In this document: positions 1 through 61,942 of the stretch, in pieces
Position numbering within the stretch: position 1 is the first letter of the stretch
Layout: each line of letters begins with the position of its first letter
NCBI GenBank assembly: GCA_017517845.1
Contig: JAFWXW010000026.1
Span: 1-61,942, forward strand
DNA from: Paludibacteraceae bacterium
GTDB taxonomy: Bacteria > Bacteroidota > Bacteroidia > Bacteroidales > Paludibacteraceae
Direction of reading: 5' to 3'
DNA: 61,942 bases
Notes under the pieces: model-generated
What the model was told of the DNA's origin: nothing
Databases searched by the model: none
What the model saw: the letters and a program-made list of their open reading frames with translations, nothing else
Translations under genes and position numbers: made by a program

Positions 1-168
1 AGGTTCTGCTGGTTTGTCTGGATTTTCAGGTTTGTCTGGTTCTTGAGGATTAGTTGGGGTTTCTGTTCCAGGTTTGTCTGGTCCTTCTGGTTCTTCTGTT
101 TTACAAGAAACCATTGTCATTGACAAACAAGCCAATGCCATTGCCATATAACTAATTAGTTTTTTCAT
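1..168 (-). CDS. Partial lipoprotein, N-terminal part only
   Basis: The first 56 codons of a gene that runs off the left edge of the window. The protein starts MKKLISYMAMALACLSM and has a lipoprotein signal peptide ending in a lipobox MVSC, with Cys22 as the likely lipidated residue. The rest visible is a low-complexity linker rich in Pro, Glu, Asp and Lys with repeated PDKP motifs, typical of the spacer that holds a surface domain away from the outer membrane in Bacteroidetes. The functional domain is not in the window, so no function can be given. It lies 82 bp downstream of another lipoprotein gene on the same strand and could be co-transcribed with it. Confidence 0.8.
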   Translation of the reverse strand, partial: MKKLISYMAMALACLSMTMVSCKTEEPEGPDKPGTETPTNPQEPDKPENPDKPAEP

Positions 169-250
169 ATCTTAAAATATTGATTAATAATATTATTAAC
201 TATCTTTGATAGTATCCACCTTTTCTAGTTATACTATGATAATGATCAGA

Positions 251-1375
251 TTATTTGTCTTTTACTAAACGAACAGATTGACCGCGGTAGAGATAGCCGC
301 TGCCCATGTCCGCTTCGTCTGAGTAGAAGTAAAGGTTGTCCGCGAGGCCGTAGAACTCAGTGGCAGACCAATAGTAACCGCAGCCCTGCACATTGTAGAT
401 ATCTGAACCGTAGCGGAAGCCCGCAGCAGAAAAAAATACTGCACCAGATGCCTCTAATTTAGTCCAATCTGAAGCACTGAAAGTTTGGTAAGCTGCATAA
501 TATTCTGTTCCAGCATTCTCGTGAAAACCCGGTTTAAATGTAACATCATCTGGGCAAGTCCAACCATCAGGAAGAAGAATCAAACCATTTACACCATTAA
601 CTTGTGCCACACCAAATAATTTTTTTGCATTATAACGTTTTTTTATTACAAAAAACCATTCATCGTAAGTTAATGTACGCCATGTATTAGGAGCATCACT
701 ACCTATTTTATTTACACCCCAATCTACAAAGGTTTGGTAATCACCATCATCTTTACTTGTATTTGTAGGATTATCACCAGTACCCCAAGCAAACATATCT
801 ATCCAACCATTATAGGTTTCACTTATATTAGCGTTATCTTCTCCTATATAATCCAATTGAGAAGGAGCAAAACGCCAGTCATCATTAGCAGGATGATATT
901 GCAAGTTGCCAGGAGAAAAAGTTACAGTTTTATTTTCAGCAACTGAGAACATAAAGGTTGTTTCTGGTTCTCCTGAGGATGCCAAGGTGGAAAACTCTTT
1001 TACATCGCCCAATAGAATTTGCAAAGTGTTTAGCATCACATAGGCGCGGTAATAATACTTGGTTTCAGTTTTTAGTTCGGTAACTTCTACTTTAAACTCG
1101 TTACCAATCAATTCCAAACCATTTTTTGATGGTGCTGTAAAATCAACAAGATCTTCTGCCTTGGTAGAATACATCACACCAAATACAATTTCCTCGTAAT
1201 CTATAATATCTAGATTTACCATACCTTTTAGCGTAGCAGATGTAGCGGTAATATTTTCTGCCGCACCCGTTTCTACCTTAGAAGGTGTATCTGGTGTTGG
1301 AGGTGTTGGTGTATCTTTTTCGCATGCCCATAATACCACCAGCATGCAAAGCAAAAATGGAATGATTTTTTTCAT
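251..1375 (-). CDS. Surface lipoprotein with fibronectin-like and FISUMP-type domains
   Basis: 374 aa. The N-terminus has a lipoprotein signal with lipobox LWAC (Cys18), followed by a Thr/Pro-rich spacer. Residues about 35-135 look like a fibronectin type III-like module of the kind found in Bacteroidetes surface proteins (ITATSATLKG near the start, YYYRAYV near the end). Residues about 140-374 resemble the Fibrobacter succinogenes major paralogous (FISUMP) domain: a Trp-rich fold with LPDGWTCP, YWSATE and the closing motif RGQSVRLVKDK. Such proteins are usually exported to the cell surface, and their ligand is unknown. The gene has its own promoter-like sequence upstream and is followed by a second, truncated lipoprotein gene. 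Domain naming is from memory of the family. Confidence 0.7.
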   Translation of the reverse strand: MKKIIPFLLCMLVVLWACEKDTPTPPTPDTPSKVETGAAENITATSATLKGMVNLDIIDYEEIVFGVMYSTKAEDLVDFTAPSKNGLELIGNEFKVEVTELKTETKYYYRAYVMLNTLQILLGDVKEFSTLASSGEPETTFMFSVAENKTVTFSPGNLQYHPANDDWRFAPSQLDYIGEDNANISETYNGWIDMFAWGTGDNPTNTSKDDGDYQTFVDWGVNKIGSDAPNTWRTLTYDEWFFVIKKRYNAKKLFGVAQVNGVNGLILLPDGWTCPDDVTFKPGFHENAGTEYYAAYQTFSASDWTKLEASGAVFFSAAGFRYGSDIYNVQGCGYYWSATEFYGLADNLYFYSDEADMGSGYLYRGQSVRLVKDK

Positions 1376-1451
1376 GTTATTTTGTTTTTAAGAAAGTTCA
1401 ACAATATATGTACACCTTACATATTAAGGTAAAATGTAAACTTCGTTAGTG

Positions 1452-1481
1452 CAAAATTAATGTTTTTTTAGAAAAATCAAA
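1452..1481 (-). promoter_or_regulatory. Bacteroidetes-type promoter
   Basis: Read on the minus strand: TTTG (1481-1478), an 18-bp spacer, then TAATTTTG (1459-1452). This fits the Bacteroidetes sigma-factor consensus TTTG / TAnnTTTG. It lies 77 bp upstream of the lipoprotein gene starting at 1375. Confidence 0.6.
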
Positions 1482-1558
1482 TTTTTTGCTTATAAATTTC
1501 AAACGATTTCTAAAGAATATTATTTTTCTAAGAATTACGCATAATGACGCTATTCCCA

Positions 1559-2506
1559 CTAATAATATCTCATTATTTCCTGTGCATCTGTGGTAGACAT
1601 AAGGTCTGACAATGAAAAATCTTTGTGCGCCTTCATAAATGATGATACAATTTTCCAACCCATATACACGCCAAGGCGACCAGGAGAATGTTCTTGAGAA
1701 TATCCATTGGTAAATGGAGCTGGTTGCGTATATTTCATAATAGTACGCCAATCGGTAGAATAAAGTTCCTTATTTTCTACTATAGAATGCCATATTTTTC
1801 TTTCATGTTCCTCACACCATGCAAATTGTTCTTCTGTATAAGAAAGAATATCATTCATCTTGTAATCTGGAAGAAATACCTCGAGTAGATAAATTATCTT
1901 TCCATGACTAATCATAGATTCCAACAACCTACTATCATCTGATGGAAACTCTGTACTTAGCCACCCCAACATCACATCTATAGGCAAATGTTCACGAGTA
2001 AGATAAGGAATTTCATATTGATATGCTACAGTAGAATACAAAGGATAATCCTTACCTAGATAAAAATCTGCACTAACAGACGCCCTCTCTGGCAAAGTTA
2101 CTATAGATTGGTTAAAACCAGAAACATGAAAAGAAACATTGGGTACCTGTTTATCTGGAAAATTGTATTTATAATACTTAAATGCTTTGGTTAAAGTTTT
2201 TTCAATATCATCTACATTAGAATATTCTTTCTCAACATCTGCAAACAAAGCACGCACAGCACTATCTGCCCTAAATTTTTCCAATTCAGACGCAGGTAGT
2301 TCAAGAATATTTCTAACATAAATGGGATAAAAATCTGGATAATTCTGCACCAAAGAAGCAGAATCCATAGACATAAAATCTATGTCAAATCTCTCTATCT
2401 CTACATCAATAGGAAGACTTTCTGCCTCTTTACTATAAAACCTGCCCTTTTCGGAGCAGGCAGTACATAAGAGTATCAATAAGAATATTTCTAAATACTT
2501 TCTCAT
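1559..2506 (-). CDS. gldB: GldB-family gliding/T9SS-associated lipoprotein
   Basis: 315 aa with a lipoprotein signal peptide (MRKYLEIFLLILLCTAC, lipidated Cys17). The mature part opens with a segment like the GldB family (LPIDVEIERFDIDF near residues 30-43) and keeps the family's general layout: a helical N-terminal region followed by a zincin-like half with PYLTREHLPIDVMLGW and a C-terminal GYSQEHSPGRLGVYMGW segment. GldB is needed for gliding motility in Flavobacterium and is kept in many non-gliding T9SS species; its exact role is unknown. The start codon overlaps the stop of the SPOR-domain gene by 4 bp, so the two are translationally coupled. Length suits the family. No motility can be inferred from this gene alone. 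Confidence 0.72.
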   Translation of the reverse strand: MRKYLEIFLLILLCTACSEKGRFYSKEAESLPIDVEIERFDIDFMSMDSASLVQNYPDFYPIYVRNILELPASELEKFRADSAVRALFADVEKEYSNVDDIEKTLTKAFKYYKYNFPDKQVPNVSFHVSGFNQSIVTLPERASVSADFYLGKDYPLYSTVAYQYEIPYLTREHLPIDVMLGWLSTEFPSDDSRLLESMISHGKIIYLLEVFLPDYKMNDILSYTEEQFAWCEEHERKIWHSIVENKELYSTDWRTIMKYTQPAPFTNGYSQEHSPGRLGVYMGWKIVSSFMKAHKDFSLSDLMSTTDAQEIMRYY

Positions 2507-2997
2507 CTAGCTACAAGTTTTAGCATCCAAGCATCTGGATATTTTTTTCTAGCTTTAGCCAATACTGTTCTTACTTCTGGTTCATTATCTGTAGAATAGT
2601 AGAACACACGATAAAGACCATTTTGATTTCTAGCCACTGTAGCCTTAACACCAGATTTATTTAGTTCTATAGAAAGATTATTTGCATTTGCTCTGCCAGA
2701 GAAACTACCTACTACCACATGGTAAGCATATACTACATCTGCTCCGTCTTCTGTGGTATATTTATCTGTAGATTCCACTATTTTTTCTGCTTCTACCACT
2801 TTTTCCACCTCAGCTTTTACAGTATCAAGCACTTCTTTTACTGTTGTGGTATCCATTTTAATGGAATCATCATCAGCAATTAATATATTTTCAGTTTCAT
2901 CTTCTCCTGCCTTTTCATACATTTGAGGATAATAACTTTTTGAACAAGCCATTAAAGATACTCCCAACACAAGAGCAATAAAAAAGTTTTTTTTCAT
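2503..2997 (-). CDS. SPOR-domain lipoprotein
   Basis: 164 aa. Lipoprotein signal with lipobox SLMAC (Cys18), then an acidic, Val/Glu/Lys-rich linker (about residues 45-85), then a C-terminal SPOR domain (about 88-164) with YHVVVGSF, a variable middle, GLYRVFYY and AWMLKLVAR. SPOR domains bind denuded peptidoglycan glycans and locate proteins to the septum or cell wall. The protein is therefore probably an outer-membrane lipoprotein that reaches into the cell wall. It overlaps gldB by 4 bp (ATGA) and begins a two-gene unit with its own promoter-like box at 3053-3060. Confidence 0.82.
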   Translation of the reverse strand: MKKNFFIALVLGVSLMACSKSYYPQMYEKAGEDETENILIADDDSIKMDTTTVKEVLDTVKAEVEKVVEAEKIVESTDKYTTEDGADVVYAYHVVVGSFSGRANANNLSIELNKSGVKATVARNQNGLYRVFYYSTDNEPEVRTVLAKARKKYPDAWMLKLVAR

Positions 2998-3052
2998 ATT
3001 TATTGTTTTATTTAATTAAAAAAAAATTGCGAGGGACTCACCGAATCCCCCG

Positions 3053-3060
3053 CAAAGATA
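3053..3060 (-). promoter_or_regulatory. -7 promoter box of the SPOR-gldB unit
   Basis: TATCTTTG on the minus strand, 56 bp upstream of the SPOR-gene start at 2997. It matches the TAnnTTTG consensus; no convincing -33 TTTG at the right distance was seen. Confidence 0.45.
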
Positions 3061-3077
3061 TAAAAGATATTGCAAAT

Positions 3078-3223
3078 AAGAGTTTTTTAAAGGAGCAATT
3101 TTTAGGCGTCCCGAAGTCCGAACAACCGGAGTGTACACAAGGTACTCGAGGATTGTGAGGACAAGGGCAACGAGACGTGTTGATGACCAACGGGAATAAA
3201 AGCACCCTTTAAATTGGTTCTTA
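3078..3223 (-). repeat. Dispersed stop-codon-linked structured element, copy A
   Basis: Outer arms 3078-3093 and 3206-3222 are roughly complementary and the right arm includes the stop codon of the PorP gene (3221-3223). The plus-strand core has helix GTCC/GGAC, a GA/GA loop, helix ACAACC/GG(A)TTGT with a bulged A, a GGAG/CGA loop, and helix GTAC/GTAC closing a 5-nt loop. The terminal blocks AAAGGAG-ATTTTTAGGCG and CACCCTTTAAA recur in the other copies. It separates the PorP operon from the SPOR-gldB unit, which has its own promoter. The block GTTGATGACC-A-GGGAATAA near 3179-3199 recurs at 43915-43938. Confidence 0.85.
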
Positions 3224-4171
3224 CCATACTACAGGCTTTGTTGTTGGTATTACAAACGACAACATCACTTCATGAGTACTTGAAGTATAGTTCCATACAG
3301 GACCAACACTTAGGTCGTAGCAGTAACCAACACGAAGCCAGTGCCATTCAAAACCTGCCATGAAACTTACTGCACTATTTACACGATAACCTACACCTAA
3401 CCAATATTTTCCATCGTATAGGGCGGTAAGGCTCACATCTACTAGGTGTTCTTGACCCAATTTAATAAGTTCTGAATTTTCTCCAGAGATTAACTCACCT
3501 GTGTTACATGCACCTATGTTGGTATATGCCACTGCAGGGATTAAATTAAATTTCTCTGGAAGTGGAGCATTACCACGTAGATACACATTGATATGTGAAG
3601 GTGCTGCGGTGGTACGAACATCAGAAGTTATACTAGGTAGGTGAGTAATAGAAGCACCTACTAATAAATATTTGTAAGAAAATTCCAAACCAAAATCTAA
3701 GTCGAATGCGGTGGTATTAGTTTTTTCTGAACCAGCAAGTGGGTCACCGTTATCACGCCAAACATGACGTTCGGGGTCGAACATTTTGTTTACTACACCA
3801 GCAGACAAACCTAATGAAAGCAGACCACCTTCAAATAGGTCTATGTTATAGGCATAACAGATTTTAGCATTGATGGTTTGATTATACAAACCTAACTCAT
3901 CGTATGAAAATGATAAACCAAAACCAGATTTTAGTTTTTCATTGTAATAGTGACCATTTAATAGGGCTGTGGTAGGAGTTTGTTCCAATCCCATACCAAC
4001 GTATTGCATACGTCCTGCTGTAAAGATTTGGATTTTCTCGTTATTGCCTATTGCAGCAGGGTTTTGATTAATACGAGAAAACATTTGCTCAGAAAGCTTA
4101 AAATCGCCCTGTGCAAATAGAGCTGTGCACGCTAATAGGAATACACTGATTAATAATATTACTTTTCTCAT
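3221..4171 (-). CDS. PorP/SprF family T9SS outer-membrane protein
   Basis: 316 aa. Type I signal peptide (MRKVILLISVFLLACTALFAQ) then a beta-barrel-like protein with the opening typical of PorP/SprF: LSEQMFSRINQNPAAIG near residues 26-42, TTALLNGHYY, and alternating hydrophobic strands ending in an aromatic-rich C-terminus. In Flavobacterium and Porphyromonas such proteins work with T9SS to bring a cognate large substrate to the surface. Here it is the last gene of a three-gene unit (type B CTD protein, OmpA protein, PorP), 5 bp after the OmpA gene, so its likely client is the large protein encoded at 5719-9969. The stop codon lies inside the base stem of repeat copy A. Confidence 0.85.
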   Translation of the reverse strand: MRKVILLISVFLLACTALFAQGDFKLSEQMFSRINQNPAAIGNNEKIQIFTAGRMQYVGMGLEQTPTTALLNGHYYNEKLKSGFGLSFSYDELGLYNQTINAKICYAYNIDLFEGGLLSLGLSAGVVNKMFDPERHVWRDNGDPLAGSEKTNTTAFDLDFGLEFSYKYLLVGASITHLPSITSDVRTTAAPSHINVYLRGNAPLPEKFNLIPAVAYTNIGACNTGELISGENSELIKLGQEHLVDVSLTALYDGKYWLGVGYRVNSAVSFMAGFEWHWLRVGYCYDLSVGPVWNYTSSTHEVMLSFVIPTTKPVVW

Positions 4172-4176
4172 GGCGA

Positions 4177-5700
4177 TTATTTATTTTCTGTGTTAATAAT
4201 ACGAACTTCTACACGACGGTTTTGTGCGTGTTGGGCATCGGTTTCGGCATCACGAACATGTAAGAAACGTTTACCTTTACCTATAATAGTTAAGTTTTCT
4301 GCTTTTAAACCTTTTTCTATAAGTGCAGCCTTAACTGCTTTGGCACGACGTTCTGATAAACGGTCGTTGTAAGCATCACTACCACGTGCATCTGCATACC
4401 CAGCTATCTCAAATTTGGCATCTGGGAATTTTCTCATTTCCACTGCCAAACGTTCCATATCAGCCTTGGATTGTTCGGTTAATTCTGCCTTATCAAATTC
4501 AAACATAAAATCTACCCAATAGAAATCACGTTTGATTTCTGCAGGAGCCACATAACTAGACTCTGATTTACATTTTCCATCTGTGAAAGATGCTGTTACT
4601 ATTTTTGTGATAGTATCTTGGTCACAATCTAAATTGTCTATTTGAAATTTAAATGGAGACTCCAAAGGTAAACTATATTTTTGGGTCATACCTTTGTTGT
4701 CTGCTATAAGTAGTTCACCTTTTGCAGGTGCATCTTTAAATTGTACAGAACCTGCTATTGCGTAAGCACCACCTGTAAATTCTTGGATAACTTCTATAGC
4801 ACTTAATGTTATTTCGCAAGGACGAGCCACAAATGCATAAATATCAGAACCTTTCCCTGTATTTCTATCTGTTACAAGATATGGAGTTCCGTTTGTCACC
4901 ACAATACTGTAGTCATTAACAGCACTATTATAAGGTTCTGGCATTAGTTCACCGTTTTTCCAAGTATTACCAGAGGCTTGTGCCATATACAGATGAGTAA
5001 CACCACTTTCATTTGAAGAATAATAGATATTTTCATCATTTTCTACAAAAGCGAAATCTTCATCAGAGGAAGTATTTATAGTTTCGCCTGCATTCACTGG
5101 TTTTGCCCAAGTTTCATCAGACTTGATATCTATGTACCAAATATCTTTGCCACCTACTCCATTTTCTAGAGTGCTTGAAGTAAAATATAGGCGAGAACCA
5201 TTCTTTGCGATAGCAGGATTTTGCATCACTGCTTTCACCTTACTTAAATAACTCCAACCTGCATTTGCCATAAAAGCATTGTTGCCACGAATTTTTCCCA
5301 TACCCTCTATCTCTAGACGTTTAATATCAGTCCATTTACCTTTTTTGAAGGTTGCCTCATAAAGCCATTCACAGTCTGATGATTCCTCTACTGAGAAATA
5401 AATTTTATTTTTAGCTTTATCGTATGCAACATTACCTTTGATGCCTAAATTTGTTAATTCCTTAGAGCGGACAGGGTTTACTAAACTATCTTGATTTTCT
5501 GTAAATGAAGCAAGATACACTTTACCATTCTGTAAAAATAACATCTGATTATCTGCAAAAAGTGAGATATTAGATTCATTTTTAGCAGTATTCAATGGCA
5601 ACGATTTCAAATCGTAACCTTGATTATATTTTTCGCTTATAGCGGCTGACAAGGTAGATGCAGCCACCATGGTCATAAGCATTACTATTATCTTTTTCAT
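4177..5700 (-). CDS. OmpA-family protein with PD40-like repeats
   Basis: 507 aa. Cleavable signal peptide (MKKIIVMLMTMVAASTLSAA). The middle (about residues 90-290) carries WD40/PD40-like propeller repeats: SRLYFTSSTLENG with GGKDIWYIDIK, then ENIYYSSNESG with THLYMAQ. The C-terminus (about 393-507) is a peptidoglycan-binding OmpA domain with FMFEFDKAEL, FEIAGYADARGSDAYND, LSERRAKAV and AQNRRVEVRI. It likely anchors the neighbouring surface protein or the PorP barrel to the cell wall; the combination recalls T9SS PorE-type proteins but lacks TPR and carboxypeptidase-regulatory modules. It lies between the type B CTD gene (18 bp upstream) and PorP (5 bp downstream), clearly one operon. Confidence 0.85.
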   Translation of the reverse strand: MKKIIVMLMTMVAASTLSAAISEKYNQGYDLKSLPLNTAKNESNISLFADNQMLFLQNGKVYLASFTENQDSLVNPVRSKELTNLGIKGNVAYDKAKNKIYFSVEESSDCEWLYEATFKKGKWTDIKRLEIEGMGKIRGNNAFMANAGWSYLSKVKAVMQNPAIAKNGSRLYFTSSTLENGVGGKDIWYIDIKSDETWAKPVNAGETINTSSDEDFAFVENDENIYYSSNESGVTHLYMAQASGNTWKNGELMPEPYNSAVNDYSIVVTNGTPYLVTDRNTGKGSDIYAFVARPCEITLSAIEVIQEFTGGAYAIAGSVQFKDAPAKGELLIADNKGMTQKYSLPLESPFKFQIDNLDCDQDTITKIVTASFTDGKCKSESSYVAPAEIKRDFYWVDFMFEFDKAELTEQSKADMERLAVEMRKFPDAKFEIAGYADARGSDAYNDRLSERRAKAVKAALIEKGLKAENLTIIGKGKRFLHVRDAETDAQHAQNRRVEVRIINTENK

Positions 5701-5718
5701 ATCGTATTAAATAATAGG

Positions 5719-8700
5719 TTATTTCTTTTCGTTTAATAATTCAACATTACCTTTTACAACTTCGCCATTTGGCAATGTCGCAATGTAATAGTAAACCCCA
5801 GGTAAGGCATATTTACCATTTTTGTCTTTTCCGTCCCAACCATCTGTAGTTTCTACTACTAGATTTCCATAACGGTCAAATACTTGTAATGCCACTCTAG
5901 GTTCCATACCTATGATAAAGTCATCGTTGAATCCATCTACTGCCATTGGAGTAAAGATAGTAGGCCAAACCACTTCTTTTACATTTACCACATTAGAAAG
6001 ACAACCACCTTGAGTTACTTGGTATGAAGCTGGTCCGTATGGTTTTTCTGTATAAACATCACCATCATAGTCAAATGATTGGTCATTTTTATACCACAAA
6101 ATAGTTTCAGAAGCATCTATATATTTAGATTCTACAGTAACTGTTACATCATCACCCAAAATAATAGATTCTTTATCAATGCTTAGTTCTATACTCCAAT
6201 AAGTAATAGCTTCGGTAGGTTCGCTTGATATTTCATCGCCTACCAATTGGAATTTGGTATCATTATCTATTGAAACAACTACTTTATCTACAGATCCAGC
6301 ATAATCAGACCATTCTGACCATTTAGAACTTTCAGAGTCAAAAGTAGATATTTGCCATTTATACTCTGGAAGCACCACTCCTTCTTCTACTTTTACTTCT
6401 AGAGTAACATTGTTACATTCACGTTCCTTAACCACAATTTCTACTGGTTGAATTACAGTAACATTAACTGTATTTGATTTACAACCTTCTGATGTTACAT
6501 AGAATGATGTAGATTTATCTAAGGTTGGTGAATATGGATTGTTTTCATTTTCAATAGGCTCATCATCTTGATACCATTGTACTGGATTACGACTTGAGAA
6601 ATCTCTATTTGCAGTTAATGTAACAGATTCACCACGGTCTATTTCAGTTTTACCTGTTACTGCATCCTTAGGAGCAATATCCAAAGTCAATTCCCAAACA
6701 TCAAATGGACCATTAGGATTACTTGGCATTTCTAAAGCATTATTTACTCTATATGCAGATGTTTCTGTAATAGTAACTTTAATTTCTTTTTGGTTATCCT
6801 TACCCTCTATCTTTTCCCAATTAGAACCTTCATCTTTAGAAATTTCCCACCAGAAATCACCATATTCATCTGATACTGTTGCAGTTAATGTAATTTCATT
6901 ACAATTACGTTCTGCTACTACAGTTGCTGGTTGAATGATTCTTACATCGATAGAATCAACACAACCCTCTAATACAACCTTATATTCTGTATCAGCATTT
7001 ATAGTAGGATTGTATGTGTATTCTGTGTGACGAATAGGACTGTCATTTTCATACCACTCAGGAATATATTGAGTCTCATAGTTTTTGGTGATAGTTAAAA
7101 GAGTTTTTTCTCCTTCTTTCAATAACGTAGGTTCTGCTTTCAATTCCAATTTCTTTACTTTCAACATTTCATCTGGTCCTGCTTCACTATAAAAACCTGT
7201 TTCTTTTCCGTTTTCATCAATAGCAGCAATACGGAATTGACAGTCTTCTGAGAAAGAAATTTCTACACATTCGGGGCAATTAGGTTCTTCTAGTTTCGTT
7301 ATGTTTTTTTCTAACACATCTACCCAGTTTTTACCATCCGAACTGCTTTGCCATTTATAATTGGTAGATTCGCCACCGATAGTTGCAATTGGCTGTATCT
7401 TAATGGTATTACATTCTCTCTCCATTGGGTCTATAAGAAGTTCTACTTGTTTTAACAACACTGTAGCTTCGCAACCATACAATTCTACCATTATACTATC
7501 CTTTGGATATTCTATAGTATAGTTTATGGTTTCTATTGTATGATCATCAACATCTATTTGTCTCCAATCCCCATCAAAATATTCAAAACGTTGCCAATTG
7601 TAGTAAGGTCCGTTTGGCATATCACCAAAATTTGAAGTCACTGCAGTAAGTTTCACATCTGTACCATAGAAACCATAACTTGGTTCTGCAGTTAATGATA
7701 TACCTCTATATAATACTTTTTCTGTTGCAGGGCTAGAAATCTTAGAGTTGGTAAGTCTAAAATATGTATCTTCTGTTATCTCATATCGTAAAGTATCATG
7801 ATAAACTGCACGTGGTATTTTTTGCCAATTTTTACCATCGGTAGATTTTTCCCACCAAGCACCAATTTCATCAAATGCAGCATCATATACAGTTGCACCT
7901 ATAAGAACTTTGTTACAATTTTGACTTGCTAGATAAGCGTCCATACTTGGTGTACAAAGCACAGTATATGTATTAGATACTGCTACAGGAACACACTTAG
8001 CAAGACGACCATCAATGTAGGCTTGTTTATCATTAGCATTAGCAGTTACCACTGCATAATATTCTGTCCATGCTGTAATAACAGTATCTATCTGTGTCCA
8101 ATTATCATAGTCGATTAAAAGTCTAAAGTCTGAATCTCCTGCACCTTTTACATACCATAAATATTGAGGATCATCAAAAATAACATCTGCCATACCAGTT
8201 GCTAGAGACAATGTTATTTTACTTCCACATCTTCCTTCTACCAATGATTCTTCTGCATTAATTTTTACATTTGCATCTTCGGAAGAAACACTCATTGTTA
8301 CTTCTGGAGTACATACACTAAATGAAATATCATCTACCATAAAGTCATTACCAGTACCACCTTCTGTACAGTTATAGATTTCTACAGTTAATTGGTTATT
8401 ATTTCCAGAATTAAAGGAAGTTTCACCTTTTACCCAACCAGCTGATGGTACAATTTCATCTACTATCAAGGTTGCAGATGGAATAATGTCACCATTCTGG
8501 TCACGCACCACAAATTTCATAGAAACTTTTATTCCGTCACCAACTCTTTCTGGATTGGCAGCATTAGCAAACCATGCAGAGAAAATCATATTGGTATTAG
8601 GACAGTCCATATCAACAGTTCTGCTATAAACTAATTGTTCTGCTTGTCCATCAAGAGGTGCCGCATTTACCATTAGCATAGCTCCCCACTCTCCATCTTT

Positions 8701-9969
8701 TAATCCATCTGATGTATGGTCATACAAATCACGGAACCATAAATTACCCATATCAATATTGGAACAAGCATCTGCTTCTTTTCCCAATTCACCATAACCA
8801 CCATATTTAGGGTTGGTCATAATAGCGTATGTTCCATTTTCTTTTAATGGTTTGCAATTTTCCACATATGTATAACTTTGTGTGTTGATATACTCAACTT
8901 CACCACCATAACCACCATTATCACGTTCTGTTTCGCCTCCTAACTGACCAAAATCTTCTGTAAACAACACATGAGCAGAATTTGCAGCACATTTATACTC
9001 CGCTGTTACACAAACTTCGTTTGAATAAACTTCTGAACCACCAGCATTGTCTAAAGTAACCGCACGATAACAAGTTTCACCTGCCTGCGGAGTATCTACA
9101 ACTGAAGGTCCTATTTTTGGAACTCCAGCATCATCTATTAAGTCAAACCAATCTGGACTAGTCGTTCTTTTTTGCCAACGAACTTCACCCAAATTCAAAC
9201 CTGTACCAGAAATAGCATTTAAAGTGACATTTTCTCCAAGATTACATACATTAGTAGATGCAGATATAGAAATATTTTCTAGTTCTCCATAAATATACAT
9301 ATCTGAGAAAGCTAAAACAGCACCATTCCCACTATCTAACTTGATTTCAATAGATAAATCTGTAGCCTGAAAATCTTCATTATAAGGAGACCATATTGCA
9401 GCCCGCCCACTAGAAACATTAAGAGTATTTCCTTGTACAGTTCTTCCATTCACTTCCATTGAAATAGTAGCACCAGAAAGACCTGACAATTCTTCCACCA
9501 TAACCTTAAAAGCAAAGGTTGAGCCAGGTTTAAAGGACTCCACCTTTATTTTTAAGATGGTTTCATCTTCATTGGGAGTCTTAAATATAAGTCTGTTTTT
9601 TTTATCTGTTTTTTCAGAATAGGAAGAACTTAATTCTGCAGGATTACTTAAAATAGTAAAACGAGGAGCATCTGTAGTTCCACCATTATTCCAAGTACCA
9701 TTTGCTTCTTGAAATACATTTCCCATTTCAATTGTTGCAATAGGTCTGCCAAAAACAACCTCAGACAACTTAAAATACGATTTATCTGTCTGTGAATCTT
9801 CGTTAGCAATAGAGAATGTTGTTCCTGTTAAATAAATGTCATCATTCTCAGATTTATCTGTACTAACAGGATTATTCTTCAGATAACTAGCCCATGCCAT
9901 ATTAACTGAAGAAATCAACAATAAAAGTGTAAAAAATATATTCTTACACAAACGTTTATTCTTTTTCAT
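5719..9969 (-). CDS. Giant T9SS substrate with type B (gliding-associated) CTD
   Basis: 1416 aa from the ATG at 9969, which gives a proper signal peptide (MKKNKRLCKNIFFTLLLLIS...MAWA). The frame stays open to 10086, but that stretch overlaps the promoter box at 10000-10007 and the gene on the other strand, so the downstream start is preferred. Residues about 90-590 contain jelly-roll-like and Ig-like segments. The second half has at least four modules that begin with a CN-x-hydrophobic motif (NCNKVLIGA, ECNTIKIQ, NCNEITLTA, ECNNVTLEV), each followed by a W-x-x-S motif such as YKWQSSSDGKNW. The last 90 residues are a type B CTD: FTPMAVDGFNDDFIIGM, VFDRYGNLVVET, GWDGKDKNGK and PGVYYYIATLPNGE. 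T9SS should export it and attach it at the surface. It heads the OmpA-PorP cassette. Confidence 0.85.
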   Translation of the reverse strand: MKKNKRLCKNIFFTLLLLISSVNMAWASYLKNNPVSTDKSENDDIYLTGTTFSIANEDSQTDKSYFKLSEVVFGRPIATIEMGNVFQEANGTWNNGGTTDAPRFTILSNPAELSSSYSEKTDKKNRLIFKTPNEDETILKIKVESFKPGSTFAFKVMVEELSGLSGATISMEVNGRTVQGNTLNVSSGRAAIWSPYNEDFQATDLSIEIKLDSGNGAVLAFSDMYIYGELENISISASTNVCNLGENVTLNAISGTGLNLGEVRWQKRTTSPDWFDLIDDAGVPKIGPSVVDTPQAGETCYRAVTLDNAGGSEVYSNEVCVTAEYKCAANSAHVLFTEDFGQLGGETERDNGGYGGEVEYINTQSYTYVENCKPLKENGTYAIMTNPKYGGYGELGKEADACSNIDMGNLWFRDLYDHTSDGLKDGEWGAMLMVNAAPLDGQAEQLVYSRTVDMDCPNTNMIFSAWFANAANPERVGDGIKVSMKFVVRDQNGDIIPSATLIVDEIVPSAGWVKGETSFNSGNNNQLTVEIYNCTEGGTGNDFMVDDISFSVCTPEVTMSVSSEDANVKINAEESLVEGRCGSKITLSLATGMADVIFDDPQYLWYVKGAGDSDFRLLIDYDNWTQIDTVITAWTEYYAVVTANANDKQAYIDGRLAKCVPVAVSNTYTVLCTPSMDAYLASQNCNKVLIGATVYDAAFDEIGAWWEKSTDGKNWQKIPRAVYHDTLRYEITEDTYFRLTNSKISSPATEKVLYRGISLTAEPSYGFYGTDVKLTAVTSNFGDMPNGPYYNWQRFEYFDGDWRQIDVDDHTIETINYTIEYPKDSIMVELYGCEATVLLKQVELLIDPMERECNTIKIQPIATIGGESTNYKWQSSSDGKNWVDVLEKNITKLEEPNCPECVEISFSEDCQFRIAAIDENGKETGFYSEAGPDEMLKVKKLELKAEPTLLKEGEKTLLTITKNYETQYIPEWYENDSPIRHTEYTYNPTINADTEYKVVLEGCVDSIDVRIIQPATVVAERNCNEITLTATVSDEYGDFWWEISKDEGSNWEKIEGKDNQKEIKVTITETSAYRVNNALEMPSNPNGPFDVWELTLDIAPKDAVTGKTEIDRGESVTLTANRDFSSRNPVQWYQDDEPIENENNPYSPTLDKSTSFYVTSEGCKSNTVNVTVIQPVEIVVKERECNNVTLEVKVEEGVVLPEYKWQISTFDSESSKWSEWSDYAGSVDKVVVSIDNDTKFQLVGDEISSEPTEAITYWSIELSIDKESIILGDDVTVTVESKYIDASETILWYKNDQSFDYDGDVYTEKPYGPASYQVTQGGCLSNVVNVKEVVWPTIFTPMAVDGFNDDFIIGMEPRVALQVFDRYGNLVVETTDGWDGKDKNGKYALPGVYYYIATLPNGEVVKGNVELLNEKK

Positions 9970-9999
9970 ATTTTTAATATTTAGTTTTAAACCTAGGGT

Positions 10000-10007
10000 C
10001 AAAGATA
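10000..10007 (-). promoter_or_regulatory. -7 promoter box of the T9SS cassette
   Basis: TATCTTTG on the minus strand, 31 bp upstream of the ATG at 9969. Its position supports 9969 rather than 10086 as the start of the giant protein. No matching -33 element was seen. Confidence 0.5.
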
Positions 10008-10051
10008 ATAATTTTTTATTTGTATTTAAGAATTTTTTCATAAAAATAATG

Positions 10052-10059
10052 TAATTTTG
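10052..10059 (+). promoter_or_regulatory. -7 promoter box directly before the YigZ-like gene
   Basis: TAATTTTG ends only 4 bp before the ATG at 10064. If transcription starts about 5-7 bp after the box, the mRNA begins at or next to the start codon, so it would be leaderless or nearly so. A TTTG at 10019-10022 is too far (29 bp) for the usual spacing. Confidence 0.45.
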
Positions 10060-10063
10060 CACT

Positions 10064-10474
10064 ATGAAAAAATTAGATTTTAACATTTTAGGTCCTATAG
10101 GAGAAGGTATATATAAGGAGAAAGGAAGTAAATTTATAGGGTACGCTATGTACGTAGATAGTACTGATAAGGTAAAAGAAATTGTAAACGCTTATAAGAA
10201 AGAACATCATAAAGCAAGACACGTATGTTATGCCTACAAAATAGGTAATGAAATTCGTGCTAATGACAATGGCGAGCCTTCTGGTACTGCAGGCAGACCT
10301 ATACTTCGTCAGATAGAGGCATCTGGAAAAGAAAACCTACTTGTAGTAGTAGTTAGATACTTCGGAGGCACTCTTCTAGGCACAGGAGGACTTATTAATG
10401 CGTATAAAGAAGCATCGAGGGAAGCGATACAACAGTTAGGAGTGAGGAGTGAGGAGTTAGGAGTTAGGAGTTAG
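10064..10474 (+). CDS. YigZ/IMPACT-family protein, shortened C-terminus
   Basis: 136 aa. The N-terminal UPF0029/IMPACT fold is well preserved: KEKGSKFIGYAMYV near residue 20, EHHKARHVCYAYKI, NDNGEPSGTAGRPIL and VVVRYFGGTLLGTGGL. The family's biochemical role in bacteria is not settled; the eukaryotic relative IMPACT binds GCN1. Full-length bacterial YigZ proteins are about 200 aa and carry a C-terminal DUF1949 domain. Here the protein ends right after the first domain: residues 124-136 (QLGVRSEELGVRS) are encoded by a heptamer repeat array, and the TAG stop lies inside that array. The second domain therefore seems lost or never present. It converges on the DUF4270 gene. Confidence 0.8.
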   Translation: MKKLDFNILGPIGEGIYKEKGSKFIGYAMYVDSTDKVKEIVNAYKKEHHKARHVCYAYKIGNEIRANDNGEPSGTAGRPILRQIEASGKENLLVVVVRYFGGTLLGTGGLINAYKEASREAIQQLGVRSEELGVRS

Positions 10475-10489
10475 GAGTGAGGAGTGAGA
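10434..10489 (+). repeat. Heptamer tandem array (8 units)
   Basis: Eight consecutive 7-bp units, AGTTAGG or AGTGAGG. The third and fourth bases of the units read TT, TG, TG, TT, TT, TT, TG, TG (the last unit ends in A). The array starts within codon 124 of the YigZ-like gene and supplies its stop codon at 10472-10474. Confidence 0.95.
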
Positions 10490-10505
10490 AGAAAATTATT
10501 TTTTT

Positions 10506-10630
10506 ATTTGAGTTGAATAAAAAGATGTTATTCAAGGCTTGCGTAGCCTGAAAAACCGGAGTTTACTAATGGTAAATGAGGATTTGAAGGCAAGCGTAAC
10601 GCAGAAGAACGCTTTTTATTCAGCTCAAAT
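10506..10630 (-). repeat. Dispersed structured element, copy B (variant ends)
   Basis: Outer arms 10506-10524 and 10612-10630 pair over 19 bp with a single U-G wobble on the plus strand. The core follows the family: GCCT/AGGC, GA/GA loop, AAAACC/GG(A)TTT, GGAG/TGA loop, TTTAC/GTAAA. It lacks the AAAGGAG-ATTTTTAGGCG end block and instead has a TTGAATAA/TTATTCAA hairpin (10514-10536), which recurs in part at 44105-44126. It lies 2 bp from the DUF4270 stop codon. Confidence 0.85.
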
Positions 10631-10632
10631 TT

Positions 10633-11967
10633 TTATAGTTTTGTGTATGTTATACTCAATCTCATATTAGACTTCTCATTCTGAGGACTACGAAGTCTAA
10701 CACCAGAAGGTCTAAACTGGTGACGAATCACAGCATCTGTTCCCTCAATGTCTGTAACACCTGTTACAGGCAAAACATAAAAAGGATTAATTTCATCTTC
10801 TTCCAACCCTTCATATAGAATAGTATGTAGATAATCCGCTAAATTATTAAACCTATAAGCTCTTATATCCTTTTCATACACACCTAAAACAGTATTAATA
10901 CCTTCTGCAGGATACAAACTCTGAGTAAAGAATTTATCTATATCAGCTTCTCTTATTAGTATCACATAAGGAGGAACATCTAACTCTGTCAAAGTACTAT
11001 CAGCACATAAAGCCTCTTCTAAAATTAAAGACATATTATTTATGCTAATAATATCACCTTTATTAAAACCTAATTTTTCTCTAATTCTATCTATAGGCAA
11101 TTCTATTTTGGGAACTAAACCCAAATATGAAGAAAGATATATTAAACTATCTGGAATATTTTCTAAATTTGGAGTTTTTACTTCAGAAATTCTTAAAACA
11201 CCTGTTGTTTCCTTATTTAATGGGTAAATACGCACATCACTAACTAAAGAATCTGGTTTAGAAGCATCGGGGATATAATCGTATGAAACTTCCAAATTTA
11301 CAGAATCTACATCTAAAACTACCTGACCTTTATATTCATTGGTAACAAATACACCTTTAATAAAATTCAAGAAATTACTTTGGCTTTGAGTCAAACTTCT
11401 ATCAGCGATAAGAGTTTCTGCCATTGCTATTGGCAAATCTACTTTAACAGTATTACAGAAATCAGGTTCTTCTTTTAGAGAATCTGGAATAGTAGGGTCA
11501 TATGCAACATATACTTTTTTCCCTAAAACAACAGATTTATCACAAAATTCCTCTACATTAATATCGCTAGTATAATTCTCTTCAAATAATAAAGGTTTAT
11601 TTAACTGATAAACAGCAGCTTCTTGAACAGCAGTTGAATCTCCAAAAAATGTTTTATAGTAAAGTACCACTTGAATAGACTTTGCTTTTGCGGTACTAGG
11701 GAAGTCTGCATTTATATATCTAAACTCTGCTAAAAAATCAAATTTTGAAGAACCATATATAGGATCATCATATTTTCCTAAGAAAAGTTTGTCAGACTCT
11801 GAATACCTTTTAGAAACTAATTCAGAAATTGCCGAAACAGAAAAAGAATCTGTTTTAACTGACAATTTATCTTCTGTGGGTTGGATTTCTGTACCTATCT
11901 CATTTGCTTCACAAGCAATAAGTAATAAAGAAGTAAGGAATAATATTATCCCAGTCCAATTTTTCAT
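10633..11967 (-). CDS. DUF4270 family lipoprotein
   Basis: 444 aa. Lipoprotein signal with lipobox LLIAC (Cys19). The mature protein begins with the conserved DUF4270 pattern (EIGTEIQP, then TDSFSVSAISEL, KLFLGKYDDPIYGSSKFDFLAEF) and continues with beta-rich segments to the end (RLRSPQNEKSNMRLSITYTKL). DUF4270 proteins are common in Bacteroidetes; no biochemical function is known. It lies 7 bp downstream of the GT5 gene on the same strand, an arrangement I recall from other Bacteroidales, where both genes sit next to panC. It converges with the YigZ-like gene, with repeat copy B between them. Confidence 0.8.
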   Translation of the reverse strand: MKNWTGIILFLTSLLLIACEANEIGTEIQPTEDKLSVKTDSFSVSAISELVSKRYSESDKLFLGKYDDPIYGSSKFDFLAEFRYINADFPSTAKAKSIQVVLYYKTFFGDSTAVQEAAVYQLNKPLLFEENYTSDINVEEFCDKSVVLGKKVYVAYDPTIPDSLKEEPDFCNTVKVDLPIAMAETLIADRSLTQSQSNFLNFIKGVFVTNEYKGQVVLDVDSVNLEVSYDYIPDASKPDSLVSDVRIYPLNKETTGVLRISEVKTPNLENIPDSLIYLSSYLGLVPKIELPIDRIREKLGFNKGDIISINNMSLILEEALCADSTLTELDVPPYVILIREADIDKFFTQSLYPAEGINTVLGVYEKDIRAYRFNNLADYLHTILYEGLEEDEINPFYVLPVTGVTDIEGTDAVIRHQFRPSGVRLRSPQNEKSNMRLSITYTKL

Positions 11968-11974
11968 CTGTAAC

Positions 11975-12784
11975 TTATTTTTCTAAAACTTTATCGTAAA
12001 ATTCATTATACGAAGTTACATAATTTTCTTCAGAAACATATGGAAGGAACAATTTTTGAGAATTTTTAATATCTTCCAACACGTTAGCATTGATATTTTC
12101 TGATGCTTGAATTACACCATCAGAATATTCCATAGCCAACTTAGAAAGTGTTTCATAATTAGCCTTCTGAGAAATTGCTGCCAAATCTGATGATTCTATT
12201 CCATTCATTAAAATTTTTTCTGCCATTCTATCTGGCATAGGAGTTGTAAATTCATCATTATATACAGAATAAACCACCTTAGATTTTTCAAAGAAAGGGT
12301 CATCATGATATGCTTTTTTAACCATCACAGGAACCACTGCAGACATCCAACCATGACAGTGTATAATATCTGGTGTCCAACGTAATTTCTTCACTGTTTC
12401 TAAAACGCCTCTAGCAAAGAATATAGCCCTCTCATCATTGTCTGCAAAATCATTGTCTGCCTCATCTTTAACCACAAAACGACGTTTAAAGAATTCCTCA
12501 TTGTCTATAAAATAAACTTGAATACGAGCAGAAGGGATAGAAGCCACCTTAATAATTAATTGATGGTCTGTATCATCAATTATCAAATTCATACCAGAAA
12601 GGCGAATAACTTCGTGTAATTGATTTCTTCTTTCATTTACACAACCATACTTAGGCATAAAAGTTCTAATTTCCCTTCCTAACTCTTGGATTGCTTGGGG
12701 CAACTGACGGCTCTTATTTGCAATCTCTGACTCTGGTAAATAAGGGAAAATCTCTTGTGTTATGTATAAAACTTTTACTGCCAT
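11975..12784 (-). CDS. Glycogen/starch synthase-like GT5 protein, N-terminal domain only
   Basis: 269 aa. It matches the N-terminal Rossmann domain of GT5 glycogen synthases: VLYITQEIFPYLPESEIANK at the start, GREIRTFMPKYG, VYFIDNEEFF, NDERAIFFARGVLETVKKL and PDIIHCHGWMSAVVPV. The second domain, which holds the ADP-glucose-binding motifs of a GT-B enzyme, is absent, so the family's usual length (about 480 aa) is nearly halved. Short forms like this are found in other Bacteroidales, where they are annotated as glycogen synthases although activity is doubtful. It is divergent from panC and 7 bp upstream of the DUF4270 gene. A glucan phosphorylase is encoded elsewhere in this window, so glucan metabolism is plausible. 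Confidence 0.75.
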   Translation of the reverse strand: MAVKVLYITQEIFPYLPESEIANKSRQLPQAIQELGREIRTFMPKYGCVNERRNQLHEVIRLSGMNLIIDDTDHQLIIKVASIPSARIQVYFIDNEEFFKRRFVVKDEADNDFADNDERAIFFARGVLETVKKLRWTPDIIHCHGWMSAVVPVMVKKAYHDDPFFEKSKVVYSVYNDEFTTPMPDRMAEKILMNGIESSDLAAISQKANYETLSKLAMEYSDGVIQASENINANVLEDIKNSQKLFLPYVSEENYVTSYNEFYDKVLEK

Positions 12785-12809
12785 AATAATAAAAAAAACA
12801 ATTACTTTG

Positions 12810-12817
12810 CAAAGATA
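12810..12817 (-). promoter_or_regulatory. -7 promoter box of the GT5-DUF4270 unit
   Basis: TATCTTTG on the minus strand, 26 bp upstream of the GT5 start at 12784. Confidence 0.45.
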
Positions 12818-12869
12818 GTAAAAAAATCATTAATTTTATAGTTATCAAGGTAGAAATTTTAACTAATAC

Positions 12870-12900
12870 TTTGGTACAATGGTAATTTTATCTAATTTTG
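12870..12900 (+). promoter_or_regulatory. Promoter of panC-panD
   Basis: TTTG (12870-12873), a 19-bp spacer, and TAATTTTG (12893-12900), a close match to the Bacteroidetes consensus. It ends 23 bp before the panC ATG. Confidence 0.7.
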
Positions 12901-12923
12901 CACTCTGAAAAATTTATAGAGCA

Positions 12924-13757
12924 ATGATAGTAGTAGAAACTATAAAAAGTTTAAAGCAAGAGTTGGAAAAGTACAACTCCAAAAATGTAGGTTTCGTTCC
13001 TACAATGGGAGCTTTACATGACGGTCATATATCACTAGTTAAACGTAGTGTAGAAGAAAATGATGTAACAGTGGTAAGTGTATTTGTAAATCCTACACAA
13101 TTCAATGACAAGGCAGATTTGGAACGTTACCCTCGTACAGAAGAAGCTGATAAAAAGTTATTAGAAGCAGCAGGTTGTGATATAGTTTTCATGCCACAAG
13201 TAGAAGAAATGTATCCAGAAGAAGATACCAGAGTATTCAACTTCGGTAGCATCGAAACTGTCATGGAAGGAAAATACAGACCTGGACATTTCAATGGCGT
13301 AGCCCAAATAGTGAGTAAATTATTCTACGCTGTAGAACCTACTCGTTCATATTTCGGTGAAAAAGATTTCCAACAAGTAGCTATTATCAGAGATATGGTA
13401 AAGCAATTAAACATTCCTGTTGAGATCATCGCCTGCCCTATCATTCGTGAAGAAAGCGGATTGGCACGCAGTAGTAGAAATGAATTATTATCTGCAGAAG
13501 AACGTAAAAAAGCTGCTTTAATATCACAAGTTTTGAGTAAAAGTGTTAACTTTGCAAAAGATATGTCTGTCGAAGAAGTAAAAAATTGGGTAAATGACCA
13601 ATTTAAATCAGACGATACTTTCAAGATGGATTATTATGACATAGTAGATGGCAATAGTCTCCAAAGCGTTTCTTCATGGGACGAAAGCGATTATATCGTA
13701 GGTTGCATTGCTATTTATTGTGGTAAAATAAGATTAATAGACAATATACATTACTAA
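12924..13757 (+). CDS. panC: Pantothenate synthetase
   Basis: 277 aa, normal family length. PanC condenses pantoate and beta-alanine with ATP to form pantothenate, the last step of vitamin B5 synthesis, in the cytoplasm. Visible signatures: [12 protein letters not shown] (residues 24-35, containing the HIGH-like nucleotide-binding motif), [36 protein letters not shown], and [12 protein letters not shown] (the KMSKS-like part). The gene is followed after 3 bp by panD, which makes beta-alanine, so the two enzymes form one operon. A good promoter lies just upstream. Nothing unusual was seen. Confidence 0.95.
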
Positions 13758-13760
13758 GAT

Positions 13761-14111
13761 ATGATGATAGAAATCCTAAAATCTAAGATTCACAGAGTAA
13801 GCGTCACAGATGCCAATCTTAACTATATAGGTAGCATTACCATAGATGAAGATCTTATGGACGCAGCTGGCATAATAGAAAATGAAAAAGTAGCTGTGGT
13901 TAATAATAATAATGGTGAACGCTTTGAAACTTACGTAATCAAGGGCGAAAGAGGTTCTGGTGTTATTTGTACTAATGGTGCTGCTGCCCGTAAAGTACAA
14001 CCAGGCGACATTCTTATCATCACTGCATATGCTCACATGGATTTGGAGGAAGCAAAAACTTTCAAACCAAAGATTGTACATCCAGACACATTGACAAATA
14101 GATTAAAATAA
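13761..14111 (+). CDS. panD: Aspartate 1-decarboxylase
   Basis: 116 aa. PanD makes beta-alanine from L-aspartate using a pyruvoyl group formed by self-cleavage between Gly24 and Ser25; both are present in NYIGSITID. Other family motifs: [14 protein letters not shown] at the N-terminus (Lys9 binds the substrate carboxylate in the family), [21 protein letters not shown], and the C-terminal Tyr-Ala motif in ITAYAHMD. Using the first of two consecutive ATG codons reproduces the E. coli numbering of the cleavage site. The gene follows panC by 3 bp. Two long hairpins lie immediately downstream. Confidence 0.95.
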
Positions 14112-14123
14112 CTAAAATTTAGC

Positions 14124-14208
14124 AATTAGAAGTGAGGGGTTAGGGATTAGGAGTTTTGCCGCAGGCGTATTTTTTCAACTCCTAAGTCTTAACCCCTCGC
14201 TTCTAATT
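14124..14208 (+). repeat. Long hairpin 1 downstream of panD
   Basis: Arms 14124-14155 and 14177-14208 (32 nt each) pair at 31 positions if the plus strand is RNA: 28 Watson-Crick and 3 G-U. On the minus strand the three wobbles would be A-C mismatches. The arms are degenerate heptamer-type sequence. The loop holds a small GCC-GCA-GGC hairpin (14158-14166). It could terminate or stabilise the panCD transcript. Confidence 0.8.
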
Positions 14209-14235
14209 ACAAAACAAAATTCTAATTGGTAAAAG

Positions 14236-14316
14236 TTAGTAGTAAGGGCTTAAGCTTCAGAAGTTAAAAAAGGAGCCTTCGGCAAAAACTTCTTAATCTT
14301 AAGCCCTTACTACTAA
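14236..14316 (+). repeat. Long hairpin 2 upstream of radA
   Basis: Arms 14236-14265 and 14287-14316 (30 nt) pair at 28 positions. The loop holds GCC-TTC-GGC (14275-14283), the same plan as hairpin 1 although the arm sequences differ. It ends 30 bp before the radA ATG. Confidence 0.8.
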
Positions 14317-14346
14317 ATTAACTCTTCATACCTAACGTTTTTGAAT

Positions 14347-15705
14347 ATGGCAAAAATATCCTACATCTGTAAAGAGTGCGGTCACAAATCTGGTAAATGG
14401 TTTGGCAAATGTACTGCGTGCGGACAGTGGGATACTTGCGTAGAAGAGTTAGAAGTAAAGCCAAGCAAAAAAACTCCTCAAAACTTCATTCCCAAAGAAA
14501 ATAAAGCTGCCGTTTCTATTCATGAAATAAGCACAGAAGAAGAAATAAGAATAGACTTAGGTAGTGGAGAATTTAACAGAGTACTTGGAGGTGGACTTGT
14601 AGCAGGTTCATTGGTACTTATTGGCGGCGAGCCAGGAATTGGAAAATCCACATTACTACTTCAAACAGTACTTTCGCTCAAAAATAATAAAGTACTTTAT
14701 GTTTCGGGAGAGGAAAGCACTCGCCAATTAAAACTTAGAGCAGACAGAATAGGCATATCAAATGACGAATGCTATATCTTAAGCGAAACTTCATTGGAAC
14801 AAATTTATCATCAAGCCAAAGAGATTAATCCAGATATATTGGTGATAGACTCCATACAAACCATACATCTAGAAAGCATAGATTCATCAGCAGGCAGTCT
14901 AGTACAAGTGCGTGAATGCACCGCTTCCCTACTCCGCTATGCAAAACAAACCAACACTCCTATTTTCCTAGTGGGTCACATCACAAAAGACGGCAACATA
15001 GCTGGTCCTAAAATTTTGGAACATATAGTAGATACAGTTCTTCAGTTTGAAGGTGACCAACATTATTTATATAGAATTTTAAGGGCTATAAAAAACCGTT
15101 TTGGCAACACTAGTGAAATGGGCATCTTTGAGATGCGTCAAGAAGGCTTAAGAGAAGTAAGTAACCCTTCTGAACTTCTTCTTACTCAGAACAACGACGG
15201 AATGAGTGGCATTGCCATAGCATCTGCCATAGAAGGAGTAAGACCATTGCTTATAGAAGTTCAGGCATTGGCTAGCACAGCAGCATACGGTACTCCACAG
15301 CGTTCTGCCACAGGATTTGACCTACGTAGGCTTAATATGCTACTTGCAGTATTAGAAAAACGTGCAGGATTTAAACTTGCCCAAAAAGATGTATTTTTAA
15401 ATATTGCTGGAGGCTTAAAGATAAATGACCCTGCCATAGATTTGGCTGTGATTTCTGCTATTCTTTCTTCAAACTTAGACATTGAAATTCCCAAAGGTTT
15501 TTGTATGGCAGGAGAAGTGGGCCTTTCTGGAGAAATAAGACCTGTAAACCGCATAGAGCAACGCATAGCAGAAGCAGAAAAATTGGGTTTCGAGAAGATG
15601 ATACTACCAGAACATAATTTCTCTAGCCTAACTAAGAACAACTACAAAATAAAGCTTCTCCCTGTAAAGAAAACGGAAGAAGCCTTTAAAATCTTGTTTA
15701 CTTAG
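14347..15705 (+). CDS. radA: DNA repair protein RadA (Sms)
   Basis: 452 aa from the ATG at 14347; a TTG two codons upstream in frame is less likely, since RadA proteins normally begin just before the zinc finger. RadA is a RecA-like ATPase that drives branch migration during recombination. Domains in order: C4 zinc finger (Cys8, Cys11, Cys22, Cys25), RecA-like ATPase with Walker A GEPGIGKST (94-102) and Walker B-like ILVIDSIQT, the RadA-specific KNRFG motif in the 240s, and a C-terminal Lon-protease-like domain ending with FCMAGEVGLSGEIRPVNRIE. It stands alone, downstream of panCD and two long hairpins, and converges with the TlpA-like gene across repeat copy C. Confidence 0.95.
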   Translation: MAKISYICKECGHKSGKWFGKCTACGQWDTCVEELEVKPSKKTPQNFIPKENKAAVSIHEISTEEEIRIDLGSGEFNRVLGGGLVAGSLVLIGGEPGIGKSTLLLQTVLSLKNNKVLYVSGEESTRQLKLRADRIGISNDECYILSETSLEQIYHQAKEINPDILVIDSIQTIHLESIDSSAGSLVQVRECTASLLRYAKQTNTPIFLVGHITKDGNIAGPKILEHIVDTVLQFEGDQHYLYRILRAIKNRFGNTSEMGIFEMRQEGLREVSNPSELLLTQNNDGMSGIAIASAIEGVRPLLIEVQALASTAAYGTPQRSATGFDLRRLNMLLAVLEKRAGFKLAQKDVFLNIAGGLKINDPAIDLAVISAILSSNLDIEIPKGFCMAGEVGLSGEIRPVNRIEQRIAEAEKLGFEKMILPEHNFSSLTKNNYKIKLLPVKKTEEAFKILFT

Positions 15706-15717
15706 AATATCTCATCA

Positions 15718-15841
15718 AAGAGTGAGAGCAAAAGGAGGGATTTTTAGGCGTCACGAAGTCCGAAAAACCGGAGTGTACAAGTAGTACTCGAGGATTTTGA
15801 GGACGAGGGCAACGAAGAAAGCACCCTTTTGAATCACTCTT
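15718..15841 (-). repeat. Dispersed structured element, copy C
   Basis: A perfect 8-bp base stem AAGAGTGA/TCACTCTT (15718-15725, 15834-15841) overlaps the TlpA-like stop codon (15840-15842). The core is the clearest of all copies: GTCC/GGAC, GA/GA, AAAACC/GG(A)TTTT, GGAG/CGA, GTAC/GTAC with loop AAGTA. Terminal blocks AAAGGAGGGATTTTTAGGCG and CACCCTTTT are present. Confidence 0.88.
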
Positions 15842-16931
15842 ATTTCAACACTTCTGAAAGTTTACTTATAAGTGCCTCTCCTCGTAGTGAAGTAGCAATG
15901 ATTTTACCAGATTTATCTATAAGTACAGAATAAGGTATTCCTTTCACACCATATGATTTGGCCACAGGACAATTCCATTTCATAAGTGAACTTACATGAT
16001 TTGGCCATACCAATCCATCTGCTTGAATAGCATTTTTCCATGCAGATACATCAGAATCCAAAGACACACTATACACTGTGAAACCTTTGTCCTTGAACAT
16101 ATTATAAGCCATAACCACATTTGGATTTTCCATTCTACAAGGACGACACCAAGACGCCCAAAAATCTATTAACACCACTTTGCCCTTGAGAGAAGATAAT
16201 TTAATGGTCTGACCATTTATACTAGGAAGTTCTATATCTGGAGCCACTTTACCCACTTGAATAGGATTATCTACTATATAGCCTATTTCCTTGATTATAG
16301 GATTGTTTGGGTATTTATTTTTTTGTTTAGAATAAATTAGTTTAAATAATTCTAGACTAGATTCTGCCTGATTTGAAAAATCTACGTATGCCATTAAGGC
16401 AGCCGCCAACAATTCTGAATTTGAAGAAATATTACCTATAAGTTTACCCTGGAAGGTAATATATTCATTATTAAACTGTTGCTGAATGGCAAGTTTTTCA
16501 TTGTCATCTTTGGATACCTTATACTTTTCGTCTAGTGCCATCAATTTGGCAGACACCTTCAATGTTTCTGTTTGGTATTTATGAATAAATTCCATATCCT
16601 TAGAACCTGCAGTAGAGCTTATAGTAAGATTTTTATCATAAACCATTTCTACATTTTCATTTGGAAGAAGAACTACATAACTAGGAATTTTTCTACCATT
16701 ATTTAATACCATTACTATAGAGTATATTTCTCCAGACTTTATATCATCAGAAAAAGAAAATGTTCCTTCTGGACTAACCACTGCAGTAGATAGAAAATCT
16801 AAACCAGTATTAGTCAATTTCTGAACATTTACACTACTAACTACAGTAGTACCCTCTATTCTACCATTAAATGTACTCGCCACAATGGCAATAGGCATAA
16901 ACAAAGACAATAATAAAACTAATTTTTTCAT
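15840..16931 (-). CDS. TlpA/ResA-like thiol-disulfide oxidoreductase with DUF4369-type N-terminus
   Basis: 363 aa. Type I signal peptide (MKKLVLLLSLFMPIAIVAS). Residues about 20-120 resemble DUF4369, a beta-rich domain seen before Bacteroidetes thioredoxins (FNGRIEGTTVV, YSIVMVLNNGRKI); a helical segment follows (about 125-215). Residues about 225-363 are a TlpA/AhpC-TSA thioredoxin domain with the redox motif WASWCRPC (Cys262, Cys265) and cis-proline in KGIPYSVLIDKSGKI. It should act in the periplasm, probably reducing disulfides. Its start overlaps the queA stop by 4 bp, so it is the last gene of the efflux-queA unit. Confidence 0.85.
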   Translation of the reverse strand: MKKLVLLLSLFMPIAIVASTFNGRIEGTTVVSSVNVQKLTNTGLDFLSTAVVSPEGTFSFSDDIKSGEIYSIVMVLNNGRKIPSYVVLLPNENVEMVYDKNLTISSTAGSKDMEFIHKYQTETLKVSAKLMALDEKYKVSKDDNEKLAIQQQFNNEYITFQGKLIGNISSNSELLAAALMAYVDFSNQAESSLELFKLIYSKQKNKYPNNPIIKEIGYIVDNPIQVGKVAPDIELPSINGQTIKLSSLKGKVVLIDFWASWCRPCRMENPNVVMAYNMFKDKGFTVYSVSLDSDVSAWKNAIQADGLVWPNHVSSLMKWNCPVAKSYGVKGIPYSVLIDKSGKIIATSLRGEALISKLSEVLK

Positions 16932-18121
16932 GGTATTAAAAGTGATGAATCTCCGTAACTTAAAAATCTATAATCATTATTTAATGCATACTCATATAGT
17001 TCTCTCCATTTTTCTCCTATAAATGCTGCCAAAAGCAACAAAAGTGTACTTTTGGGTTGATGGAAATTGGTGATTAAAACATTGACTATATTAAATCTAT
17101 AGCCAGGAACTATCATAATTTGAGTAGTAGCATACAATATATTAGACTGAGTCTGATTCATATAATTTAAAATAGCCTCCAAAGACTCACGGGCAGATAG
17201 TTCAGATACATTTTCGTAGGGTTCCCATTGGTTTACTAGAAGTTTAGTATCGCCATTGTGAAGCTGAACACCTAAATAATAAAGGCTTTCTAATGTTCTC
17301 ACAGAAGTAGTGCCCACTGCCACAATATGTCCCAAATTCTCTATCAAATTCTGTATAAACTCCTTAGACACTTCTACCTTTTCGGCATGCATAGCATGAC
17401 CGCCTATTTCTTCTGCCTTCACAGGTTGAAATGTTCCTGCACCCACATGAAGGGTAAGTTCCATGGTTTTTATTCCCTTATCATGAAGTGAATTTATCAC
17501 TTCTGGTGTGAAGTGAAGCCCTGCTGTTGGCGCAGCCACAGAACCCTTTATCTTTGAATAAACTGTTTGATAAGTGGTTTTATCGCTCTCTTGAGTTTTG
17601 CGATTTAAATATGGAGGAATTGGAAGTTCACCAAGTAAATCTAACACCTCTGCAAAGGATACTCCATTGTTCCAAGAGAATTTTATATAAGAAGTATTAC
17701 CATTGGTTTCTAATCTTTCTGCTTGCAGAATAAGATTATCATTTCCAACTTCTTTTTTTAGCACCTCACCTTTCCACTTTTTTAAGTTTCCTACCATACA
17801 CTTCCACACACAAGATTGAGTGCTAGAAAGCGATAGTTCGTAAGAAGATGGTTCTTGAGGTTCTAAACAGAAAATCTCGATCCTACTCCCTGTAGATTTA
17901 AAAAACTCTAAACGAGCTTGTATTACTCTAGTGTTGTTAAATACTAGACACGAATTTTCTGGTAATATCTCGGCAAGTGAACTAAAAGTATTGGTACTCA
18001 CATTGCCAGAGATATATGTTAAGAGTTTTGATGAATCACGTTTTTGTAGAGGGAATTTGGCAATTCTCTCATCTGGCAATTCATAATTATAATCTGATAT
18101 ATTTATATGCTTTACTTGCAT
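16928..18121 (-). CDS. queA: S-adenosylmethionine:tRNA ribosyltransferase-isomerase
   Basis: 397 aa. QueA transfers the ribosyl part of SAM to 7-aminomethyl-7-deazaguanine in tRNA to make epoxyqueuosine. Family motifs: DYNYELPDERIAKFP and RDSSKLLTY near the N-terminus, LVFNNTRVIQARL, the strongly conserved KGSVAAPTAGLHFTPE (about 190-205), MELTLHVGAGTFQPV and TNFHQPKSTLLLL. At 397 aa it is longer than the E. coli protein (356 aa), with a longer segment before the PTAGLHF motif. Its ATG lies directly next to the stop of the RND pump gene, so it is probably translated by coupling. tRNA modification and efflux have no obvious shared function; the linkage may be positional only. Confidence 0.93.
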   Translation of the reverse strand: MQVKHINISDYNYELPDERIAKFPLQKRDSSKLLTYISGNVSTNTFSSLAEILPENSCLVFNNTRVIQARLEFFKSTGSRIEIFCLEPQEPSSYELSLSSTQSCVWKCMVGNLKKWKGEVLKKEVGNDNLILQAERLETNGNTSYIKFSWNNGVSFAEVLDLLGELPIPPYLNRKTQESDKTTYQTVYSKIKGSVAAPTAGLHFTPEVINSLHDKGIKTMELTLHVGAGTFQPVKAEEIGGHAMHAEKVEVSKEFIQNLIENLGHIVAVGTTSVRTLESLYYLGVQLHNGDTKLLVNQWEPYENVSELSARESLEAILNYMNQTQSNILYATTQIMIVPGYRFNIVNVLITNFHQPKSTLLLLLAAFIGEKWRELYEYALNNDYRFLSYGDSSLLIP

Positions 18122-21100
18122 CTATTTTTTCTTTTCTAAGTATTTTTCTTGAATTTTCTGCCAGAACTGATAGAAGTTTGGTATAAAGAATGTACCAACC
18201 AAGGTGGACATTAACATACCTGCAAACACTGATAGACCTAATGAAACACGGCTTTCTGCACCTGCACCCGTAGCAGTTACCAATGGTAATACACCCAAGA
18301 TAAATGCAAATGATGTCATAAGGATAGGACGGAGACGCACCTTACCTGCTTCTAGTGAAGAATCATAAATACTCTTACCTTCTTTTCTATAGTCACGAGC
18401 AAACTCCACAATAAGAATAGCATTCTTTGCAGAAAGTGCAATCATAAGCACCATACCAATTTGTGTATAAATATCATTAGACCTACCTGCTATTACACAG
18501 GCTATGATTATACCCAAAAGAGCCACTGGCACAGCCATAATAACCGCGATTGGACTAGTAACACTCTCGTATTGTGCGGCTAGTACCATAAGAACCACTA
18601 TAATAGCCAACGCAAAGATTACCACTGTAGAAGAACCTGCCATTTGTTCTTGGAACGCCATAGAGGTCCATTCAAAGCCAAAACTACTACCTAGTGTTTC
18701 TTCTGCCACTTTGGCAAATGTGTCTTGTGCCTGACCAGAACTATATCCTGTAGCTGGGTTACCAGACATATAAGCAGCTTTGTACATATTGTATCTAGCT
18801 ATAACCTCTGTACCCAACTGTTGTTCTACAGTTACAAACGCACCAAATGGAACCATCTTGCCTTCTGAATTTCTAACAGAAAGTTTAAGAAGGTCGTCTA
18901 TAGTGGCACGGTCTTTTGCTTCTGCCTGAAGACGCACTTGATATACCTTTCCAAACAATACAAAGTCATTTGCGTATGAAGAACCTAAGTATGCAGAAAG
19001 AGTATTAAACACATTACCTATAGATAGTTTATGAAGCTTAACTTTATCTCTATCTATATTTAGGTAATATTGTGGCACAGTAGCCTTAAATGATGAACGC
19101 ACAGCACTTAACTCTTCATTGGCATTGGCATTTGCAGCCAAATCTTCTGCCATGCTCTGTAGTTCCAACACACCTTGATTTGTTTTGTCTTGAACATACA
19201 ACTCAAAACCACCAGAAGTACCTAGACCTTGGATAGCAGGCATCGGGAATGCATATAAAGTGGCATTCTCCACTGTTGCTGCAGCAGTTTTATTAAATCT
19301 TTGGATAATAGCCAAGTGATCTTTTTCTGGTTCTACACGTTCTGACCAATCGTCTAGAATAACAAACATAGTGGCTTTGCTAGAAATTTGAGCTTGCTCA
19401 GAAACAGAGTTACCAGAAATACTAACGTGTGCCTTAACACCTGGGATAGAATCAAGGATTACACCTGCTTTTTCCATCACTTGCATGGTTTCTACAAGTG
19501 AAGCACCTGGTTGTAGTTCACATTGAATCATGAAATAACCTTGGTCCTCTGTAGGGATAAATGCAGTAGGAAGTTTCTTAAATCCAAATGCCACTAATGC
19601 TAGAATCACACAAAATGTGGCTAGAATAGCAGTAGATTTACGTAGGAATACTTCCAATACTTTGGAGTAACCTATATGTAATTTGTCAAATATTTTATTA
19701 AAGTACTTGTAAACGAAGAATTTGCTTTCTTTTCCTGGTTCTTTTGGTTTTAGAATCAATGAACATAGAGCAGGGCTCAATGTCAAAGCATTTAGACCAG
19801 AGAATGCTGTTGATACAGCAATAGTTATGGCAAATTGTTTATACATTTCACCTGTGATACCACCCATAAACGCAGTAGGAACAAATACAGCCAAAAGCAC
19901 CAATACAGTACCAATAATAGGACCTGTGATTTCTTCCATTGCTTTTATTGTTGCCTCACGTGGAGAAAGTCCACTTTCTTCCATGTGTCGGGCTGTATTT
20001 TCCACCACCAGAATGGCATCGTCCACCACAATACCTATGGCAAGAATAAGTCCAAACAGGGTAAGTGTGTTAATAGAGAATCCCATTACACCCATCACAG
20101 CAAATGTACCAATCAGAGATACAGGAATAGTAATGGCAGGAATAAGTGTAGAACGGAAGTCTTGCAAGAATAATAAAATCACTATAATTACTAGCACAAA
20201 TGCCTCAAATAATGTGTGATACACCTCTTCTATAGAAACTTCTATAAACTTGGTGGTATCTAGCACCACTTCTGCATTTACACCTTCTGGAAGATTTTTG
20301 GTAATTTCTGCCACTTTTTTATTTACATCGGCTGCCACTTGAATAGAGTTGGCACCAGGAAGCTGATAAATACAGATAGATGTGGCAGGTTGGTGGTTGA
20401 TTTTACTATCAATAGTATAGGTTTTACTACCCAATTCTATTTTTGCCACATCTTTTAATCTCAATATATTACCCCTTTCACCAGAACGAATAATGATATT
20501 TCCAAATTCTTCTATAGAAGTTAAACGACCTTGAACATTTAATGTATATTGGAAAGGTTCATTATTTGATGTTGGCATTTCACCTACCTTACCTGCAGAA
20601 ACCTGAACGTTTTGTTCTTGAATAGCAGAAATAACATCAGAAGGAGTCAAACTACGCATTCTTAAAACTTCTGGATCTAGCCACATACGCATACTATATA
20701 CGTCTGCACCAAATGTACTTACAGAGCCTACCCCCTCTATACGTTTCAACTCATCTACTATATTTAATGAAGCATAGTTGGTAAGATATGTGTTGTTATA
20801 AAGTTCTGGATTATCAGAAGTTAAACCAATCATCATAAGAATACTACTAGATTTCTTTTCTGTAGTAACACCCAAACGAGTAACTTCCGAAGGAAGACTA
20901 GATGTGGCTTGATTAACACGGTTTTGAACCAAAACTGTTGCCATATCTATATCAGTTCCTACTTCAAATGTAACAGTTAGAGTATAAACACCTGCCGAAG
21001 ATGATGTAGAGTTCATATATAACATATTTTCTACACCGTTTACTTTATCTTCTATAGGAGCAGCCACTGTTTCTGCTATAACCTCAGCATTAGCACCTGG

Positions 21101-21247
21101 ATAATATGCAGTTACAGATACTGTTGGAGGAGTAATATTTGGATATAATGAAATAGGTAGCGATGTTAGGGTGATTCCCCCTGCTAAGATTATTAACAGA
21201 GAAATAACAAACGCAAATATAGGTCTATTTATAAAAAACTTAGACAT
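18122..21247 (-). CDS. RND multidrug efflux pump, inner-membrane subunit (HAE1/AcrB type)
   Basis: 1041 aa, the usual length of AcrB-like pumps. It uses the proton gradient to export hydrophobic compounds through a three-part channel. Twelve membrane segments are expected; the first is at residues 9-29 (FAFVISLLIILAGGITL). Visible signatures: SVTAYYPGANAEVIAETVAAPIE, the TM4 acidic pair in GIVVDDAILVVENTARHMEE (about 400-418), PTAFMGGITGEMY, and the second-half counterpart GMVLMIALSAKNAILIVEF. It forms a unit with the adaptor gene 8 bp upstream and the outer-membrane channel before that. Substrates cannot be inferred. Confidence 0.95.
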   Translation of the reverse strand: MSKFFINRPIFAFVISLLIILAGGITLTSLPISLYPNITPPTVSVTAYYPGANAEVIAETVAAPIEDKVNGVENMLYMNSTSSSAGVYTLTVTFEVGTDIDMATVLVQNRVNQATSSLPSEVTRLGVTTEKKSSSILMMIGLTSDNPELYNNTYLTNYASLNIVDELKRIEGVGSVSTFGADVYSMRMWLDPEVLRMRSLTPSDVISAIQEQNVQVSAGKVGEMPTSNNEPFQYTLNVQGRLTSIEEFGNIIIRSGERGNILRLKDVAKIELGSKTYTIDSKINHQPATSICIYQLPGANSIQVAADVNKKVAEITKNLPEGVNAEVVLDTTKFIEVSIEEVYHTLFEAFVLVIIVILLFLQDFRSTLIPAITIPVSLIGTFAVMGVMGFSINTLTLFGLILAIGIVVDDAILVVENTARHMEESGLSPREATIKAMEEITGPIIGTVLVLLAVFVPTAFMGGITGEMYKQFAITIAVSTAFSGLNALTLSPALCSLILKPKEPGKESKFFVYKYFNKIFDKLHIGYSKVLEVFLRKSTAILATFCVILALVAFGFKKLPTAFIPTEDQGYFMIQCELQPGASLVETMQVMEKAGVILDSIPGVKAHVSISGNSVSEQAQISSKATMFVILDDWSERVEPEKDHLAIIQRFNKTAAATVENATLYAFPMPAIQGLGTSGGFELYVQDKTNQGVLELQSMAEDLAANANANEELSAVRSSFKATVPQYYLNIDRDKVKLHKLSIGNVFNTLSAYLGSSYANDFVLFGKVYQVRLQAEAKDRATIDDLLKLSVRNSEGKMVPFGAFVTVEQQLGTEVIARYNMYKAAYMSGNPATGYSSGQAQDTFAKVAEETLGSSFGFEWTSMAFQEQMAGSSTVVIFALAIIVVLMVLAAQYESVTSPIAVIMAVPVALLGIIIACVIAGRSNDIYTQIGMVLMIALSAKNAILIVEFARDYRKEGKSIYDSSLEAGKVRLRPILMTSFAFILGVLPLVTATGAGAESRVSLGLSVFAGMLMSTLVGTFFIPNFYQFWQKIQEKYLEKKK

Positions 21248-21255
21248 ATCTATTT

Positions 21256-22386
21256 TTATTTAGATGTTTCTTTTTCTATTGGATTAATAACTTGACCATT
21301 ACGGACTTTGGTTAGAGCTTTGGTTACATACCATTCGTCAGAAGATAAACCACTTAGGATTTCACGTTTATTATCAGACTCCAATTGACCTACTTGAACA
21401 CTTCTGTAACGCACTGTATCATTTTCTACTACATAAATATATCTACCAGATTGGTCTGTTCCTATAGAAGATTCTGGGATAAGTACCGCTTTTTCTACAT
21501 TTTTGAATGGAAGTGAAACATTTACCAATACCCCATTATTTAATTCTTTGTGTTTATTATTTACCACAGCTCTCATATCTACAGTACCTGTAGAAATATC
21601 TGCAGATGGTGATAAATAATCCAATTTTGCAGAATATGAATATACATTACCTTTGGTGTCTGTTAGGTAAACATTTATTGTTTCAAATGCGTCACCTTTG
21701 CCCAATTTAATATTAGAGTTTTTGGCTTGTGCTTGTGCCCAAATCAATTTACTAGCTTCTATAGAGAAGTTTACATAAAGATTGTCATCTTTGTAAAGTG
21801 TAGCTAGAAGTGTTTTTGGTGTTACATAATTACCAACATCTATTTTGTTGAGACTCACTCTGCCATTACTTGGAGCTTTGATGTAACAATAATCTAGATT
21901 GGTCTGTGCAAGAGATTTTCCAGACTCAGCCTTTTTCACTGCTGCCTTGCATAAATCTACTTGAGTTTGTGCTTGAACTACATCTAGTTCACTCACAGCA
22001 TTACTTTTTGAAGCTTCTTTCATTCTTTCCAGTGTAGTTTCTGCTAGCACCAAATTGGCTTTTGCAGTTTCTAGATTGGCAATAGCTTCTGTAAGTTTAT
22101 CTTCATAGTTTTTGGGTTCTATGACAAATAAAACATCACCAGCTTTCACTGTTTGACCAGGTTTTACATTCATTTTTTCTAGATAACCTTCTGTTCTAGA
22201 AATAATATCTACAACTAGTTCTGATTGCAAAAATCCAGGATAATCTAAATGATATACTATATCACGAAGTTCTGGTTTTTCTACCGAATATTGAGGTAGA
22301 GGTGCTTGTTTTACCTCTTTTTCTGCACATGCTGTTAGTATAATAGTTACTAAAACAGTTAATGTAATGTTTAAAACTCTTTTCAT
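21256..22386 (-). CDS. RND efflux periplasmic adaptor (membrane fusion protein)
   Basis: 376 aa with a lipoprotein signal (lipobox ILTAC, Cys20), as in AcrA/MexA. Order of domains: beta strand entry PELRDIVYHLDYPGFL, lipoyl half-motif EGYLEKMNVKPGQTVKAGDVLF (split across residues about 68-88), an alpha-helical hairpin (about 92-160) rich in Ala, Leu and Glu, the second lipoyl half ending KAPSNGRVSLNKIDVGNYV, then beta-barrel and membrane-proximal domains. It bridges the inner-membrane pump and the TolC-like channel. It is the middle gene of the efflux operon, 28 bp after the channel gene. Confidence 0.93.
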   Translation of the reverse strand: MKRVLNITLTVLVTIILTACAEKEVKQAPLPQYSVEKPELRDIVYHLDYPGFLQSELVVDIISRTEGYLEKMNVKPGQTVKAGDVLFVIEPKNYEDKLTEAIANLETAKANLVLAETTLERMKEASKSNAVSELDVVQAQTQVDLCKAAVKKAESGKSLAQTNLDYCYIKAPSNGRVSLNKIDVGNYVTPKTLLATLYKDDNLYVNFSIEASKLIWAQAQAKNSNIKLGKGDAFETINVYLTDTKGNVYSYSAKLDYLSPSADISTGTVDMRAVVNNKHKELNNGVLVNVSLPFKNVEKAVLIPESSIGTDQSGRYIYVVENDTVRYRSVQVGQLESDNKREILSGLSSDEWYVTKALTKVRNGQVINPIEKETSK

Positions 22387-22414
22387 TATATTGGATTTAT
22401 ATTTGTTTTATAAA

Positions 22415-23800
22415 TTAATATCCCCCACCCAAAGCTAGATAAAGTTGAACCAAAGAAAGGGAAACATTTGCCTCTGCAAGGACTTTTGCTTCTTCATAAC
22501 TCAATAAATTGCGTTGAGCATCTAGCACGTTTTGGAATTCTATTAAACCTTTTTTATAAAGGTCTAATGCTAAGTCAAATGTAAGTTGTGCTTGTTCGTA
22601 TGCCACAGCATAAGCGTCTTCTTCTGTTATACTGTGTTTATATCCTACCATGGCATTATCCACTTCTTGAAGTGCATTTAAAACAACATTATTATATGCG
22701 TTCACTGCCATCTCAGTTTTGGCTTTTGCCTCCTGAATTTGACCAGAAAGGGCTGTTCCAGAGAATATATTCCATTTTATGGCAGGAGCAACTTGCCAAT
22801 ACATTTTATCTTTTTGGAATATCTGTTTAAAATCTTCAGAAGCCACACCTATTTGACCTGTTACATAAAATTTGGGCAACCAATCTGCCACTGTAGCTCC
22901 TACTAGAGAAGCTGCTGCATCTATAGATTTTTCAGCAGCACGCACATCGGGACGAGCACGAAGCACTTCTGCAGGAACAGAAACAGGTACCATTTGTTCA
23001 GAATTTTTAGGGATATTTGAATATGTTGTAATGTTTAATTCTGAATCTAACATCCAAGGAATTTTACCACTTAATACTCCTAATACATTAAGACATTCAG
23101 AAACTGTGGTTTCTAGTTCTGGAACTTTGGCTGCTGTGGCATAATAAATAGATTTTGCTTGTGCCACATCAAGTGCAGATGCTAGACCTGTATTGAAACG
23201 AGCTTCTGTAATATTTTTGGTTTGTTCTTGTGTATAAAGGTTTGATTTAACCACTTCTAGGCGTGCCTGAGCAGTGCGTAGGTTTATATAAGCAGAAACC
23301 GTTTTAGCAATTAACGATGTCATAACTGCATTATATTCTTCTTGGGTGGCTTGGAAATTATATTTCTGAGATTTTGCTCTACCTCTCACCGCACCTATAA
23401 TATCTATTTCCCAAGACATATCTGCACCCACAGTTCCTATATGACTCACAGCACCTGGTGTAGTTATATTTTTGTTATAATCATAGGCTGCACCAATGCT
23501 AATAGAAGGATAATAGCCACCTTCTGCCTTACGCATAGAAGCCTTAGCAGCATCTACTCTATAAGCAGCTTGTGCCAAATCATAGTTATTTGATATACAA
23601 ATTTCCACTAATGAATTTAGTGTTGCATCATTGAAACCAGTCCACCATTTTTGGTCTATATCCTGTTGAATAAATAGTGTATCTAGATTGTTCCATGAGG
23701 TAGGAATATCTGCTTCCACCTTTTGTGAATTAGTTTTTGCCATCACCATGGTAAAACTTAACACACTGATACACAGCAAAAGAAGTTTTTTAATATTCAT
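22415..23800 (-). CDS. TolC/NodT-family outer-membrane efflux channel
   Basis: 461 aa. Cleavable signal peptide (MNIKKLLLLCISVLSFTMVMA). Two homologous halves of the outer-membrane efflux protein fold are seen: first LVEICISNNYDLAQAAYRVDAAKA and GGYYPSISIGAAYDYNKN, then PAEVLRARPDVRAAEKSIDAA and DWLPKFYVTGQIG, ending ANVSLSLVQLYLALGGGY. Unlike many NodT-type proteins there is no lipobox Cys at the N-terminus. It is the first gene of the unit channel-adaptor-pump-queA-TlpA. A TATTTTTG box lies 57 bp upstream. No regulator gene is adjacent. Confidence 0.92.
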   Translation of the reverse strand: MNIKKLLLLCISVLSFTMVMAKTNSQKVEADIPTSWNNLDTLFIQQDIDQKWWTGFNDATLNSLVEICISNNYDLAQAAYRVDAAKASMRKAEGGYYPSISIGAAYDYNKNITTPGAVSHIGTVGADMSWEIDIIGAVRGRAKSQKYNFQATQEEYNAVMTSLIAKTVSAYINLRTAQARLEVVKSNLYTQEQTKNITEARFNTGLASALDVAQAKSIYYATAAKVPELETTVSECLNVLGVLSGKIPWMLDSELNITTYSNIPKNSEQMVPVSVPAEVLRARPDVRAAEKSIDAAASLVGATVADWLPKFYVTGQIGVASEDFKQIFQKDKMYWQVAPAIKWNIFSGTALSGQIQEAKAKTEMAVNAYNNVVLNALQEVDNAMVGYKHSITEEDAYAVAYEQAQLTFDLALDLYKKGLIEFQNVLDAQRNLLSYEEAKVLAEANVSLSLVQLYLALGGGY

Positions 23801-23856
23801 ATTAAGTCTTTTAGTTATTTACTATATAAACATTCAAATTTTGGTAAAATAAACTG

Positions 23857-23864
23857 CAAAAATA
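23857..23864 (-). promoter_or_regulatory. -7 promoter box of the efflux operon
   Basis: TATTTTTG on the minus strand, 57 bp upstream of the channel gene start and just past the xseB stop codon. No -33 TTTG at the right distance. Confidence 0.4.
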
Positions 23865-23869
23865 ATTTT

Positions 23870-24052
23870 TTATTCATTATTTACTAAACTTTCCACCTTG
23901 CTTTGAATATTTTTTAACTCATCTTTGCATAAGTTGATTATTTTCTTGGCATTTTCCACCTCATCAGCTAGTTGTGCCAAATTTATCTCACCTTTTTCTA
24001 TTTTAGAAATTATGGTTTCAATTTCACGTATGTTTTTTTCAAAATCGTTCAT
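23870..24052 (-). CDS. xseB: Exodeoxyribonuclease VII small subunit
   Basis: 60 aa, a coiled-coil-forming helical hairpin matching XseB: FEKNIREIETIISKIEKGEI, then LAQLADEVENAKKIINLCKDEL. In ExoVII several XseB copies bind the helices of each XseA to form the active nuclease that degrades single-stranded DNA. It follows xseA by 18 bp, a gap filled mostly with heptamer repeat. Size and pairing with xseA make the call safe despite the short length. Confidence 0.9.
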   Translation of the reverse strand: MNDFEKNIREIETIISKIEKGEINLAQLADEVENAKKIINLCKDELKNIQSKVESLVNNE

Positions 24053-24061
24053 AAAACAATA

Positions 24062-24080
24062 AGTTAGGAGTTAGGAGTTA
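24062..24080 (+). repeat. Short heptamer array between xseA and xseB
   Basis: About two and a half AGTTAGG units. Read on the minus strand they encode the last residues of xseA (Asn-Ser) and its TAA stop (24071-24073). Confidence 0.85.
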
Positions 24081-25234
24081 ATTTTTGCACCTACCACTCC
24101 ATCTATAAATTTAATTTTTATCTCGTCGTCGGTTTTTAAGTCAGAGGTTTTGACTGCTTTGCCTTTTTTTTCTACTATTGCAAAACCTTTTTTAAGTATT
24201 GCCTCTGGCGATAATAATTCTAATGTTTTTTCCATCAATTCTAATGAATGAAACTTCTTCTCTACTAGCCTATTAGCATAAATAGGAAGCAGAGTTAAAC
24301 ATTGGTCTAGTTTTCTAGAATGTTTATCCAAAAGCGAAGTTACAGACTGATATAATAATGCTATATATGAATCTATCTTTTCATCTAAAACTCTAGTATG
24401 ATTTATTAAAAAATCTGCTACTGCGGTAGGTGTCTTCAATGGCATATTGGCAACAATATCCACTACTGAAACATCTCTAGTATGACCAATACCTGTCAAA
24501 ACAGGCAGAGGAAATTGGGCTATAGAAGCAGAAATATTATATCCATCAAAACAATCCAAATCTGACACTGCACCCCCGCCCCTAATCATTACTAATACAT
24601 CAAATTCTGACAATCTTTCTAGTACTTTATCCAATGATTCCAAGATAGATTCTTCTGCTTTTTCACCCTGCATAATGGAGTTGAAAAGGGTGATATTATA
24701 GGCATAGCCATATTTATTATTAAGTAGTTGGTGGCAAAAATCACCATATCCAGCATCACCTTCGGCAGAAATCACTGCTATATTTTTGCACAAAGACTTC
24801 ACAGACAGCATTTTGTTCATTTCAATAATACCATCTTCTTCTAGTTTTTTTATCACCTGAGCCTTGCGACGAGCACTCTCTCCTAGAGTGTATGTAGGGT
24901 CAATATCCACAACATTGAGACTAATTCCATAAACTTCATGAAAAGTCACATCTACACAAAATGCCACTTTCATTCCAGTAGAAAGTCTCTTTCCTGTCTC
25001 TTCAAAAAAATATGTAGATATTAATTTATAGGTATTTGCCCAGATATTGGCACGAGATTTGGCTATTATATTGCCTGTATTTTCGTCTTTTTCTATAAGT
25101 TCTATATAACAATGGCCAACTCTTTGGACATTTATGCTATTTATCTCTGCATGAACCCAAATATTGGCCGATAGACCTGTTTTTATAACAAGCCCTAATT
25201 GTTTATTTAATTCATATAGACTTACAGAATTCAT
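24071..25234 (-). CDS. xseA: Exodeoxyribonuclease VII large subunit
   Basis: 387 aa. Domain order: N-terminal OB fold (about 1-105; SLYELNKQLGLVIK, AEINSINVQRVGHCYIEL), then the catalytic domain with IAVISAEGDAGYGDFCHQL, VLVMIRGGGAVSDLDCFD (about 215-232), ARSI-like NISASIAQFPLPVLTGIGH and the invariant MPLKTPTAVADFLI, then a helical region. XseA degrades single-stranded DNA from both ends and takes part in repair. It is slightly shorter than E. coli XseA (456 aa) because of a reduced helical region, usual in Bacteroidetes. Its start overlaps the MORN-gene stop by 4 bp. The last codons and stop come from heptamer repeat sequence. Confidence 0.93.
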   Translation of the reverse strand: MNSVSLYELNKQLGLVIKTGLSANIWVHAEINSINVQRVGHCYIELIEKDENTGNIIAKSRANIWANTYKLISTYFFEETGKRLSTGMKVAFCVDVTFHEVYGISLNVVDIDPTYTLGESARRKAQVIKKLEEDGIIEMNKMLSVKSLCKNIAVISAEGDAGYGDFCHQLLNNKYGYAYNITLFNSIMQGEKAEESILESLDKVLERLSEFDVLVMIRGGGAVSDLDCFDGYNISASIAQFPLPVLTGIGHTRDVSVVDIVANMPLKTPTAVADFLINHTRVLDEKIDSYIALLYQSVTSLLDKHSRKLDQCLTLLPIYANRLVEKKFHSLELMEKTLELLSPEAILKKGFAIVEKKGKAVKTSDLKTDDEIKIKFIDGVVGAKINS

Positions 25235-25986
25235 TCGTTTTTGAAATATGCTTCGGGATTATGAATATAATCTTCTGGGTCTTTGATATTTGGGTCTGTA
25301 TCGTATGAGTCAAGTTTTTCTTGGAATTTCTTATCCAATTCTGCTTGATTTTCTGCCACCCCATCTATGTAATTCACTTCTAAGACTTCCAAAGACTCCA
25401 CATCATAGGTTTTCCAAATACTATCCTTTTTCCCTGCTTTATAATTTCCTTCCTCACCTAGAGTACCACTCTCAAAGAAGTATTGATATGGTCCTTCTAG
25501 CACTCCACCTTTGTATGTGTATTTAGACATCACATTTCCGTATGGGTAATATTTGATTCTCTCACCATCTAGAAGTCCATCTACATAAAACAATCTCTCC
25601 AAAATAGTACTATCTGCAGAAAATACTAGAGATTCTCCCTGCCTTAGTCCATCTACATAATTTTCTAACATAAAAAGATAACCTGTAGAGGCAAAATAAC
25701 TCCAAACACCCACTTTTTTATGACCCTCATAGTTGCCTATAGCAGAAAGAGTTCCGTCACCAGCATAAACCTCTGCAGTGGAATTTCCATTTTCATCAAA
25801 TTTCTGAATACCTTGAAGTTTTCCATTTTCGTGATAACGTTTCACCTCTCCCACTGGTTTCCCAGCCTCAAAGTAACCTTCCATTTTGATATTGCCATTT
25901 GGATACTTAGTCTTTTTATATTCCACCTGAGCAGACAAAGACATGGTGGCAAAAGCCAACAACGATAGGATTAAATATTTTCTCAT
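25231..25986 (-). CDS. MORN-repeat (YwqK-like) secreted protein
   Basis: 251 aa. Signal peptide (MRKYLILSLLAFATMSLSA). The body is made of about seven MORN-like repeats of 22-24 residues with the pattern YP-NG-x-x-EG-x-(Y/F): YPNGNIKMEGYFEAGKPVGE, YHENGKLQGIQKFDENGN, YVDGLRQGESLVFSADS, YPYGNVMSKYTYKGGVLEG and FESGTLGEEGNYKAGKKD. Databases often call these proteins YwqK-family antitoxin, but that is a repeat-based name and no toxin is nearby. Its real role is unknown; it is probably periplasmic or on the outer membrane. It overlaps RluA upstream and xseA downstream by 4 bp each. Confidence 0.8.
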   Translation of the reverse strand: MRKYLILSLLAFATMSLSAQVEYKKTKYPNGNIKMEGYFEAGKPVGEVKRYHENGKLQGIQKFDENGNSTAEVYAGDGTLSAIGNYEGHKKVGVWSYFASTGYLFMLENYVDGLRQGESLVFSADSTILERLFYVDGLLDGERIKYYPYGNVMSKYTYKGGVLEGPYQYFFESGTLGEEGNYKAGKKDSIWKTYDVESLEVLEVNYIDGVAENQAELDKKFQEKLDSYDTDPNIKDPEDYIHNPEAYFKNE

Positions 25987-26870
25987 TTCAATAATTTTTT
26001 AAATTCTACAGGTAGTGGTGCTTCAAACTGATGATGTTTTTTGGTCACAGGGTGAATGAAGTGTAGCATTCCTGCATGAAGACAAACCCTGCCTGCAGTT
26101 TTATAAGTACTTCCATATTTTTTATCACCCACTATTGGGCAACCTACACTCTTTAGTTGGACTCTAATTTGGTTCTTTCGTCCAGTCTCCAGTGACAATT
26201 TTAACAAAGTATAAGGTGATTTTTCTTGTAAAACTTCATATTCCAACTCTGCATAATCTCCACCATTATCTTTGTCACTGGCGTGCATAATTAGCGATTT
26301 ATCCTCTGTTAGATATGATTTTATCACACCCTTTTTATCTGGCATTGTACCAGTTACCACAGCCCAATAACTTCTTTCTGGCACCATTTTGGTCCAGTTT
26401 TTTTGAAGAGTCTCTTGCACTTCTTGGCTCTTGGCAAAAATTAAAAGTCCAGAAGTTTCTCTATCCAAACGGTGAACCACATATATACGTTTATCACGTC
26501 CGTATGATTTCATATACTTATTAAGCACGTGATATACAGTATTTATCTTGTCTTTTTCTGTACCTACAGTTAAGAAACCTTCTTTTTTGTACACCACCAT
26601 CACATCATCATCTTCGTGTACCACATGCATGTGTGAGTGTATAAGTTTTTTCTTCTTTAGCAGAGTTTTAGAAGAACGAATTTCTAATTTATCGCCTTTT
26701 TTAAGAGGAAACTCTCTGTCTGTAAGCATTTTTGTACCATTAAGCCAAATTTGACCATGAACTATTAATGAACGTAGTGATGTTCTGCTATGATCACTAA
26801 GTTTTTTTGTTAAATACTCCATAAGAGGAGCATTTTCTGTTACCGTTATAGTATATTGTTTGTTTTGCAT
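25983..26870 (-). CDS. RluA-family pseudouridine synthase
   Basis: 295 aa. An N-terminal S4-like RNA-binding domain (about 14-70; SRTSLRSLIVHGQIWLNG) precedes the RluA catalytic domain, with the motif VVHRLDRETSGLLIFAKS. Asp136 in HRLD is the catalytic aspartate. Later motifs RKNQIRVQLKSVGCPIVGD and RVCLHAGMLHF fit the family. It should convert uridine to pseudouridine in rRNA or tRNA; the exact target (RluC, RluD or TruC type) cannot be read from sequence. It is the first gene of the RluA-MORN-xseA-xseB unit, whose genes overlap by ATGA-type junctions up to xseA. Confidence 0.9.
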   Translation of the reverse strand: MQNKQYTITVTENAPLMEYLTKKLSDHSRTSLRSLIVHGQIWLNGTKMLTDREFPLKKGDKLEIRSSKTLLKKKKLIHSHMHVVHEDDDVMVVYKKEGFLTVGTEKDKINTVYHVLNKYMKSYGRDKRIYVVHRLDRETSGLLIFAKSQEVQETLQKNWTKMVPERSYWAVVTGTMPDKKGVIKSYLTEDKSLIMHASDKDNGGDYAELEYEVLQEKSPYTLLKLSLETGRKNQIRVQLKSVGCPIVGDKKYGSTYKTAGRVCLHAGMLHFIHPVTKKHHQFEAPLPVEFKKLLK

Positions 26871-26894
26871 ACCTTATATTTTAAACACAATTTG

Positions 26895-26902
26895 CAAATA
26901 TA
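26895..26902 (-). promoter_or_regulatory. -7 promoter box of the RluA-xse operon
   Basis: TATATTTG on the minus strand, 25 bp upstream of the RluA start. It is part of a TTTGCAAA palindrome (26891-26898). Confidence 0.45.
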
Positions 26903-26982
26903 AGAAATTTATTAGTATATTTGTTGTTAGGCAATTAGGAATATTTAAAAATTTATAAAAACTCTACTTACCTAATAAAAAA

Positions 26983-27012
26983 ACTCCTAACTCCTAACTG
27001 CTAACTCCTAAC
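26983..27012 (-). repeat. Heptamer array upstream of the YtxH operon
   Basis: About four units of the complementary form (ACTCCTA, one variant ACTGCTA). A weaker plus-strand pair of units lies at about 26929-26941, so the stretch could fold into a loose hairpin. Confidence 0.85.
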
Positions 27013-27019
27013 TTTTTAT

Positions 27020-27027
27020 TATATTTG
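27020..27027 (+). promoter_or_regulatory. -7 promoter box of the YtxH operon
   Basis: TATATTTG, 59 bp upstream of the YtxH start and directly after the heptamer array. A second TATATTTG occurs at 26916-26923. Confidence 0.45.
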
Positions 27028-27074
27028 CACTAAGCACTTCATAAATGTGCTATATTTATTAACCCAATTTAAAA

Positions 27075-27081
27075 GCGGAGG
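27075..27081 (+). promoter_or_regulatory. Strong Shine-Dalgarno site of the YtxH gene
   Basis: GCGGAGG lies 5 bp before the ATG at 27087. Bacteroidetes genes seldom show a good Shine-Dalgarno sequence, and most genes in this window have AT-rich leaders instead. Confidence 0.65.
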
Positions 27082-27086
27082 TTATT

Positions 27087-27356
27087 ATGAATTTAAAAAA
27101 TGTATTAGCATTTGCTGGCGGAATTGCAGTAGGTGCAGTGGCAGCATTATTATTAGCACCAACATCTGGAGCTGAGCTTCGTGGCAAAATTATTGAATTA
27201 CTAAAAAGCAAAGGCATTAGTAAAGAAAGATTCGACGAACTCGTTACCCTTATTACAGAGAGAGTTAAATCATTTACTAATATGAACGATTTGGAAATAG
27301 TGGTTGATGAAGTTTTGGCAGAAGAAGGTGAAGTACAACAAAACGCTAAACAATAA
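27087..27356 (+). CDS. YtxH-domain small membrane protein
   Basis: 89 aa. One Gly/Ala-rich membrane segment at about residues 5-25 (VLAFAGGIAVGAVAALLLAP) is followed directly by TSGAELRGKI, the hallmark of YtxH (also called gas-vesicle or general-stress-like) proteins. The rest is a charged helix with an acidic end. Such proteins are linked to envelope or general stress in other bacteria; the molecular role is unknown. It begins a three-gene operon with a holin-like protein (2 bp gap) and a small basic protein, a set I recall as common in Bacteroidales. It has an unusually strong ribosome-binding site. Confidence 0.82.
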   Translation: MNLKNVLAFAGGIAVGAVAALLLAPTSGAELRGKIIELLKSKGISKERFDELVTLITERVKSFTNMNDLEIVVDEVLAEEGEVQQNAKQ

Positions 27357-27358
27357 CT

Positions 27359-27724
27359 ATGACTTCTGATTACAAACAATTATTAGAAGAATGCAAGCAA
27401 TATGCTTCTATGCGTTACGACTTGCTTAGGTTGGAATTATTAGAAAAATTATCCAAAATAATTTCACTTATACTATTGGCTATAGTAAGTCTCTTTATGG
27501 TTATGATAATATTTACATATTTATCATATCTTTTATTGTTGTGGTTTGAAACCATATTTGAAAGTATGATACCAGGCGTTTGCATAGTGGCAGGAATATA
27601 TACATTGATTTTGGTATGTATAATAGCATTTAAAGACAAAATATTCCTTAACCCTATGATTAGAGCCTTAAGCAAGATTATTTTTTCTGATGAGAACCAA
27701 AATGTAGAACCTGTAAAACAATAA
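27359..27724 (+). CDS. Phage-holin-family (holin superfamily III-like) membrane protein
   Basis: 121 aa. A basic N-terminal helix (KQLLEECKQYASMRYDLLRL) is followed by two membrane segments, about residues 34-60 (IISLILLAIVSLFMVMIIFTY) and 75-95 (MIPGVCIVAGIYTLILVCII). This resembles PF07332-type proteins, named for holins but present in ordinary chromosomal operons. There are no phage genes around, so a lysis role is unlikely; an envelope stress role with YtxH is more plausible but unproven. It is 2 bp downstream of YtxH and 3 bp upstream of the next gene. Confidence 0.7.
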   Translation: MTSDYKQLLEECKQYASMRYDLLRLELLEKLSKIISLILLAIVSLFMVMIIFTYLSYLLLLWFETIFESMIPGVCIVAGIYTLILVCIIAFKDKIFLNPMIRALSKIIFSDENQNVEPVKQ

Positions 27725-27727
27725 GTT

Positions 27728-27982
27728 ATGATGTATTCTAATTTAAAAAACATAGATGCAGTCATGGCAGAAAAGTTAGTTCTACAAGCTAAGATTGCAC
27801 AGAAAGAAAATAAGATAGTAAATGACTATAATTCTATTAAAACCTATTATTCTAACAAGTTTAGATGGTTTAATTTAGGCAAGTCACTTGTATTAAATAG
27901 TGGATTATTATCTGGTGTAGTAAAAAAATATTCATTGGGATATAAACTAATAAGTTATGTAATGAAGAAGTTTAAACGTTAA
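27728..27982 (+). CDS. Small basic protein, third gene of the YtxH operon
   Basis: 84 aa, Lys-rich, with no recognised domain. The first half is a predicted helix (MAEKLVLQAKIAQKENKIV); a weakly hydrophobic stretch near residues 56-66 (LVLNSGLLSGV) precedes a basic end (VMKKFKR). It follows the holin-like gene by 3 bp and is followed by a clear terminator, so it belongs to the same operon. Homologues seem to accompany YtxH in Bacteroidales, but I cannot name the family with confidence. Confidence 0.6.
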   Translation: MMYSNLKNIDAVMAEKLVLQAKIAQKENKIVNDYNSIKTYYSNKFRWFNLGKSLVLNSGLLSGVVKKYSLGYKLISYVMKKFKR

Positions 27983-28009
27983 AGAAACGTTTGCGATTTT
28001 CTAGAAATT

Positions 28010-28043
28010 AGACGATTTTTCCTTAAAAATCGTCTTTTTTTTA
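28010..28043 (+). terminator. Intrinsic terminator of the YtxH operon
   Basis: Stem AGACGATTTTT / AAAAATCGTCT with loop CCTT (28010-28035), followed by a run of T. Confidence 0.88.
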
Positions 28044-28053
28044 TTTTTTTTAA

Positions 28054-28061
28054 TATCTTTG
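28054..28061 (+). promoter_or_regulatory. -7 promoter box of the second T9SS cassette
   Basis: TATCTTTG, 27 bp before the ATG at 28089 and just after the preceding terminator. Confidence 0.5.
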
Positions 28062-28088
28062 TGGAAACCTTAGTTAAATATTTTGTCT

Positions 28089-31000
28089 ATGACAACAAAA
28101 TCTACTCTCATACGCTGTGTAATATTAGCGATATTCACTTGCGTAACTTCTTCACTTTTTGCATTAACTTTTAGCACAACAAAAACAGACGCCACATGTT
28201 TTGGCGTAAAGACAGGAAGCATTACTGTTTCGGTCTCTGATGCTGTAGGGAATTGTTATTATTCATTAACTGAAGATTTCGCATTACAACAAACTAGTAA
28301 CAAGTTTGAAAACCTAGGAGCTGGAACATATACCATTTATGTAAAAGATGACAACGGTATTGTAGGTCCAGATAATGTTACCATTAACGAACCAGAAGAA
28401 TTATTAATCTCAGAAGCTTCTACTGCTGTCAGTGTTTGTAAAGATGGAAGCATTACAGTAAAAGCCATTGGCGGTACTACTCCATACGTTTATAGTATAG
28501 ATGGTTTCACCACTGCACAACAAAACAACACATTCAGTTCACTTAATGTGGGAGCATATACAGTTTATGTAAAAGATGCTAATGGCTGCGAAGTTCATAC
28601 AGAACCAAATAGTGTTGTAGTTGAAACACTCACTGTAGATCCTCTTAAATCTAAACCTGCGGCAAATGTGGTTTGTGAAAATGACAAAACTGCATCTGTA
28701 ACATTTGTTGTGGTAGGTAGAACAGAACCTGTTGCACCAACCGACACTGCCAGATTTTATAGTGTAAAATTATTTGACATCACTAACCAACATGAAATTA
28801 TAGCCCCAGATTTAAAATACTCTAACAAATTCCACCCAGTAATTACAGAAGACAAGAAGAGAAAAGAACCTGTTTTAGATGAAAATGGCGAGCCTACATT
28901 GGATGAAAACGGAGAAATCATCACCAAAGATGTTGCCTACAAAGATACTCTTTGGACAGAAGGTTGTCACGAAATTACAAAAGCAGAAGAAGTATTCAAG
29001 GTAAGTAAAAAAGAATACACAGAAGAAATGAAAGGTTTTGACTGTAATGATAAAGTCACAGTTTCTGGGCTTGGTGCTGGAGCATACAGCATCAGATTCT
29101 TCAAAGGCGACTGTCAGTTTACAGGAGAAATAAAATTTACAATTGGAGTTACAGGTAGTCTTCCTCTAGCACAAATCAATGAAGTAGGTGCTTTCTGTGA
29201 TGCCTCTGAATATATCATATCCCCTACTATCACATCAAACCCTGGCGTAAGTAAATATGAATGGTTACTAAATGATGTAAAAATAGGAGATAAAAAAGAC
29301 CTTACACATACATTTACATCAGAAGAAAATAATCAATCACTTAAACTAAATGTAACCAACAGATGTGGAACTACCTCATCTAATACAGTTCTAGTTCAAG
29401 TAAATAAACGCCCTACTGCAACTATAGAAACCAATACAGATATATGTAGAAATCCACAATCAGAAGTTTATATTCGCTTTACTGGTAAAGGACCATTTAC
29501 ATACGTTTTGCAAGATGGAACAGAAAAAACAACATCAGATGTATTTATAAAAGAAGCAGTGAGCCCAGACAGCGACATTGCATTTACACTAACATCACTC
29601 AAAGACCAAAATTGTGAATCTATAGCAGAAGACATCAATACTGCAGAATCAAAACAACCAGATGTACTTACTGTAGAACCACCAACCTCTATTCCTGCAG
29701 CGAGTGTGGTATGCCAAAATGACAAAACAGCATCTGTAACATTTGCTGTGGCAGGCAGAACAGAAACTGTGGCACCTACAGATAGTACTACATACTATAT
29801 TGTAAAACTATTTGATATTACAAACCAACAAGAAATTTTAGATGAAGATTTAAAATACACTAGTGTTTTCCACCCTGTAATTACCAAAAACAGAGAAGAA
29901 AAAGAACCTGTTTTAGATGAAAATGGAGAACCAACACTAGATGAAAACGGAGAAATTATCACAGAAACTATAACCTATAAAGACACCATCTGGACAGAAG
30001 GTTGCCACGAACCTAGTAAAGTTGCAGAATTGATAAAATATAATTACAACGAGACTATGTTTGGTTTTGAGTGCAACGACAAGATTACACTTTCTGGACT
30101 TGGAGCAGGTTCATACAGCATTCGTTTTTTCAAAGGAACATGTGAAATTGCAGAAGAAATAAAATTTACAGTTGGAGTTACAGGCAGTCTTCCTTCTGCT
30201 TATATAAATGAAGTAGGAAGTTTCTGCAACGACACAGAAGTTACCATAAGTCCTACAGTGGAGTCAAACCCAAGTGCAACTAAATATGAATGGACATTGA
30301 ACGATGTTGTAATTGGAGAAAGCAAAGATTTAACACGTGCATTTGTATTAGATGAAAACAACCAAACTCTAAAACTTAGTGTTACAAACCGCTGTGGCAC
30401 AGTTACTTCAAACTCAGTGTTAGTACAAGTAAATCAACGCCCAACGGCTAAATTGGAGACTAGTAAAGATTACTTATGTAAAAATCAAACCACCGAAGTT
30501 ACTATTATCCTCAAAGGTGAAGCTCCTTTCTCATACACTTTACCAGATGGAACAGAAAAAACAGTATCAGAAGTATTTATAAGAGAAGAAGTCACCCCTG
30601 CAAAGGATACTATATTTACACTCACAACTCTCAATGATGCCAATTGTGCAGCAAAAATAGAAGAAGATGTAAATACAGCAGAAACAAAAGTATATCCCGA
30701 ACCAGAATATGAAATGAACATTACAGTTCCAGAACTAATGGTAAGTGGTAGATATGTAAAAGTATCTACAACCGAAGGATTTACTGACTACTCTCTATTT
30801 ATGAATGACGAAGAAATTCCTGCCAAAGGTCCAGAAAATATATTCTGGATCAAGAAATTCCCATATGGTACTTCTACTAATAATTTCAAAATAGAATTTA
30901 CTGATGAAAATGGTTGTTTATGGACATTAGAAGAAACTAAAACCATAGAATCTACCACATTCCCTAATATATTCACACCTAATGCAGATGGTGTAAATGA

Positions 31001-31193
31001 CATTTTCTTAGCAGATTATGACTTAAAAGTATATGATAGACATGGAACATTGATGTATGAAGGTACTACAGGTTGGGACGGCACTCATAATGGAATGGAA
31101 GCTAATCCAGGAGTATATTTATACACCGTGTTTATTCCTACAGAAGATGGGGAATTAGAAGTTATTAAATCCACATTAACCTTAGAACGCTAA
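28089..31193 (+). CDS. T9SS substrate with SprB-like repeats and type B CTD
   Basis: 1034 aa from the ATG at 28089; an in-frame TTG two codons earlier is less likely. Signal peptide MTTKSTLIRCVILAIFTCV...SLFA. Residues about 25-110 and 115-185 resemble SprB repeats (DATCFGVKTGSITVSVS, GAGTYTIYVKDDNG; CKDGSITVKAIGGTTPYVYSI, NVGAYTVYVKDANGCE). Two long tandem modules of 346 residues follow, at about 195-540 and 541-870. The end is a type B CTD: FPNIFTPNADGVNDIFLADY, LKVYDRHGTLMYEG, GWDGTHNGMEANPGVYLY. T9SS should export it to the surface, possibly as an adhesin. It starts the cassette with the OmpA-type and PorP genes (16 and 13 bp gaps). Confidence 0.87.
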   Translation: MTTKSTLIRCVILAIFTCVTSSLFALTFSTTKTDATCFGVKTGSITVSVSDAVGNCYYSLTEDFALQQTSNKFENLGAGTYTIYVKDDNGIVGPDNVTINEPEELLISEASTAVSVCKDGSITVKAIGGTTPYVYSIDGFTTAQQNNTFSSLNVGAYTVYVKDANGCEVHTEPNSVVVETLTVDPLKSKPAANVVCENDKTASVTFVVVGRTEPVAPTDTARFYSVKLFDITNQHEIIAPDLKYSNKFHPVITEDKKRKEPVLDENGEPTLDENGEIITKDVAYKDTLWTEGCHEITKAEEVFKVSKKEYTEEMKGFDCNDKVTVSGLGAGAYSIRFFKGDCQFTGEIKFTIGVTGSLPLAQINEVGAFCDASEYIISPTITSNPGVSKYEWLLNDVKIGDKKDLTHTFTSEENNQSLKLNVTNRCGTTSSNTVLVQVNKRPTATIETNTDICRNPQSEVYIRFTGKGPFTYVLQDGTEKTTSDVFIKEAVSPDSDIAFTLTSLKDQNCESIAEDINTAESKQPDVLTVEPPTSIPAASVVCQNDKTASVTFAVAGRTETVAPTDSTTYYIVKLFDITNQQEILDEDLKYTSVFHPVITKNREEKEPVLDENGEPTLDENGEIITETITYKDTIWTEGCHEPSKVAELIKYNYNETMFGFECNDKITLSGLGAGSYSIRFFKGTCEIAEEIKFTVGVTGSLPSAYINEVGSFCNDTEVTISPTVESNPSATKYEWTLNDVVIGESKDLTRAFVLDENNQTLKLSVTNRCGTVTSNSVLVQVNQRPTAKLETSKDYLCKNQTTEVTIILKGEAPFSYTLPDGTEKTVSEVFIREEVTPAKDTIFTLTTLNDANCAAKIEEDVNTAETKVYPEPEYEMNITVPELMVSGRYVKVSTTEGFTDYSLFMNDEEIPAKGPENIFWIKKFPYGTSTNNFKIEFTDENGCLWTLEETKTIESTTFPNIFTPNADGVNDIFLADYDLKVYDRHGTLMYEGTTGWDGTHNGMEANPGVYLYTVFIPTEDGELEVIKSTLTLER
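28671..30700 (+). repeat. In-gene tandem duplication (period 1038 bp)
   Basis: The stretch starting with VCENDKTASVTF (28671) recurs as VCQNDKTASVTF at 29709, an exact multiple of three apart (346 codons). Motifs WTEGCHE, TGSLP, NRCGT and PDGTEKT/QDGTEKT line up in both copies. The second copy ends near 30700, before the CTD. Confidence 0.9.
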
Positions 31194-31209
31194 CTATATA
31201 ATTATCACT

Positions 31210-33378
31210 ATGAAAGTTAATCGCATTCATATAATATTGTGTCTATTAGGACTTTCGTTGCCAATCATGGCTTCTAATATTTCTGGAAACACCGAGTTCC
31301 TAAAAAGAAATTATGAAGGTGCTATAGAAGAATATAAAAAGACTATTAATGCTACAGACAGCACAGATAGCAAAGATAAAAGTGTTGCATTTGCCAAATT
31401 TCGTGTAGGAGAATGCTATTCCAACCTAAACAACCCAGAAGAAGCTGTTAATTACCTAAATGAGGCTATTATTTCTGGTTATCAACATGCAGATGCCTAC
31501 CTTATATACGGTAAAAACCTACAAAAACTGGGAAAATACAAACTAGCAAAAGCTGCATTTGAAGAAGTAGAAAGATTACAACCTACCAATCCTCTGGTTA
31601 AAAACCTAAAGGCATCATGTGATTTCGCTTTGCGTTTTAGTTCACAAAACCCTATTTCTCCAGAAGAATATATCAAAGGTGTAAACACCGCGGATATGGA
31701 ATATGGTATAGGTTTCTATAAATCTGGTATAATCTATGCCACCACATCAAAAGACAAAGATGAATATCGTTCACAGATGTTCTTCACAGATTCTAGTGAT
31801 GAATTTAGTTCTTCACGTTCTGTAGATAATATGATAAAATCTGGCAAAAAGCCTAATATGGGTACATTTGCCATTGATACATTAAATTCAATAATGTATT
31901 ATACCAAATGTATAAACAATGAAAATAATGACTGTTTTATTTATTATTCAGTCTTCAAGAAAGATAAATGGAAAAATAAAGGAGTACTTCCTATAGGCGA
32001 CCGCCATACAGATGCTGCCCATCCTGCCCTTTCCGAAAATGGGAAAAGATTATATTTCACATCAAATAGATCTGGAGGATATGGAGGTAGTGATATTTGG
32101 TATATAGAAAAGAAACAAAATGGCAAATGGGATTACAAACCTATAAATGCAGGAGCTGTGGTCAATACAGCAGGAAATGAGGCATTTCCATACGTTGTAG
32201 GAAATACATTAATATTTGCTTCTGACGGAGGAGTAGGTTTTGGTGGATATGACCTGTATAGTGCAGTGATAGACGGAAAATCTATTTCTGGAGTACAAAA
32301 TCTATATCGCCCTATAAACTCTTCTTATGACGATATTAACATTATAGTATCAGAAAAGAATGACGAAGCATTCCTTATAAGCAATAGAAAAACAGATACT
32401 CAAGATGACATCTACAGATTTAAAGGAATCTTCTCTGCTACAATGATTTCTGGCCATGTTTATGATAAAAAGACTGGGGAGCCACTATCTGGAGCACAAG
32501 TTATTCTCAACGGAATGGGAAAATCCCAAACAGTACAAACCAATGAAGAAGGTTATTATTACGCATTTGTAGAAGCAGGCGATTTCTACAAACTCATAGC
32601 TAGTTCCATGGGATACCTTTCTGATATTGCCATGACCAAAACAGAAAAAACATCTATTGGTAGTTTCCCTGTAGAACAAGACTTCTACCTATCACAAGCA
32701 GCTATGTCTATCAGCGGTAGAGTTTATGATATGGAAACCAATGAACCATTCATAAACGAAGATGTAATGTTATACCAAGACGGCAAAGTAGTACAACAAA
32801 CCAAAACCGACATTACAGGTAGATATACTTTCACCGATCTAGAAAACGGAAAAGAATATCAAGTTAAGGTAAACAAACCAAATTTCTTATCTATCAGCAG
32901 TAAACCATTTAGATATTCAGAAAATGATAGTAATAATAGTCAGTTTGACCTAGCATCAATTCCAAGTGCAGGAAATGCTTACTCTTCTGATGATAAACGT
33001 TACAACAAAGAAGGTGCTGTTGTTGGTTGGGGTAAAGAAATTTTCTTATATGATATTTATTATAACTTTGATAGTGCAAAACTTCTACCAGAATCTAAAC
33101 ACGCACTAGATAAGATTATATTACTACTACAATCAAACCCTACCCTAAAACTAGAGTTTGGTTCACACACAGACTCTCGTGGCACACACGAATATAACGA
33201 TAAGCTTTCTGATGAACGTGCCAAATCTGTTGTAGATTACCTAGTTGAAGCTGGCATTGACCGCACTAGACTCACCTGGAGAGGTTACGGAAAACGCCAC
33301 CCACTTATAGCTAAACCTGCCACAGAAGGTGAGCACAGAATGAATCGTAGAACAAGTTTTAAAATAGTTGAAAACTAA
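31210..33378 (+). CDS. PorE-like OmpA protein with TPR, PD40 and regulatory-like domains
   Basis: 722 aa. Signal peptide (MKVNRIHIILCLLGLSLPIMA). Domains in order: TPR repeats (about 25-145; FAKFRVGECYSNLNNPEEA, YGKNLQKLGKYKLAKAAFEE), PD40/WD40-like propeller (about 165-405; KRLYFTSNRSGGYGGSDIWY, LIFASDGGVGFGGYDLYS), two carboxypeptidase-regulatory-like domains (near 414 and 502; GHVYDKKTGEPLSGAQV, GRVYDMETNEPF), and an OmpA domain (about 613-722; YYNFDSAKLLPESK, FGSHTDSRGTHEYNDKLS). This is the order of T9SS PorE, which links the outer-membrane complex to peptidoglycan. No lipobox is seen, unlike P. gingivalis PorE. It sits between its likely client and a PorP. Confidence 0.87.
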   Translation: MKVNRIHIILCLLGLSLPIMASNISGNTEFLKRNYEGAIEEYKKTINATDSTDSKDKSVAFAKFRVGECYSNLNNPEEAVNYLNEAIISGYQHADAYLIYGKNLQKLGKYKLAKAAFEEVERLQPTNPLVKNLKASCDFALRFSSQNPISPEEYIKGVNTADMEYGIGFYKSGIIYATTSKDKDEYRSQMFFTDSSDEFSSSRSVDNMIKSGKKPNMGTFAIDTLNSIMYYTKCINNENNDCFIYYSVFKKDKWKNKGVLPIGDRHTDAAHPALSENGKRLYFTSNRSGGYGGSDIWYIEKKQNGKWDYKPINAGAVVNTAGNEAFPYVVGNTLIFASDGGVGFGGYDLYSAVIDGKSISGVQNLYRPINSSYDDINIIVSEKNDEAFLISNRKTDTQDDIYRFKGIFSATMISGHVYDKKTGEPLSGAQVILNGMGKSQTVQTNEEGYYYAFVEAGDFYKLIASSMGYLSDIAMTKTEKTSIGSFPVEQDFYLSQAAMSISGRVYDMETNEPFINEDVMLYQDGKVVQQTKTDITGRYTFTDLENGKEYQVKVNKPNFLSISSKPFRYSENDSNNSQFDLASIPSAGNAYSSDDKRYNKEGAVVGWGKEIFLYDIYYNFDSAKLLPESKHALDKIILLLQSNPTLKLEFGSHTDSRGTHEYNDKLSDERAKSVVDYLVEAGIDRTRLTWRGYGKRHPLIAKPATEGEHRMNRRTSFKIVEN

Positions 33379-33391
33379 AAATATATAACAA

Positions 33392-34318
33392 ATGAAACTA
33401 TTTAAGAAAATATGGTTAGTGCTTTTATTAATGCCAATGTCATTAATGGCACAAAATGACGTACAAATCAGTCAGCATTTGTTTACACAGACACATTACA
33501 ATCCTGCACTTACAGGAAATTCTATATATGCTAACATCACTATGCTAGCACGTCACCAATTTGTGGATTTTCAGGGAGCACCTACCACAGGACTTTTAAA
33601 CTTTGATATTCTAGCCCCTTCCATAAACTCAGGTTTTGGTTTGTCTGTTGTATATGATAAATTTGGTCCACTAAGCACCTATAGTGCCACTGTGAACTAT
33701 GCATATCACATTCCACTAGGTGAAAATCACAAACTTTCATTCGGTTTGGGAGCTGGAGCTACATTTACACAATATGATGCTTCTGGCAATATTTATGAAC
33801 AAGAAAGTGACCCAACAGAATATTATGACAAAGATAGTCACATTAGACCAAATTTCAACTTCGGTATTCAATATCAATTAAGAAATTGGACTATTGGGGC
33901 ATCTTTAACACATATCCAAGAATATTTTATGGAAAAGAACTTACGTTTCTCTCCTGTAAATTATTATCTTTACACCAAATATAAATTTGAAGTGGGAAGA
34001 TACTGGGATATTACCCCTGCTATTGCAGCCCACTATAATGGTTCTAGTGTAAATGAAGAAATCAGTTTAATGGTAAATTACACAAAAGCACTATGGTTTG
34101 GTGTAGCATACAGAATGAGTGATTTATTCGTGGCAGAATCTATAGTTCCAATGATAGGATTTAACATAACTGACTATGTAAGATTAGGTTACGCATACGA
34201 CTTCAACCTTACACACTTACAGGGCTATACTTCTGGAACACATGAATTGATGCTAACAATAAGATTTAAAACTAATAACGAACAATACAAGACCCCTAGA
34301 TTTGCAGAGTGGGATTAA
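33392..34318 (+). CDS. PorP/SprF family T9SS outer-membrane protein (second copy)
   Basis: 308 aa. Signal peptide (MKLFKKIWLVLLLMPMSLMAQ) and then the PorP/SprF pattern: VQISQHLFTQTHYNPALTGNS, MLARHQFVDFQGAPTTGLLN, GFGLSVVYDKFGPLSTYSATVNYAY, and C-terminal strands ending LRFGYAYDF-like (VRLGYAYDFNL) and GTHELMLTIRFK. It follows the PorE-like gene by 13 bp and precedes rel by 16 bp. Probably it helps to export or hold the type B CTD protein at 28089-31193. It is clearly a paralogue of the protein encoded at 3221-4171, but the two are well diverged. Confidence 0.87.
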   Translation: MKLFKKIWLVLLLMPMSLMAQNDVQISQHLFTQTHYNPALTGNSIYANITMLARHQFVDFQGAPTTGLLNFDILAPSINSGFGLSVVYDKFGPLSTYSATVNYAYHIPLGENHKLSFGLGAGATFTQYDASGNIYEQESDPTEYYDKDSHIRPNFNFGIQYQLRNWTIGASLTHIQEYFMEKNLRFSPVNYYLYTKYKFEVGRYWDITPAIAAHYNGSSVNEEISLMVNYTKALWFGVAYRMSDLFVAESIVPMIGFNITDYVRLGYAYDFNLTHLQGYTSGTHELMLTIRFKTNNEQYKTPRFAEWD

Positions 34319-34334
34319 CTAAAAACGTACGACT

Positions 34335-36527
34335 ATGTCCAAAGCGCAAGTATTACAGAAAGAGAATGAGATGATGGACAATGCTTTCGAAGAGTTGTTG
34401 AAAGATTATTTAAATTCACATCACAGTAAAAAAACAGATATTATTAGAAAAGCATATCAGTTTGCCAAAACTGCACATGCAGGAGTACGCCGACGTTCGG
34501 GGGAACCTTATATAATACACCCTATTGCCGTGGCACATATAGCGTGTAAAGATATAGGACTAGGTTCTACATCTATTTGTGCGGCTCTATTACATGACGT
34601 AGTAGAAGACACAGATTATACTGTAGATGATATAAAAGACCTATTTGGAGAGAAAGTTGCAGAAATAGTAAAAGGGCTAACCAAAATTTCTGGCGGAGTA
34701 TTTGGAGAACAAGCGTCTGCACAAGCAGAAAACTTTAGAAAATTAATTATTACCATGTCAGAAGACATCAGAGTGGTATTAATTAAAATAGCAGACAGAC
34801 TTCATAATATGCGTACATTAGACTCTCAACCTGTGGCAAAACAATATAAGATAGCAGGAGAAACTGAATATATTTACGCTCCGCTTGCACACAGATTGGG
34901 CCTGTTCTCCATTAAAACAGAATTAGAAGATTTAAGTTTTAAATACAACTTCCCAGAAAAATATGAAAATATCTCTAAGCGTTTAGAAGCAGAAAGAGAA
35001 AAACGCATGGAAGTATATGATAAATTCTCTCTTCCAATTATGAATAAATTAAATAGCTATGGCTATGAATTTGTAATGAAAGAAAGAATTAAATCTGCTT
35101 TTTCCATTTGGAAAAAAATGGAAGCAAAACAGATTCCATTTGAGGAAGTTTATGATATTTTGGGAGCTAGAATAGTATTTAAACCCCACCCAGGTGCAGA
35201 TGAAAAAATAGAATGCCTAAAAATTTATAATCTAATCACATCTATTTATACCCTACACCCTGGCAGAACTAGAGATTGGTTAAATACTCCTAAAGCAAAT
35301 GGTTATGAAGCACTTCACGTTACCGTTATGGGACCAGATGGTCAATGGATAGAAGTTCAGATTCGTAGCCAAAGAATGGACGAGATAGCAGAAAAGGGTC
35401 TAGCTGCACACTGGAATTATAAAAAAGACTATTCATTAAGTGAATCAAAGATAGAAGAATGGTTAAGCACTGTAAATGAGTTACTTAAAAATCCAGACTC
35501 CAACGCAATGCACTTCTTGGATACATTTAAATTGACTCTTTATGATGCAGAAGTTTTTGTCTTCACTCCAAAAGGAGAAATGAAAACATTACCTTCTGGT
35601 TCCACAGCATTAGACTTTGCTTTTGATATACATTCAGACATAGGAATGCACTGTATAGGTGCCAAAGTTAATAATAAACTAGTTCCGCTAAGTTATGTTC
35701 TACAGAGTGGAGACCAAGTGGAAATACTAGTTGCCAAACAACAAACTCCTCAACCAGAATGGATTAACTATGTAACCACAGTCAAAGCAAAAGAAAAATT
35801 AACTACCATTTTTAAGCAAAGTTCCAAATTATTTAGAAAAAAAGGTGAGGAAATATTAAGAGATGCACTAGAAGCCCTAGGATATGTAGTGAAGAAAGAC
35901 TTTAATAATGAGACCATTAAGTTATTGTTAGACCATTTCAAATTAGATTCATTGGACGATGTCTTAATCAAAATAGGTAAAGAAGAAATCTCACTTACAG
36001 ATATTCCAGAATTTGTAAAACACAAAAGTAGAAAACTCACTATTAAGTCACTTACTCCAAGTTTCCTTATGGGAAAGAGTAAGAAAAAAGAAACCATTGA
36101 CAATAAAAATTATAGCATTGCTCCATGTTGTAAACCTATCCCTGGCGATGACATCATAGGTTTCAAGACAGAAGATGGAGTAATTATCCACAAAAGAGAT
36201 TGCCCAGAAGCTGTAAAACTTAAATCCCAGTATGGACCAAAAATTGTTGAAGCCAAATGGGAACAAACCAAAGAGCAAGTATATAGTGCGGGCATAGAAA
36301 TAGAGGGTATAGACAGAAAGCATATCTTAATGGATATTGTGAAAATAATTTCAGAAGATTTAAATGCTAATATTCAGAAACTTACAGTAAAAACCTTCGA
36401 CGGCATATTTAATGCAAAAATTAATGTATATGTCAGACACGTTAATGACATCAAAAAGATTTGTACCGAAGCTTTAAAAATTAATGGTATTGAGCGAGCT
36501 ACACGCATTAACGAACATGACATCTAG
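34335..36527 (+). CDS. rel: Bifunctional (p)ppGpp synthetase/hydrolase (RelA/SpoT family)
   Basis: 730 aa. Controls the stringent response by making and degrading (p)ppGpp. Order: HD hydrolase domain (His62, His87-Asp88 in LLHDVVEDTDYT), synthetase domain (about 240-350; YDILGARIVF, NGYEALHVTVMGPDGQWIEVQIR), TGS domain (about 395-455; VFVFTPKGEMKTLPSGSTAL), a zinc-finger-like region (APCCKPIPGDDIIGF) and a C-terminal ACT domain. The HD residues are intact, so both activities are likely. It follows the T9SS cassette by 16 bp and could be read from the same transcript. The last 11 bp overlap the M3 peptidase gene. Confidence 0.93.
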   Translation: MSKAQVLQKENEMMDNAFEELLKDYLNSHHSKKTDIIRKAYQFAKTAHAGVRRRSGEPYIIHPIAVAHIACKDIGLGSTSICAALLHDVVEDTDYTVDDIKDLFGEKVAEIVKGLTKISGGVFGEQASAQAENFRKLIITMSEDIRVVLIKIADRLHNMRTLDSQPVAKQYKIAGETEYIYAPLAHRLGLFSIKTELEDLSFKYNFPEKYENISKRLEAEREKRMEVYDKFSLPIMNKLNSYGYEFVMKERIKSAFSIWKKMEAKQIPFEEVYDILGARIVFKPHPGADEKIECLKIYNLITSIYTLHPGRTRDWLNTPKANGYEALHVTVMGPDGQWIEVQIRSQRMDEIAEKGLAAHWNYKKDYSLSESKIEEWLSTVNELLKNPDSNAMHFLDTFKLTLYDAEVFVFTPKGEMKTLPSGSTALDFAFDIHSDIGMHCIGAKVNNKLVPLSYVLQSGDQVEILVAKQQTPQPEWINYVTTVKAKEKLTTIFKQSSKLFRKKGEEILRDALEALGYVVKKDFNNETIKLLLDHFKLDSLDDVLIKIGKEEISLTDIPEFVKHKSRKLTIKSLTPSFLMGKSKKKETIDNKNYSIAPCCKPIPGDDIIGFKTEDGVIIHKRDCPEAVKLKSQYGPKIVEAKWEQTKEQVYSAGIEIEGIDRKHILMDIVKIISEDLNANIQKLTVKTFDGIFNAKINVYVRHVNDIKKICTEALKINGIERATRINEHDI

Positions 36528-38616
36528 AGTCTTTAAATTAATCTTATTATTTTTTATGATTACGTTATCTCAGGCTAACGCAAACCCTTTTTTGCGTCCA
36601 TTTGACTTAAAATTTTCTGCTGTTCCATTTGACAAAATAGAAACCAAACACTATTCAGAGGCATTAGACCTAGGTTTAAAAGAACAAGAAGAAGATATAA
36701 AAAAAATTATAGAAAACACAGAAGAGCCAAATTTCTCAAATACCATTTTAGCATTAGAAAATAGTGGTGAAATTCTCTCTCGTGTTAGTGGAGTGCTTTT
36801 TAACCTCACCGAAGCAGAAACAAATGATGTATTAGACTCTATATCAGAGAAATACTCCCCTATTCTTTCTGAGGCTTCTAGTAAAATCTTCCAAAACGAA
36901 TTACTTTTTAATAGGGTAAAAAAAGTATATGAAAACATAGATAATTATCCAGACCCAATACAGAAAAAACTTATTACAGACACATACATAGGTTTTGTAC
37001 GTTCTGGAGCAAATTTGGATAAAGACAAAAAGGAAAGACTTAAAACTCTATCTAGTGAGTTGAGTTTACTTACATTCAGTTTTGGACGATTAGCCCTTCA
37101 GGCAACCAATGCCTATACTCTACACCTTGATAATATAGAGGAATTAAACGGTCTTCCAGAATATGCATTAGCAGCAGCTAGAGAAAAAGCAATAGAAAAA
37201 GGATTAGATGGTTGGATTATAGACCTTTCTGCCCCTTCATATATCAGTTTTATGCAATATGCCACAAACAGAGAACTAAGAAAAAAACTTTACATGGCAT
37301 ATAACACCAAAACTTCACAAGGTAACGAAAATGACAACCAAGAGAACATAAAGAAGATAGTAAATAATCGTCTAGAAATAGCACAGATTATGGGTTGTTC
37401 TCATTATAGCGAATACAGACTGCAACGTACTATGGCACAAAATGATAGTGCCGTTTATGGTCTTTTGGATGATTTGCTAGAAAAATACATGCCTCACGCC
37501 ATAAAAGAACGAGAAATAATAGAAGAGTATGCTAGAAAAATGAATAATGACTCTTCTTTTAGGTTAATGCCTTATGACTGGGCATTTTATAGTGAAAAGT
37601 ATAAGGAAGAGAAATATAATTATAGTGAAGAAGACTTAAAACCATATTTTGAGTTGGAGAGAGTAAAAAAAGGAGTATTTGGTTTAGCCACAGACCTCTA
37701 TGGTTTAAAATTTATTTCTAACAAAACATTACCTGTATATCACAAAGACGTAGATTTATTAGAAGTTTATGATGCTAATGATAAATTTATGGGACTTCTA
37801 TATACAGATTTCTTCCCTCGTAAAACCAAACGACAAGGTGCTTGGATGACAGAATTTAAGGGTCAATGGTATAACGAGGACGGAACTGATAGCAGACCCC
37901 TTATTTCACTAGTAATGAACTTCACTCCTCCTACAGGTGATAGTCCTGCACTTTTAACCTTTGAAGAAGTTAAAACTTTCTTACACGAATTTGGGCATGC
38001 ACTTCATGGACTATTGTCAGAAGTTCCATACGAAAGTTTAAGTGGCACCAATGTCTATAGAGATTTCGTGGAACTTCCATCACAAATTATGGAAAACTTT
38101 GCTAGCCTGCCAGAATTTTTAAATAAAACTGCCATTCATTACCAAACAGGAGAGGTAATCCCTACTGATTTAGTAGAAAAATTAAAAGCCTCTGAGCAAT
38201 ATTTATCTGCATATTCATGCATAAGACAATTGAGTTTCGGATACCTAGATATGGCATGGCATGGCATCAAGAAATCTTTCCAAGGTAATGTCATAGAATT
38301 TGAAAAAACTGCATGGGAAAAGACCCAATTATTTCCATCAATTGATGGTTGCTGTATGAGTACACATTTCACCCACCTTTTTGCAGGTGGTTATACTGCA
38401 GGATACTATGGATATAAGTGGGCAGAAGTACTTGACGCCGATGCTTTCTCTGTTTTCCAAGAGGCAGGAGGTATAAATAAAAATGTTGCTAATAACTTTA
38501 GAAACAATATATTATCCAAAGGCGGAACAGAACATCCTATGGAACTATATGTTAAATTTAGAGGATGCAAACCAAAAACCGATGCTCTACTTAAAAGAGA
38601 TGGGATAGTTGAATAG
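36517..38616 (+). CDS. M3-family oligopeptidase (Dcp-like), exported
   Basis: 699 aa from the ATG at 36517. The frame is open 33 bp further upstream, but that would precede the signal peptide MTSRVFKLILLFFMITLSQANA. The zinc site is HEFGH (residues 490-494) in FLHEFGHALHGLLSEV, with the downstream motif FVELPSQIMENFA giving the third ligand. Other family motifs: NRELRKKLYMAYNTK, LYTDFFPRKTKRQGAWM, and the C-terminal HLFAGGYTAGYYGYKWAEVL. It likely cleaves peptides in the periplasm, as Dcp-type dipeptidyl carboxypeptidases do. It overlaps rel by 11 bp in another frame, so it is translated by coupling. Confidence 0.92.
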   Translation: MTSRVFKLILLFFMITLSQANANPFLRPFDLKFSAVPFDKIETKHYSEALDLGLKEQEEDIKKIIENTEEPNFSNTILALENSGEILSRVSGVLFNLTEAETNDVLDSISEKYSPILSEASSKIFQNELLFNRVKKVYENIDNYPDPIQKKLITDTYIGFVRSGANLDKDKKERLKTLSSELSLLTFSFGRLALQATNAYTLHLDNIEELNGLPEYALAAAREKAIEKGLDGWIIDLSAPSYISFMQYATNRELRKKLYMAYNTKTSQGNENDNQENIKKIVNNRLEIAQIMGCSHYSEYRLQRTMAQNDSAVYGLLDDLLEKYMPHAIKEREIIEEYARKMNNDSSFRLMPYDWAFYSEKYKEEKYNYSEEDLKPYFELERVKKGVFGLATDLYGLKFISNKTLPVYHKDVDLLEVYDANDKFMGLLYTDFFPRKTKRQGAWMTEFKGQWYNEDGTDSRPLISLVMNFTPPTGDSPALLTFEEVKTFLHEFGHALHGLLSEVPYESLSGTNVYRDFVELPSQIMENFASLPEFLNKTAIHYQTGEVIPTDLVEKLKASEQYLSAYSCIRQLSFGYLDMAWHGIKKSFQGNVIEFEKTAWEKTQLFPSIDGCCMSTHFTHLFAGGYTAGYYGYKWAEVLDADAFSVFQEAGGINKNVANNFRNNILSKGGTEHPMELYVKFRGCKPKTDALLKRDGIVE

Positions 38617-38673
38617 TTAGGAGTTGGTTTTTACAAAAGATTTCAACAAAAAGTCCGATTTTCTAAGAAAAAA

Positions 38674-38704
38674 TTTGAAATTGCATAAATAAACCTTATC
38701 TTTG
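38674..38704 (+). promoter_or_regulatory. Promoter of the glucan phosphorylase gene
   Basis: TTTG (38674-38677), 19-bp spacer, TATCTTTG (38697-38704): a textbook Bacteroidetes promoter. It leaves an AT-rich leader of about 75 nt before the ATG at 38787. I see no convincing riboswitch in that leader. Confidence 0.75.
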
Positions 38705-38786
38705 CAACGCTTTTTATTATACATATTGTATAAAAATACAGAAAATTATATCAAAAATACATAATTATTAACTTTAAACTTAAGAA

Positions 38787-41348
38787 ATGAAACTACAAGT
38801 AAGTAATGCTAATTATCCTAATTGGACACCTATTACTGTACAGTTCAACGTACCTGCTAAGTTTGAAAAACTTAAAGAAATAGCTAATAACCTATGGTGG
38901 GTATGGAACTACGAAGCAGTGGACTTATTCACTGAAATGAATCCTGAATTATGGACTAAATGCGGTGGAAACCCAGTTTTATTCCTTCAAACTCTTAACG
39001 GTACACAATATGCTGAATTGGCAAAAAATAAGTCATTCATCAAACGTATGGATGAAGTTTATGCAAAATTTTCAGCTTATATGAACGTTAAACCTTCTAA
39101 AACCGTTCCTTCTGTTGCTTATTTCAGCATGGAATATGGTTTAACTGATATCTTAAAAATCTACTCTGGTGGTCTAGGTGTTTTAGCTGGTGACTACTTA
39201 AAAGAAGCTTCTGACTGCAACGTTGATATGGTTGCTATCGGTTTCTTATATCGTTTTGGTTACTTTACCCAAAACTTATCAATGAACGGTGAACAAATCG
39301 CTGTTTACGAAGCTCAAGAATTTGACAAACTTCCTCTAGAACAATATTTAGACAAAAATGGCGACCCTATCACTATTAGTGTAGCTTATCCAGGTCGTAA
39401 CATTTATGCTAACTTATGGAAAGTTAAAGTAGGTCGTATCAACCTTATCTTATTAGATACAGACACTGACAAAAATAATGAAGCAGACCGCAGCATTACT
39501 AGCCAACTTTATGGTGGCGACAATGAACACCGTCTAAAACAAGAAATCATGTTAGGTATCGGTGGTATGGCTGCTCTTAAAGAACTTGGTATTTCAAAAG
39601 AAGTTTACCACTGTAACGAAGGTCACGCTGCATTCTTAAATGTTCAACGTTTGATCGACTACATCAGAACTGGCTTAAGCTTCAATGAAGCTATGGAACT
39701 TGTTCGTGTTTCTGGTTTATTCACCACTCACACTCCAGTTCCTGCTGGTCACGACAAATTTGAAGAAGGCGTATTCCAATATTATATGGCTGACTTCGCA
39801 AACCAACTAGGTATTTCTTGGACAGACTTCATGAATATGGGTCGTGAAAATCCTGGTGACTTAACAGAAAAATTCTCTGTAACTGTATTCGCTTGCAACA
39901 CTTGCCAAGAAGTAAACGGTGTGAGCTGGTTACACGGAAAAGTTTCTCAAGACATGTTTAAAACAATTTGGAAAGGTTACTTCCCAGAAGAATCTCACGT
40001 TGGTTATGTAACTAACGGTGTTCACTATCCAACATGGGCAGTATCTGAATGGCAAAAACTTCACGTTAAAGCATTCGGTGAACAATTCCTTTCTGACCAA
40101 TCTAACACTGCACACTGGGAAAACATCTACAATGTTTCTGATGCAGAAATTTGGGAAACACGTAAAGCTCTTAAATTACGTTTAATCGATTATATCAAAG
40201 CTAGATTTACAGAATCATGGTTGAAAAACCAAGGTGATCCAGCTCGTATCGTAAGTTTATCAGAAAACATCAACCCTAACGCTTTAACTATTGGTTTCGG
40301 TCGTCGTTTCGCAACTTACAAACGTGCTCACTTATTGTTCACAGACCTTAATCGTCTAGCTAAAATAGTTAACAACCCTAACTATCCAGTACAATTCTTC
40401 TTTACTGGTAAAGCTCACCCAGCTGACGCTCCAGGACAAAAATTAATCCAAAACATCATTGAGATTTCTCGTCGTCCAGAATTCCTAGGTAAGATTATCT
40501 TCTTAGAAAACTACGACATGGCTCTAGCTAAACGTTTAATCTCTGGTGTTGATATCTGGTTAAATACTCCTACTCGTCCACTAGAAGCTTCTGGTACATC
40601 TGGTGAAAAAGCTGAAATGAATGGTGTATTAAACTTCTCTGTCCTAGACGGATGGTGGTATGAAGGTTACCGTGAAGGTGCAGGTTGGGCTCTAACCGAA
40701 AAACGTACTTTCGTAAACCAAGCACAACAAGACCAACTAGACGCAGCAACTATTTACTCAATGTTAGAAAACGAAATTATTCCATTATATTTCGCTAAAA
40801 ACAGTAAAGGTTACTCTCCAGAATGGATTCAATACATTAAGAACTCTTTAGCTAAGATTGCTCCTATCTATACTACAAAACGTATGTTAGATGACTATAT
40901 TGAACGTTTCTATAGCAAACAAGCAAAACGTGCTAAAGCTCTTAAAGCTAATAACTGTGCAAAAGTTAAAGAAATCGTTGCTTGGAAAGAAAACATGGCT
41001 GCAAACTGGGACAACATCGAAGTTATTGAATCATCTGCAACTAGCATGTCTCACTACATCGCAGATACAAATGATAAACAAACTGTCACTGTTTCTGTAG
41101 ATGCTAAACAAGAAAGCGTTGCTAACGGTCTAGGTTTTGAACTAGTTATCGTTAAAATGATTGATGGTGCTGAAAAATTACATAAAGTACTTCCATTCAC
41201 AGATATTAAAGTTGAAGGTTCAAGAGTAAATGCAAGACTTGACATGAATCCTACTACTGGTGGTTCATTCAAATGTGCAGTTCGTATGTATGCTAAAAAC
41301 GATGCTCTTCCTCATCGTCAAGATTTCTGCTACTTACGTTGGTTATAA
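38787..41348 (+). CDS. glgP: Alpha-glucan (glycogen/maltodextrin) phosphorylase
   Basis: 853 aa, fitting the short-type glucan phosphorylase family found in many bacteria. It releases glucose-1-phosphate from alpha-1,4-glucans using pyridoxal phosphate. Signatures: [14 protein letters not shown] near the N-terminus, [20 protein letters not shown] (about 111-130), [37 protein letters not shown], and the PLP-lysine region [18 protein letters not shown] with Lys608. Codon choice is visibly more uniform than in neighbours (many GGT, GTT and AAA codons), suggesting high expression, in line with its strong promoter and terminator. It is a single-gene unit. Confidence 0.93.
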
Positions 41349-41371
41349 TCTTTCTGATTATATATCTTCAC

Positions 41372-41408
41372 TAGAGGCTGATTCTAATAGAGTCAGCCTC
41401 TATTATTT
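41372..41408 (+). terminator. Intrinsic terminator after glgP
   Basis: Stem TAGAGGCTGA / TCAGCCTCTA (41372-41381, 41393-41402) with an 11-nt loop, followed by TTATTTT. It shows what an ordinary terminator looks like in this genome, without the dispersed element in its loop. Confidence 0.88.
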
Positions 41409-41468
41409 TGACACAGAATAAATCACATTTTTTATAGAAATTTTAAACGATAAATTATAATTTTATAT

Positions 41469-41476
41469 TATTTTTG
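41469..41476 (+). promoter_or_regulatory. -7 promoter box of the BamA/TamA-like gene
   Basis: TATTTTTG, 52 bp before the ATG at 41529. Confidence 0.4.
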
Positions 41477-41528
41477 TAGTTAATGCAAATTTGCACTACC
41501 AATAGTGCATATTAGAATAATATATAAA

Positions 41529-43883
41529 ATGCATAAAAATAAATATCTTCTTCCAATCTGTATCTTTCTCACATTACTACTTAGCAGTTGTAATGTGACT
41601 AAATATGTTCCAGAAGGAGAATATTTATTGGACAAGGTAAATATAACTACAGACGAAAAAGACTTAAAAGACACAGATTTTAGTATATACCTAAGGCAAC
41701 AACCAAACCTAAAACTTTTTAATTTTATTCCATTCAACCTAGGATTATATAGCATTTCTAGTCCAGATACCACTTTGTGGATTAATAGGTTCTTACAAAA
41801 AATAGGTGACGCTCCTGTTATTTATGATTCCACATTGGTAGAATCTTCTGCATTAGAATTAAAAAAAGCAATGATAAACAAAGGTTATCTTAATGCAGAG
41901 GTTTCACACAACACCACATTTAAGAAGAAAAAAGCAAAGGTTAATTATAGCATAACAGCAAATCAACCATATAGAATCAAAGATATAAAATATAAAATTC
42001 GTAATAAGGAGATAGAAGAAATTATCCTACCAGATACTATTAATTCACTCATTAAGAGAGGAAATTTATTTGATATTGATATTCTAGAAAAGGAAAGAAA
42101 AAGAATAGCAGATCTTCTTAGGACAGAAGGTTATTTTTACTTTGACAAGGAATATATTGGTTTTGTTGCCGACACCACATTAGGAAACAAACAAGTTCAA
42201 CTGAACATGAGAGTTCAACCTATGAGAAAAGTTGTAGGTAAAAATGAAATCTTACGTTTAGAACATGAAAAGTACAATGTAAGAAATATAAATTATTTCT
42301 TAACCAATGATGCCACTACACTATTCAACGATAGTTTAAAAGCACCATTAAATCATATAAGGTATAAAGACATAAATATATACTCAGACAATGATTTCGT
42401 TAGAAAAAGTACTCTTCACAATTTTACTAGTATAAATAGTAATTCACTATACAATGAAGAGACTGTAGATCAAACATACGCCAAACTAGCCAGTCTCAAG
42501 ATATTTAAATACTTAAACATATCATTTTCTGAGACAGAAGATAGTATCAAGATAGTAGAAAATGCAATGCAACAAGATAGCTTGCTCTATGGTATAGAAA
42601 CCTCATCTACAAATGATACTATCAGAATGAAACAACTAGATTGTAATATTATTCTTGCACCAGACAAATTACAATCATTCAGTTTTGAGTTAGAAGGAAC
42701 AAACAATGAAGGAGACTTTGGTATAGCAGGAAGACTCCAATACAGCCATAATAATATTTTCCATGGAGGTGAGAAATTTAAATTTTTAGTACGTGGAGCA
42801 AACGAATCTATCATAGGCAAACGTTCCATTTGGGAGGTAGGTACAGAAGCTAGCATTGGTTTCCCTACTATTTTATTCCCTTATGTTAACAGAAAATTCT
42901 TCCAAGACAACACATCTAATACAGAACTGCACTTAAATTTCAGCTATCAGATTCGTGATGAATACTCTCGCATCATAGCAGGTCTGGGTATGAGATATAA
43001 TTGGCAAACCAAAGAAAGAATTAATCATTCAGTCAATCTTATAGACCTTAATTACGTATATTTACCATTCATCTCAGAAAATTTCAAGCAAACTATTAAT
43101 AATTCCCTTTTAAAATATAGTTATGAAGACCACTTTATTATGAGTGCTGGTTACGGCATTTCATTTACCAATAAGAAAAGTAGTTCTATAAATAACTTCT
43201 ATAATGTCCGTGCTTCTGCAGAAATAGCAGGAAACCTTTTATATGGTATTTGTTATGGAGCAAAAGCCAATACAGATGCCAATGGAGCATACCTTCTAGG
43301 CAATATCCCATTTGCTCAATATGCTAAAGCCGACTTTGACTTTAGTTATACACATACTGTAGATAAGAAAAACTCTATGGTATATCACGTAGGTTTGGGT
43401 GTGGGTGTTCCATATCTGAATTCTACTATCTTACCATTTGAAAAACGTTATTATGGTGGCGGAGCCAATAGTGTTCGTGGTTGGTCTGCTCGTTCTTTGG
43501 GTCCAGGTTCTTACAACGCAGGAACCAATATAGACTATATGAAACAATCTGGAGATATAAAATTGGACCTAAACCTAGAATATAGAACCAAACTAGTTTG
43601 GCTACTAGAATTAGCTGCATTTATAGATGCGGGTAATATATGGACACTAAAAGATGAAGGACAAGTAGGTGGGCAATTCAAGTTTGATACTTTCTATAAA
43701 CAGATAGCATTAGGCTATGGTATAGGCATAAGACTAAATTTTGATTATTTCGTAATTCGTCTAGATTGGGGTCTTAAAGCTTATGACCCTTCTCGTGCAG
43801 ATGGTGAACGTTGGAGATTTGTTCCTGGTTGGGACATTCTTAAAGACACTGCCCTACACTTTGCCGTCGGATATCCGTTCTAA
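41529..43883 (+). CDS. BamA/TamA-family outer-membrane protein with lipoprotein signal
   Basis: 784 aa from the ATG at 41529 (a GTG 24 bp upstream is in frame but would push the signal peptide inward). Lipobox LLSSC gives Cys21, followed by NVTKYVPEGEYLLDKV, an opening I associate with Bacteroidetes BamA-like proteins. POTRA-like segments occupy roughly residues 30-330 (KKAMINKGYLNAEV, EKERKRIADLLRTEGYFYFD). The C-terminal half is a 16-strand-type surface-antigen barrel with the signature GGANSVRGWSARSLGPG near residue 650 and a final strand FAVGYPF. It may help to insert or export outer-membrane proteins. The N-terminal lipid anchor is unusual compared with proteobacterial BamA. Confidence 0.85.
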   Translation: MHKNKYLLPICIFLTLLLSSCNVTKYVPEGEYLLDKVNITTDEKDLKDTDFSIYLRQQPNLKLFNFIPFNLGLYSISSPDTTLWINRFLQKIGDAPVIYDSTLVESSALELKKAMINKGYLNAEVSHNTTFKKKKAKVNYSITANQPYRIKDIKYKIRNKEIEEIILPDTINSLIKRGNLFDIDILEKERKRIADLLRTEGYFYFDKEYIGFVADTTLGNKQVQLNMRVQPMRKVVGKNEILRLEHEKYNVRNINYFLTNDATTLFNDSLKAPLNHIRYKDINIYSDNDFVRKSTLHNFTSINSNSLYNEETVDQTYAKLASLKIFKYLNISFSETEDSIKIVENAMQQDSLLYGIETSSTNDTIRMKQLDCNIILAPDKLQSFSFELEGTNNEGDFGIAGRLQYSHNNIFHGGEKFKFLVRGANESIIGKRSIWEVGTEASIGFPTILFPYVNRKFFQDNTSNTELHLNFSYQIRDEYSRIIAGLGMRYNWQTKERINHSVNLIDLNYVYLPFISENFKQTINNSLLKYSYEDHFIMSAGYGISFTNKKSSSINNFYNVRASAEIAGNLLYGICYGAKANTDANGAYLLGNIPFAQYAKADFDFSYTHTVDKKNSMVYHVGLGVGVPYLNSTILPFEKRYYGGGANSVRGWSARSLGPGSYNAGTNIDYMKQSGDIKLDLNLEYRTKLVWLLELAAFIDAGNIWTLKDEGQVGGQFKFDTFYKQIALGYGIGIRLNFDYFVIRLDWGLKAYDPSRADGERWRFVPGWDILKDTALHFAVGYPF

Positions 43884-43886
43884 TTA

Positions 43887-44132
43887 ATTAGGAATGAGGA
43901 ATGAGGAATTAGGACGAGTTGATGACCGAAGGGAATAATTTTGCGAGTAAGTGATAGCAGAGTAAATTAACCCTCGTAGAGGGTTATTCTTAATTGTAGG
44001 CAGGTGTCAGAGGAGCGCAGCGACGGCGACGCCTGTAAAAAGCATCCCAAAAAAACATCACGCCCGTTAGGGTGTGAATCTAAATTGATTAATCAACTAA
44101 GGAGTTGAATAAAAAGGTTAATTCAAGGCTCC
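43887..44132 (+). repeat. Mosaic of small repeats and hairpins before cysK
   Basis: In order: a 4-unit heptamer array (43887-43914, variant order TT, TG, TG, TT); a fragment shared with element copy A (43915-43938); hairpin TAACCCTC/GAGGGTTA (43968-43986); hairpin CAGGTGTC/GACGCCTG with one U-G (44001-44035); hairpin CACGCCC/GGGTGTG (44059-44076); palindrome TTGATTAATCAA (44085-44096); and GGAG-TTGAAT/ATTCAA-CTCC (44101-44132), like one end of element copy B. No gene was seen in it. Confidence 0.75.
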
Positions 44133-44146
44133 GCAAATAAAAATAT

Positions 44147-45040
44147 ATGAACAACATACTAGATCTAATTGGCAACACCCCACTTGTGAGGGTAAGTGAT
44201 GATTTAAACATTTACGCAAAATGCGAATTTCTTAATCCAGGCGGAAGTATCAAAGACCGCGTGGCATACAATATGATATGTCAAGCAGAAAAAGACGGAA
44301 AACTAAAACCTGGAATGACAATTATAGAACCAACATCAGGAAACACAGGCATTGGACTTGCCTTAGTGGGTGTACGCAAAGGTTACAAGGTAATCATTGT
44401 TATGCCAGAAAATATGTCAGAGGAACGTAAAAGAATCATTAGATGCCTTGGTGCAGGACTAGAACTTACTCCAAAAGAACTAAGCCTTGACGGAGCTGTA
44501 AAAAAAGCAGAAGAACTTGCTGCAGAACTAGGCGAAAATGCTTTCATTCCTCAACAATTTATAAACCCAAATAATCCAGACATTCATTATAGAACCACTG
44601 CTGTGGAGCTATATGAACAAATGGCAGGAGATATAGACATCTTTGTTTCTGGACTTGGAAGTGGTGGAACTCTTCAAGGAATAGGTAAATTCTTAAAAGA
44701 GAAAAATCCAAACATAAAAATAGTGGCTGTAGAACCAAAAGATGTATCTGCACTACTTGGTCACGAACCTGGACTTCATCAAATTCAGGGTATTGGTGAT
44801 GGTTTTATTCCAGAAGTACTGGACACTGCCCTTATAGATGAAGTAGTAGAGGTTTCTGATGCAGATGCAATATATACCACTCGTAAAATGGCAGAGGTTT
44901 ATGGGCTACTTTGTGGTACTTCTTCGGGTGCCAATGTTTGGGCTGCCATTCAAATGGCAAATAAATATGGCAAGGAAAAGAGGGTTGCTACAATACTTGC
45001 AGACCGTATAGAAAGATATTTCAGTACAAATCTTCTTTAG
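44147..45040 (+). CDS. cysK: Cysteine synthase (O-acetylserine sulfhydrylase)
   Basis: 297 aa. A PLP enzyme making L-cysteine from O-acetylserine and sulfide in the cytoplasm. Signatures: NTPLVRV near the start, NPGGSIKDRVAYNM with the PLP lysine in SIKDR (about Lys37), PTSGNTGIGLA (substrate loop), SGLGSGGTLQGIGKFL (PLP phosphate loop), and the C-terminal LCGTSSGAN. The substrate loop and length (about 300 aa) fit the CysK/CysM family; CysM cannot be ruled out from sequence. It stands alone after a hairpin-rich intergenic stretch. The ATG is 14 bp past the last hairpin, with no clear Shine-Dalgarno. Confidence 0.9.
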   Translation: MNNILDLIGNTPLVRVSDDLNIYAKCEFLNPGGSIKDRVAYNMICQAEKDGKLKPGMTIIEPTSGNTGIGLALVGVRKGYKVIIVMPENMSEERKRIIRCLGAGLELTPKELSLDGAVKKAEELAAELGENAFIPQQFINPNNPDIHYRTTAVELYEQMAGDIDIFVSGLGSGGTLQGIGKFLKEKNPNIKIVAVEPKDVSALLGHEPGLHQIQGIGDGFIPEVLDTALIDEVVEVSDADAIYTTRKMAEVYGLLCGTSSGANVWAAIQMANKYGKEKRVATILADRIERYFSTNLL

Positions 45041-45068
45041 TGGGTATTAATTAATTTATTTAATTTCT

Positions 45069-45098
45069 TTTGATTTTAAATAAATTGTATTATCTTTG
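45069..45098 (+). promoter_or_regulatory. Promoter of tRNA-Arg
   Basis: TTTG (45069-45072), 18-bp spacer, TATCTTTG (45091-45098). It ends 21 bp before the tRNA. Confidence 0.75.
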
Positions 45099-45119
45099 TG
45101 CTCGCAATTTTTTGCGGAT

Positions 45120-45193
45120 GGTCTCGTAGCTCAGCTGGATAGAGCAACAGCCTTCTAAGCTGTGGGTCGTGGGTTCGAATCCCGCCGGGATCA
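45120..45193 (+). tRNA. tRNA-Arg (anticodon TCT)
   Basis: 74 nt folding into a cloverleaf. The acceptor stem is GGTCTCG/CGGGATC with two G-U pairs and discriminator A at 45193. The D arm lies in GCTCAGCTGGATAGAGC. The anticodon stem ACAGC/GCTGT encloses loop CTTCTAA, giving anticodon TCT (reads AGA). The T arm is GTGGG-TTCGAAT-CCCGC, with one wobble. CCA is not encoded. It has its own promoter and terminator. Confidence 0.95.
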
Positions 45194-45196
45194 CTA

Positions 45197-45230
45197 AAAG
45201 GACTGAAGTTTTTCAACTTCAGTCCTTTTC
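45197..45230 (+). terminator. Terminator of tRNA-Arg
   Basis: Stem AAAGGACTGAAGTT / AACTTCAGTCCTTTT with loop TTTC, starting 3 bp after the tRNA; the right arm ends in TTTT. Confidence 0.9.
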
Positions 45231-45242
45231 TATTACAGATTC

Positions 45243-45257
45243 TCGAACCCACGACCC
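45243..45257 (-). other. Inverted 15-bp copy of part of tRNA-Arg
   Basis: TCGAACCCACGACCC is the exact reverse complement of tRNA positions 45164-45178 (variable region and T arm). It lies 50 bp past the tRNA end, behind the terminator. The sequence around it does not form a second tRNA. Confidence 0.85.
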
Positions 45258-45283
45258 TCCTTTTTTTTATACCAAATTTTTAT

Positions 45284-45291
45284 TATCTTTG
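45284..45291 (+). promoter_or_regulatory. -7 promoter box of the esterase gene
   Basis: TATCTTTG, 31 bp before the ATG at 45323. Confidence 0.45.
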
Positions 45292-45322
45292 TAAATCACG
45301 AACCTAACTAAAATCAAGCAAT

Positions 45323-46330
45323 ATGAAAAAAATCATTTTACTTCTAGGTGCTGCATTGGCAATGCTAAGTTGTGGAAACTACTCAAACATTGAACCAGAA
45401 AATCCAGAAGCACCAAACACAGAACAAACAATCCCAGAAAAGCCAGAAACTCCTACAGAAGATACTATTGAAGGTTTTACAAAATCTCCAAAAGCGGTTA
45501 CAACTGGTAAACTTTACAGAACCACAGTCAATGACGAAGATTTTGGTAGCAAAGTGATATTAGACGTTTGGGTTCCAGACGGTTACACTGCAGAAGAAAA
45601 ATACCCAGTTCTTTACCTGCACGATGGTCAAAATCTTTATGATGCCAAATCATCTTGGAACAAACAAGCTTGGGAAATAGATCAAGTGGGCGGAAAACTT
45701 ATTGCCGAAGGCAAAATTAAACCATTCATTGCAGTAGGCATACACAGTATAGACCAAACTAGAGTTTGTGACCTTATGCCAGAAAAAGTCCTAACAGAAT
45801 ATTTTGACCACGAAAAATACACAACTACTGGTTTTGAAGGTTTTTGTAAAAAAGAAATTAGAGGTGATGAGTATGTAAATATGATAGTTAATACTATAAA
45901 ACCACTTATCGACTCTAAATTTTCTACTCTTACAGACATGGGAAACACTGCAGTAATGGGTTCTAGTATGGGTGGTTTAGCCTCATTCTATGCTATGTGC
46001 GAACGTCCTGATGTTTTCGGAACAGCCATTTGTGTTTCTACACACATGAGCGTAGAGGGCGAAACTTGTTGGGCAGAAGCTGTATTTGCATACCTAAGAG
46101 ACAAACTTCCAACAGATAACAACCACAAGATTTACTTTGACTGCGGCGACAAAACATCAGACTACTATTATGTTCCATTCTTTGAAGAACTAGTTTCTAT
46201 TCCACAAGAAAAAGGTTACACAGTAGAAAATGGCAGATTAAGTTATGGTTTCTATCCTGGCACAGCCCACGACGAGGCTTCTTGGTGCAAACGTGTTGAT
46301 GTGCCACTAACATTCCTTTATAAGAAATAA
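45323..46330 (+). CDS. Esterase-D-type alpha/beta hydrolase lipoprotein
   Basis: 335 aa. Lipoprotein signal (MKKIILLLGAALAMLSC, Cys17), then a Pro/Glu/Thr-rich spacer up to residue 50. The catalytic domain is a putative esterase (PF00756 type): VLYLHDGQNLYD, the nucleophile elbow GSSMGG with Ser215, CERPDVFG just after it, and a likely catalytic His in the C-terminal GTAHDEASW. The domain is shared by feruloyl or acetylxylan esterases, enterochelin esterases and trehalose mycolyltransferases, so the substrate is unknown. It is probably attached to the outer membrane and may act on dietary or host glycans. It appears to be a single-gene unit. Confidence 0.85.
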   Translation: MKKIILLLGAALAMLSCGNYSNIEPENPEAPNTEQTIPEKPETPTEDTIEGFTKSPKAVTTGKLYRTTVNDEDFGSKVILDVWVPDGYTAEEKYPVLYLHDGQNLYDAKSSWNKQAWEIDQVGGKLIAEGKIKPFIAVGIHSIDQTRVCDLMPEKVLTEYFDHEKYTTTGFEGFCKKEIRGDEYVNMIVNTIKPLIDSKFSTLTDMGNTAVMGSSMGGLASFYAMCERPDVFGTAICVSTHMSVEGETCWAEAVFAYLRDKLPTDNNHKIYFDCGDKTSDYYYVPFFEELVSIPQEKGYTVENGRLSYGFYPGTAHDEASWCKRVDVPLTFLYKK

Positions 46331-46375
46331 AATGAATATTTACTTTTAGAAGCCACTTTTATTAAACTCTTTAAA

Positions 46376-46406
46376 TTTGATATCTGCTTATTTTTTATTA
46401 ATTTTG
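46376..46406 (+). promoter_or_regulatory. Promoter of leuS
   Basis: TTTG (46376-46379), 19-bp spacer, TAATTTTG (46399-46406), 25 bp before the leuS ATG. Confidence 0.72.
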
Positions 46407-46431
46407 TGCCGTTTATAAAAAATACGTTCAG

Positions 46432-49188
46432 ATGGAATATAATTTTAAAAGTATCGAACAAAAATGGCAGTCATATTGGAAAGAAAATGCCATTTATCGT
46501 GTAGAGACAGATAAAAGTAAACCTAAGTTTTATGTATTGGATATGTTCCCATATCCATCAGGGGCAGGACTTCACGTAGGTCACCCACTAGGTTACATAG
46601 CATCAGATATATATAGCCGCTACAAAAGACTGCAAGGATTTAATGTACTTCACCCAATGGGTTATGATGCATACGGTCTTCCTGCAGAACAATATGCTAT
46701 ACAAACAGGCCAACACCCAGAAATTACTACAAAGAAAAACATCAATCGCTATCGCGAACAATTAGATAAAATAGGTTTCTGCTACGATTGGGACAGAGAG
46801 ATTAAAACCTGTGACCCAGAATATTATAAATGGACTCAATGGGCATTTATAAAGATGTTTGATAGTTGGTATTGCCAAAGAGCAGACGCTGCAAAACCTA
46901 TTAGCATGCTTGTTGACATCTTCAACGAACAAGGTAATGCAAAAGTAAAAGCAGCTTGCACCGAAACTCCTATCTTCACAGCAGAGCAGTGGAAAAGCTA
47001 CGACGAAAAGAAACAACAAGAAATCTTGATGAACTATCGTATAGCATACCTAGCAGACATTAGCGTAAACTGGTGTCCAAAATTGGGTACAGTACTAGCT
47101 AACGATGAGGTAAGTGAAGGTCTTTCTGTGCGTGGTGGTTATCCAGTAGAACAAAAAGTAATGCGTCAATGGAGCTTACGCGTGAGTGCTTACGCACAAC
47201 GTCTTCTTGACGGACTAGATAAACTAGATTGGACTGATTCACTAAAAGAGACACAACGCAACTGGATAGGCAGAAGTGAAGGTGCAGAAATGGACTTTGC
47301 AATAGCAGATAGTGATATCACCATGACTGTCTTCACCACACGTGCAGACACTACATTTGGTGTAACCTTTATGGTATTGGCACCAGAAAGTGACTACGTG
47401 GCACAAATTACCACTGCAGAACAAAAAGCAGAAGTAGAAGCATACCTAGACGCAGTAAAACGCCGTACAGAACGTGAACGTATTTCTGACAGAAAAGTGA
47501 GCGGTGTTTTCTCAGGTGCTTACGCTATCAACCCATTTACAGGAGATAAAATCCCTGTATGGATTTCAGATTATGTACTAGCAGGATATGGTACAGGTGC
47601 CATTATGGCTGTACCAGCACACGATAGCCGCGACTACGCATTTGCTAAACATTTCAACCTACCTATAGTTCCAGTAATAGAAGGTTGCGACGTGAGCGAA
47701 GAAAGTTTTGATGCCAAAGACGGTATCATGTGCAACTCAGGTTTCCTAAACGGACTTCAAGTGAAAGAAGCCATTGCAAAAGCAAAAGTTTATATTGCAG
47801 AAAAAGGTATTGGTAAAGTAAAAGTAAATTATCGTCTTCGTGATGCAATTTTCTCTCGCCAACGTTATTGGGGTGAGCCATTCCCTGTATATTACAAAGA
47901 AGGAATGCCATATACACTAGATATGGACAAACTACCACTTCTTCTTCCAGAAATTAGCACATATCTTCCTACAGAAACAGGCGAACCACCACTAGGACGT
48001 GCCGAAAACTGGAAAACAGAAGATGGTTACCCACTAGAACTTAACACAATGCCAGGTTTTGCAGGTTCTTCTGCATATTACCTACGCTATATGGACCCAC
48101 GCAACAACGAAGCACTTGTTAGCCAAGAGGCAAACGAATATTGGCAAAACGTCGATCTTTACATAGGCGGAACAGAACACGCCACAGGTCACCTTATCTA
48201 TAGCCGTTTCTGGAATAAATTCTTATTTGACCTAGGTCTAATATGCAAAGACGAACCATTCCAAAAACTTATCAACCAAGGTATGATTCAAGGTCGTTCA
48301 AACTTTGTTTATCGTGTTATCGGTACAAATCAGTTCGTTTCATACGGTCTAAAAGACCAATATAAAACACAAGAAATCCACGTAGATGTAAACATTGTTT
48401 CAAACGATATTCTAGACCTAGACAAATTCCGTGCATGGATGCCAGATTTTGCAAACGCAGAATTTATCCTAGAAGACGGAAAATATATTTGCGGTTGGGC
48501 AGTAGAAAAAATGTCAAAATCTATGTTCAACGTGGTAAACCCAGACGATATTGTAGAAAACTATGGTGCAGATACACTTCGTCTATATGAAATGTTCCTT
48601 GGACCTCTAGAACAATCTAAACCATGGGATACAAATGGTATCGACGGTGTTCATCGTTTCTTAAAACGTCTATGGGGATTGTTCTACAAAGGTGACGATG
48701 TGAACGTTTCAGACGCAGAACCTACTGCAGAAGAATATAAAACACTTCACAAGACCATTAAAAAAGTAACAAGTGATATAGAAAACTTCTCATTCAACAC
48801 CGCAATCTCAGCATTTATGATTTGCGTGAATGAGTTAAATTCTGCAAAATGTAATAAACGTGCCATTCTAGAGCCACTTGTAGTGCTTCTAGCACCATTT
48901 GCACCACACGTAGCAGAAGAATTATATCACGTATTAGGCAATGAAGGTACAGTTTGTGATGCAGCTTTCCCTAAACATGATGAAAAATATCTAGCAGAAA
49001 ACACTGTTAAATATCCTATTTCATTCAATGGTAAAGTACGCTTCACTCTAGAACTTGCAGCAGACCTTAATCCAAAACAAGTGGAAGAAATTGCACTTGC
49101 AAATGAACAAACTGCAAAATACTTAGATGGCAAGGCGATTAAGAAGGTTATCGTAGTGCCTAAAAAAATTGTAAACATAGTAATTTAA
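46432..49188 (+). CDS. leuS: Leucyl-tRNA synthetase
   Basis: 918 aa. A class I aminoacyl-tRNA synthetase that charges tRNA-Leu. Key sites: HVGH (residues 48-51), [15 protein letters not shown], a CP1 editing domain with [20 protein letters not shown] (the T-rich editing loop) and [21 protein letters not shown], and KMSKS (693-697). The C-terminal anticodon-binding region and the final domain, ending [15 protein letters not shown], are complete. It is longer than the E. coli enzyme (860 aa), including an insertion near residues 160-210, a feature I associate with Bacteroidetes. Its TAA stop forms the base of repeat copy D. Confidence 0.95.
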
Positions 49189-49309
49189 GAATGTTTTTAA
49201 AGGGTGATTTTTACGTTGCCCTCGTCTTCGAAATCCTCATTTACGTCAGTAAACTCCGGTTTCTCAGACTTCGGGACGCCTTAAACTCCCTCCTTTAAAA
49301 TTCATTCTT
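49187..49309 (+). repeat. Dispersed structured element, copy D (opposite orientation)
   Basis: The base stem AAGAATG/CATTCTT (49187-49193, 49303-49309) uses the A residues of the leuS stop codon. Read on the minus strand the core is GTCT/AGAC, GA/GA, GAAACC/GG(A)TTTC, GGAG/TGA, TTTAC/GTAAA with loop TGAC. Both core helices differ from other copies yet pair perfectly. Because leuS is on the plus strand, the orientation relative to its gene is the same as in all other copies. Confidence 0.88.
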
Positions 49310-49353
49310 ACTAAAAGCAATTGGGATAACTCCTAACTTCTAATTAATATTAG

Positions 49354-50790
49354 GTGTCTGAGAACTTAAAACATAAAATGCTTGGTGCCCTTGCTTGGAG
49401 CTCTGTAGATAGAGTAGCCCAGCAAGGCACTCAGTTTATTATAGGTATTATTCTAGCCAGACTATTATCACCTACAGATTATGGTCTAATGGGCATGGTA
49501 ATGATTTTTGCCACACTATCATACGTATTGGTAGAAGGAGGACTTACTGCAGCTTTGGTTCGAACCAAAAACATTACTAGAGAACATACCAATACTGTTT
49601 TCTACTCAAACTTGATAGTTTCGGTTAGTCTTTACCTATTATTCTTTTTCACAGCTCCACTAATTGCAGATTTCTTTAATCAAAAAGAACTTATACCGCT
49701 AATCAGAGTAACAAATCTTGCATTAATATTTAACTCATTATACATAGTGCCATACGGCCTGATAGAAAGAAATCTAGACTTTAAGAAGCTAGCCAAGGTA
49801 AACTTTATAAGCACATCTATTAGTGGTGCAGCAGGAGCTATATCTGCATTCTACAATGCTGGAGTATGGGCACTAGTTATCCAACAAACTAGTTATCACC
49901 TAATCCGCACAGTTTGTTTTTATATTTGGCAACGTTGGTTACCAAACCTTATATTCTCAAAAAAGATTTTTAAAGAATACGCATCATTTAGCATACATAT
50001 TCTATCATCAAACCTATTGAATGTAATATTTAACAATGTATATACATTCCTACTTGGCAAATTTTACTCTGCAAAACAATTGGGTTACTATACACAAGCC
50101 AACAAAATAGCAGAAACTGCAAATTTCACTTTCAGTGCCATATTTGGTAAAACCAGCTACAACCTATTTGCACAAATTCACGAAGAAAAAGAAAGAATGA
50201 TAAATGCCATGAGACAGATGGTACAGAAATCATCATTAATCGTGATGCCATTCACCATCTTTCTTATATTCGCTGCCTACCCTATTTTCTTCACACTTTT
50301 TGGAGAGAAATGGTTTACATCAGTGCCTTATTTCCAATTAATTTGCACGGCAAATCTTCTTAATTGTGTATATCAGATAAACAATTATGCTTTAAACTCT
50401 GTAGGAAAAAGCAAAAAAAGTTTACAAGTAGAAATCATTAAAAGATGTTTGATTATAATCTCTGTAGTTTTATGCTTCCAATACGGAATTATGGCATTAC
50501 TTATGGGATATGTGGTTTCATGCGTACTTTCTTGGTTCACTTCACTAATACAAGTAAAAAGAACTATAGGAATGAAAATCATTTACCAATTAACTGACAT
50601 AGTCCCCACCATGCTATGGAGCCTAATAATATGTTACATTGGTTACTTATGTGGACTTAGCACAGAAAACCTATACCTTAAACTTATAATTCAAGGTGGT
50701 GTAAGTTTAATCCTATATATTTCTGTGATTTTTATATTCTACAAAGATATGTGGGAGTATATACTCAAGTTTCTTAAGATTAAGAAATAG
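49354..50790 (+). CDS. Polysaccharide flippase (Wzx/MATE-like)
   Basis: 478 aa with about 12-14 membrane segments. The GTG start at 49354 gives MSENLKHKMLGALAWSSVDRV, which fits the family's N-terminus; the ATG eight codons later would cut into it. Family motifs are weak but typical: FIIGIILARLLSPTDYGLMG (residues 28-47), LVEGGLTAALVRTKNI, and a long hydrophobic C-terminal half. Such proteins move lipid-linked sugar units across the inner membrane for O-antigen, capsule or exopolysaccharide assembly. Two glycosyltransferases lie on the other strand right after it, and the 3' ends overlap by 11 bp. Confidence 0.85.
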   Translation: MSENLKHKMLGALAWSSVDRVAQQGTQFIIGIILARLLSPTDYGLMGMVMIFATLSYVLVEGGLTAALVRTKNITREHTNTVFYSNLIVSVSLYLLFFFTAPLIADFFNQKELIPLIRVTNLALIFNSLYIVPYGLIERNLDFKKLAKVNFISTSISGAAGAISAFYNAGVWALVIQQTSYHLIRTVCFYIWQRWLPNLIFSKKIFKEYASFSIHILSSNLLNVIFNNVYTFLLGKFYSAKQLGYYTQANKIAETANFTFSAIFGKTSYNLFAQIHEEKERMINAMRQMVQKSSLIVMPFTIFLIFAAYPIFFTLFGEKWFTSVPYFQLICTANLLNCVYQINNYALNSVGKSKKSLQVEIIKRCLIIISVVLCFQYGIMALLMGYVVSCVLSWFTSLIQVKRTIGMKIIYQLTDIVPTMLWSLIICYIGYLCGLSTENLYLKLIIQGGVSLILYISVIFIFYKDMWEYILKFLKIKK

Positions 50791-51877
50791 ACTTATATAG
50801 TTTCACCAATCGCCTTCCAACAGCCTCAGAAGAGAAGTTTTCCTCACAGTTTTTTATAATCTCGGCGGAATCAAATTTCTTATTATATAATTGGCCAATA
50901 GCCAATGCAGCCTCTCTAGTATCGCCCACTGGCACCAATATGCCATTTGATTCATTAATAAAATCCAAAGGACCACCGCATCTAGTTCCCAAAACAGGAA
51001 GCCCTACACTCAATGCTTCTAGATATGACACCCCAAAAGTTTCAGAATGAGACAGCAAAGCAAAAATATTCGCTTCACTTAAATAATTTGCTATTTCTTC
51101 CCTAGTTTTCATTCCCATCAACTTAACCCTATTATTTATTACACCTGTCTGCAAAAATTCCTTGAGCGGACCATCACCTATAATAATCAACTGCGAATTT
51201 TCTGGAATTTCTGCTGTATAAAAAGCATTTATAAGTTCTGTAAATCCCTTTCCATGCACCAACCTACCCACAGAAACTATCTTAAAAACCTCAGAATCTT
51301 TTACAGCAGGTTTCACTTTTGGCAGATTGTACATATCGGGAATCACCTCCGCAGACACCGAAAAATTACTTTTTAGCCTTTCTGCCAATGCAGAAGACAC
51401 TGCCACCACCCTATCTGCATATTCATACGCTTTAATAGCCAATTTTTTATCCAAATCGCTAATCAAAGATAACTTTTTGTTAAGTTTACTACTATGTTCA
51501 GTAATTATGATAGGACAATTTGGCCTTTTGGGCATAGAAGCCAATATCGCTCCCATAAAATAAAAATGAGAATGCACAATGTCTGGCATACCTTCTGATA
51601 GAAGCATATCTTTATATACTAATGAACAAATACGACCCAAAACAGGCAATAAATGCCTGTAAATACCTGTAGGAAGTGAATATTGATAAATTTTAATACC
51701 TTCTCTTTCATAATCATGTTTTCCAAGAGGTCTATCCCATTTTCTTCTAAAATCTAGTGCCATAACAGACACATCATGCCCCAGACCTCTAAGTGACAAA
51801 GCCTGATCCCAAGCAAATATGCCATTTAGCGGTGCTTTTGAAGAAGGAATACCTTGTGAAACTATAAATATTTTCAT
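50780..51877 (-). CDS. Glycosyltransferase family 4 protein
   Basis: 365 aa, GT-B fold. The N-terminal domain includes SQGIPSSKAPLNGIFAWDQ and IVHSHFYFMGAILAS; the C-terminal nucleotide-sugar domain has VSVGRLVHGKGFTELINAF, LIIIGDGPLKEFLQ and the ALLSHSETFGVSYLEALSVG segment with the catalytic-site Glu-x7-Glu pattern of GT4 (residues about 271-279). It likely adds a sugar during surface glycan assembly; donor and acceptor are unknown. Its start overlaps the stop of the upstream glycosyltransferase by 4 bp and its end overlaps the flippase gene by 11 bp, convergently. Confidence 0.88.
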   Translation of the reverse strand: MKIFIVSQGIPSSKAPLNGIFAWDQALSLRGLGHDVSVMALDFRRKWDRPLGKHDYEREGIKIYQYSLPTGIYRHLLPVLGRICSLVYKDMLLSEGMPDIVHSHFYFMGAILASMPKRPNCPIIITEHSSKLNKKLSLISDLDKKLAIKAYEYADRVVAVSSALAERLKSNFSVSAEVIPDMYNLPKVKPAVKDSEVFKIVSVGRLVHGKGFTELINAFYTAEIPENSQLIIIGDGPLKEFLQTGVINNRVKLMGMKTREEIANYLSEANIFALLSHSETFGVSYLEALSVGLPVLGTRCGGPLDFINESNGILVPVGDTREAALAIGQLYNKKFDSAEIIKNCEENFSSEAVGRRLVKLYKSIS

Positions 51878-53133
51878 AAAAGAGAAGCTATTTTATTTGC
51901 CAAAGCCTCACGAGAATAAGATTTAATATTATCATTTCCCGAATATGGCTTATTAAGAAATTCATCTAAGTTGAAACCATCAGAATAACACTCACCAGCA
52001 GAACATTCATTAATCAGACGCATAGCATCACCATTTTGTGGGCCAAAAAGAAGTATCTTATTGCCTGCTGCAAGATATTCAAATAGTTTACCTGTTAATA
52101 TACCTTCATTATTAGGCACATTTGGAATAAATAGTAGCAAAACATCAGATGCCTGCATATAAGAGACAGCCTCTTTGTGAGAAACATACGAAACAAACTC
52201 AGTTTGTACACCCCAAGACTTTATCTCTTTTTGTATTTCATCACTCACCACACCTACAAATCGTAGCAAAATGTCTTTTCTACCTTGCACAAGAGATTTT
52301 AAAGGTTCTAAATCATATTGCGGAGCCCAAACTCCAACATAAGTAAAATAGTTAGGAGTGAGGAGTGAGGAGTTAGGAGTTATTTTTTCTTTCTTATTTA
52401 TTATAGTTGAATTAATAAAGTCCTTTGTATCATAACCATTAGGGACGACAGCAATTTTTTCTGCTACGTCTGCTTTTTGGGCAAAAAGACGACGGCACTC
52501 TTCACTAACTGTGATTATTTGGTCTGCACCAAGCAAGACAGAACTTTCGTAACGCAGATTACGTTTCTTTGCCCAACGTGTAGGATAAAGATCTTGATTA
52601 TAATAAATATCAGTCCAAGGGTCACGAAGGTCTGCCACCCATCTGATATGCGGATATAAGCGTTTAAGTTCCAAACCTATAAGTTGTGTAGAATGAGGCG
52701 GAGAAGTAGTCACTATGGTAGTTATTCCTTCGGTTTCTATTATCTCCTTGGCCTTTGCCAACGCAAACTTGTTCCAACCACGACGAGGGTCTGGAAGAAA
52801 AAAATTACCTCTTACAAAACGAGAAATTTTCTGCATCAGATTAGGTTTGGGTTCATTTGCAAACCCACCATATGGAATTTCATTCTTTGGAGATACCTTT
52901 TTATACAAAGAGAGTATTTCTCTAGTTTTGGTTCTATAAACCTTTATATTACTAGGAATATCATTACACAAACTTTCATCTATCTGTGGATACGAAGCCA
53001 CTGTAGGATCTACAGTAAGCACTATAGTCTCTACTCCTGCTTGAGGCAGATAGTTTATAGTTTTCAACCAACGTTGCACCCCAGCTCCCCCACTCGGCGG
53101 AAAATAATATGTAATGAGAAGTATCTTTTTCAC
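51874..53133 (-). CDS. Glycosyltransferase (GT4-like), interrupted by heptamer repeat
   Basis: 419 aa from a GTG at 53133, which gives the usual start MKKILLITYYFPPSGGAGVQ. A GTG 21 bp further upstream is in frame but overlaps a promoter-like box. Motifs: PPSGGAGVQRWLKTINYL, RWVADLRDPWTDIYY, TVSEECRRLF, YVGVWAPQYDLEPL, ASDVLLLFIPNV and ILTGKLFEYLAAGNKILLFG. Between the first and second halves, residues about 252-262 (ITPNSSLLTPN) are encoded by heptamer repeats. They would sit on a linker between the two Rossmann domains, so the enzyme may still work. It is the first gene of the two-gene glycosyltransferase unit, divergent from mntA. Confidence 0.83.
   Translation of the reverse strand: MKKILLITYYFPPSGGAGVQRWLKTINYLPQAGVETIVLTVDPTVASYPQIDESLCNDIPSNIKVYRTKTREILSLYKKVSPKNEIPYGGFANEPKPNLMQKISRFVRGNFFLPDPRRGWNKFALAKAKEIIETEGITTIVTTSPPHSTQLIGLELKRLYPHIRWVADLRDPWTDIYYNQDLYPTRWAKKRNLRYESSVLLGADQIITVSEECRRLFAQKADVAEKIAVVPNGYDTKDFINSTIINKKEKITPNSSLLTPNYFTYVGVWAPQYDLEPLKSLVQGRKDILLRFVGVVSDEIQKEIKSWGVQTEFVSYVSHKEAVSYMQASDVLLLFIPNVPNNEGILTGKLFEYLAAGNKILLFGPQNGDAMRLINECSAGECYSDGFNLDEFLNKPYSGNDNIKSYSREALANKIASLL
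52350..52380 (+). repeat. Heptamer array inside the glycosyltransferase gene
   Basis: Four full units plus 3 bp; variant order TT, TG, TG, TT, the same as the first four units at 10434. On the coding (minus) strand it stays open and encodes a Thr/Pro/Ser/Leu/Asn-rich loop. Confidence 0.93.
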
Positions 53134-53153
53134 TCTATTTTCATAAGCACTCA

Positions 53154-53161
53154 CAAATATA
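53154..53161 (-). promoter_or_regulatory. -7 promoter box of the glycosyltransferase unit
   Basis: TATATTTG on the minus strand. It overlaps the upstream candidate GTG (53154-53152) and so favours the start at 53133. Confidence 0.4.
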
Positions 53162-53233
53162 ACAATAAAGATTTAAATAGACTCTATAATAATATTATTT
53201 AGAAAAAAATGATGCGAAAATAGATTAATTTAC

Positions 53234-53241
53234 TACATTTG
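53234..53241 (+). promoter_or_regulatory. -7 promoter box of mntA-hepT
   Basis: TACATTTG, followed by a Shine-Dalgarno-like AAAGGAG at 53247-53253, 8 bp before the ATG at 53262. Confidence 0.5.
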
Positions 53242-53261
53242 CATAGAAAGGAGAATTTCAA

Positions 53262-53561
53262 ATGAAACTTATAGAAAACAATATACAAAAAATAATTGCC
53301 TTATGCCAGAAACATAACGTTGGTAGGTTATTTGTATTTGGATCTATATTAACTAATCGATTTAATAATGATAGTGATGTAGATATGGTTGTTGACTTTA
53401 ACAAAGTCAATTTAGAAGACTATGTAGATAATTACTTTGACCTAAAATCATCATTAGAAAGTTTATTAGGTAGAAATGTTGATTTACTAGAAGAAAATGC
53501 TATACGTAACCCTATTCTAAGAAGAAACATTGATAATTCAAAACAATTAATTTATGGATGA
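53262..53561 (+). CDS. mntA: MntA-type antitoxin adenylyltransferase (MNT domain)
   Basis: 99 aa. A minimal nucleotidyltransferase with the intact motif GS-x10-D-x-D: Gly27-Ser28 in FVFGS and Asp39/Asp41 in SDVDMVVDF; a third acidic residue is probably in NVDLLEE. In type VII toxin-antitoxin systems, MntA blocks the HEPN RNase HepT by adding AMP units to a tyrosine. The gene overlaps hepT by 8 bp and has a good Shine-Dalgarno site, as expected for an antitoxin made before its toxin. It is divergent from the glycosyltransferases. Function is inferred from motif and partner, and it is not linked to any mobile element here. Confidence 0.88.
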   Translation: MKLIENNIQKIIALCQKHNVGRLFVFGSILTNRFNNDSDVDMVVDFNKVNLEDYVDNYFDLKSSLESLLGRNVDLLEENAIRNPILRRNIDNSKQLIYG

Positions 53562-53895
53562 ATATATAGAAAAACATTTAGTAGATATACTTAATGCCAC
53601 AATAGAAGTGGAGAGTTATTTTGCTAATACTCCAAAACTATTTCAAAATTTTCAAAATGACATGCTTAGACAAAGAGCAGTAGAAAGAAATGTTGAAATA
53701 ATGGGAGAAGCAATTAATCGAATATTAAAAGTAGACCCACACTTTGAATTAGCAAACGCTAAAGCAATTATTAATACTAGAAATAGAGTTATTCATGGGT
53801 ATGATAGTGTAACTACAGAATTTCTTTGGAGTCTAATTATTAAACAGATACCAGCACTGAAACAAGACGTAGAAAAGATACTATCAAATAAATAA
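53554..53895 (+). CDS. hepT: HepT-type HEPN ribonuclease toxin
   Basis: 113 aa, all-helical DUF86/HEPN protein. The active-site motif R-x4-H-x-Y is complete: Arg76, His81 and Tyr83 in TRNRVIHGYD. Arg and His form the RNase centre, and Tyr is the residue that MntA modifies in studied systems. Other family features: VERNVEIMGEAINRIL and the closing LIIKQIPALKQDVEKIL helix. Overlap with mntA by 8 bp supports joint translation. A bidirectional terminator follows. It could serve as a stability module or as phage defence; the sequence does not decide. Confidence 0.9.
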   Translation: MDEYIEKHLVDILNATIEVESYFANTPKLFQNFQNDMLRQRAVERNVEIMGEAINRILKVDPHFELANAKAIINTRNRVIHGYDSVTTEFLWSLIIKQIPALKQDVEKILSNK

Positions 53896-53940
53896 GAAAA
53901 AAGTTAGAGAATTAAGTATAATTGCAAAATTTACAAAACA

Positions 53941-53972
53941 AAAAAGTCGCAGACCAAAAGGTTTGCGACTTT
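53941..53972. terminator. Bidirectional terminator between hepT and the convergent gene
   Basis: Stem AAAAGTCGCAGACC / GGTTTGCGACTTTT with loop AAAA; one G-T within the stem. The A-run and T-run on either side suit both strands. Confidence 0.85.
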
Positions 53973-53993
53973 TATATTTCAGTAAATTACTGA

Positions 53994-54770
53994 TTAGTTG
54001 TTGAATACTTTAACAGCTTTACCAGAAGCGTATTGTAGGATAACAATACCTGCAGCATCAGCAGCAACTGGTTTACCAGTGATGTCAAATGCAGCAACAA
54101 CAGCGTCTTCTGCGTCAGTTTCTTCTAGGTCAGTAGAAATTTCAGGACATGTTGCCTTGTTTCCTGATTCATCTAAACATAAATTTTCACCTGATGCTAA
54201 TGATATTTCAGCAGATTCAGTACCATCAACAACAAATTTAAATGCACCTAAGCCTTCTTGAACTTGTGATAGAGTATAAGTATACCAACCATCTGCACCT
54301 GGGATTGCTTCCATTGTAGGACCAGGCCATGTTTCTCCTTGATCTTGTGCATTAGGACATTTGCTTCCGCAACCCCACCACCAAATAGTTGGTGCCACTG
54401 AGGCTTGAATATTAATAGTAATGTCATTATAAACAGTTGCTACTTCTGGATCTTGAATAGCAGCCCATTTTGCAACAACATCATTTTCACTGTAAGCTCT
54501 ATCTGTAATTTCATTACCATCAGCATCTTTTTCTACGTAAGCCCAATCATTACCAGCACAATATTTGTATGCAGTTCCATCTATCAAATCAGTTTCTACT
54601 GAATATTGAGTATCACTAATCTTATCCATTTGAACAAAATTAGCTGCCCAACCTGGAGCTCCTACAACATAACATACTTTTGTTCCTTCAGGAACTGTAA
54701 CATTAAATGTAACTGCACTTGCAGTCATAGCAGCTAATAACGCTGCACCTAAAAGTAAAATTTTTTTCAT
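53994..54770 (-). CDS. Secreted protein with starch-binding-like modules and T9SS-like tail
   Basis: 258 aa. Signal peptide (MKKILLLGAALLAAMTASA). Residues about 20-110 form a first beta-sandwich-like segment (FNVTVPEGTKVCYVVG, YKYCAGNDWAYVEKDADG) like CBM20-type modules. Residues about 118-195 resemble a CBM25/26-type starch-binding module: IQASVAPTIWWWGCG, WPGPTMEAIPGADGWYTYTL, FKFVVDG. The last 35 residues (VVAAFDITGKPVAADAAGIV, LQYASGKAVKVFNN) resemble a shortened type A T9SS sorting tail. The protein may bind glucan at the surface. It follows the next gene on the same strand, a second module protein, with miniature repeat copy F between them. Domain names are tentative. Confidence 0.65.
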   Translation of the reverse strand: MKKILLLGAALLAAMTASAVTFNVTVPEGTKVCYVVGAPGWAANFVQMDKISDTQYSVETDLIDGTAYKYCAGNDWAYVEKDADGNEITDRAYSENDVVAKWAAIQDPEVATVYNDITINIQASVAPTIWWWGCGSKCPNAQDQGETWPGPTMEAIPGADGWYTYTLSQVQEGLGAFKFVVDGTESAEISLASGENLCLDESGNKATCPEISTDLEETDAEDAVVAAFDITGKPVAADAAGIVILQYASGKAVKVFNN

Positions 54771-54842
54771 AATAAATAAGTTTTTAGTTAAACAAATAAG
54801 TGAATTGTATTGATTTAAGTTTTAATATACTTCTAATATACT

Positions 54843-54918
54843 AAGAGTGATTTTTTAAGGAGTGATTTTTAGGCGTTCATTTTATAGAACGCCAAAAGCG
54901 CCCTTAAAAAACGCTCTT
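54843..54918 (-). repeat. Miniature structured element, copy F
   Basis: A nested hairpin without the core. The base stem is AAGAGTG/CGCTCTT, then TTTTTTAAGG/CCTTAAAAAA; inside is GGCGTTC/GAACGCC (54872-54878, 54887-54893) around an 8-nt loop. It keeps the end blocks GGAG-GATTTTTAGGCG and GCGCCCTTAAA. It starts 3 bp after the stop codon of the gene at 54922. Confidence 0.85.
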
Positions 54919-54921
54919 ATT

Positions 54922-55914
54922 TTACCAAATTTTTATCTCATCATACTGTGTAGAGAAACCTTGGAACTTAACAACACGTTTATTGCCGCTTTCCACAGCT
55001 TCTGCACTATCTTTGTAATAGTATAGATATTCTATTTTGTCTCCATCTACTGCAGTAGGAGCAACATGGAATGTCCAGCTATTGTTTCCTGCATCTACCA
55101 TGCGAGAATATCCCCAGTTGTTGAAGTTACCAGAAACATAAACTTCACTTGTGCTACGTGGCACAGTTACATTAAGTGTCATATCACCCCAATAATCTAC
55201 AACATCGTTTACTACAGAACGAGAACCCAATGGACGGTGATTGAAACGATATTCTGATTGGTCGGTACGTGGTCCCCAAACATATAAGTAGTGTAAATTT
55301 GCAGGAACGTTCTTCAATGTACCAGAGAAGTGTGTTTCATCTACTTTTTTAAGTTGTAGTTTAGAATCTGCGTGTTTCCAATACAATGGATCACCTTCTT
55401 CACCAAATGTACCTGCTACCCATACTTCTTTTGTACCTGCAGGCACTTGAACTGTAAATTTAACAGTACCAGTGAATTTTTCTTTTTTCTTAGAATCTGT
55501 ATAAATAGCTACGTATTTATCATCTGTTTGGTTTTTATCGTTCTTTAAGATTACAAAAAGACCAGAAACATGTGGAACTTCTTCATCTGTAAGTCCGAAA
55601 TATGATTTAATATTAGAAATGGTATAAGTTAAAGTTCCATTAGATTTTTTTGTCCATTTGAAACTTTTTGTGTTACACTTAGACCAAGGTGCTTTTTCTT
55701 TTGCCCATTCGCCATTTTTATCTAACTCTAGACATGTATAAATAAACACGTCTTCTGTTGACATCCAATTCTGTTTGGCAGATGGTGTGTAAGTTAATAC
55801 AATAGCTCCATCTGGACTTGGAGTCTCTGGAGTCACGGTTAATTCACCAGCAAACACAGAAAGTGATAGTACTGATAGAACTAGAGCCATAAATGCAGTG
55901 TAGATCTTTTTCAT
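54922..55914 (-). CDS. Secreted protein with two carbohydrate-binding-like (CBM20/48-type) modules
   Basis: 330 aa. Signal peptide (MKKIYTAFMALVLSVLSLSVFA). Residues about 24-140 form an Ig-like N-terminal part of unknown type (PDGAIVLTYTPSAKQNW). Two beta-sandwich modules follow, each resembling starch- or glycogen-binding CBM20/CBM48: about 147-245 (VKFTVQVPAGTKEVWVAGTF, SGTLKNVP, YLYVWGPR) and about 247-330 (TLNVTVPRSTSEVYVSGNFN, WTFHVAP, EYLYYY). No catalytic domain is seen. It may bind glucans and bring them to the cell. It has its own promoter box at 55943 and ends at miniature repeat F. Confidence 0.68.
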   Translation of the reverse strand: MKKIYTAFMALVLSVLSLSVFAGELTVTPETPSPDGAIVLTYTPSAKQNWMSTEDVFIYTCLELDKNGEWAKEKAPWSKCNTKSFKWTKKSNGTLTYTISNIKSYFGLTDEEVPHVSGLFVILKNDKNQTDDKYVAIYTDSKKKEKFTGTVKFTVQVPAGTKEVWVAGTFGEEGDPLYWKHADSKLQLKKVDETHFSGTLKNVPANLHYLYVWGPRTDQSEYRFNHRPLGSRSVVNDVVDYWGDMTLNVTVPRSTSEVYVSGNFNNWGYSRMVDAGNNSWTFHVAPTAVDGDKIEYLYYYKDSAEAVESGNKRVVKFQGFSTQYDEIKIW

Positions 55915-55942
55915 CTTTCTTTACTTTTAAAGTTATCTAATA

Positions 55943-55950
55943 CAAAGATA
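55943..55950 (-). promoter_or_regulatory. -7 promoter box of the carbohydrate-binding protein gene
   Basis: TATCTTTG on the minus strand, 28 bp upstream of the start at 55914. The remaining intergenic stretch up to carB (to 56241) holds a terminator-like hairpin and repeat copy E, and no gene. Confidence 0.5.
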
Positions 55951-56050
55951 ATTCTTTTTTTTAAAACGTATGCACCTTTTACCAAAAAAATTAAAACGAT
56001 TGCGTCTAAAACCACCATTTTTAACATATAAACCAACAAAAATACAAAAA

Positions 56051-56079
56051 GCGGTCACGTGACAAACTTTAGTGACCGC
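56051..56079 (-). terminator. Terminator-like hairpin downstream of carB
   Basis: Stem GCGGTCAC / GTGACCGC (56051-56058, 56072-56079) with a 13-nt loop. On the minus strand it is followed by TTTTTGTATTTTT. It is the second structure after the carB stop, behind repeat copy E. Confidence 0.7.
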
Positions 56080-56121
56080 AATAATTTATGAGTGAGTTTC
56101 TAGACTAGTGACGCCTCCTCT

Positions 56122-56243
56122 AAAATGTATTTTAAGAGAGGGATTTTTAGGCGTCGCGAAGTGTGAACATCCGGAGCTTACTAGAGGTAAGTGAGGAATG
56201 TGAACACAAGTGCAACGAGAAAATCACCACTTAAAATCATTTT
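56122..56243 (-). repeat. Dispersed structured element, copy E
   Basis: The base stem is AAAATG-TATTTTAAG / CTTAAAAT-CATTTT (56122-56136, 56230-56243), overlapping the carB stop codon (56242-56244). The core on the plus strand is GTGT/ACAC, GA/GA, ACATCC/GG(A)ATGT, GGAG/TGA, CTTAC/GTAAG with loop TAGAG. All three core helices differ from copies A to D while keeping pairing. Confidence 0.9.
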
Positions 56244-59200
56244 AGGCTTTATATTCATCCCAAGATTTGATTGGAATTTCACTCTCTTTCACTGTGCAGA
56301 ACGCGTGAATGAAAGCAGATGCCAAACGAGCATTGGTTAGCAATGGAATATTGTGGTCGATAGCAGCACGACGTATTTTATAACCATTGGTAAGTTCGCG
56401 ACGAGTTTGGTTTTTAGGAATATTGATAACAAGGTCAAATTGTTTACCTGCCATCATATCTGTAATTTTTAGTTCGCTATTTTCATCGTCTGGCCAGCCT
56501 ACTACTGTTGCGTTGATACCATTTTCTGATAGGAATTTTTGTGTTCCTACGGTAGCATAGATATTGTAACCATTTTTGGCAAGTTCACGACATGGTTCTA
56601 GTAAATCTACTTTTGATTTAGCATCACCAGAAGATACCATGATATTTTTTTCTGGAATAGTAGTACCTACAGCGATAAGTGAGCTTAGAAGAGCTTCGTT
56701 GAAGTCGTCACCTATACAACCTACTTCACCGGTAGAAGCCATATCTACACCCAAGATAGGGTCTGCTTTGTGAAGACGAGCAAATGAGAATTGAGAAGCT
56801 TTCACACCGATATGTTCGATATCGAATACAGATTTGTCTGGTTTAGAGTATTCTGCACCTAGCATAATGCGTGTTGCTGTTTCGATAAAGTTGCGGTTAA
56901 GCACTTTAGAAACAAATGGGAACGAACGTGAAGCACGTAGGTTACATTCGATTACTTTAATATCGTTGTTTTTAGCTAGGTATTGAATATTGAATGGACC
57001 TGTGATTTGAAGAGCTTTTGCAATTTGCTTAGAAATTTTCTTCACACGACGCATTGTTTCAAAATAGATATTTTGTGCTGGGAATACTAGAGTAGCATCA
57101 CCAGAGTGAACACCAGCAAACTCAACGTGTTCAGAAATTGCATATTCTACTACTTCACCGTCTTTTGCTACAGCGTCGAACTCAATTTCTTTTGCATTTT
57201 GAAGGAATTGAGATACAACTACTGGGTGTTCTTTAGACACTTGAGCAGCAAGAGAAAGGAATGCATGTACTTGTTCTTTGTCGTAGCAAACATTCATAGC
57301 CGCACCAGAAAGTACGTAAGAAGGTCTGATAAGTACCGGGAATCCAACTTCTGCTATAAATTCATCTATATCATCAAAGCTGGTCAATTCTCTCCAACGT
57401 GGTTGGTCTATGCCTAAGCTGTCTAACATAGCAGAGAATTTGTGGCGGTCTTCTGCACGGTCTATATTGCAAGCTTTTGTACCAAGAATAGGAACATTTT
57501 GGCGGTCCAACTTCATAGCTAAGTTATTTGGAATTTGACCACCCATAGAAATAATTACACCTTTTGGTGCTTCTAGGTCTAACACGTCTAATACACGTTC
57601 AAATGAAAGTTCATCGAAGTATAGACGGTCACACATATCATAGTCTGTAGAAACTGTTTCTGGGTTGTAGTTTATCATAACTGATTGATAGCCCAATTTA
57701 CGTGCTGTTTGCACTGCATTTACACTACACCAGTCAAATTCCACAGAAGAACCAATACGATATGCACCTGAACCTAATACCACTATGCTTTCTGAATCTG
57801 CCTTTTTAGGAGTATAAACATTACCTTCTCCGTAGGTTACGTATAGGTAATTTGTTTTTTCTGGATTTTCGGAAGCAACTGTATTAATTCTACATATTTT
57901 TGGAAGAATTTCTAATGATTTTCTGTGTTTACGCACTCTTAGAGTTTCTGCTTCCATATTGCCTTGTGGATTTTCTACATAACGAGCAATTTGGAAGTCT
58001 GAGAAACCAAGTCTCTTAGCTTCTGCCATTACATCTACAGTAAGGTCTTCAATTTTGTTGAATGAAGAAAGCACCAATGTATATTTGTAGATATTTTCAA
58101 GGGCTGTTAGGAACCAAGGGTCAATTTTGGTAAGTTTTTCTATTTGTTCTACTGAATAACCTTGCTCAAATGCGTATGCAATAGCAAAGATACGCATATC
58201 TGTTGGATGAGAAAGTGCATGTTCAATATCATCAAATTTCATATTGTTGCCAACGAAACCGTGCATACCTTGACCAATCATACGAAGACCTTTTTGGATA
58301 ATTTCTTCAAATGATTTACCAATAGACATGATTTCACCTACAGATTTCATAGCAGAACCAATTTCACGGCTCACACCAACGAATTTACCTAAGTCCCAAC
58401 GAGGGATTTTTGCAATGATATAGTCTACAGAAGGTGCTACGTATGCAGAGTTTTTGGTACCCATTTCACCGATTTGGTCTAGTGAGTAACCTAATGCAAG
58501 TTTTGCAGCAACGAATGCTAGTGGATAACCAGAAGCTTTAGATGCTAGAGCAGAAGAACGGCTCAAACGAGCATTGATTTCTATAATACGATAGTCGTTT
58601 GTTTCTGCGTTGAATGCGTATTGAATGTTACATTCACCCACGATACCAATGTGACGAACCACTTTAGTAGCGATATTTTGAAGAAGTTCGATTTGGTCTT
58701 GACGAAGTGAAATAATAGGTGCTACCACAATACTTTCACCTGTGTGAATACCTAGTGGATCGACATTTTCCATAGGAACTACAGTGAAACAGTGGTCGTT
58801 TTTGTCGCGAATTACTTCAAATTCTATTTCTTTCCAACCTTTTAAACTTTCTTCTACTAGAATTTGTTTTGAATATGCCAATGCACTTTCGCAAAGTTCA
58901 ATAAATTCTTTTTCATTAGAACAAACACCAGAACCTAGACCTCCTAATGCGTATGCAGAACGAACCATTACTGGGAAACCTATTCTGCGTGCCACTTCTA
59001 GAGCATCTTCAAGTGACTCTACAGCTTGAGAAACTGGAGTCTTTGCTTCAATTTCGTCTAGTTTTTTCACAAATAAGTCACGGTCTTCTGTAATCATAAT
59101 AGCTTCTACAGAAGTACCTAAAACTTTCACACCATATTCTTTGAGTGTACCGTTTAGATAAAGTTCTGTACCGCAGTTAAGTGCAGTTTGACCACCGAAA

Positions 59201-59457
59201 GCAAGAAGAATACCGTCTGGACGTTCTTTCTTAATAATTTCGGTTACGAAATATGGGGTTACAGGAAGAAAATAAACTCTATCTGCTACACCTTCTGATG
59301 TTTGAATGGTAGCAATATTAGGGTTAATCAACACTGTTTCTATGCCTTCTTCTCGCATAGCTTTTAATGCTTGAGAGCCAGAATAGTCAAATTCACCTGC
59401 TTGACCAATCTTAAGCGCTCCTGAACCTAATAAAATTACTTTTTTACAATTTTCCAT
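56242..59457 (-). CDS. carB: Carbamoyl-phosphate synthase large subunit
   Basis: 1071 aa, the normal length. It makes carbamoyl phosphate from bicarbonate, ammonia (from glutamine via CarA) and two ATP, feeding arginine and pyrimidine synthesis. Two homologous ATP-grasp halves are visible: first VLLGSGALKIGQAGEFDYSG, PVMVRSAYALGGLGSGVC, EINARLSRSSALASKASGYP; second VVLGSGAYRIGSSVEFDWC, PVLIRPSYVLSGAAMNVCYD, ECNLRASRSFPFVSKV. The last 140 residues form the regulatory MGS-like domain (KNGYNIYATVGTQKFLSENG). carA is not adjacent. A 190-nt leader with a small ORF and a terminator precedes the gene. Confidence 0.96.
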   Translation of the reverse strand: MENCKKVILLGSGALKIGQAGEFDYSGSQALKAMREEGIETVLINPNIATIQTSEGVADRVYFLPVTPYFVTEIIKKERPDGILLAFGGQTALNCGTELYLNGTLKEYGVKVLGTSVEAIMITEDRDLFVKKLDEIEAKTPVSQAVESLEDALEVARRIGFPVMVRSAYALGGLGSGVCSNEKEFIELCESALAYSKQILVEESLKGWKEIEFEVIRDKNDHCFTVVPMENVDPLGIHTGESIVVAPIISLRQDQIELLQNIATKVVRHIGIVGECNIQYAFNAETNDYRIIEINARLSRSSALASKASGYPLAFVAAKLALGYSLDQIGEMGTKNSAYVAPSVDYIIAKIPRWDLGKFVGVSREIGSAMKSVGEIMSIGKSFEEIIQKGLRMIGQGMHGFVGNNMKFDDIEHALSHPTDMRIFAIAYAFEQGYSVEQIEKLTKIDPWFLTALENIYKYTLVLSSFNKIEDLTVDVMAEAKRLGFSDFQIARYVENPQGNMEAETLRVRKHRKSLEILPKICRINTVASENPEKTNYLYVTYGEGNVYTPKKADSESIVVLGSGAYRIGSSVEFDWCSVNAVQTARKLGYQSVMINYNPETVSTDYDMCDRLYFDELSFERVLDVLDLEAPKGVIISMGGQIPNNLAMKLDRQNVPILGTKACNIDRAEDRHKFSAMLDSLGIDQPRWRELTSFDDIDEFIAEVGFPVLIRPSYVLSGAAMNVCYDKEQVHAFLSLAAQVSKEHPVVVSQFLQNAKEIEFDAVAKDGEVVEYAISEHVEFAGVHSGDATLVFPAQNIYFETMRRVKKISKQIAKALQITGPFNIQYLAKNNDIKVIECNLRASRSFPFVSKVLNRNFIETATRIMLGAEYSKPDKSVFDIEHIGVKASQFSFARLHKADPILGVDMASTGEVGCIGDDFNEALLSSLIAVGTTIPEKNIMVSSGDAKSKVDLLEPCRELAKNGYNIYATVGTQKFLSENGINATVVGWPDDENSELKITDMMAGKQFDLVINIPKNQTRRELTNGYKIRRAAIDHNIPLLTNARLASAFIHAFCTVKESEIPIKSWDEYKA

Positions 59458-59490
59458 ACTGTTATATAATATTTTTGTTTATTTCAACAT

Positions 59491-59526
59491 AAAAAAAATG
59501 CGTCGGTTAAAAAATAACTAACGCAT
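59491..59526 (-). terminator. Attenuator-like terminator in the carB leader
   Basis: On the minus strand: stem ATGCGTTAGTTA / TAACCGACGCAT (59526-59515 with 59509-59498), 5-nt loop, one A-C mismatch and one U-G wobble, followed by eight T. It lies 33 bp upstream of the carB ATG, between promoter and gene, so it must be bypassed for carB to be read. Confidence 0.8.
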
Positions 59527-59595
59527 ATAAAAAATAAAAAAGATATTCCACTTAGTAGAAAACATTGATTTATAATGTGTTACGTTGTGTTTCAT
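59518..59595 (-). CDS. Putative 25-aa leader peptide of carB
   Basis: A small ORF MKHNVTHYKSMFSTKWN then IFFIFYMR, ending with TAG inside the left arm of the terminator hairpin. Its last codons lie in a U-rich stretch (TTTTTTATTTTTTAT) directly before the hairpin. A ribosome following the polymerase closely would reach the hairpin's left arm and stop it from forming. This layout is known from E. coli pyrBI, where low UTP slows the polymerase at U-rich sites and lets the ribosome catch up. There is no run of Arg codons, only one at the end, so arginine sensing seems less likely. No clear Shine-Dalgarno; expression is not shown. Confidence 0.55.
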   Translation of the reverse strand: MKHNVTHYKSMFSTKWNIFFIFYMR

Positions 59596-59649
59596 ATCTT
59601 TAATTATTTACTATTAAAGAGCCCCATTTTCGGTACGCTCAAATTGGTG

Positions 59650-59657
59650 CAAAGATA
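59650..59657 (-). promoter_or_regulatory. -7 promoter box of carB
   Basis: TATCTTTG on the minus strand, 55 bp before the leader ORF and 193 bp before carB. Confidence 0.5.
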
Positions 59658-59706
59658 ATTAAATTATTTGGATTTTCGCAAGAAAATCTCAAATAATTTA
59701 ATTATC

Positions 59707-59779
59707 AGTTAGGAGTGAGGAGTTTGAAGTTAGGAGTTAAAATTCCTAACTCCTAACTCCTAATTCCTAATTCCTAACT
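59707..59779 (-). repeat. Inverted heptamer arrays after the zinc peptidase gene
   Basis: About five AGTTAGG-type units (59707-59738) face about five complementary units (59743-59779), forming a long imperfect hairpin. It starts just past the stop codon of the gene at 59781. It could act as that gene's terminator; no clear T-run follows. Confidence 0.85.
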
Positions 59780-59780
59780 A

Positions 59781-60455
59781 TTAATCTCTTCTTCCTGTTA
59801 ATATAAAAATGTAATATATAAGCGTTGCTAGCGAGCTAAGTGCTGCTACTACGTATGTGTAGGCTGCAGATTTTAGGGCATCTACTGCCATGGTGCGTTT
59901 TTCACCTTGAACCAATCCTGTTCCTGTAAGCCACTGAACTGCACGAGTACTTGCATTGATTTCTACTGGAAGTGTGATAAAACTAAACAATGTGGTAAGT
60001 GCAAAAAGTCCTACTCCCACCTCTAATAATATAGGTGTAGTTTCTATCAGAATAATACCTAAAAGAATCACCCATTGAACATAGTTTGAAGCAAAACTTA
60101 CCACTGGGACCAATGCAGAACGCATCTTAAGCCATGAGTATGAATATGCGTGTTGCACAGCGTGACCACATTCGTGTGCGGCAACAGCAGCGGCAGCCAC
60201 AGAGTTTGACGAGTAAACACCTTCACTTAGGTTTACTGTTTGGTTTGTTGGGTTGTAGTGGTCTGTAAGCATACCAGAGGTTGAAACTACTTTTACATTT
60301 GTAATCCCATGATCACGTAGCATTTTTTCTGCTACTTCTTTCCCTGTCATTCCGTTTGTCATAGGAACTTGGGAATACTTTTTAAATTTACTTTGCAAAC
60401 TTTGTTGCACAATAAAACTTAAAATCGCAATACCGATAAATAAAATCCAATACAT
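59781..60455 (-). CDS. YugP-type neutral zinc metallopeptidase
   Basis: 224 aa, an integral membrane protein of the Zn-dependent peptidase family PF04298. The zinc motif is HECGH (residues 94-98) in VAAHECGHAVQHAYS. Membrane segments: about 2-19 at the N-terminus, and three or four in the C-terminal half (FASNYVQWVILLGIILIE, VGVGLFALTTLFSFITLPV, AAYTYVVAALSSLATLIYY). The region between (LTDHYNPTNQTVNLSEGVY) is conserved in the family. Its substrate is unknown. Heptamer arrays lie both directly after its stop codon and 15 bp before its ATG. Confidence 0.88.
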   Translation of the reverse strand: MYWILFIGIAILSFIVQQSLQSKFKKYSQVPMTNGMTGKEVAEKMLRDHGITNVKVVSTSGMLTDHYNPTNQTVNLSEGVYSSNSVAAAAVAAHECGHAVQHAYSYSWLKMRSALVPVVSFASNYVQWVILLGIILIETTPILLEVGVGLFALTTLFSFITLPVEINASTRAVQWLTGTGLVQGEKRTMAVDALKSAAYTYVVAALSSLATLIYYIFILTGRRD

Positions 60456-60470
60456 AATAATTATATTAAA

Positions 60471-60530
60471 AGTTAGGAGTTAGGAATTAGGAGTTAGGAG
60501 TTTTTCTCCCAAGTCCTTATTCCTAACTCC
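60471..60530 (-). repeat. Inverted heptamer arrays before the zinc peptidase gene
   Basis: A four-unit array (60471-60501) faces a degenerate complementary array (60506-60530). The hairpin ends 15 bp upstream of the ATG at 60455, so it could influence translation of that gene. No promoter box was recognised between purA and this gene. Confidence 0.8.
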
Positions 60531-60545
60531 ACATATTTTTTATAA

Positions 60546-60592
60546 GACTTACTTTTAAAGGAGGGATTTTTAGGCGCCCTTTAAAATAAGTC
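60546..60592 (-). repeat. Micro-sized structured element, copy G
   Basis: Stem GACTTA-C-TTTTAAAGG / CCTTTAAAA-TAAGTC around a loop that keeps the block AGGGATTTTTAGGCG; the core is missing. It lies 4 bp after the purA stop codon (60597-60599) and probably serves as its terminator. Confidence 0.85.
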
Positions 60593-60596
60593 GTCG

Positions 60597-61865
60597 TTAG
60601 ATGTATCTAACAATAGTCTGTTCGCGGTCTGGACCTACAGAAACTATCTTGATAGGAACTTCTAGTTCGTCTTCTAGGAAGTCTAGATATGCGTTAAATG
60701 CTTCTGGGAATTCATCTTCTGATTTCATTTTTGTCATATCTGTTTTCCAACCTGGAAGTTCTTTGTAGATAGGTTCTATGCTATCGTTGATTTCGTATGG
60801 GAAGTAATCAATTTCTTCACCATTGATTCTATAGCCAACACAAGCTTTGATTGTGTCAAAATCGTCTAGCACGTCGCTTTTCATCATAATCAACTTGGTA
60901 ACACCGTTTATCATTACAGAATATTTAAGAGCAACTAGGTCTATCCAACCACAACGACGTTTACGTCCTGTAACTGAACCAAATTCATGTCCTTTTTCAC
61001 ATAATGTATCACCTACCTCATCAAATAATTCACTTGGGAATGGACCTGAACCCACACGTGTACAATATGCTTTGAAGATACCATAAACATCACCTATTTT
61101 ATTAGGTGCAATTCCCATGCCAGTACAAGCTCCGGCACAAATTGTGTTTGATGATGTCACAAAAGGATAAGAACCAAAATCTACATCTAGCATAGTGCCT
61201 TGTGCACCTTCGCAAAGAATAGTTTTGTCTTGTGCAAGTACATCATTTAAATAATGTTCACTATCTATTAATGTGAAATTCTTAAGGTATTCGATACCTT
61301 CTAACCATTGTTTTTCTGCTTCTTCTATATCATATTCAAAGTTCATTGATTTTAACATGAACTCATGACGAGCTTTGGCTGCAGCATATTTTTTGTCAAA
61401 GTCTAACAAAATATCACCTACACGAAGTCCATAACGACCCACTTTGTCTGTATATGTAGGTCCGATACCTTTACCTGTGGTTCCAACTTTTGCATCACCT
61501 TTTGCAGCTTCGTTTGCCGCATCTAACATACGGTGAGTAGGCATAATAAGGTGTGCCTTTTTAGAAATGTATAATTTCTTTGTTAAATCGTGGCCAGATT
61601 TGGCAAGTGCTTCAGCTTCTGCTTTAAATAATGCTGGGTCAAGGACCACACCATTAGATATTACATTGATTTTGTCTCCTTGAAAAATACCAGATGGAAT
61701 GGAACGCAAAACATACTTTTCTCCATTAAACTCTAATGTATGTCCTGCATTAGGACCACCTTGAAAACGTGTTATAACATCATAATTTGGTGTTAATACA
61801 TCAATTACTTTTCCTTTTCCCTCGTCACCCCATTGTAGGCCGAGTAAAACATCTGCTTTTGTCAT
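60597..61865 (-). CDS. purA: Adenylosuccinate synthetase
   Basis: 422 aa, the usual length. It converts IMP, GTP and aspartate to adenylosuccinate, the first committed step to AMP. Motifs: QWGDEGKGK (residues 11-19, with catalytic Asp14), GGPNAGHTLEFNG (His catalytic), TTGKGIGPTYTDKVGR, GAQGTMLDVDFGSYPFVTSS, TRVGSGPFPSE and TGRKRRCGWIDLVAL (IMP- and aspartate-binding arginines). The start codon choice gives MTKADVLLGLQWGDE, as in relatives. The gene appears to stand alone. The right edge of the window begins another heptamer array 56 bp upstream of the start. Confidence 0.96.
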   Translation of the reverse strand: MTKADVLLGLQWGDEGKGKVIDVLTPNYDVITRFQGGPNAGHTLEFNGEKYVLRSIPSGIFQGDKINVISNGVVLDPALFKAEAEALAKSGHDLTKKLYISKKAHLIMPTHRMLDAANEAAKGDAKVGTTGKGIGPTYTDKVGRYGLRVGDILLDFDKKYAAAKARHEFMLKSMNFEYDIEEAEKQWLEGIEYLKNFTLIDSEHYLNDVLAQDKTILCEGAQGTMLDVDFGSYPFVTSSNTICAGACTGMGIAPNKIGDVYGIFKAYCTRVGSGPFPSELFDEVGDTLCEKGHEFGSVTGRKRRCGWIDLVALKYSVMINGVTKLIMMKSDVLDDFDTIKACVGYRINGEEIDYFPYEINDSIEPIYKELPGWKTDMTKMKSEDEFPEAFNAYLDFLEDELEVPIKIVSVGPDREQTIVRYI

Positions 61866-61920
61866 TTTATTATAGTTTTTATTTAATTTTCTTTTTTAGC
61901 GGTGTAAAAATACAAAAAAA

Positions 61921-61942
61921 TTAGGAATTAGGAATTAGGAAT
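61921..61942 (+). repeat. Heptamer array, cut by the window edge
   Basis: Three ATTAGGA-type units, continuing beyond the window. It lies upstream of purA. Confidence 0.88.

Follow-up and report, generated by a model that had tools for sequence, protein, structure and literature searches.

The Element at the Locus

The window, that is, the whole stretch of 61,942 nt of Paludibacteraceae DNA that was analysed, carries a full-length, imperfectly palindromic element (copy E) behind a minus-strand gene that presumably encodes the large subunit of carbamoyl-phosphate synthase. The right arm of copy E contains the stop codon of this gene. Past the element, in the direction of the gene, lies a terminator-like hairpin recognised by eye, and orthologues lacking the element have the stop codon followed by a hairpin like it.

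A preliminary description of this DNA had named five dispersed copies with one shared fold. All five were found at or within a few bases of where it had placed them, the helices quoted for them are present on reading of the sequence, and the common fold is borne out. Beyond that description, the fold extends into a long outer stem, the outer part of which varies among most copies and stays largely complementary. Two further copies in the window, remnants F and G, are cut down to the lower part of the hairpin, with its top gone. Tandem 7-mers of the GTTAGGA type, in both orientations, are also dispersed in the window (10428-10494, 26980-27022, 52344-52382, 59701-59795 and 60465-60505).

Table 1. 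Positions in the window of the element copies, the parts of copy E and its surroundings (R1, covariance model of the genus element; R2, cross-phylum core covariance model)
Feature	Positions	Strand	Basis and remarks
Copy E, full-length ERIC-like element (the feature under study)	56119..56249	+	R1 134.5 bits; R2 65.6 bits
Copy E, core	56149-56221	+	Sequence
Copy E, helix 1	56161-56164/56204-56207	+	Read by hand
Copy E, helix 2	56167-56172/56195-56201	+	Read by hand; bulged A56197
Copy E, apical helix	56176-56181/56187-56192	+	Read by hand
Copy E, GA-rich internal loops	56158-56160/56208-56209, 56165-56166/56202-56203, 56173-56175/56193-56194	+	Read by hand
Copy A, full length	3076..3227	+	R1; 23-nt extra stretch in common with copy at C37:60350
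Copy B	10506..10633	+	R1; subfamily with outer stem GAGTTGAATAAAAAG
Copy C, full length	15716..15846	+	R1
Copy D	49182..49311	-	R1; inverted along with its plus-strand gene
Remnant F	54841..54923	+	R1, E=1.3e-10; outer stem and short inner helix, hairpin top absent
Remnant G	60542..60599	+	R1, E=0.00195; outer stem only
Gene with stop codon (56242-56244) in right arm of copy E	56242..59457	-	Open reading frame
Terminator-like hairpin past copy E	56051..56079	-	By eye

As the preliminary description had proposed, a covariance model was built and searched against the window's own genome (G000; 1.68 Mb in 38 contigs, 81% complete) and its relatives, and further copies were found. This genus model, R1, spans 131 positions and was built from 23 copies of G000. 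It gives 40 matches at E<=1 in the own genome, 35 of them at 1.3e-10 or better; these comprise 32 matched over their full length, two interrupted by a large insert and a single remnant. The genome thus holds 34 copies, including the two with the insert, together with deletion remnants. The element measures ~130 bp in the own genome and roughly 110-165 bp across the wider family. It is short, non-coding and multicopy and has terminal inverted repeats, as a MITE would. A structured insert of ~70 nt with its own hairpin occupies the same apical-hairpin point in L014 (G000:C12), L015 (G000:C16) and L100-L103 (G007). It occurs in copies of different subfamilies and may be a second, nested mobile unit.

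Conservation of the Fold

Read from the outside inward, the fold of the reference copy consists of the variable outer stem, TTTTAAAGG/CCTTTAAAA, GTG-a-TTTT/AAAA-g-CAC, CGTCCC/GGGcaACG and the loop GAA/GA, and then helix 1, the loop GA/GA, helix 2 with its bulged A, the loop GGA/GA and a six-pair apical helix. The core can be written as GGAG-YTTAC-N-GTAAR-TGA, flanked by AAGGC and AACG(C)AG.

Among the 23 copies from G000, two-sided changes occur in 33 of 47 pairs, a result that none of 500 shuffles reached; 87.6% of the cells pair, compared with 74.9% after shuffling and at most 51.8% with slid partners. A larger set comprises 73 matches from G000 and its genus-mates G005, G007, G009 and G013, the remnant at 54841 included. 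Here, 37 of the 47 pairs display two-sided changes and 92.0% of the cells are paired. The two-sided cells number 594, against a shuffled mean of 165 (0/500 shuffles reach the result), and the covariation score is 0.477, against 0.161 for shuffled data. Fitting to the model biases this alignment in favour of the fold, and because the sequences are related, the shuffles do not translate into a probability.

These data support the earlier proposal of selection on a folded nucleic acid. The accompanying statement that every change is matched holds nearly throughout helices 1 and 2, where 7 of 718 cells are unpaired; it fails more often in the outermost stem, which has many more exceptions in the per-pair rows of the 73 matches. 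The copies largely preserve the bulged A and the GA-rich loops. Two-sided changes maintain a core of helices and GA-rich loops, in which the GGAG/TGA loop sits below a short apical hairpin; they do so within a single genome, across the genus and between phyla.

Folded Strand and Position Relative to Genes

Mismatches offer a view of which strand is folded. Read on the plus strand of copy E, the non-Watson-Crick cells of the 73 matches comprise 177 G.T, 41 A.C, 117 G.A and 16 T.C. A single position, G.T in most copies, provides 62 of the G.T cells, and one position (columns 36/183) provides 15 of the A.C cells; helices 1 and 2 alone contain 18 G.T and 2 A.C. The plus strand also folds more stably in 71 of the 73 copies with RNA parameters and in 72 with DNA parameters. 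Mismatch bias and stability together indicate that foldability is maintained on the strand antisense to the abutting gene, in agreement with the preliminary description, and it is this strand that tolerates the observed mismatches. In the cross-phylum set described below, the strand bias is weak (G.T 21 vs A.C 12). The sequence is compatible with RNA as well as with single-stranded DNA as the folded form.

Flanks were available for 77 copies of the genus (G000, 35 records for 40 matches; G007, 18 for 22; G009, 18 for 19; G013, 6 for 18). The stop of a minus-strand open reading frame of at least 100 codons falls within -30..+15 of the right end in 64 of them, compared with 2.6% for a random window position; the left end abuts a plus-strand stop in five (random position, 1.9%). 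Ten copies from G027 and G034, two relatives of the window genus, abut a stop on the right in two cases and on the left in one. In a mixed multi-phylum set of 63 copies, 14 have a stop no more than 6 nt from the left end and 21 have one that close to the right end. By eye, many left flanks of the genus copies hold terminator-like hairpins, and in the copies read, T-runs precede the hairpin and A-runs follow it.

Evidence for Mobility

At the 3' ends of seven orthologous genes, only one of 40 fetched stretches (L152 ends before the stop, and L165 reaches ~100 nt past it) contains the element, a presence/absence pattern characteristic of a MITE. The single occupied stretch is in G005, and its element differs from that of G000. 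Most of the sampled orthologous 3' ends hence lack the element, and the empty sites that were read consist of a stop codon, a short gap and, by eye, a terminator-like hairpin. The G000 proteins of four of these genes stop one or two residues short of most orthologues, again as judged by eye. Copies are present in 18 of 61 genomes, the own one included, with up to 56 per genome. Within the genus, under the filters of that search, seven of the 16 members have none and G000, with 37, has the most.

The family falls into subfamilies in which differing outer stems and terminal inverted repeats surround one core. Evidence for target duplication comes from two family-mates, G027 and G034, and from the mixed multi-phylum set, that is, from outside the window genus. 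The ends scarcely vary in G027 and G034 (GGGRACTYCTAAAAA), where an exact 4-bp repeat flanks 12 of 18 end pairs, against a shuffled mean of 1.8 and maximum of 6. In the mixed set, restricted to copies with recognisable ends, such a repeat occurs in 26 of 63 (shuffled mean 8.4, maximum 16); 14 of these 26 are of the form YTRR. CTAG, CTAA, TTAA or TTAG stands next to the ends of many proteobacterial copies. In G027, a single set of terminal repeats encloses several different inner sequences (L201, L202, L205, L208, L211, L212), which makes the MITE population of this genome a mixed one with common ends.

A comparison of 14 cross-genome gene pairs in which both members have an element, one of them (26% identical) probably not orthologous, yields two kinds of pairs. 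In ten, the elements are 53-83% identical, and two of these ten combine the same outer stem with a different core (L094/L110, L097/L107). In the other four (L088/L030, L089/L124, L090/L106, L091/L125), they are 97-99% identical. Beside these four, 7/16, 88/161, 30/45 and 73/130 of the 4-fold codon positions agree (44-67%), and in the adjoining gene, 20 to 30 of 30 bases agree per bin. This suggests either constraint in place or recent copying between genomes. Such conservation exceeds what is expected of a resident mobile element and counts against a MITE. At one of these pairs, L091 (G007:C4:3500-6200) and L125 (G013), tandem elements stand behind one gene, with apparently one unit more in G007.

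Relatives in Other Phyla

The exact apical-core pattern was found in at least 118 stretches of the genome collection and in five viral contigs. Among the 80 genome matches listed, most are from Pseudomonas; the others are from Halomonas relatives, Nitrosomonadales, Mariprofundales, Alistipes, other Bacteroidota and single other groups. The search pattern itself dictates the apical part, which leaves the flanking helices as the informative ones. Of 123 distinct sequences, only 71 have a canonical GA/GA loop; in these, 258 of 284 helix 1 cells pair, compared with a shuffled mean of 160 and maximum of 180. In 48 sequences chosen by hand from 78 diverse ones, 95.6% of the cells pair, in a selection that favours pairing because sequences without typical flanks were left out. 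These sequences contain 137 two-sided cells against 44 in shuffled data (0/500), and two-sided changes affect 9 of 16 pairs against 7.1, a value reached by 8 of 500 shuffles.

A second covariance model, R2, describes the cross-phylum core and was built without ERIC. It matches 53 of 395 sampled genomes of the window's phylum, the own genome included, and 46 of the 53 belong to one family. In the genus of P. xionganensis, it matches 85 of 99 genomes, seven of them with at least 49 matches. A Pseudomonas copy used as query matched 15 plasmid records, with the best place in each unannotated, and gave no match in the phage or E. coli collections. A typed consensus of the window genus gave no match in the plasmids.

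Candidate Transposases

A mover was sought in both branches. Among the incomplete Bacteroidales assemblies, PF01609 (DDE_Tnp_1) had no match in G000, G005, G007, G009, G013 or G027 and one match in G034; its absence from six of seven copy-rich genomes speaks against DDE_Tnp_1 as the Bacteroidales mover. No R1 copy was found in 41 transposase loci, and these incomplete assemblies yielded no transposase partner for the Bacteroidales element. The reverse transcriptase family PF00078 had no match in the own genome. A search for an autonomous element within G027 ends gave 20 stretches with paired ends, and in the four whose open reading frames were read (L196, L205, L207, L208), no transposase was seen by eye.

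The own genome has a single Y1 (IS200-like) transposase gene, of 144 aa, at L027 (G000:C4:8386-11724). It is flanked by different palindromes (GTAGGCAGGTGT...), with which it possibly forms a REP/RAYT pair of its own. As the mover of the element, the Y1 transposase was rejected, as it fails to track copy number and no copy lies near the Y1 loci scanned.

The Pseudomonas branch gave a more specific lead. No pair of IS length was found among 42 matches of one end sequence in P. xionganensis, and the open reading frames between two copies in P. oryzihabitans look, by eye, like host genes. A 33-nt end sequence matches 19 plasmid records, and two of the five inspected are annotated with ISPst12, an IS5-like element. 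ISPst12 has CAGGCCGTTGAAAAA at both ends, with CTAG or TTAG beside, and encodes a transposase with PF05598 and PF01609. Its two copies read did not contain the core motif. By sequence, the Pseudomonas form has its ends in common with this IS5-family element.

Interpretation

The feature is real, structured and, judging from its distribution and ends, mobile. We consider it very likely that it represents one of ~35 own-genome copies of a non-coding imperfect palindrome, an ERIC-like MITE that would be mobilised in trans. DDE transposases that recognise the terminal repeats may provide this mobility, and for the Pseudomonas subfamily, the IS5-type transposase of ISPst12 would fit as the mover. 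Targets of the kind YTAR or TTTA contain or abut TAA or TAG, and an insertion over a stop codon could then restore the stop. Because targets such as CTAG, CTAA, TTAA and TTAG hold TAA or TAG on both strands, restoration could work on either side, which would account for ends that lie in stop codons, sometimes those of both convergent genes. The orientation bias in the window genus is left unexplained by stop restoration. Insertions would survive mainly where they fall between a stop codon and the terminator. Mobilisation most likely requires the folded strand, either as RNA or as single-stranded DNA, and the resident hairpin in the 3' untranslated region might, by analogy with ERIC in Yersinia, alter decay of the upstream mRNA.

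Other explanations have to be weighed against such a MITE. The element could be a functional cis- or trans-acting RNA of the lineage, antisense to the gene and conserved for itself rather than for mobility, which would agree with a fold kept on the antisense strand and with four orthologous copies far more conserved than the neighbouring synonymous sites. We regard this as unlikely, given a copy number between 0 (seven genomes) and 37 among 16 genus members, only 53-83% identity in ten of 14 gene-pair elements, target duplications in relatives, the lack of an Rfam match and, by eye, the terminator-like hairpins in many left flanks. A further role for the resident copies, mainly as bidirectional transcription terminators or 3' mRNA stabilisers, would keep the fold as well and would suit their position at 3' ends and the A- and T-runs that, by eye, flank the hairpin of many Pseudomonas copies. 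This, too, seems a poor prospect: in the genus copies read, a separate terminator-like hairpin follows, the hairpin there has its T-runs in front and its A-runs behind, and the mRNA strand folds less stably.

The covariation could also be a mutational product, with template switching at a quasipalindrome copying one arm onto the other in the absence of selection on the fold. The palindromic arms, and an outer stem that differs among most copies and is yet largely complementary, are what such switching would generate, and it may contribute to the outer stem. Arm correction should, however, remove bulges and mismatched loops, whereas the bulged A and the GA-rich loops have for the most part persisted; it also predicts no strand preference, yet G.T exceeds A.C in the genus, an argument that is weak across phyla. 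As an account of the whole, template switching is thus improbable. By far the least credible is a REP/RAYT-type repeat mobilised by a Y1 tyrosine transposase. The one Y1_Tnp gene of the own genome speaks for it; Y1_Tnp is absent from four copy-rich genus-mates (G005, G007, G009, G013), none of the 30 Y1 loci scanned has an R1 match next to it, and no GT[AG]G foot was noticed.

An ERIC-like MITE moved in trans is therefore the reading we retain. The relatives in Bacteroidota, Pseudomonas, Halomonas and others, with their matched helix changes and swapped ends, make the shape a testable requirement. They also implicate IS5-type transposases as the movers of one branch and suggest why insertions of this kind can end exactly at stop codons. 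More tentatively, and with rather less than an even chance of being right, ERIC might be the enterobacterial branch of a cross-phylum family. The real unit of that family would be the folded core, which a widely conserved factor would recognise as a single strand and which unrelated transposons would exchange between their ends; core and ends would then evolve independently of each other.

Comparison with Known Repeats

Strain typing has relied on ERIC repeats for decades, and we know of no established mover and no reason for their shape. The ERIC primers contain GGAGCTTACAT and AAGTAAGTGA. An ERIC 44-mer is present in 5373 of 5426 E. coli genomes, at a median of five places. Two E. coli ERIC copies were read, and both contain AAGGC, GGAGCTTACATAAGTAAGTGA and AACGCA(A/G)ACGCAG. 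Both are also antisense to a gene that stops within ~10 nt of the right end. R1 scores these copies at 18.3 and 16.1 bits and R2 at 30.1 and 27.5 bits. For comparison, in 46 other stretches (121 kb), known copies score 54.9-76.1 bits with R2 and the best other place 11.8 bits. The R2 alignments to ERIC gap most of helix 2 (two 6-nt gaps), and the match is consequently carried by the apical hairpin together with helix 1 and the end motifs.

ERIC (IRU, RU-1) and the element have the same apical core GGAGCTTAC-N-GTAAGTGA, which is identical in copy E and ERIC save for the loop, with AAGGC to the left and AACGCAG to the right. The genus matches, imperfect palindromes of mostly 127-132 nt, also have the size of ERIC/RU-1 at ~127 bp. 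The preliminary description had recognised no known family and had named a match to a known repeat among the outcomes that would refute its claim. With a core that is that of the ERIC/RU-1 repeats, is also common in Pseudomonas and is present in other phyla, the claim of a new family falls. Rfam searches at gathering score of the window (one tRNA only), eight element loci and two ERIC loci gave no match over the element, and a relaxed search with one copy returned chance-level matches only.

According to the literature, ERIC is a multicopy, intergenic imperfect palindrome of ~127 bp that is classed as a MITE, has its own ends and a TA duplication, is known from Enterobacteriaceae with a variant in Vibrio, and exerts orientation-dependent effects on mRNA decay in Yersinia (PMC2229807, PMC2759123). 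The window family departs from ERIC in its ends, in the matched changes by which its helices vary and, in family-mates, in 4-bp duplications. Since the terminal sequences differ, we place the element in an ERIC-like family, outside ERIC itself. Within the open papers, a weak basis for absence, sequence words of the core and ends retrieved no relevant paper and ISPst12 together with MITE retrieved none; the wording "ERIC-like" led to typing or diversity papers only. In terms of this literature, the range of the family, the covariation and the exchange of ends were not found described.

Several other small repeats offer parallels. ISPst12 carries the same CAGGCCGTTGAAAAA terminal repeat as the Pseudomonas subfamily and a CTAG-type flank; it differs in encoding a transposase and in the core, which was not found in the two copies read. 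As described in its source, MITEPsy1 of Pseudomonas syringae is a 100-nt MITE with IS5-like ends and a 4-nt CTAG or YTAA duplication, for which transposition was shown (PMC3189936). By this description, it would resemble the wider family in MITE size, IS5-like ends and 4-nt duplication. The R178 and R6 repeats of P. fluorescens are described as intergenic, of 101 and 177 bp, with inverted repeats, some of the families in that species being MITE-like and favoured between convergent genes (PMC2718517); on that description, they would resemble the element as intergenic inverted-repeat sequences. YPAL/RU-2, RU-3 and NEMIS/Correia are, again by description, small structured bacterial MITEs like the element (PMC2229807). 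Among these systems, the element represents a cross-phylum, ERIC-like family of structured MITEs, related to a known family and no new kind of RNA.
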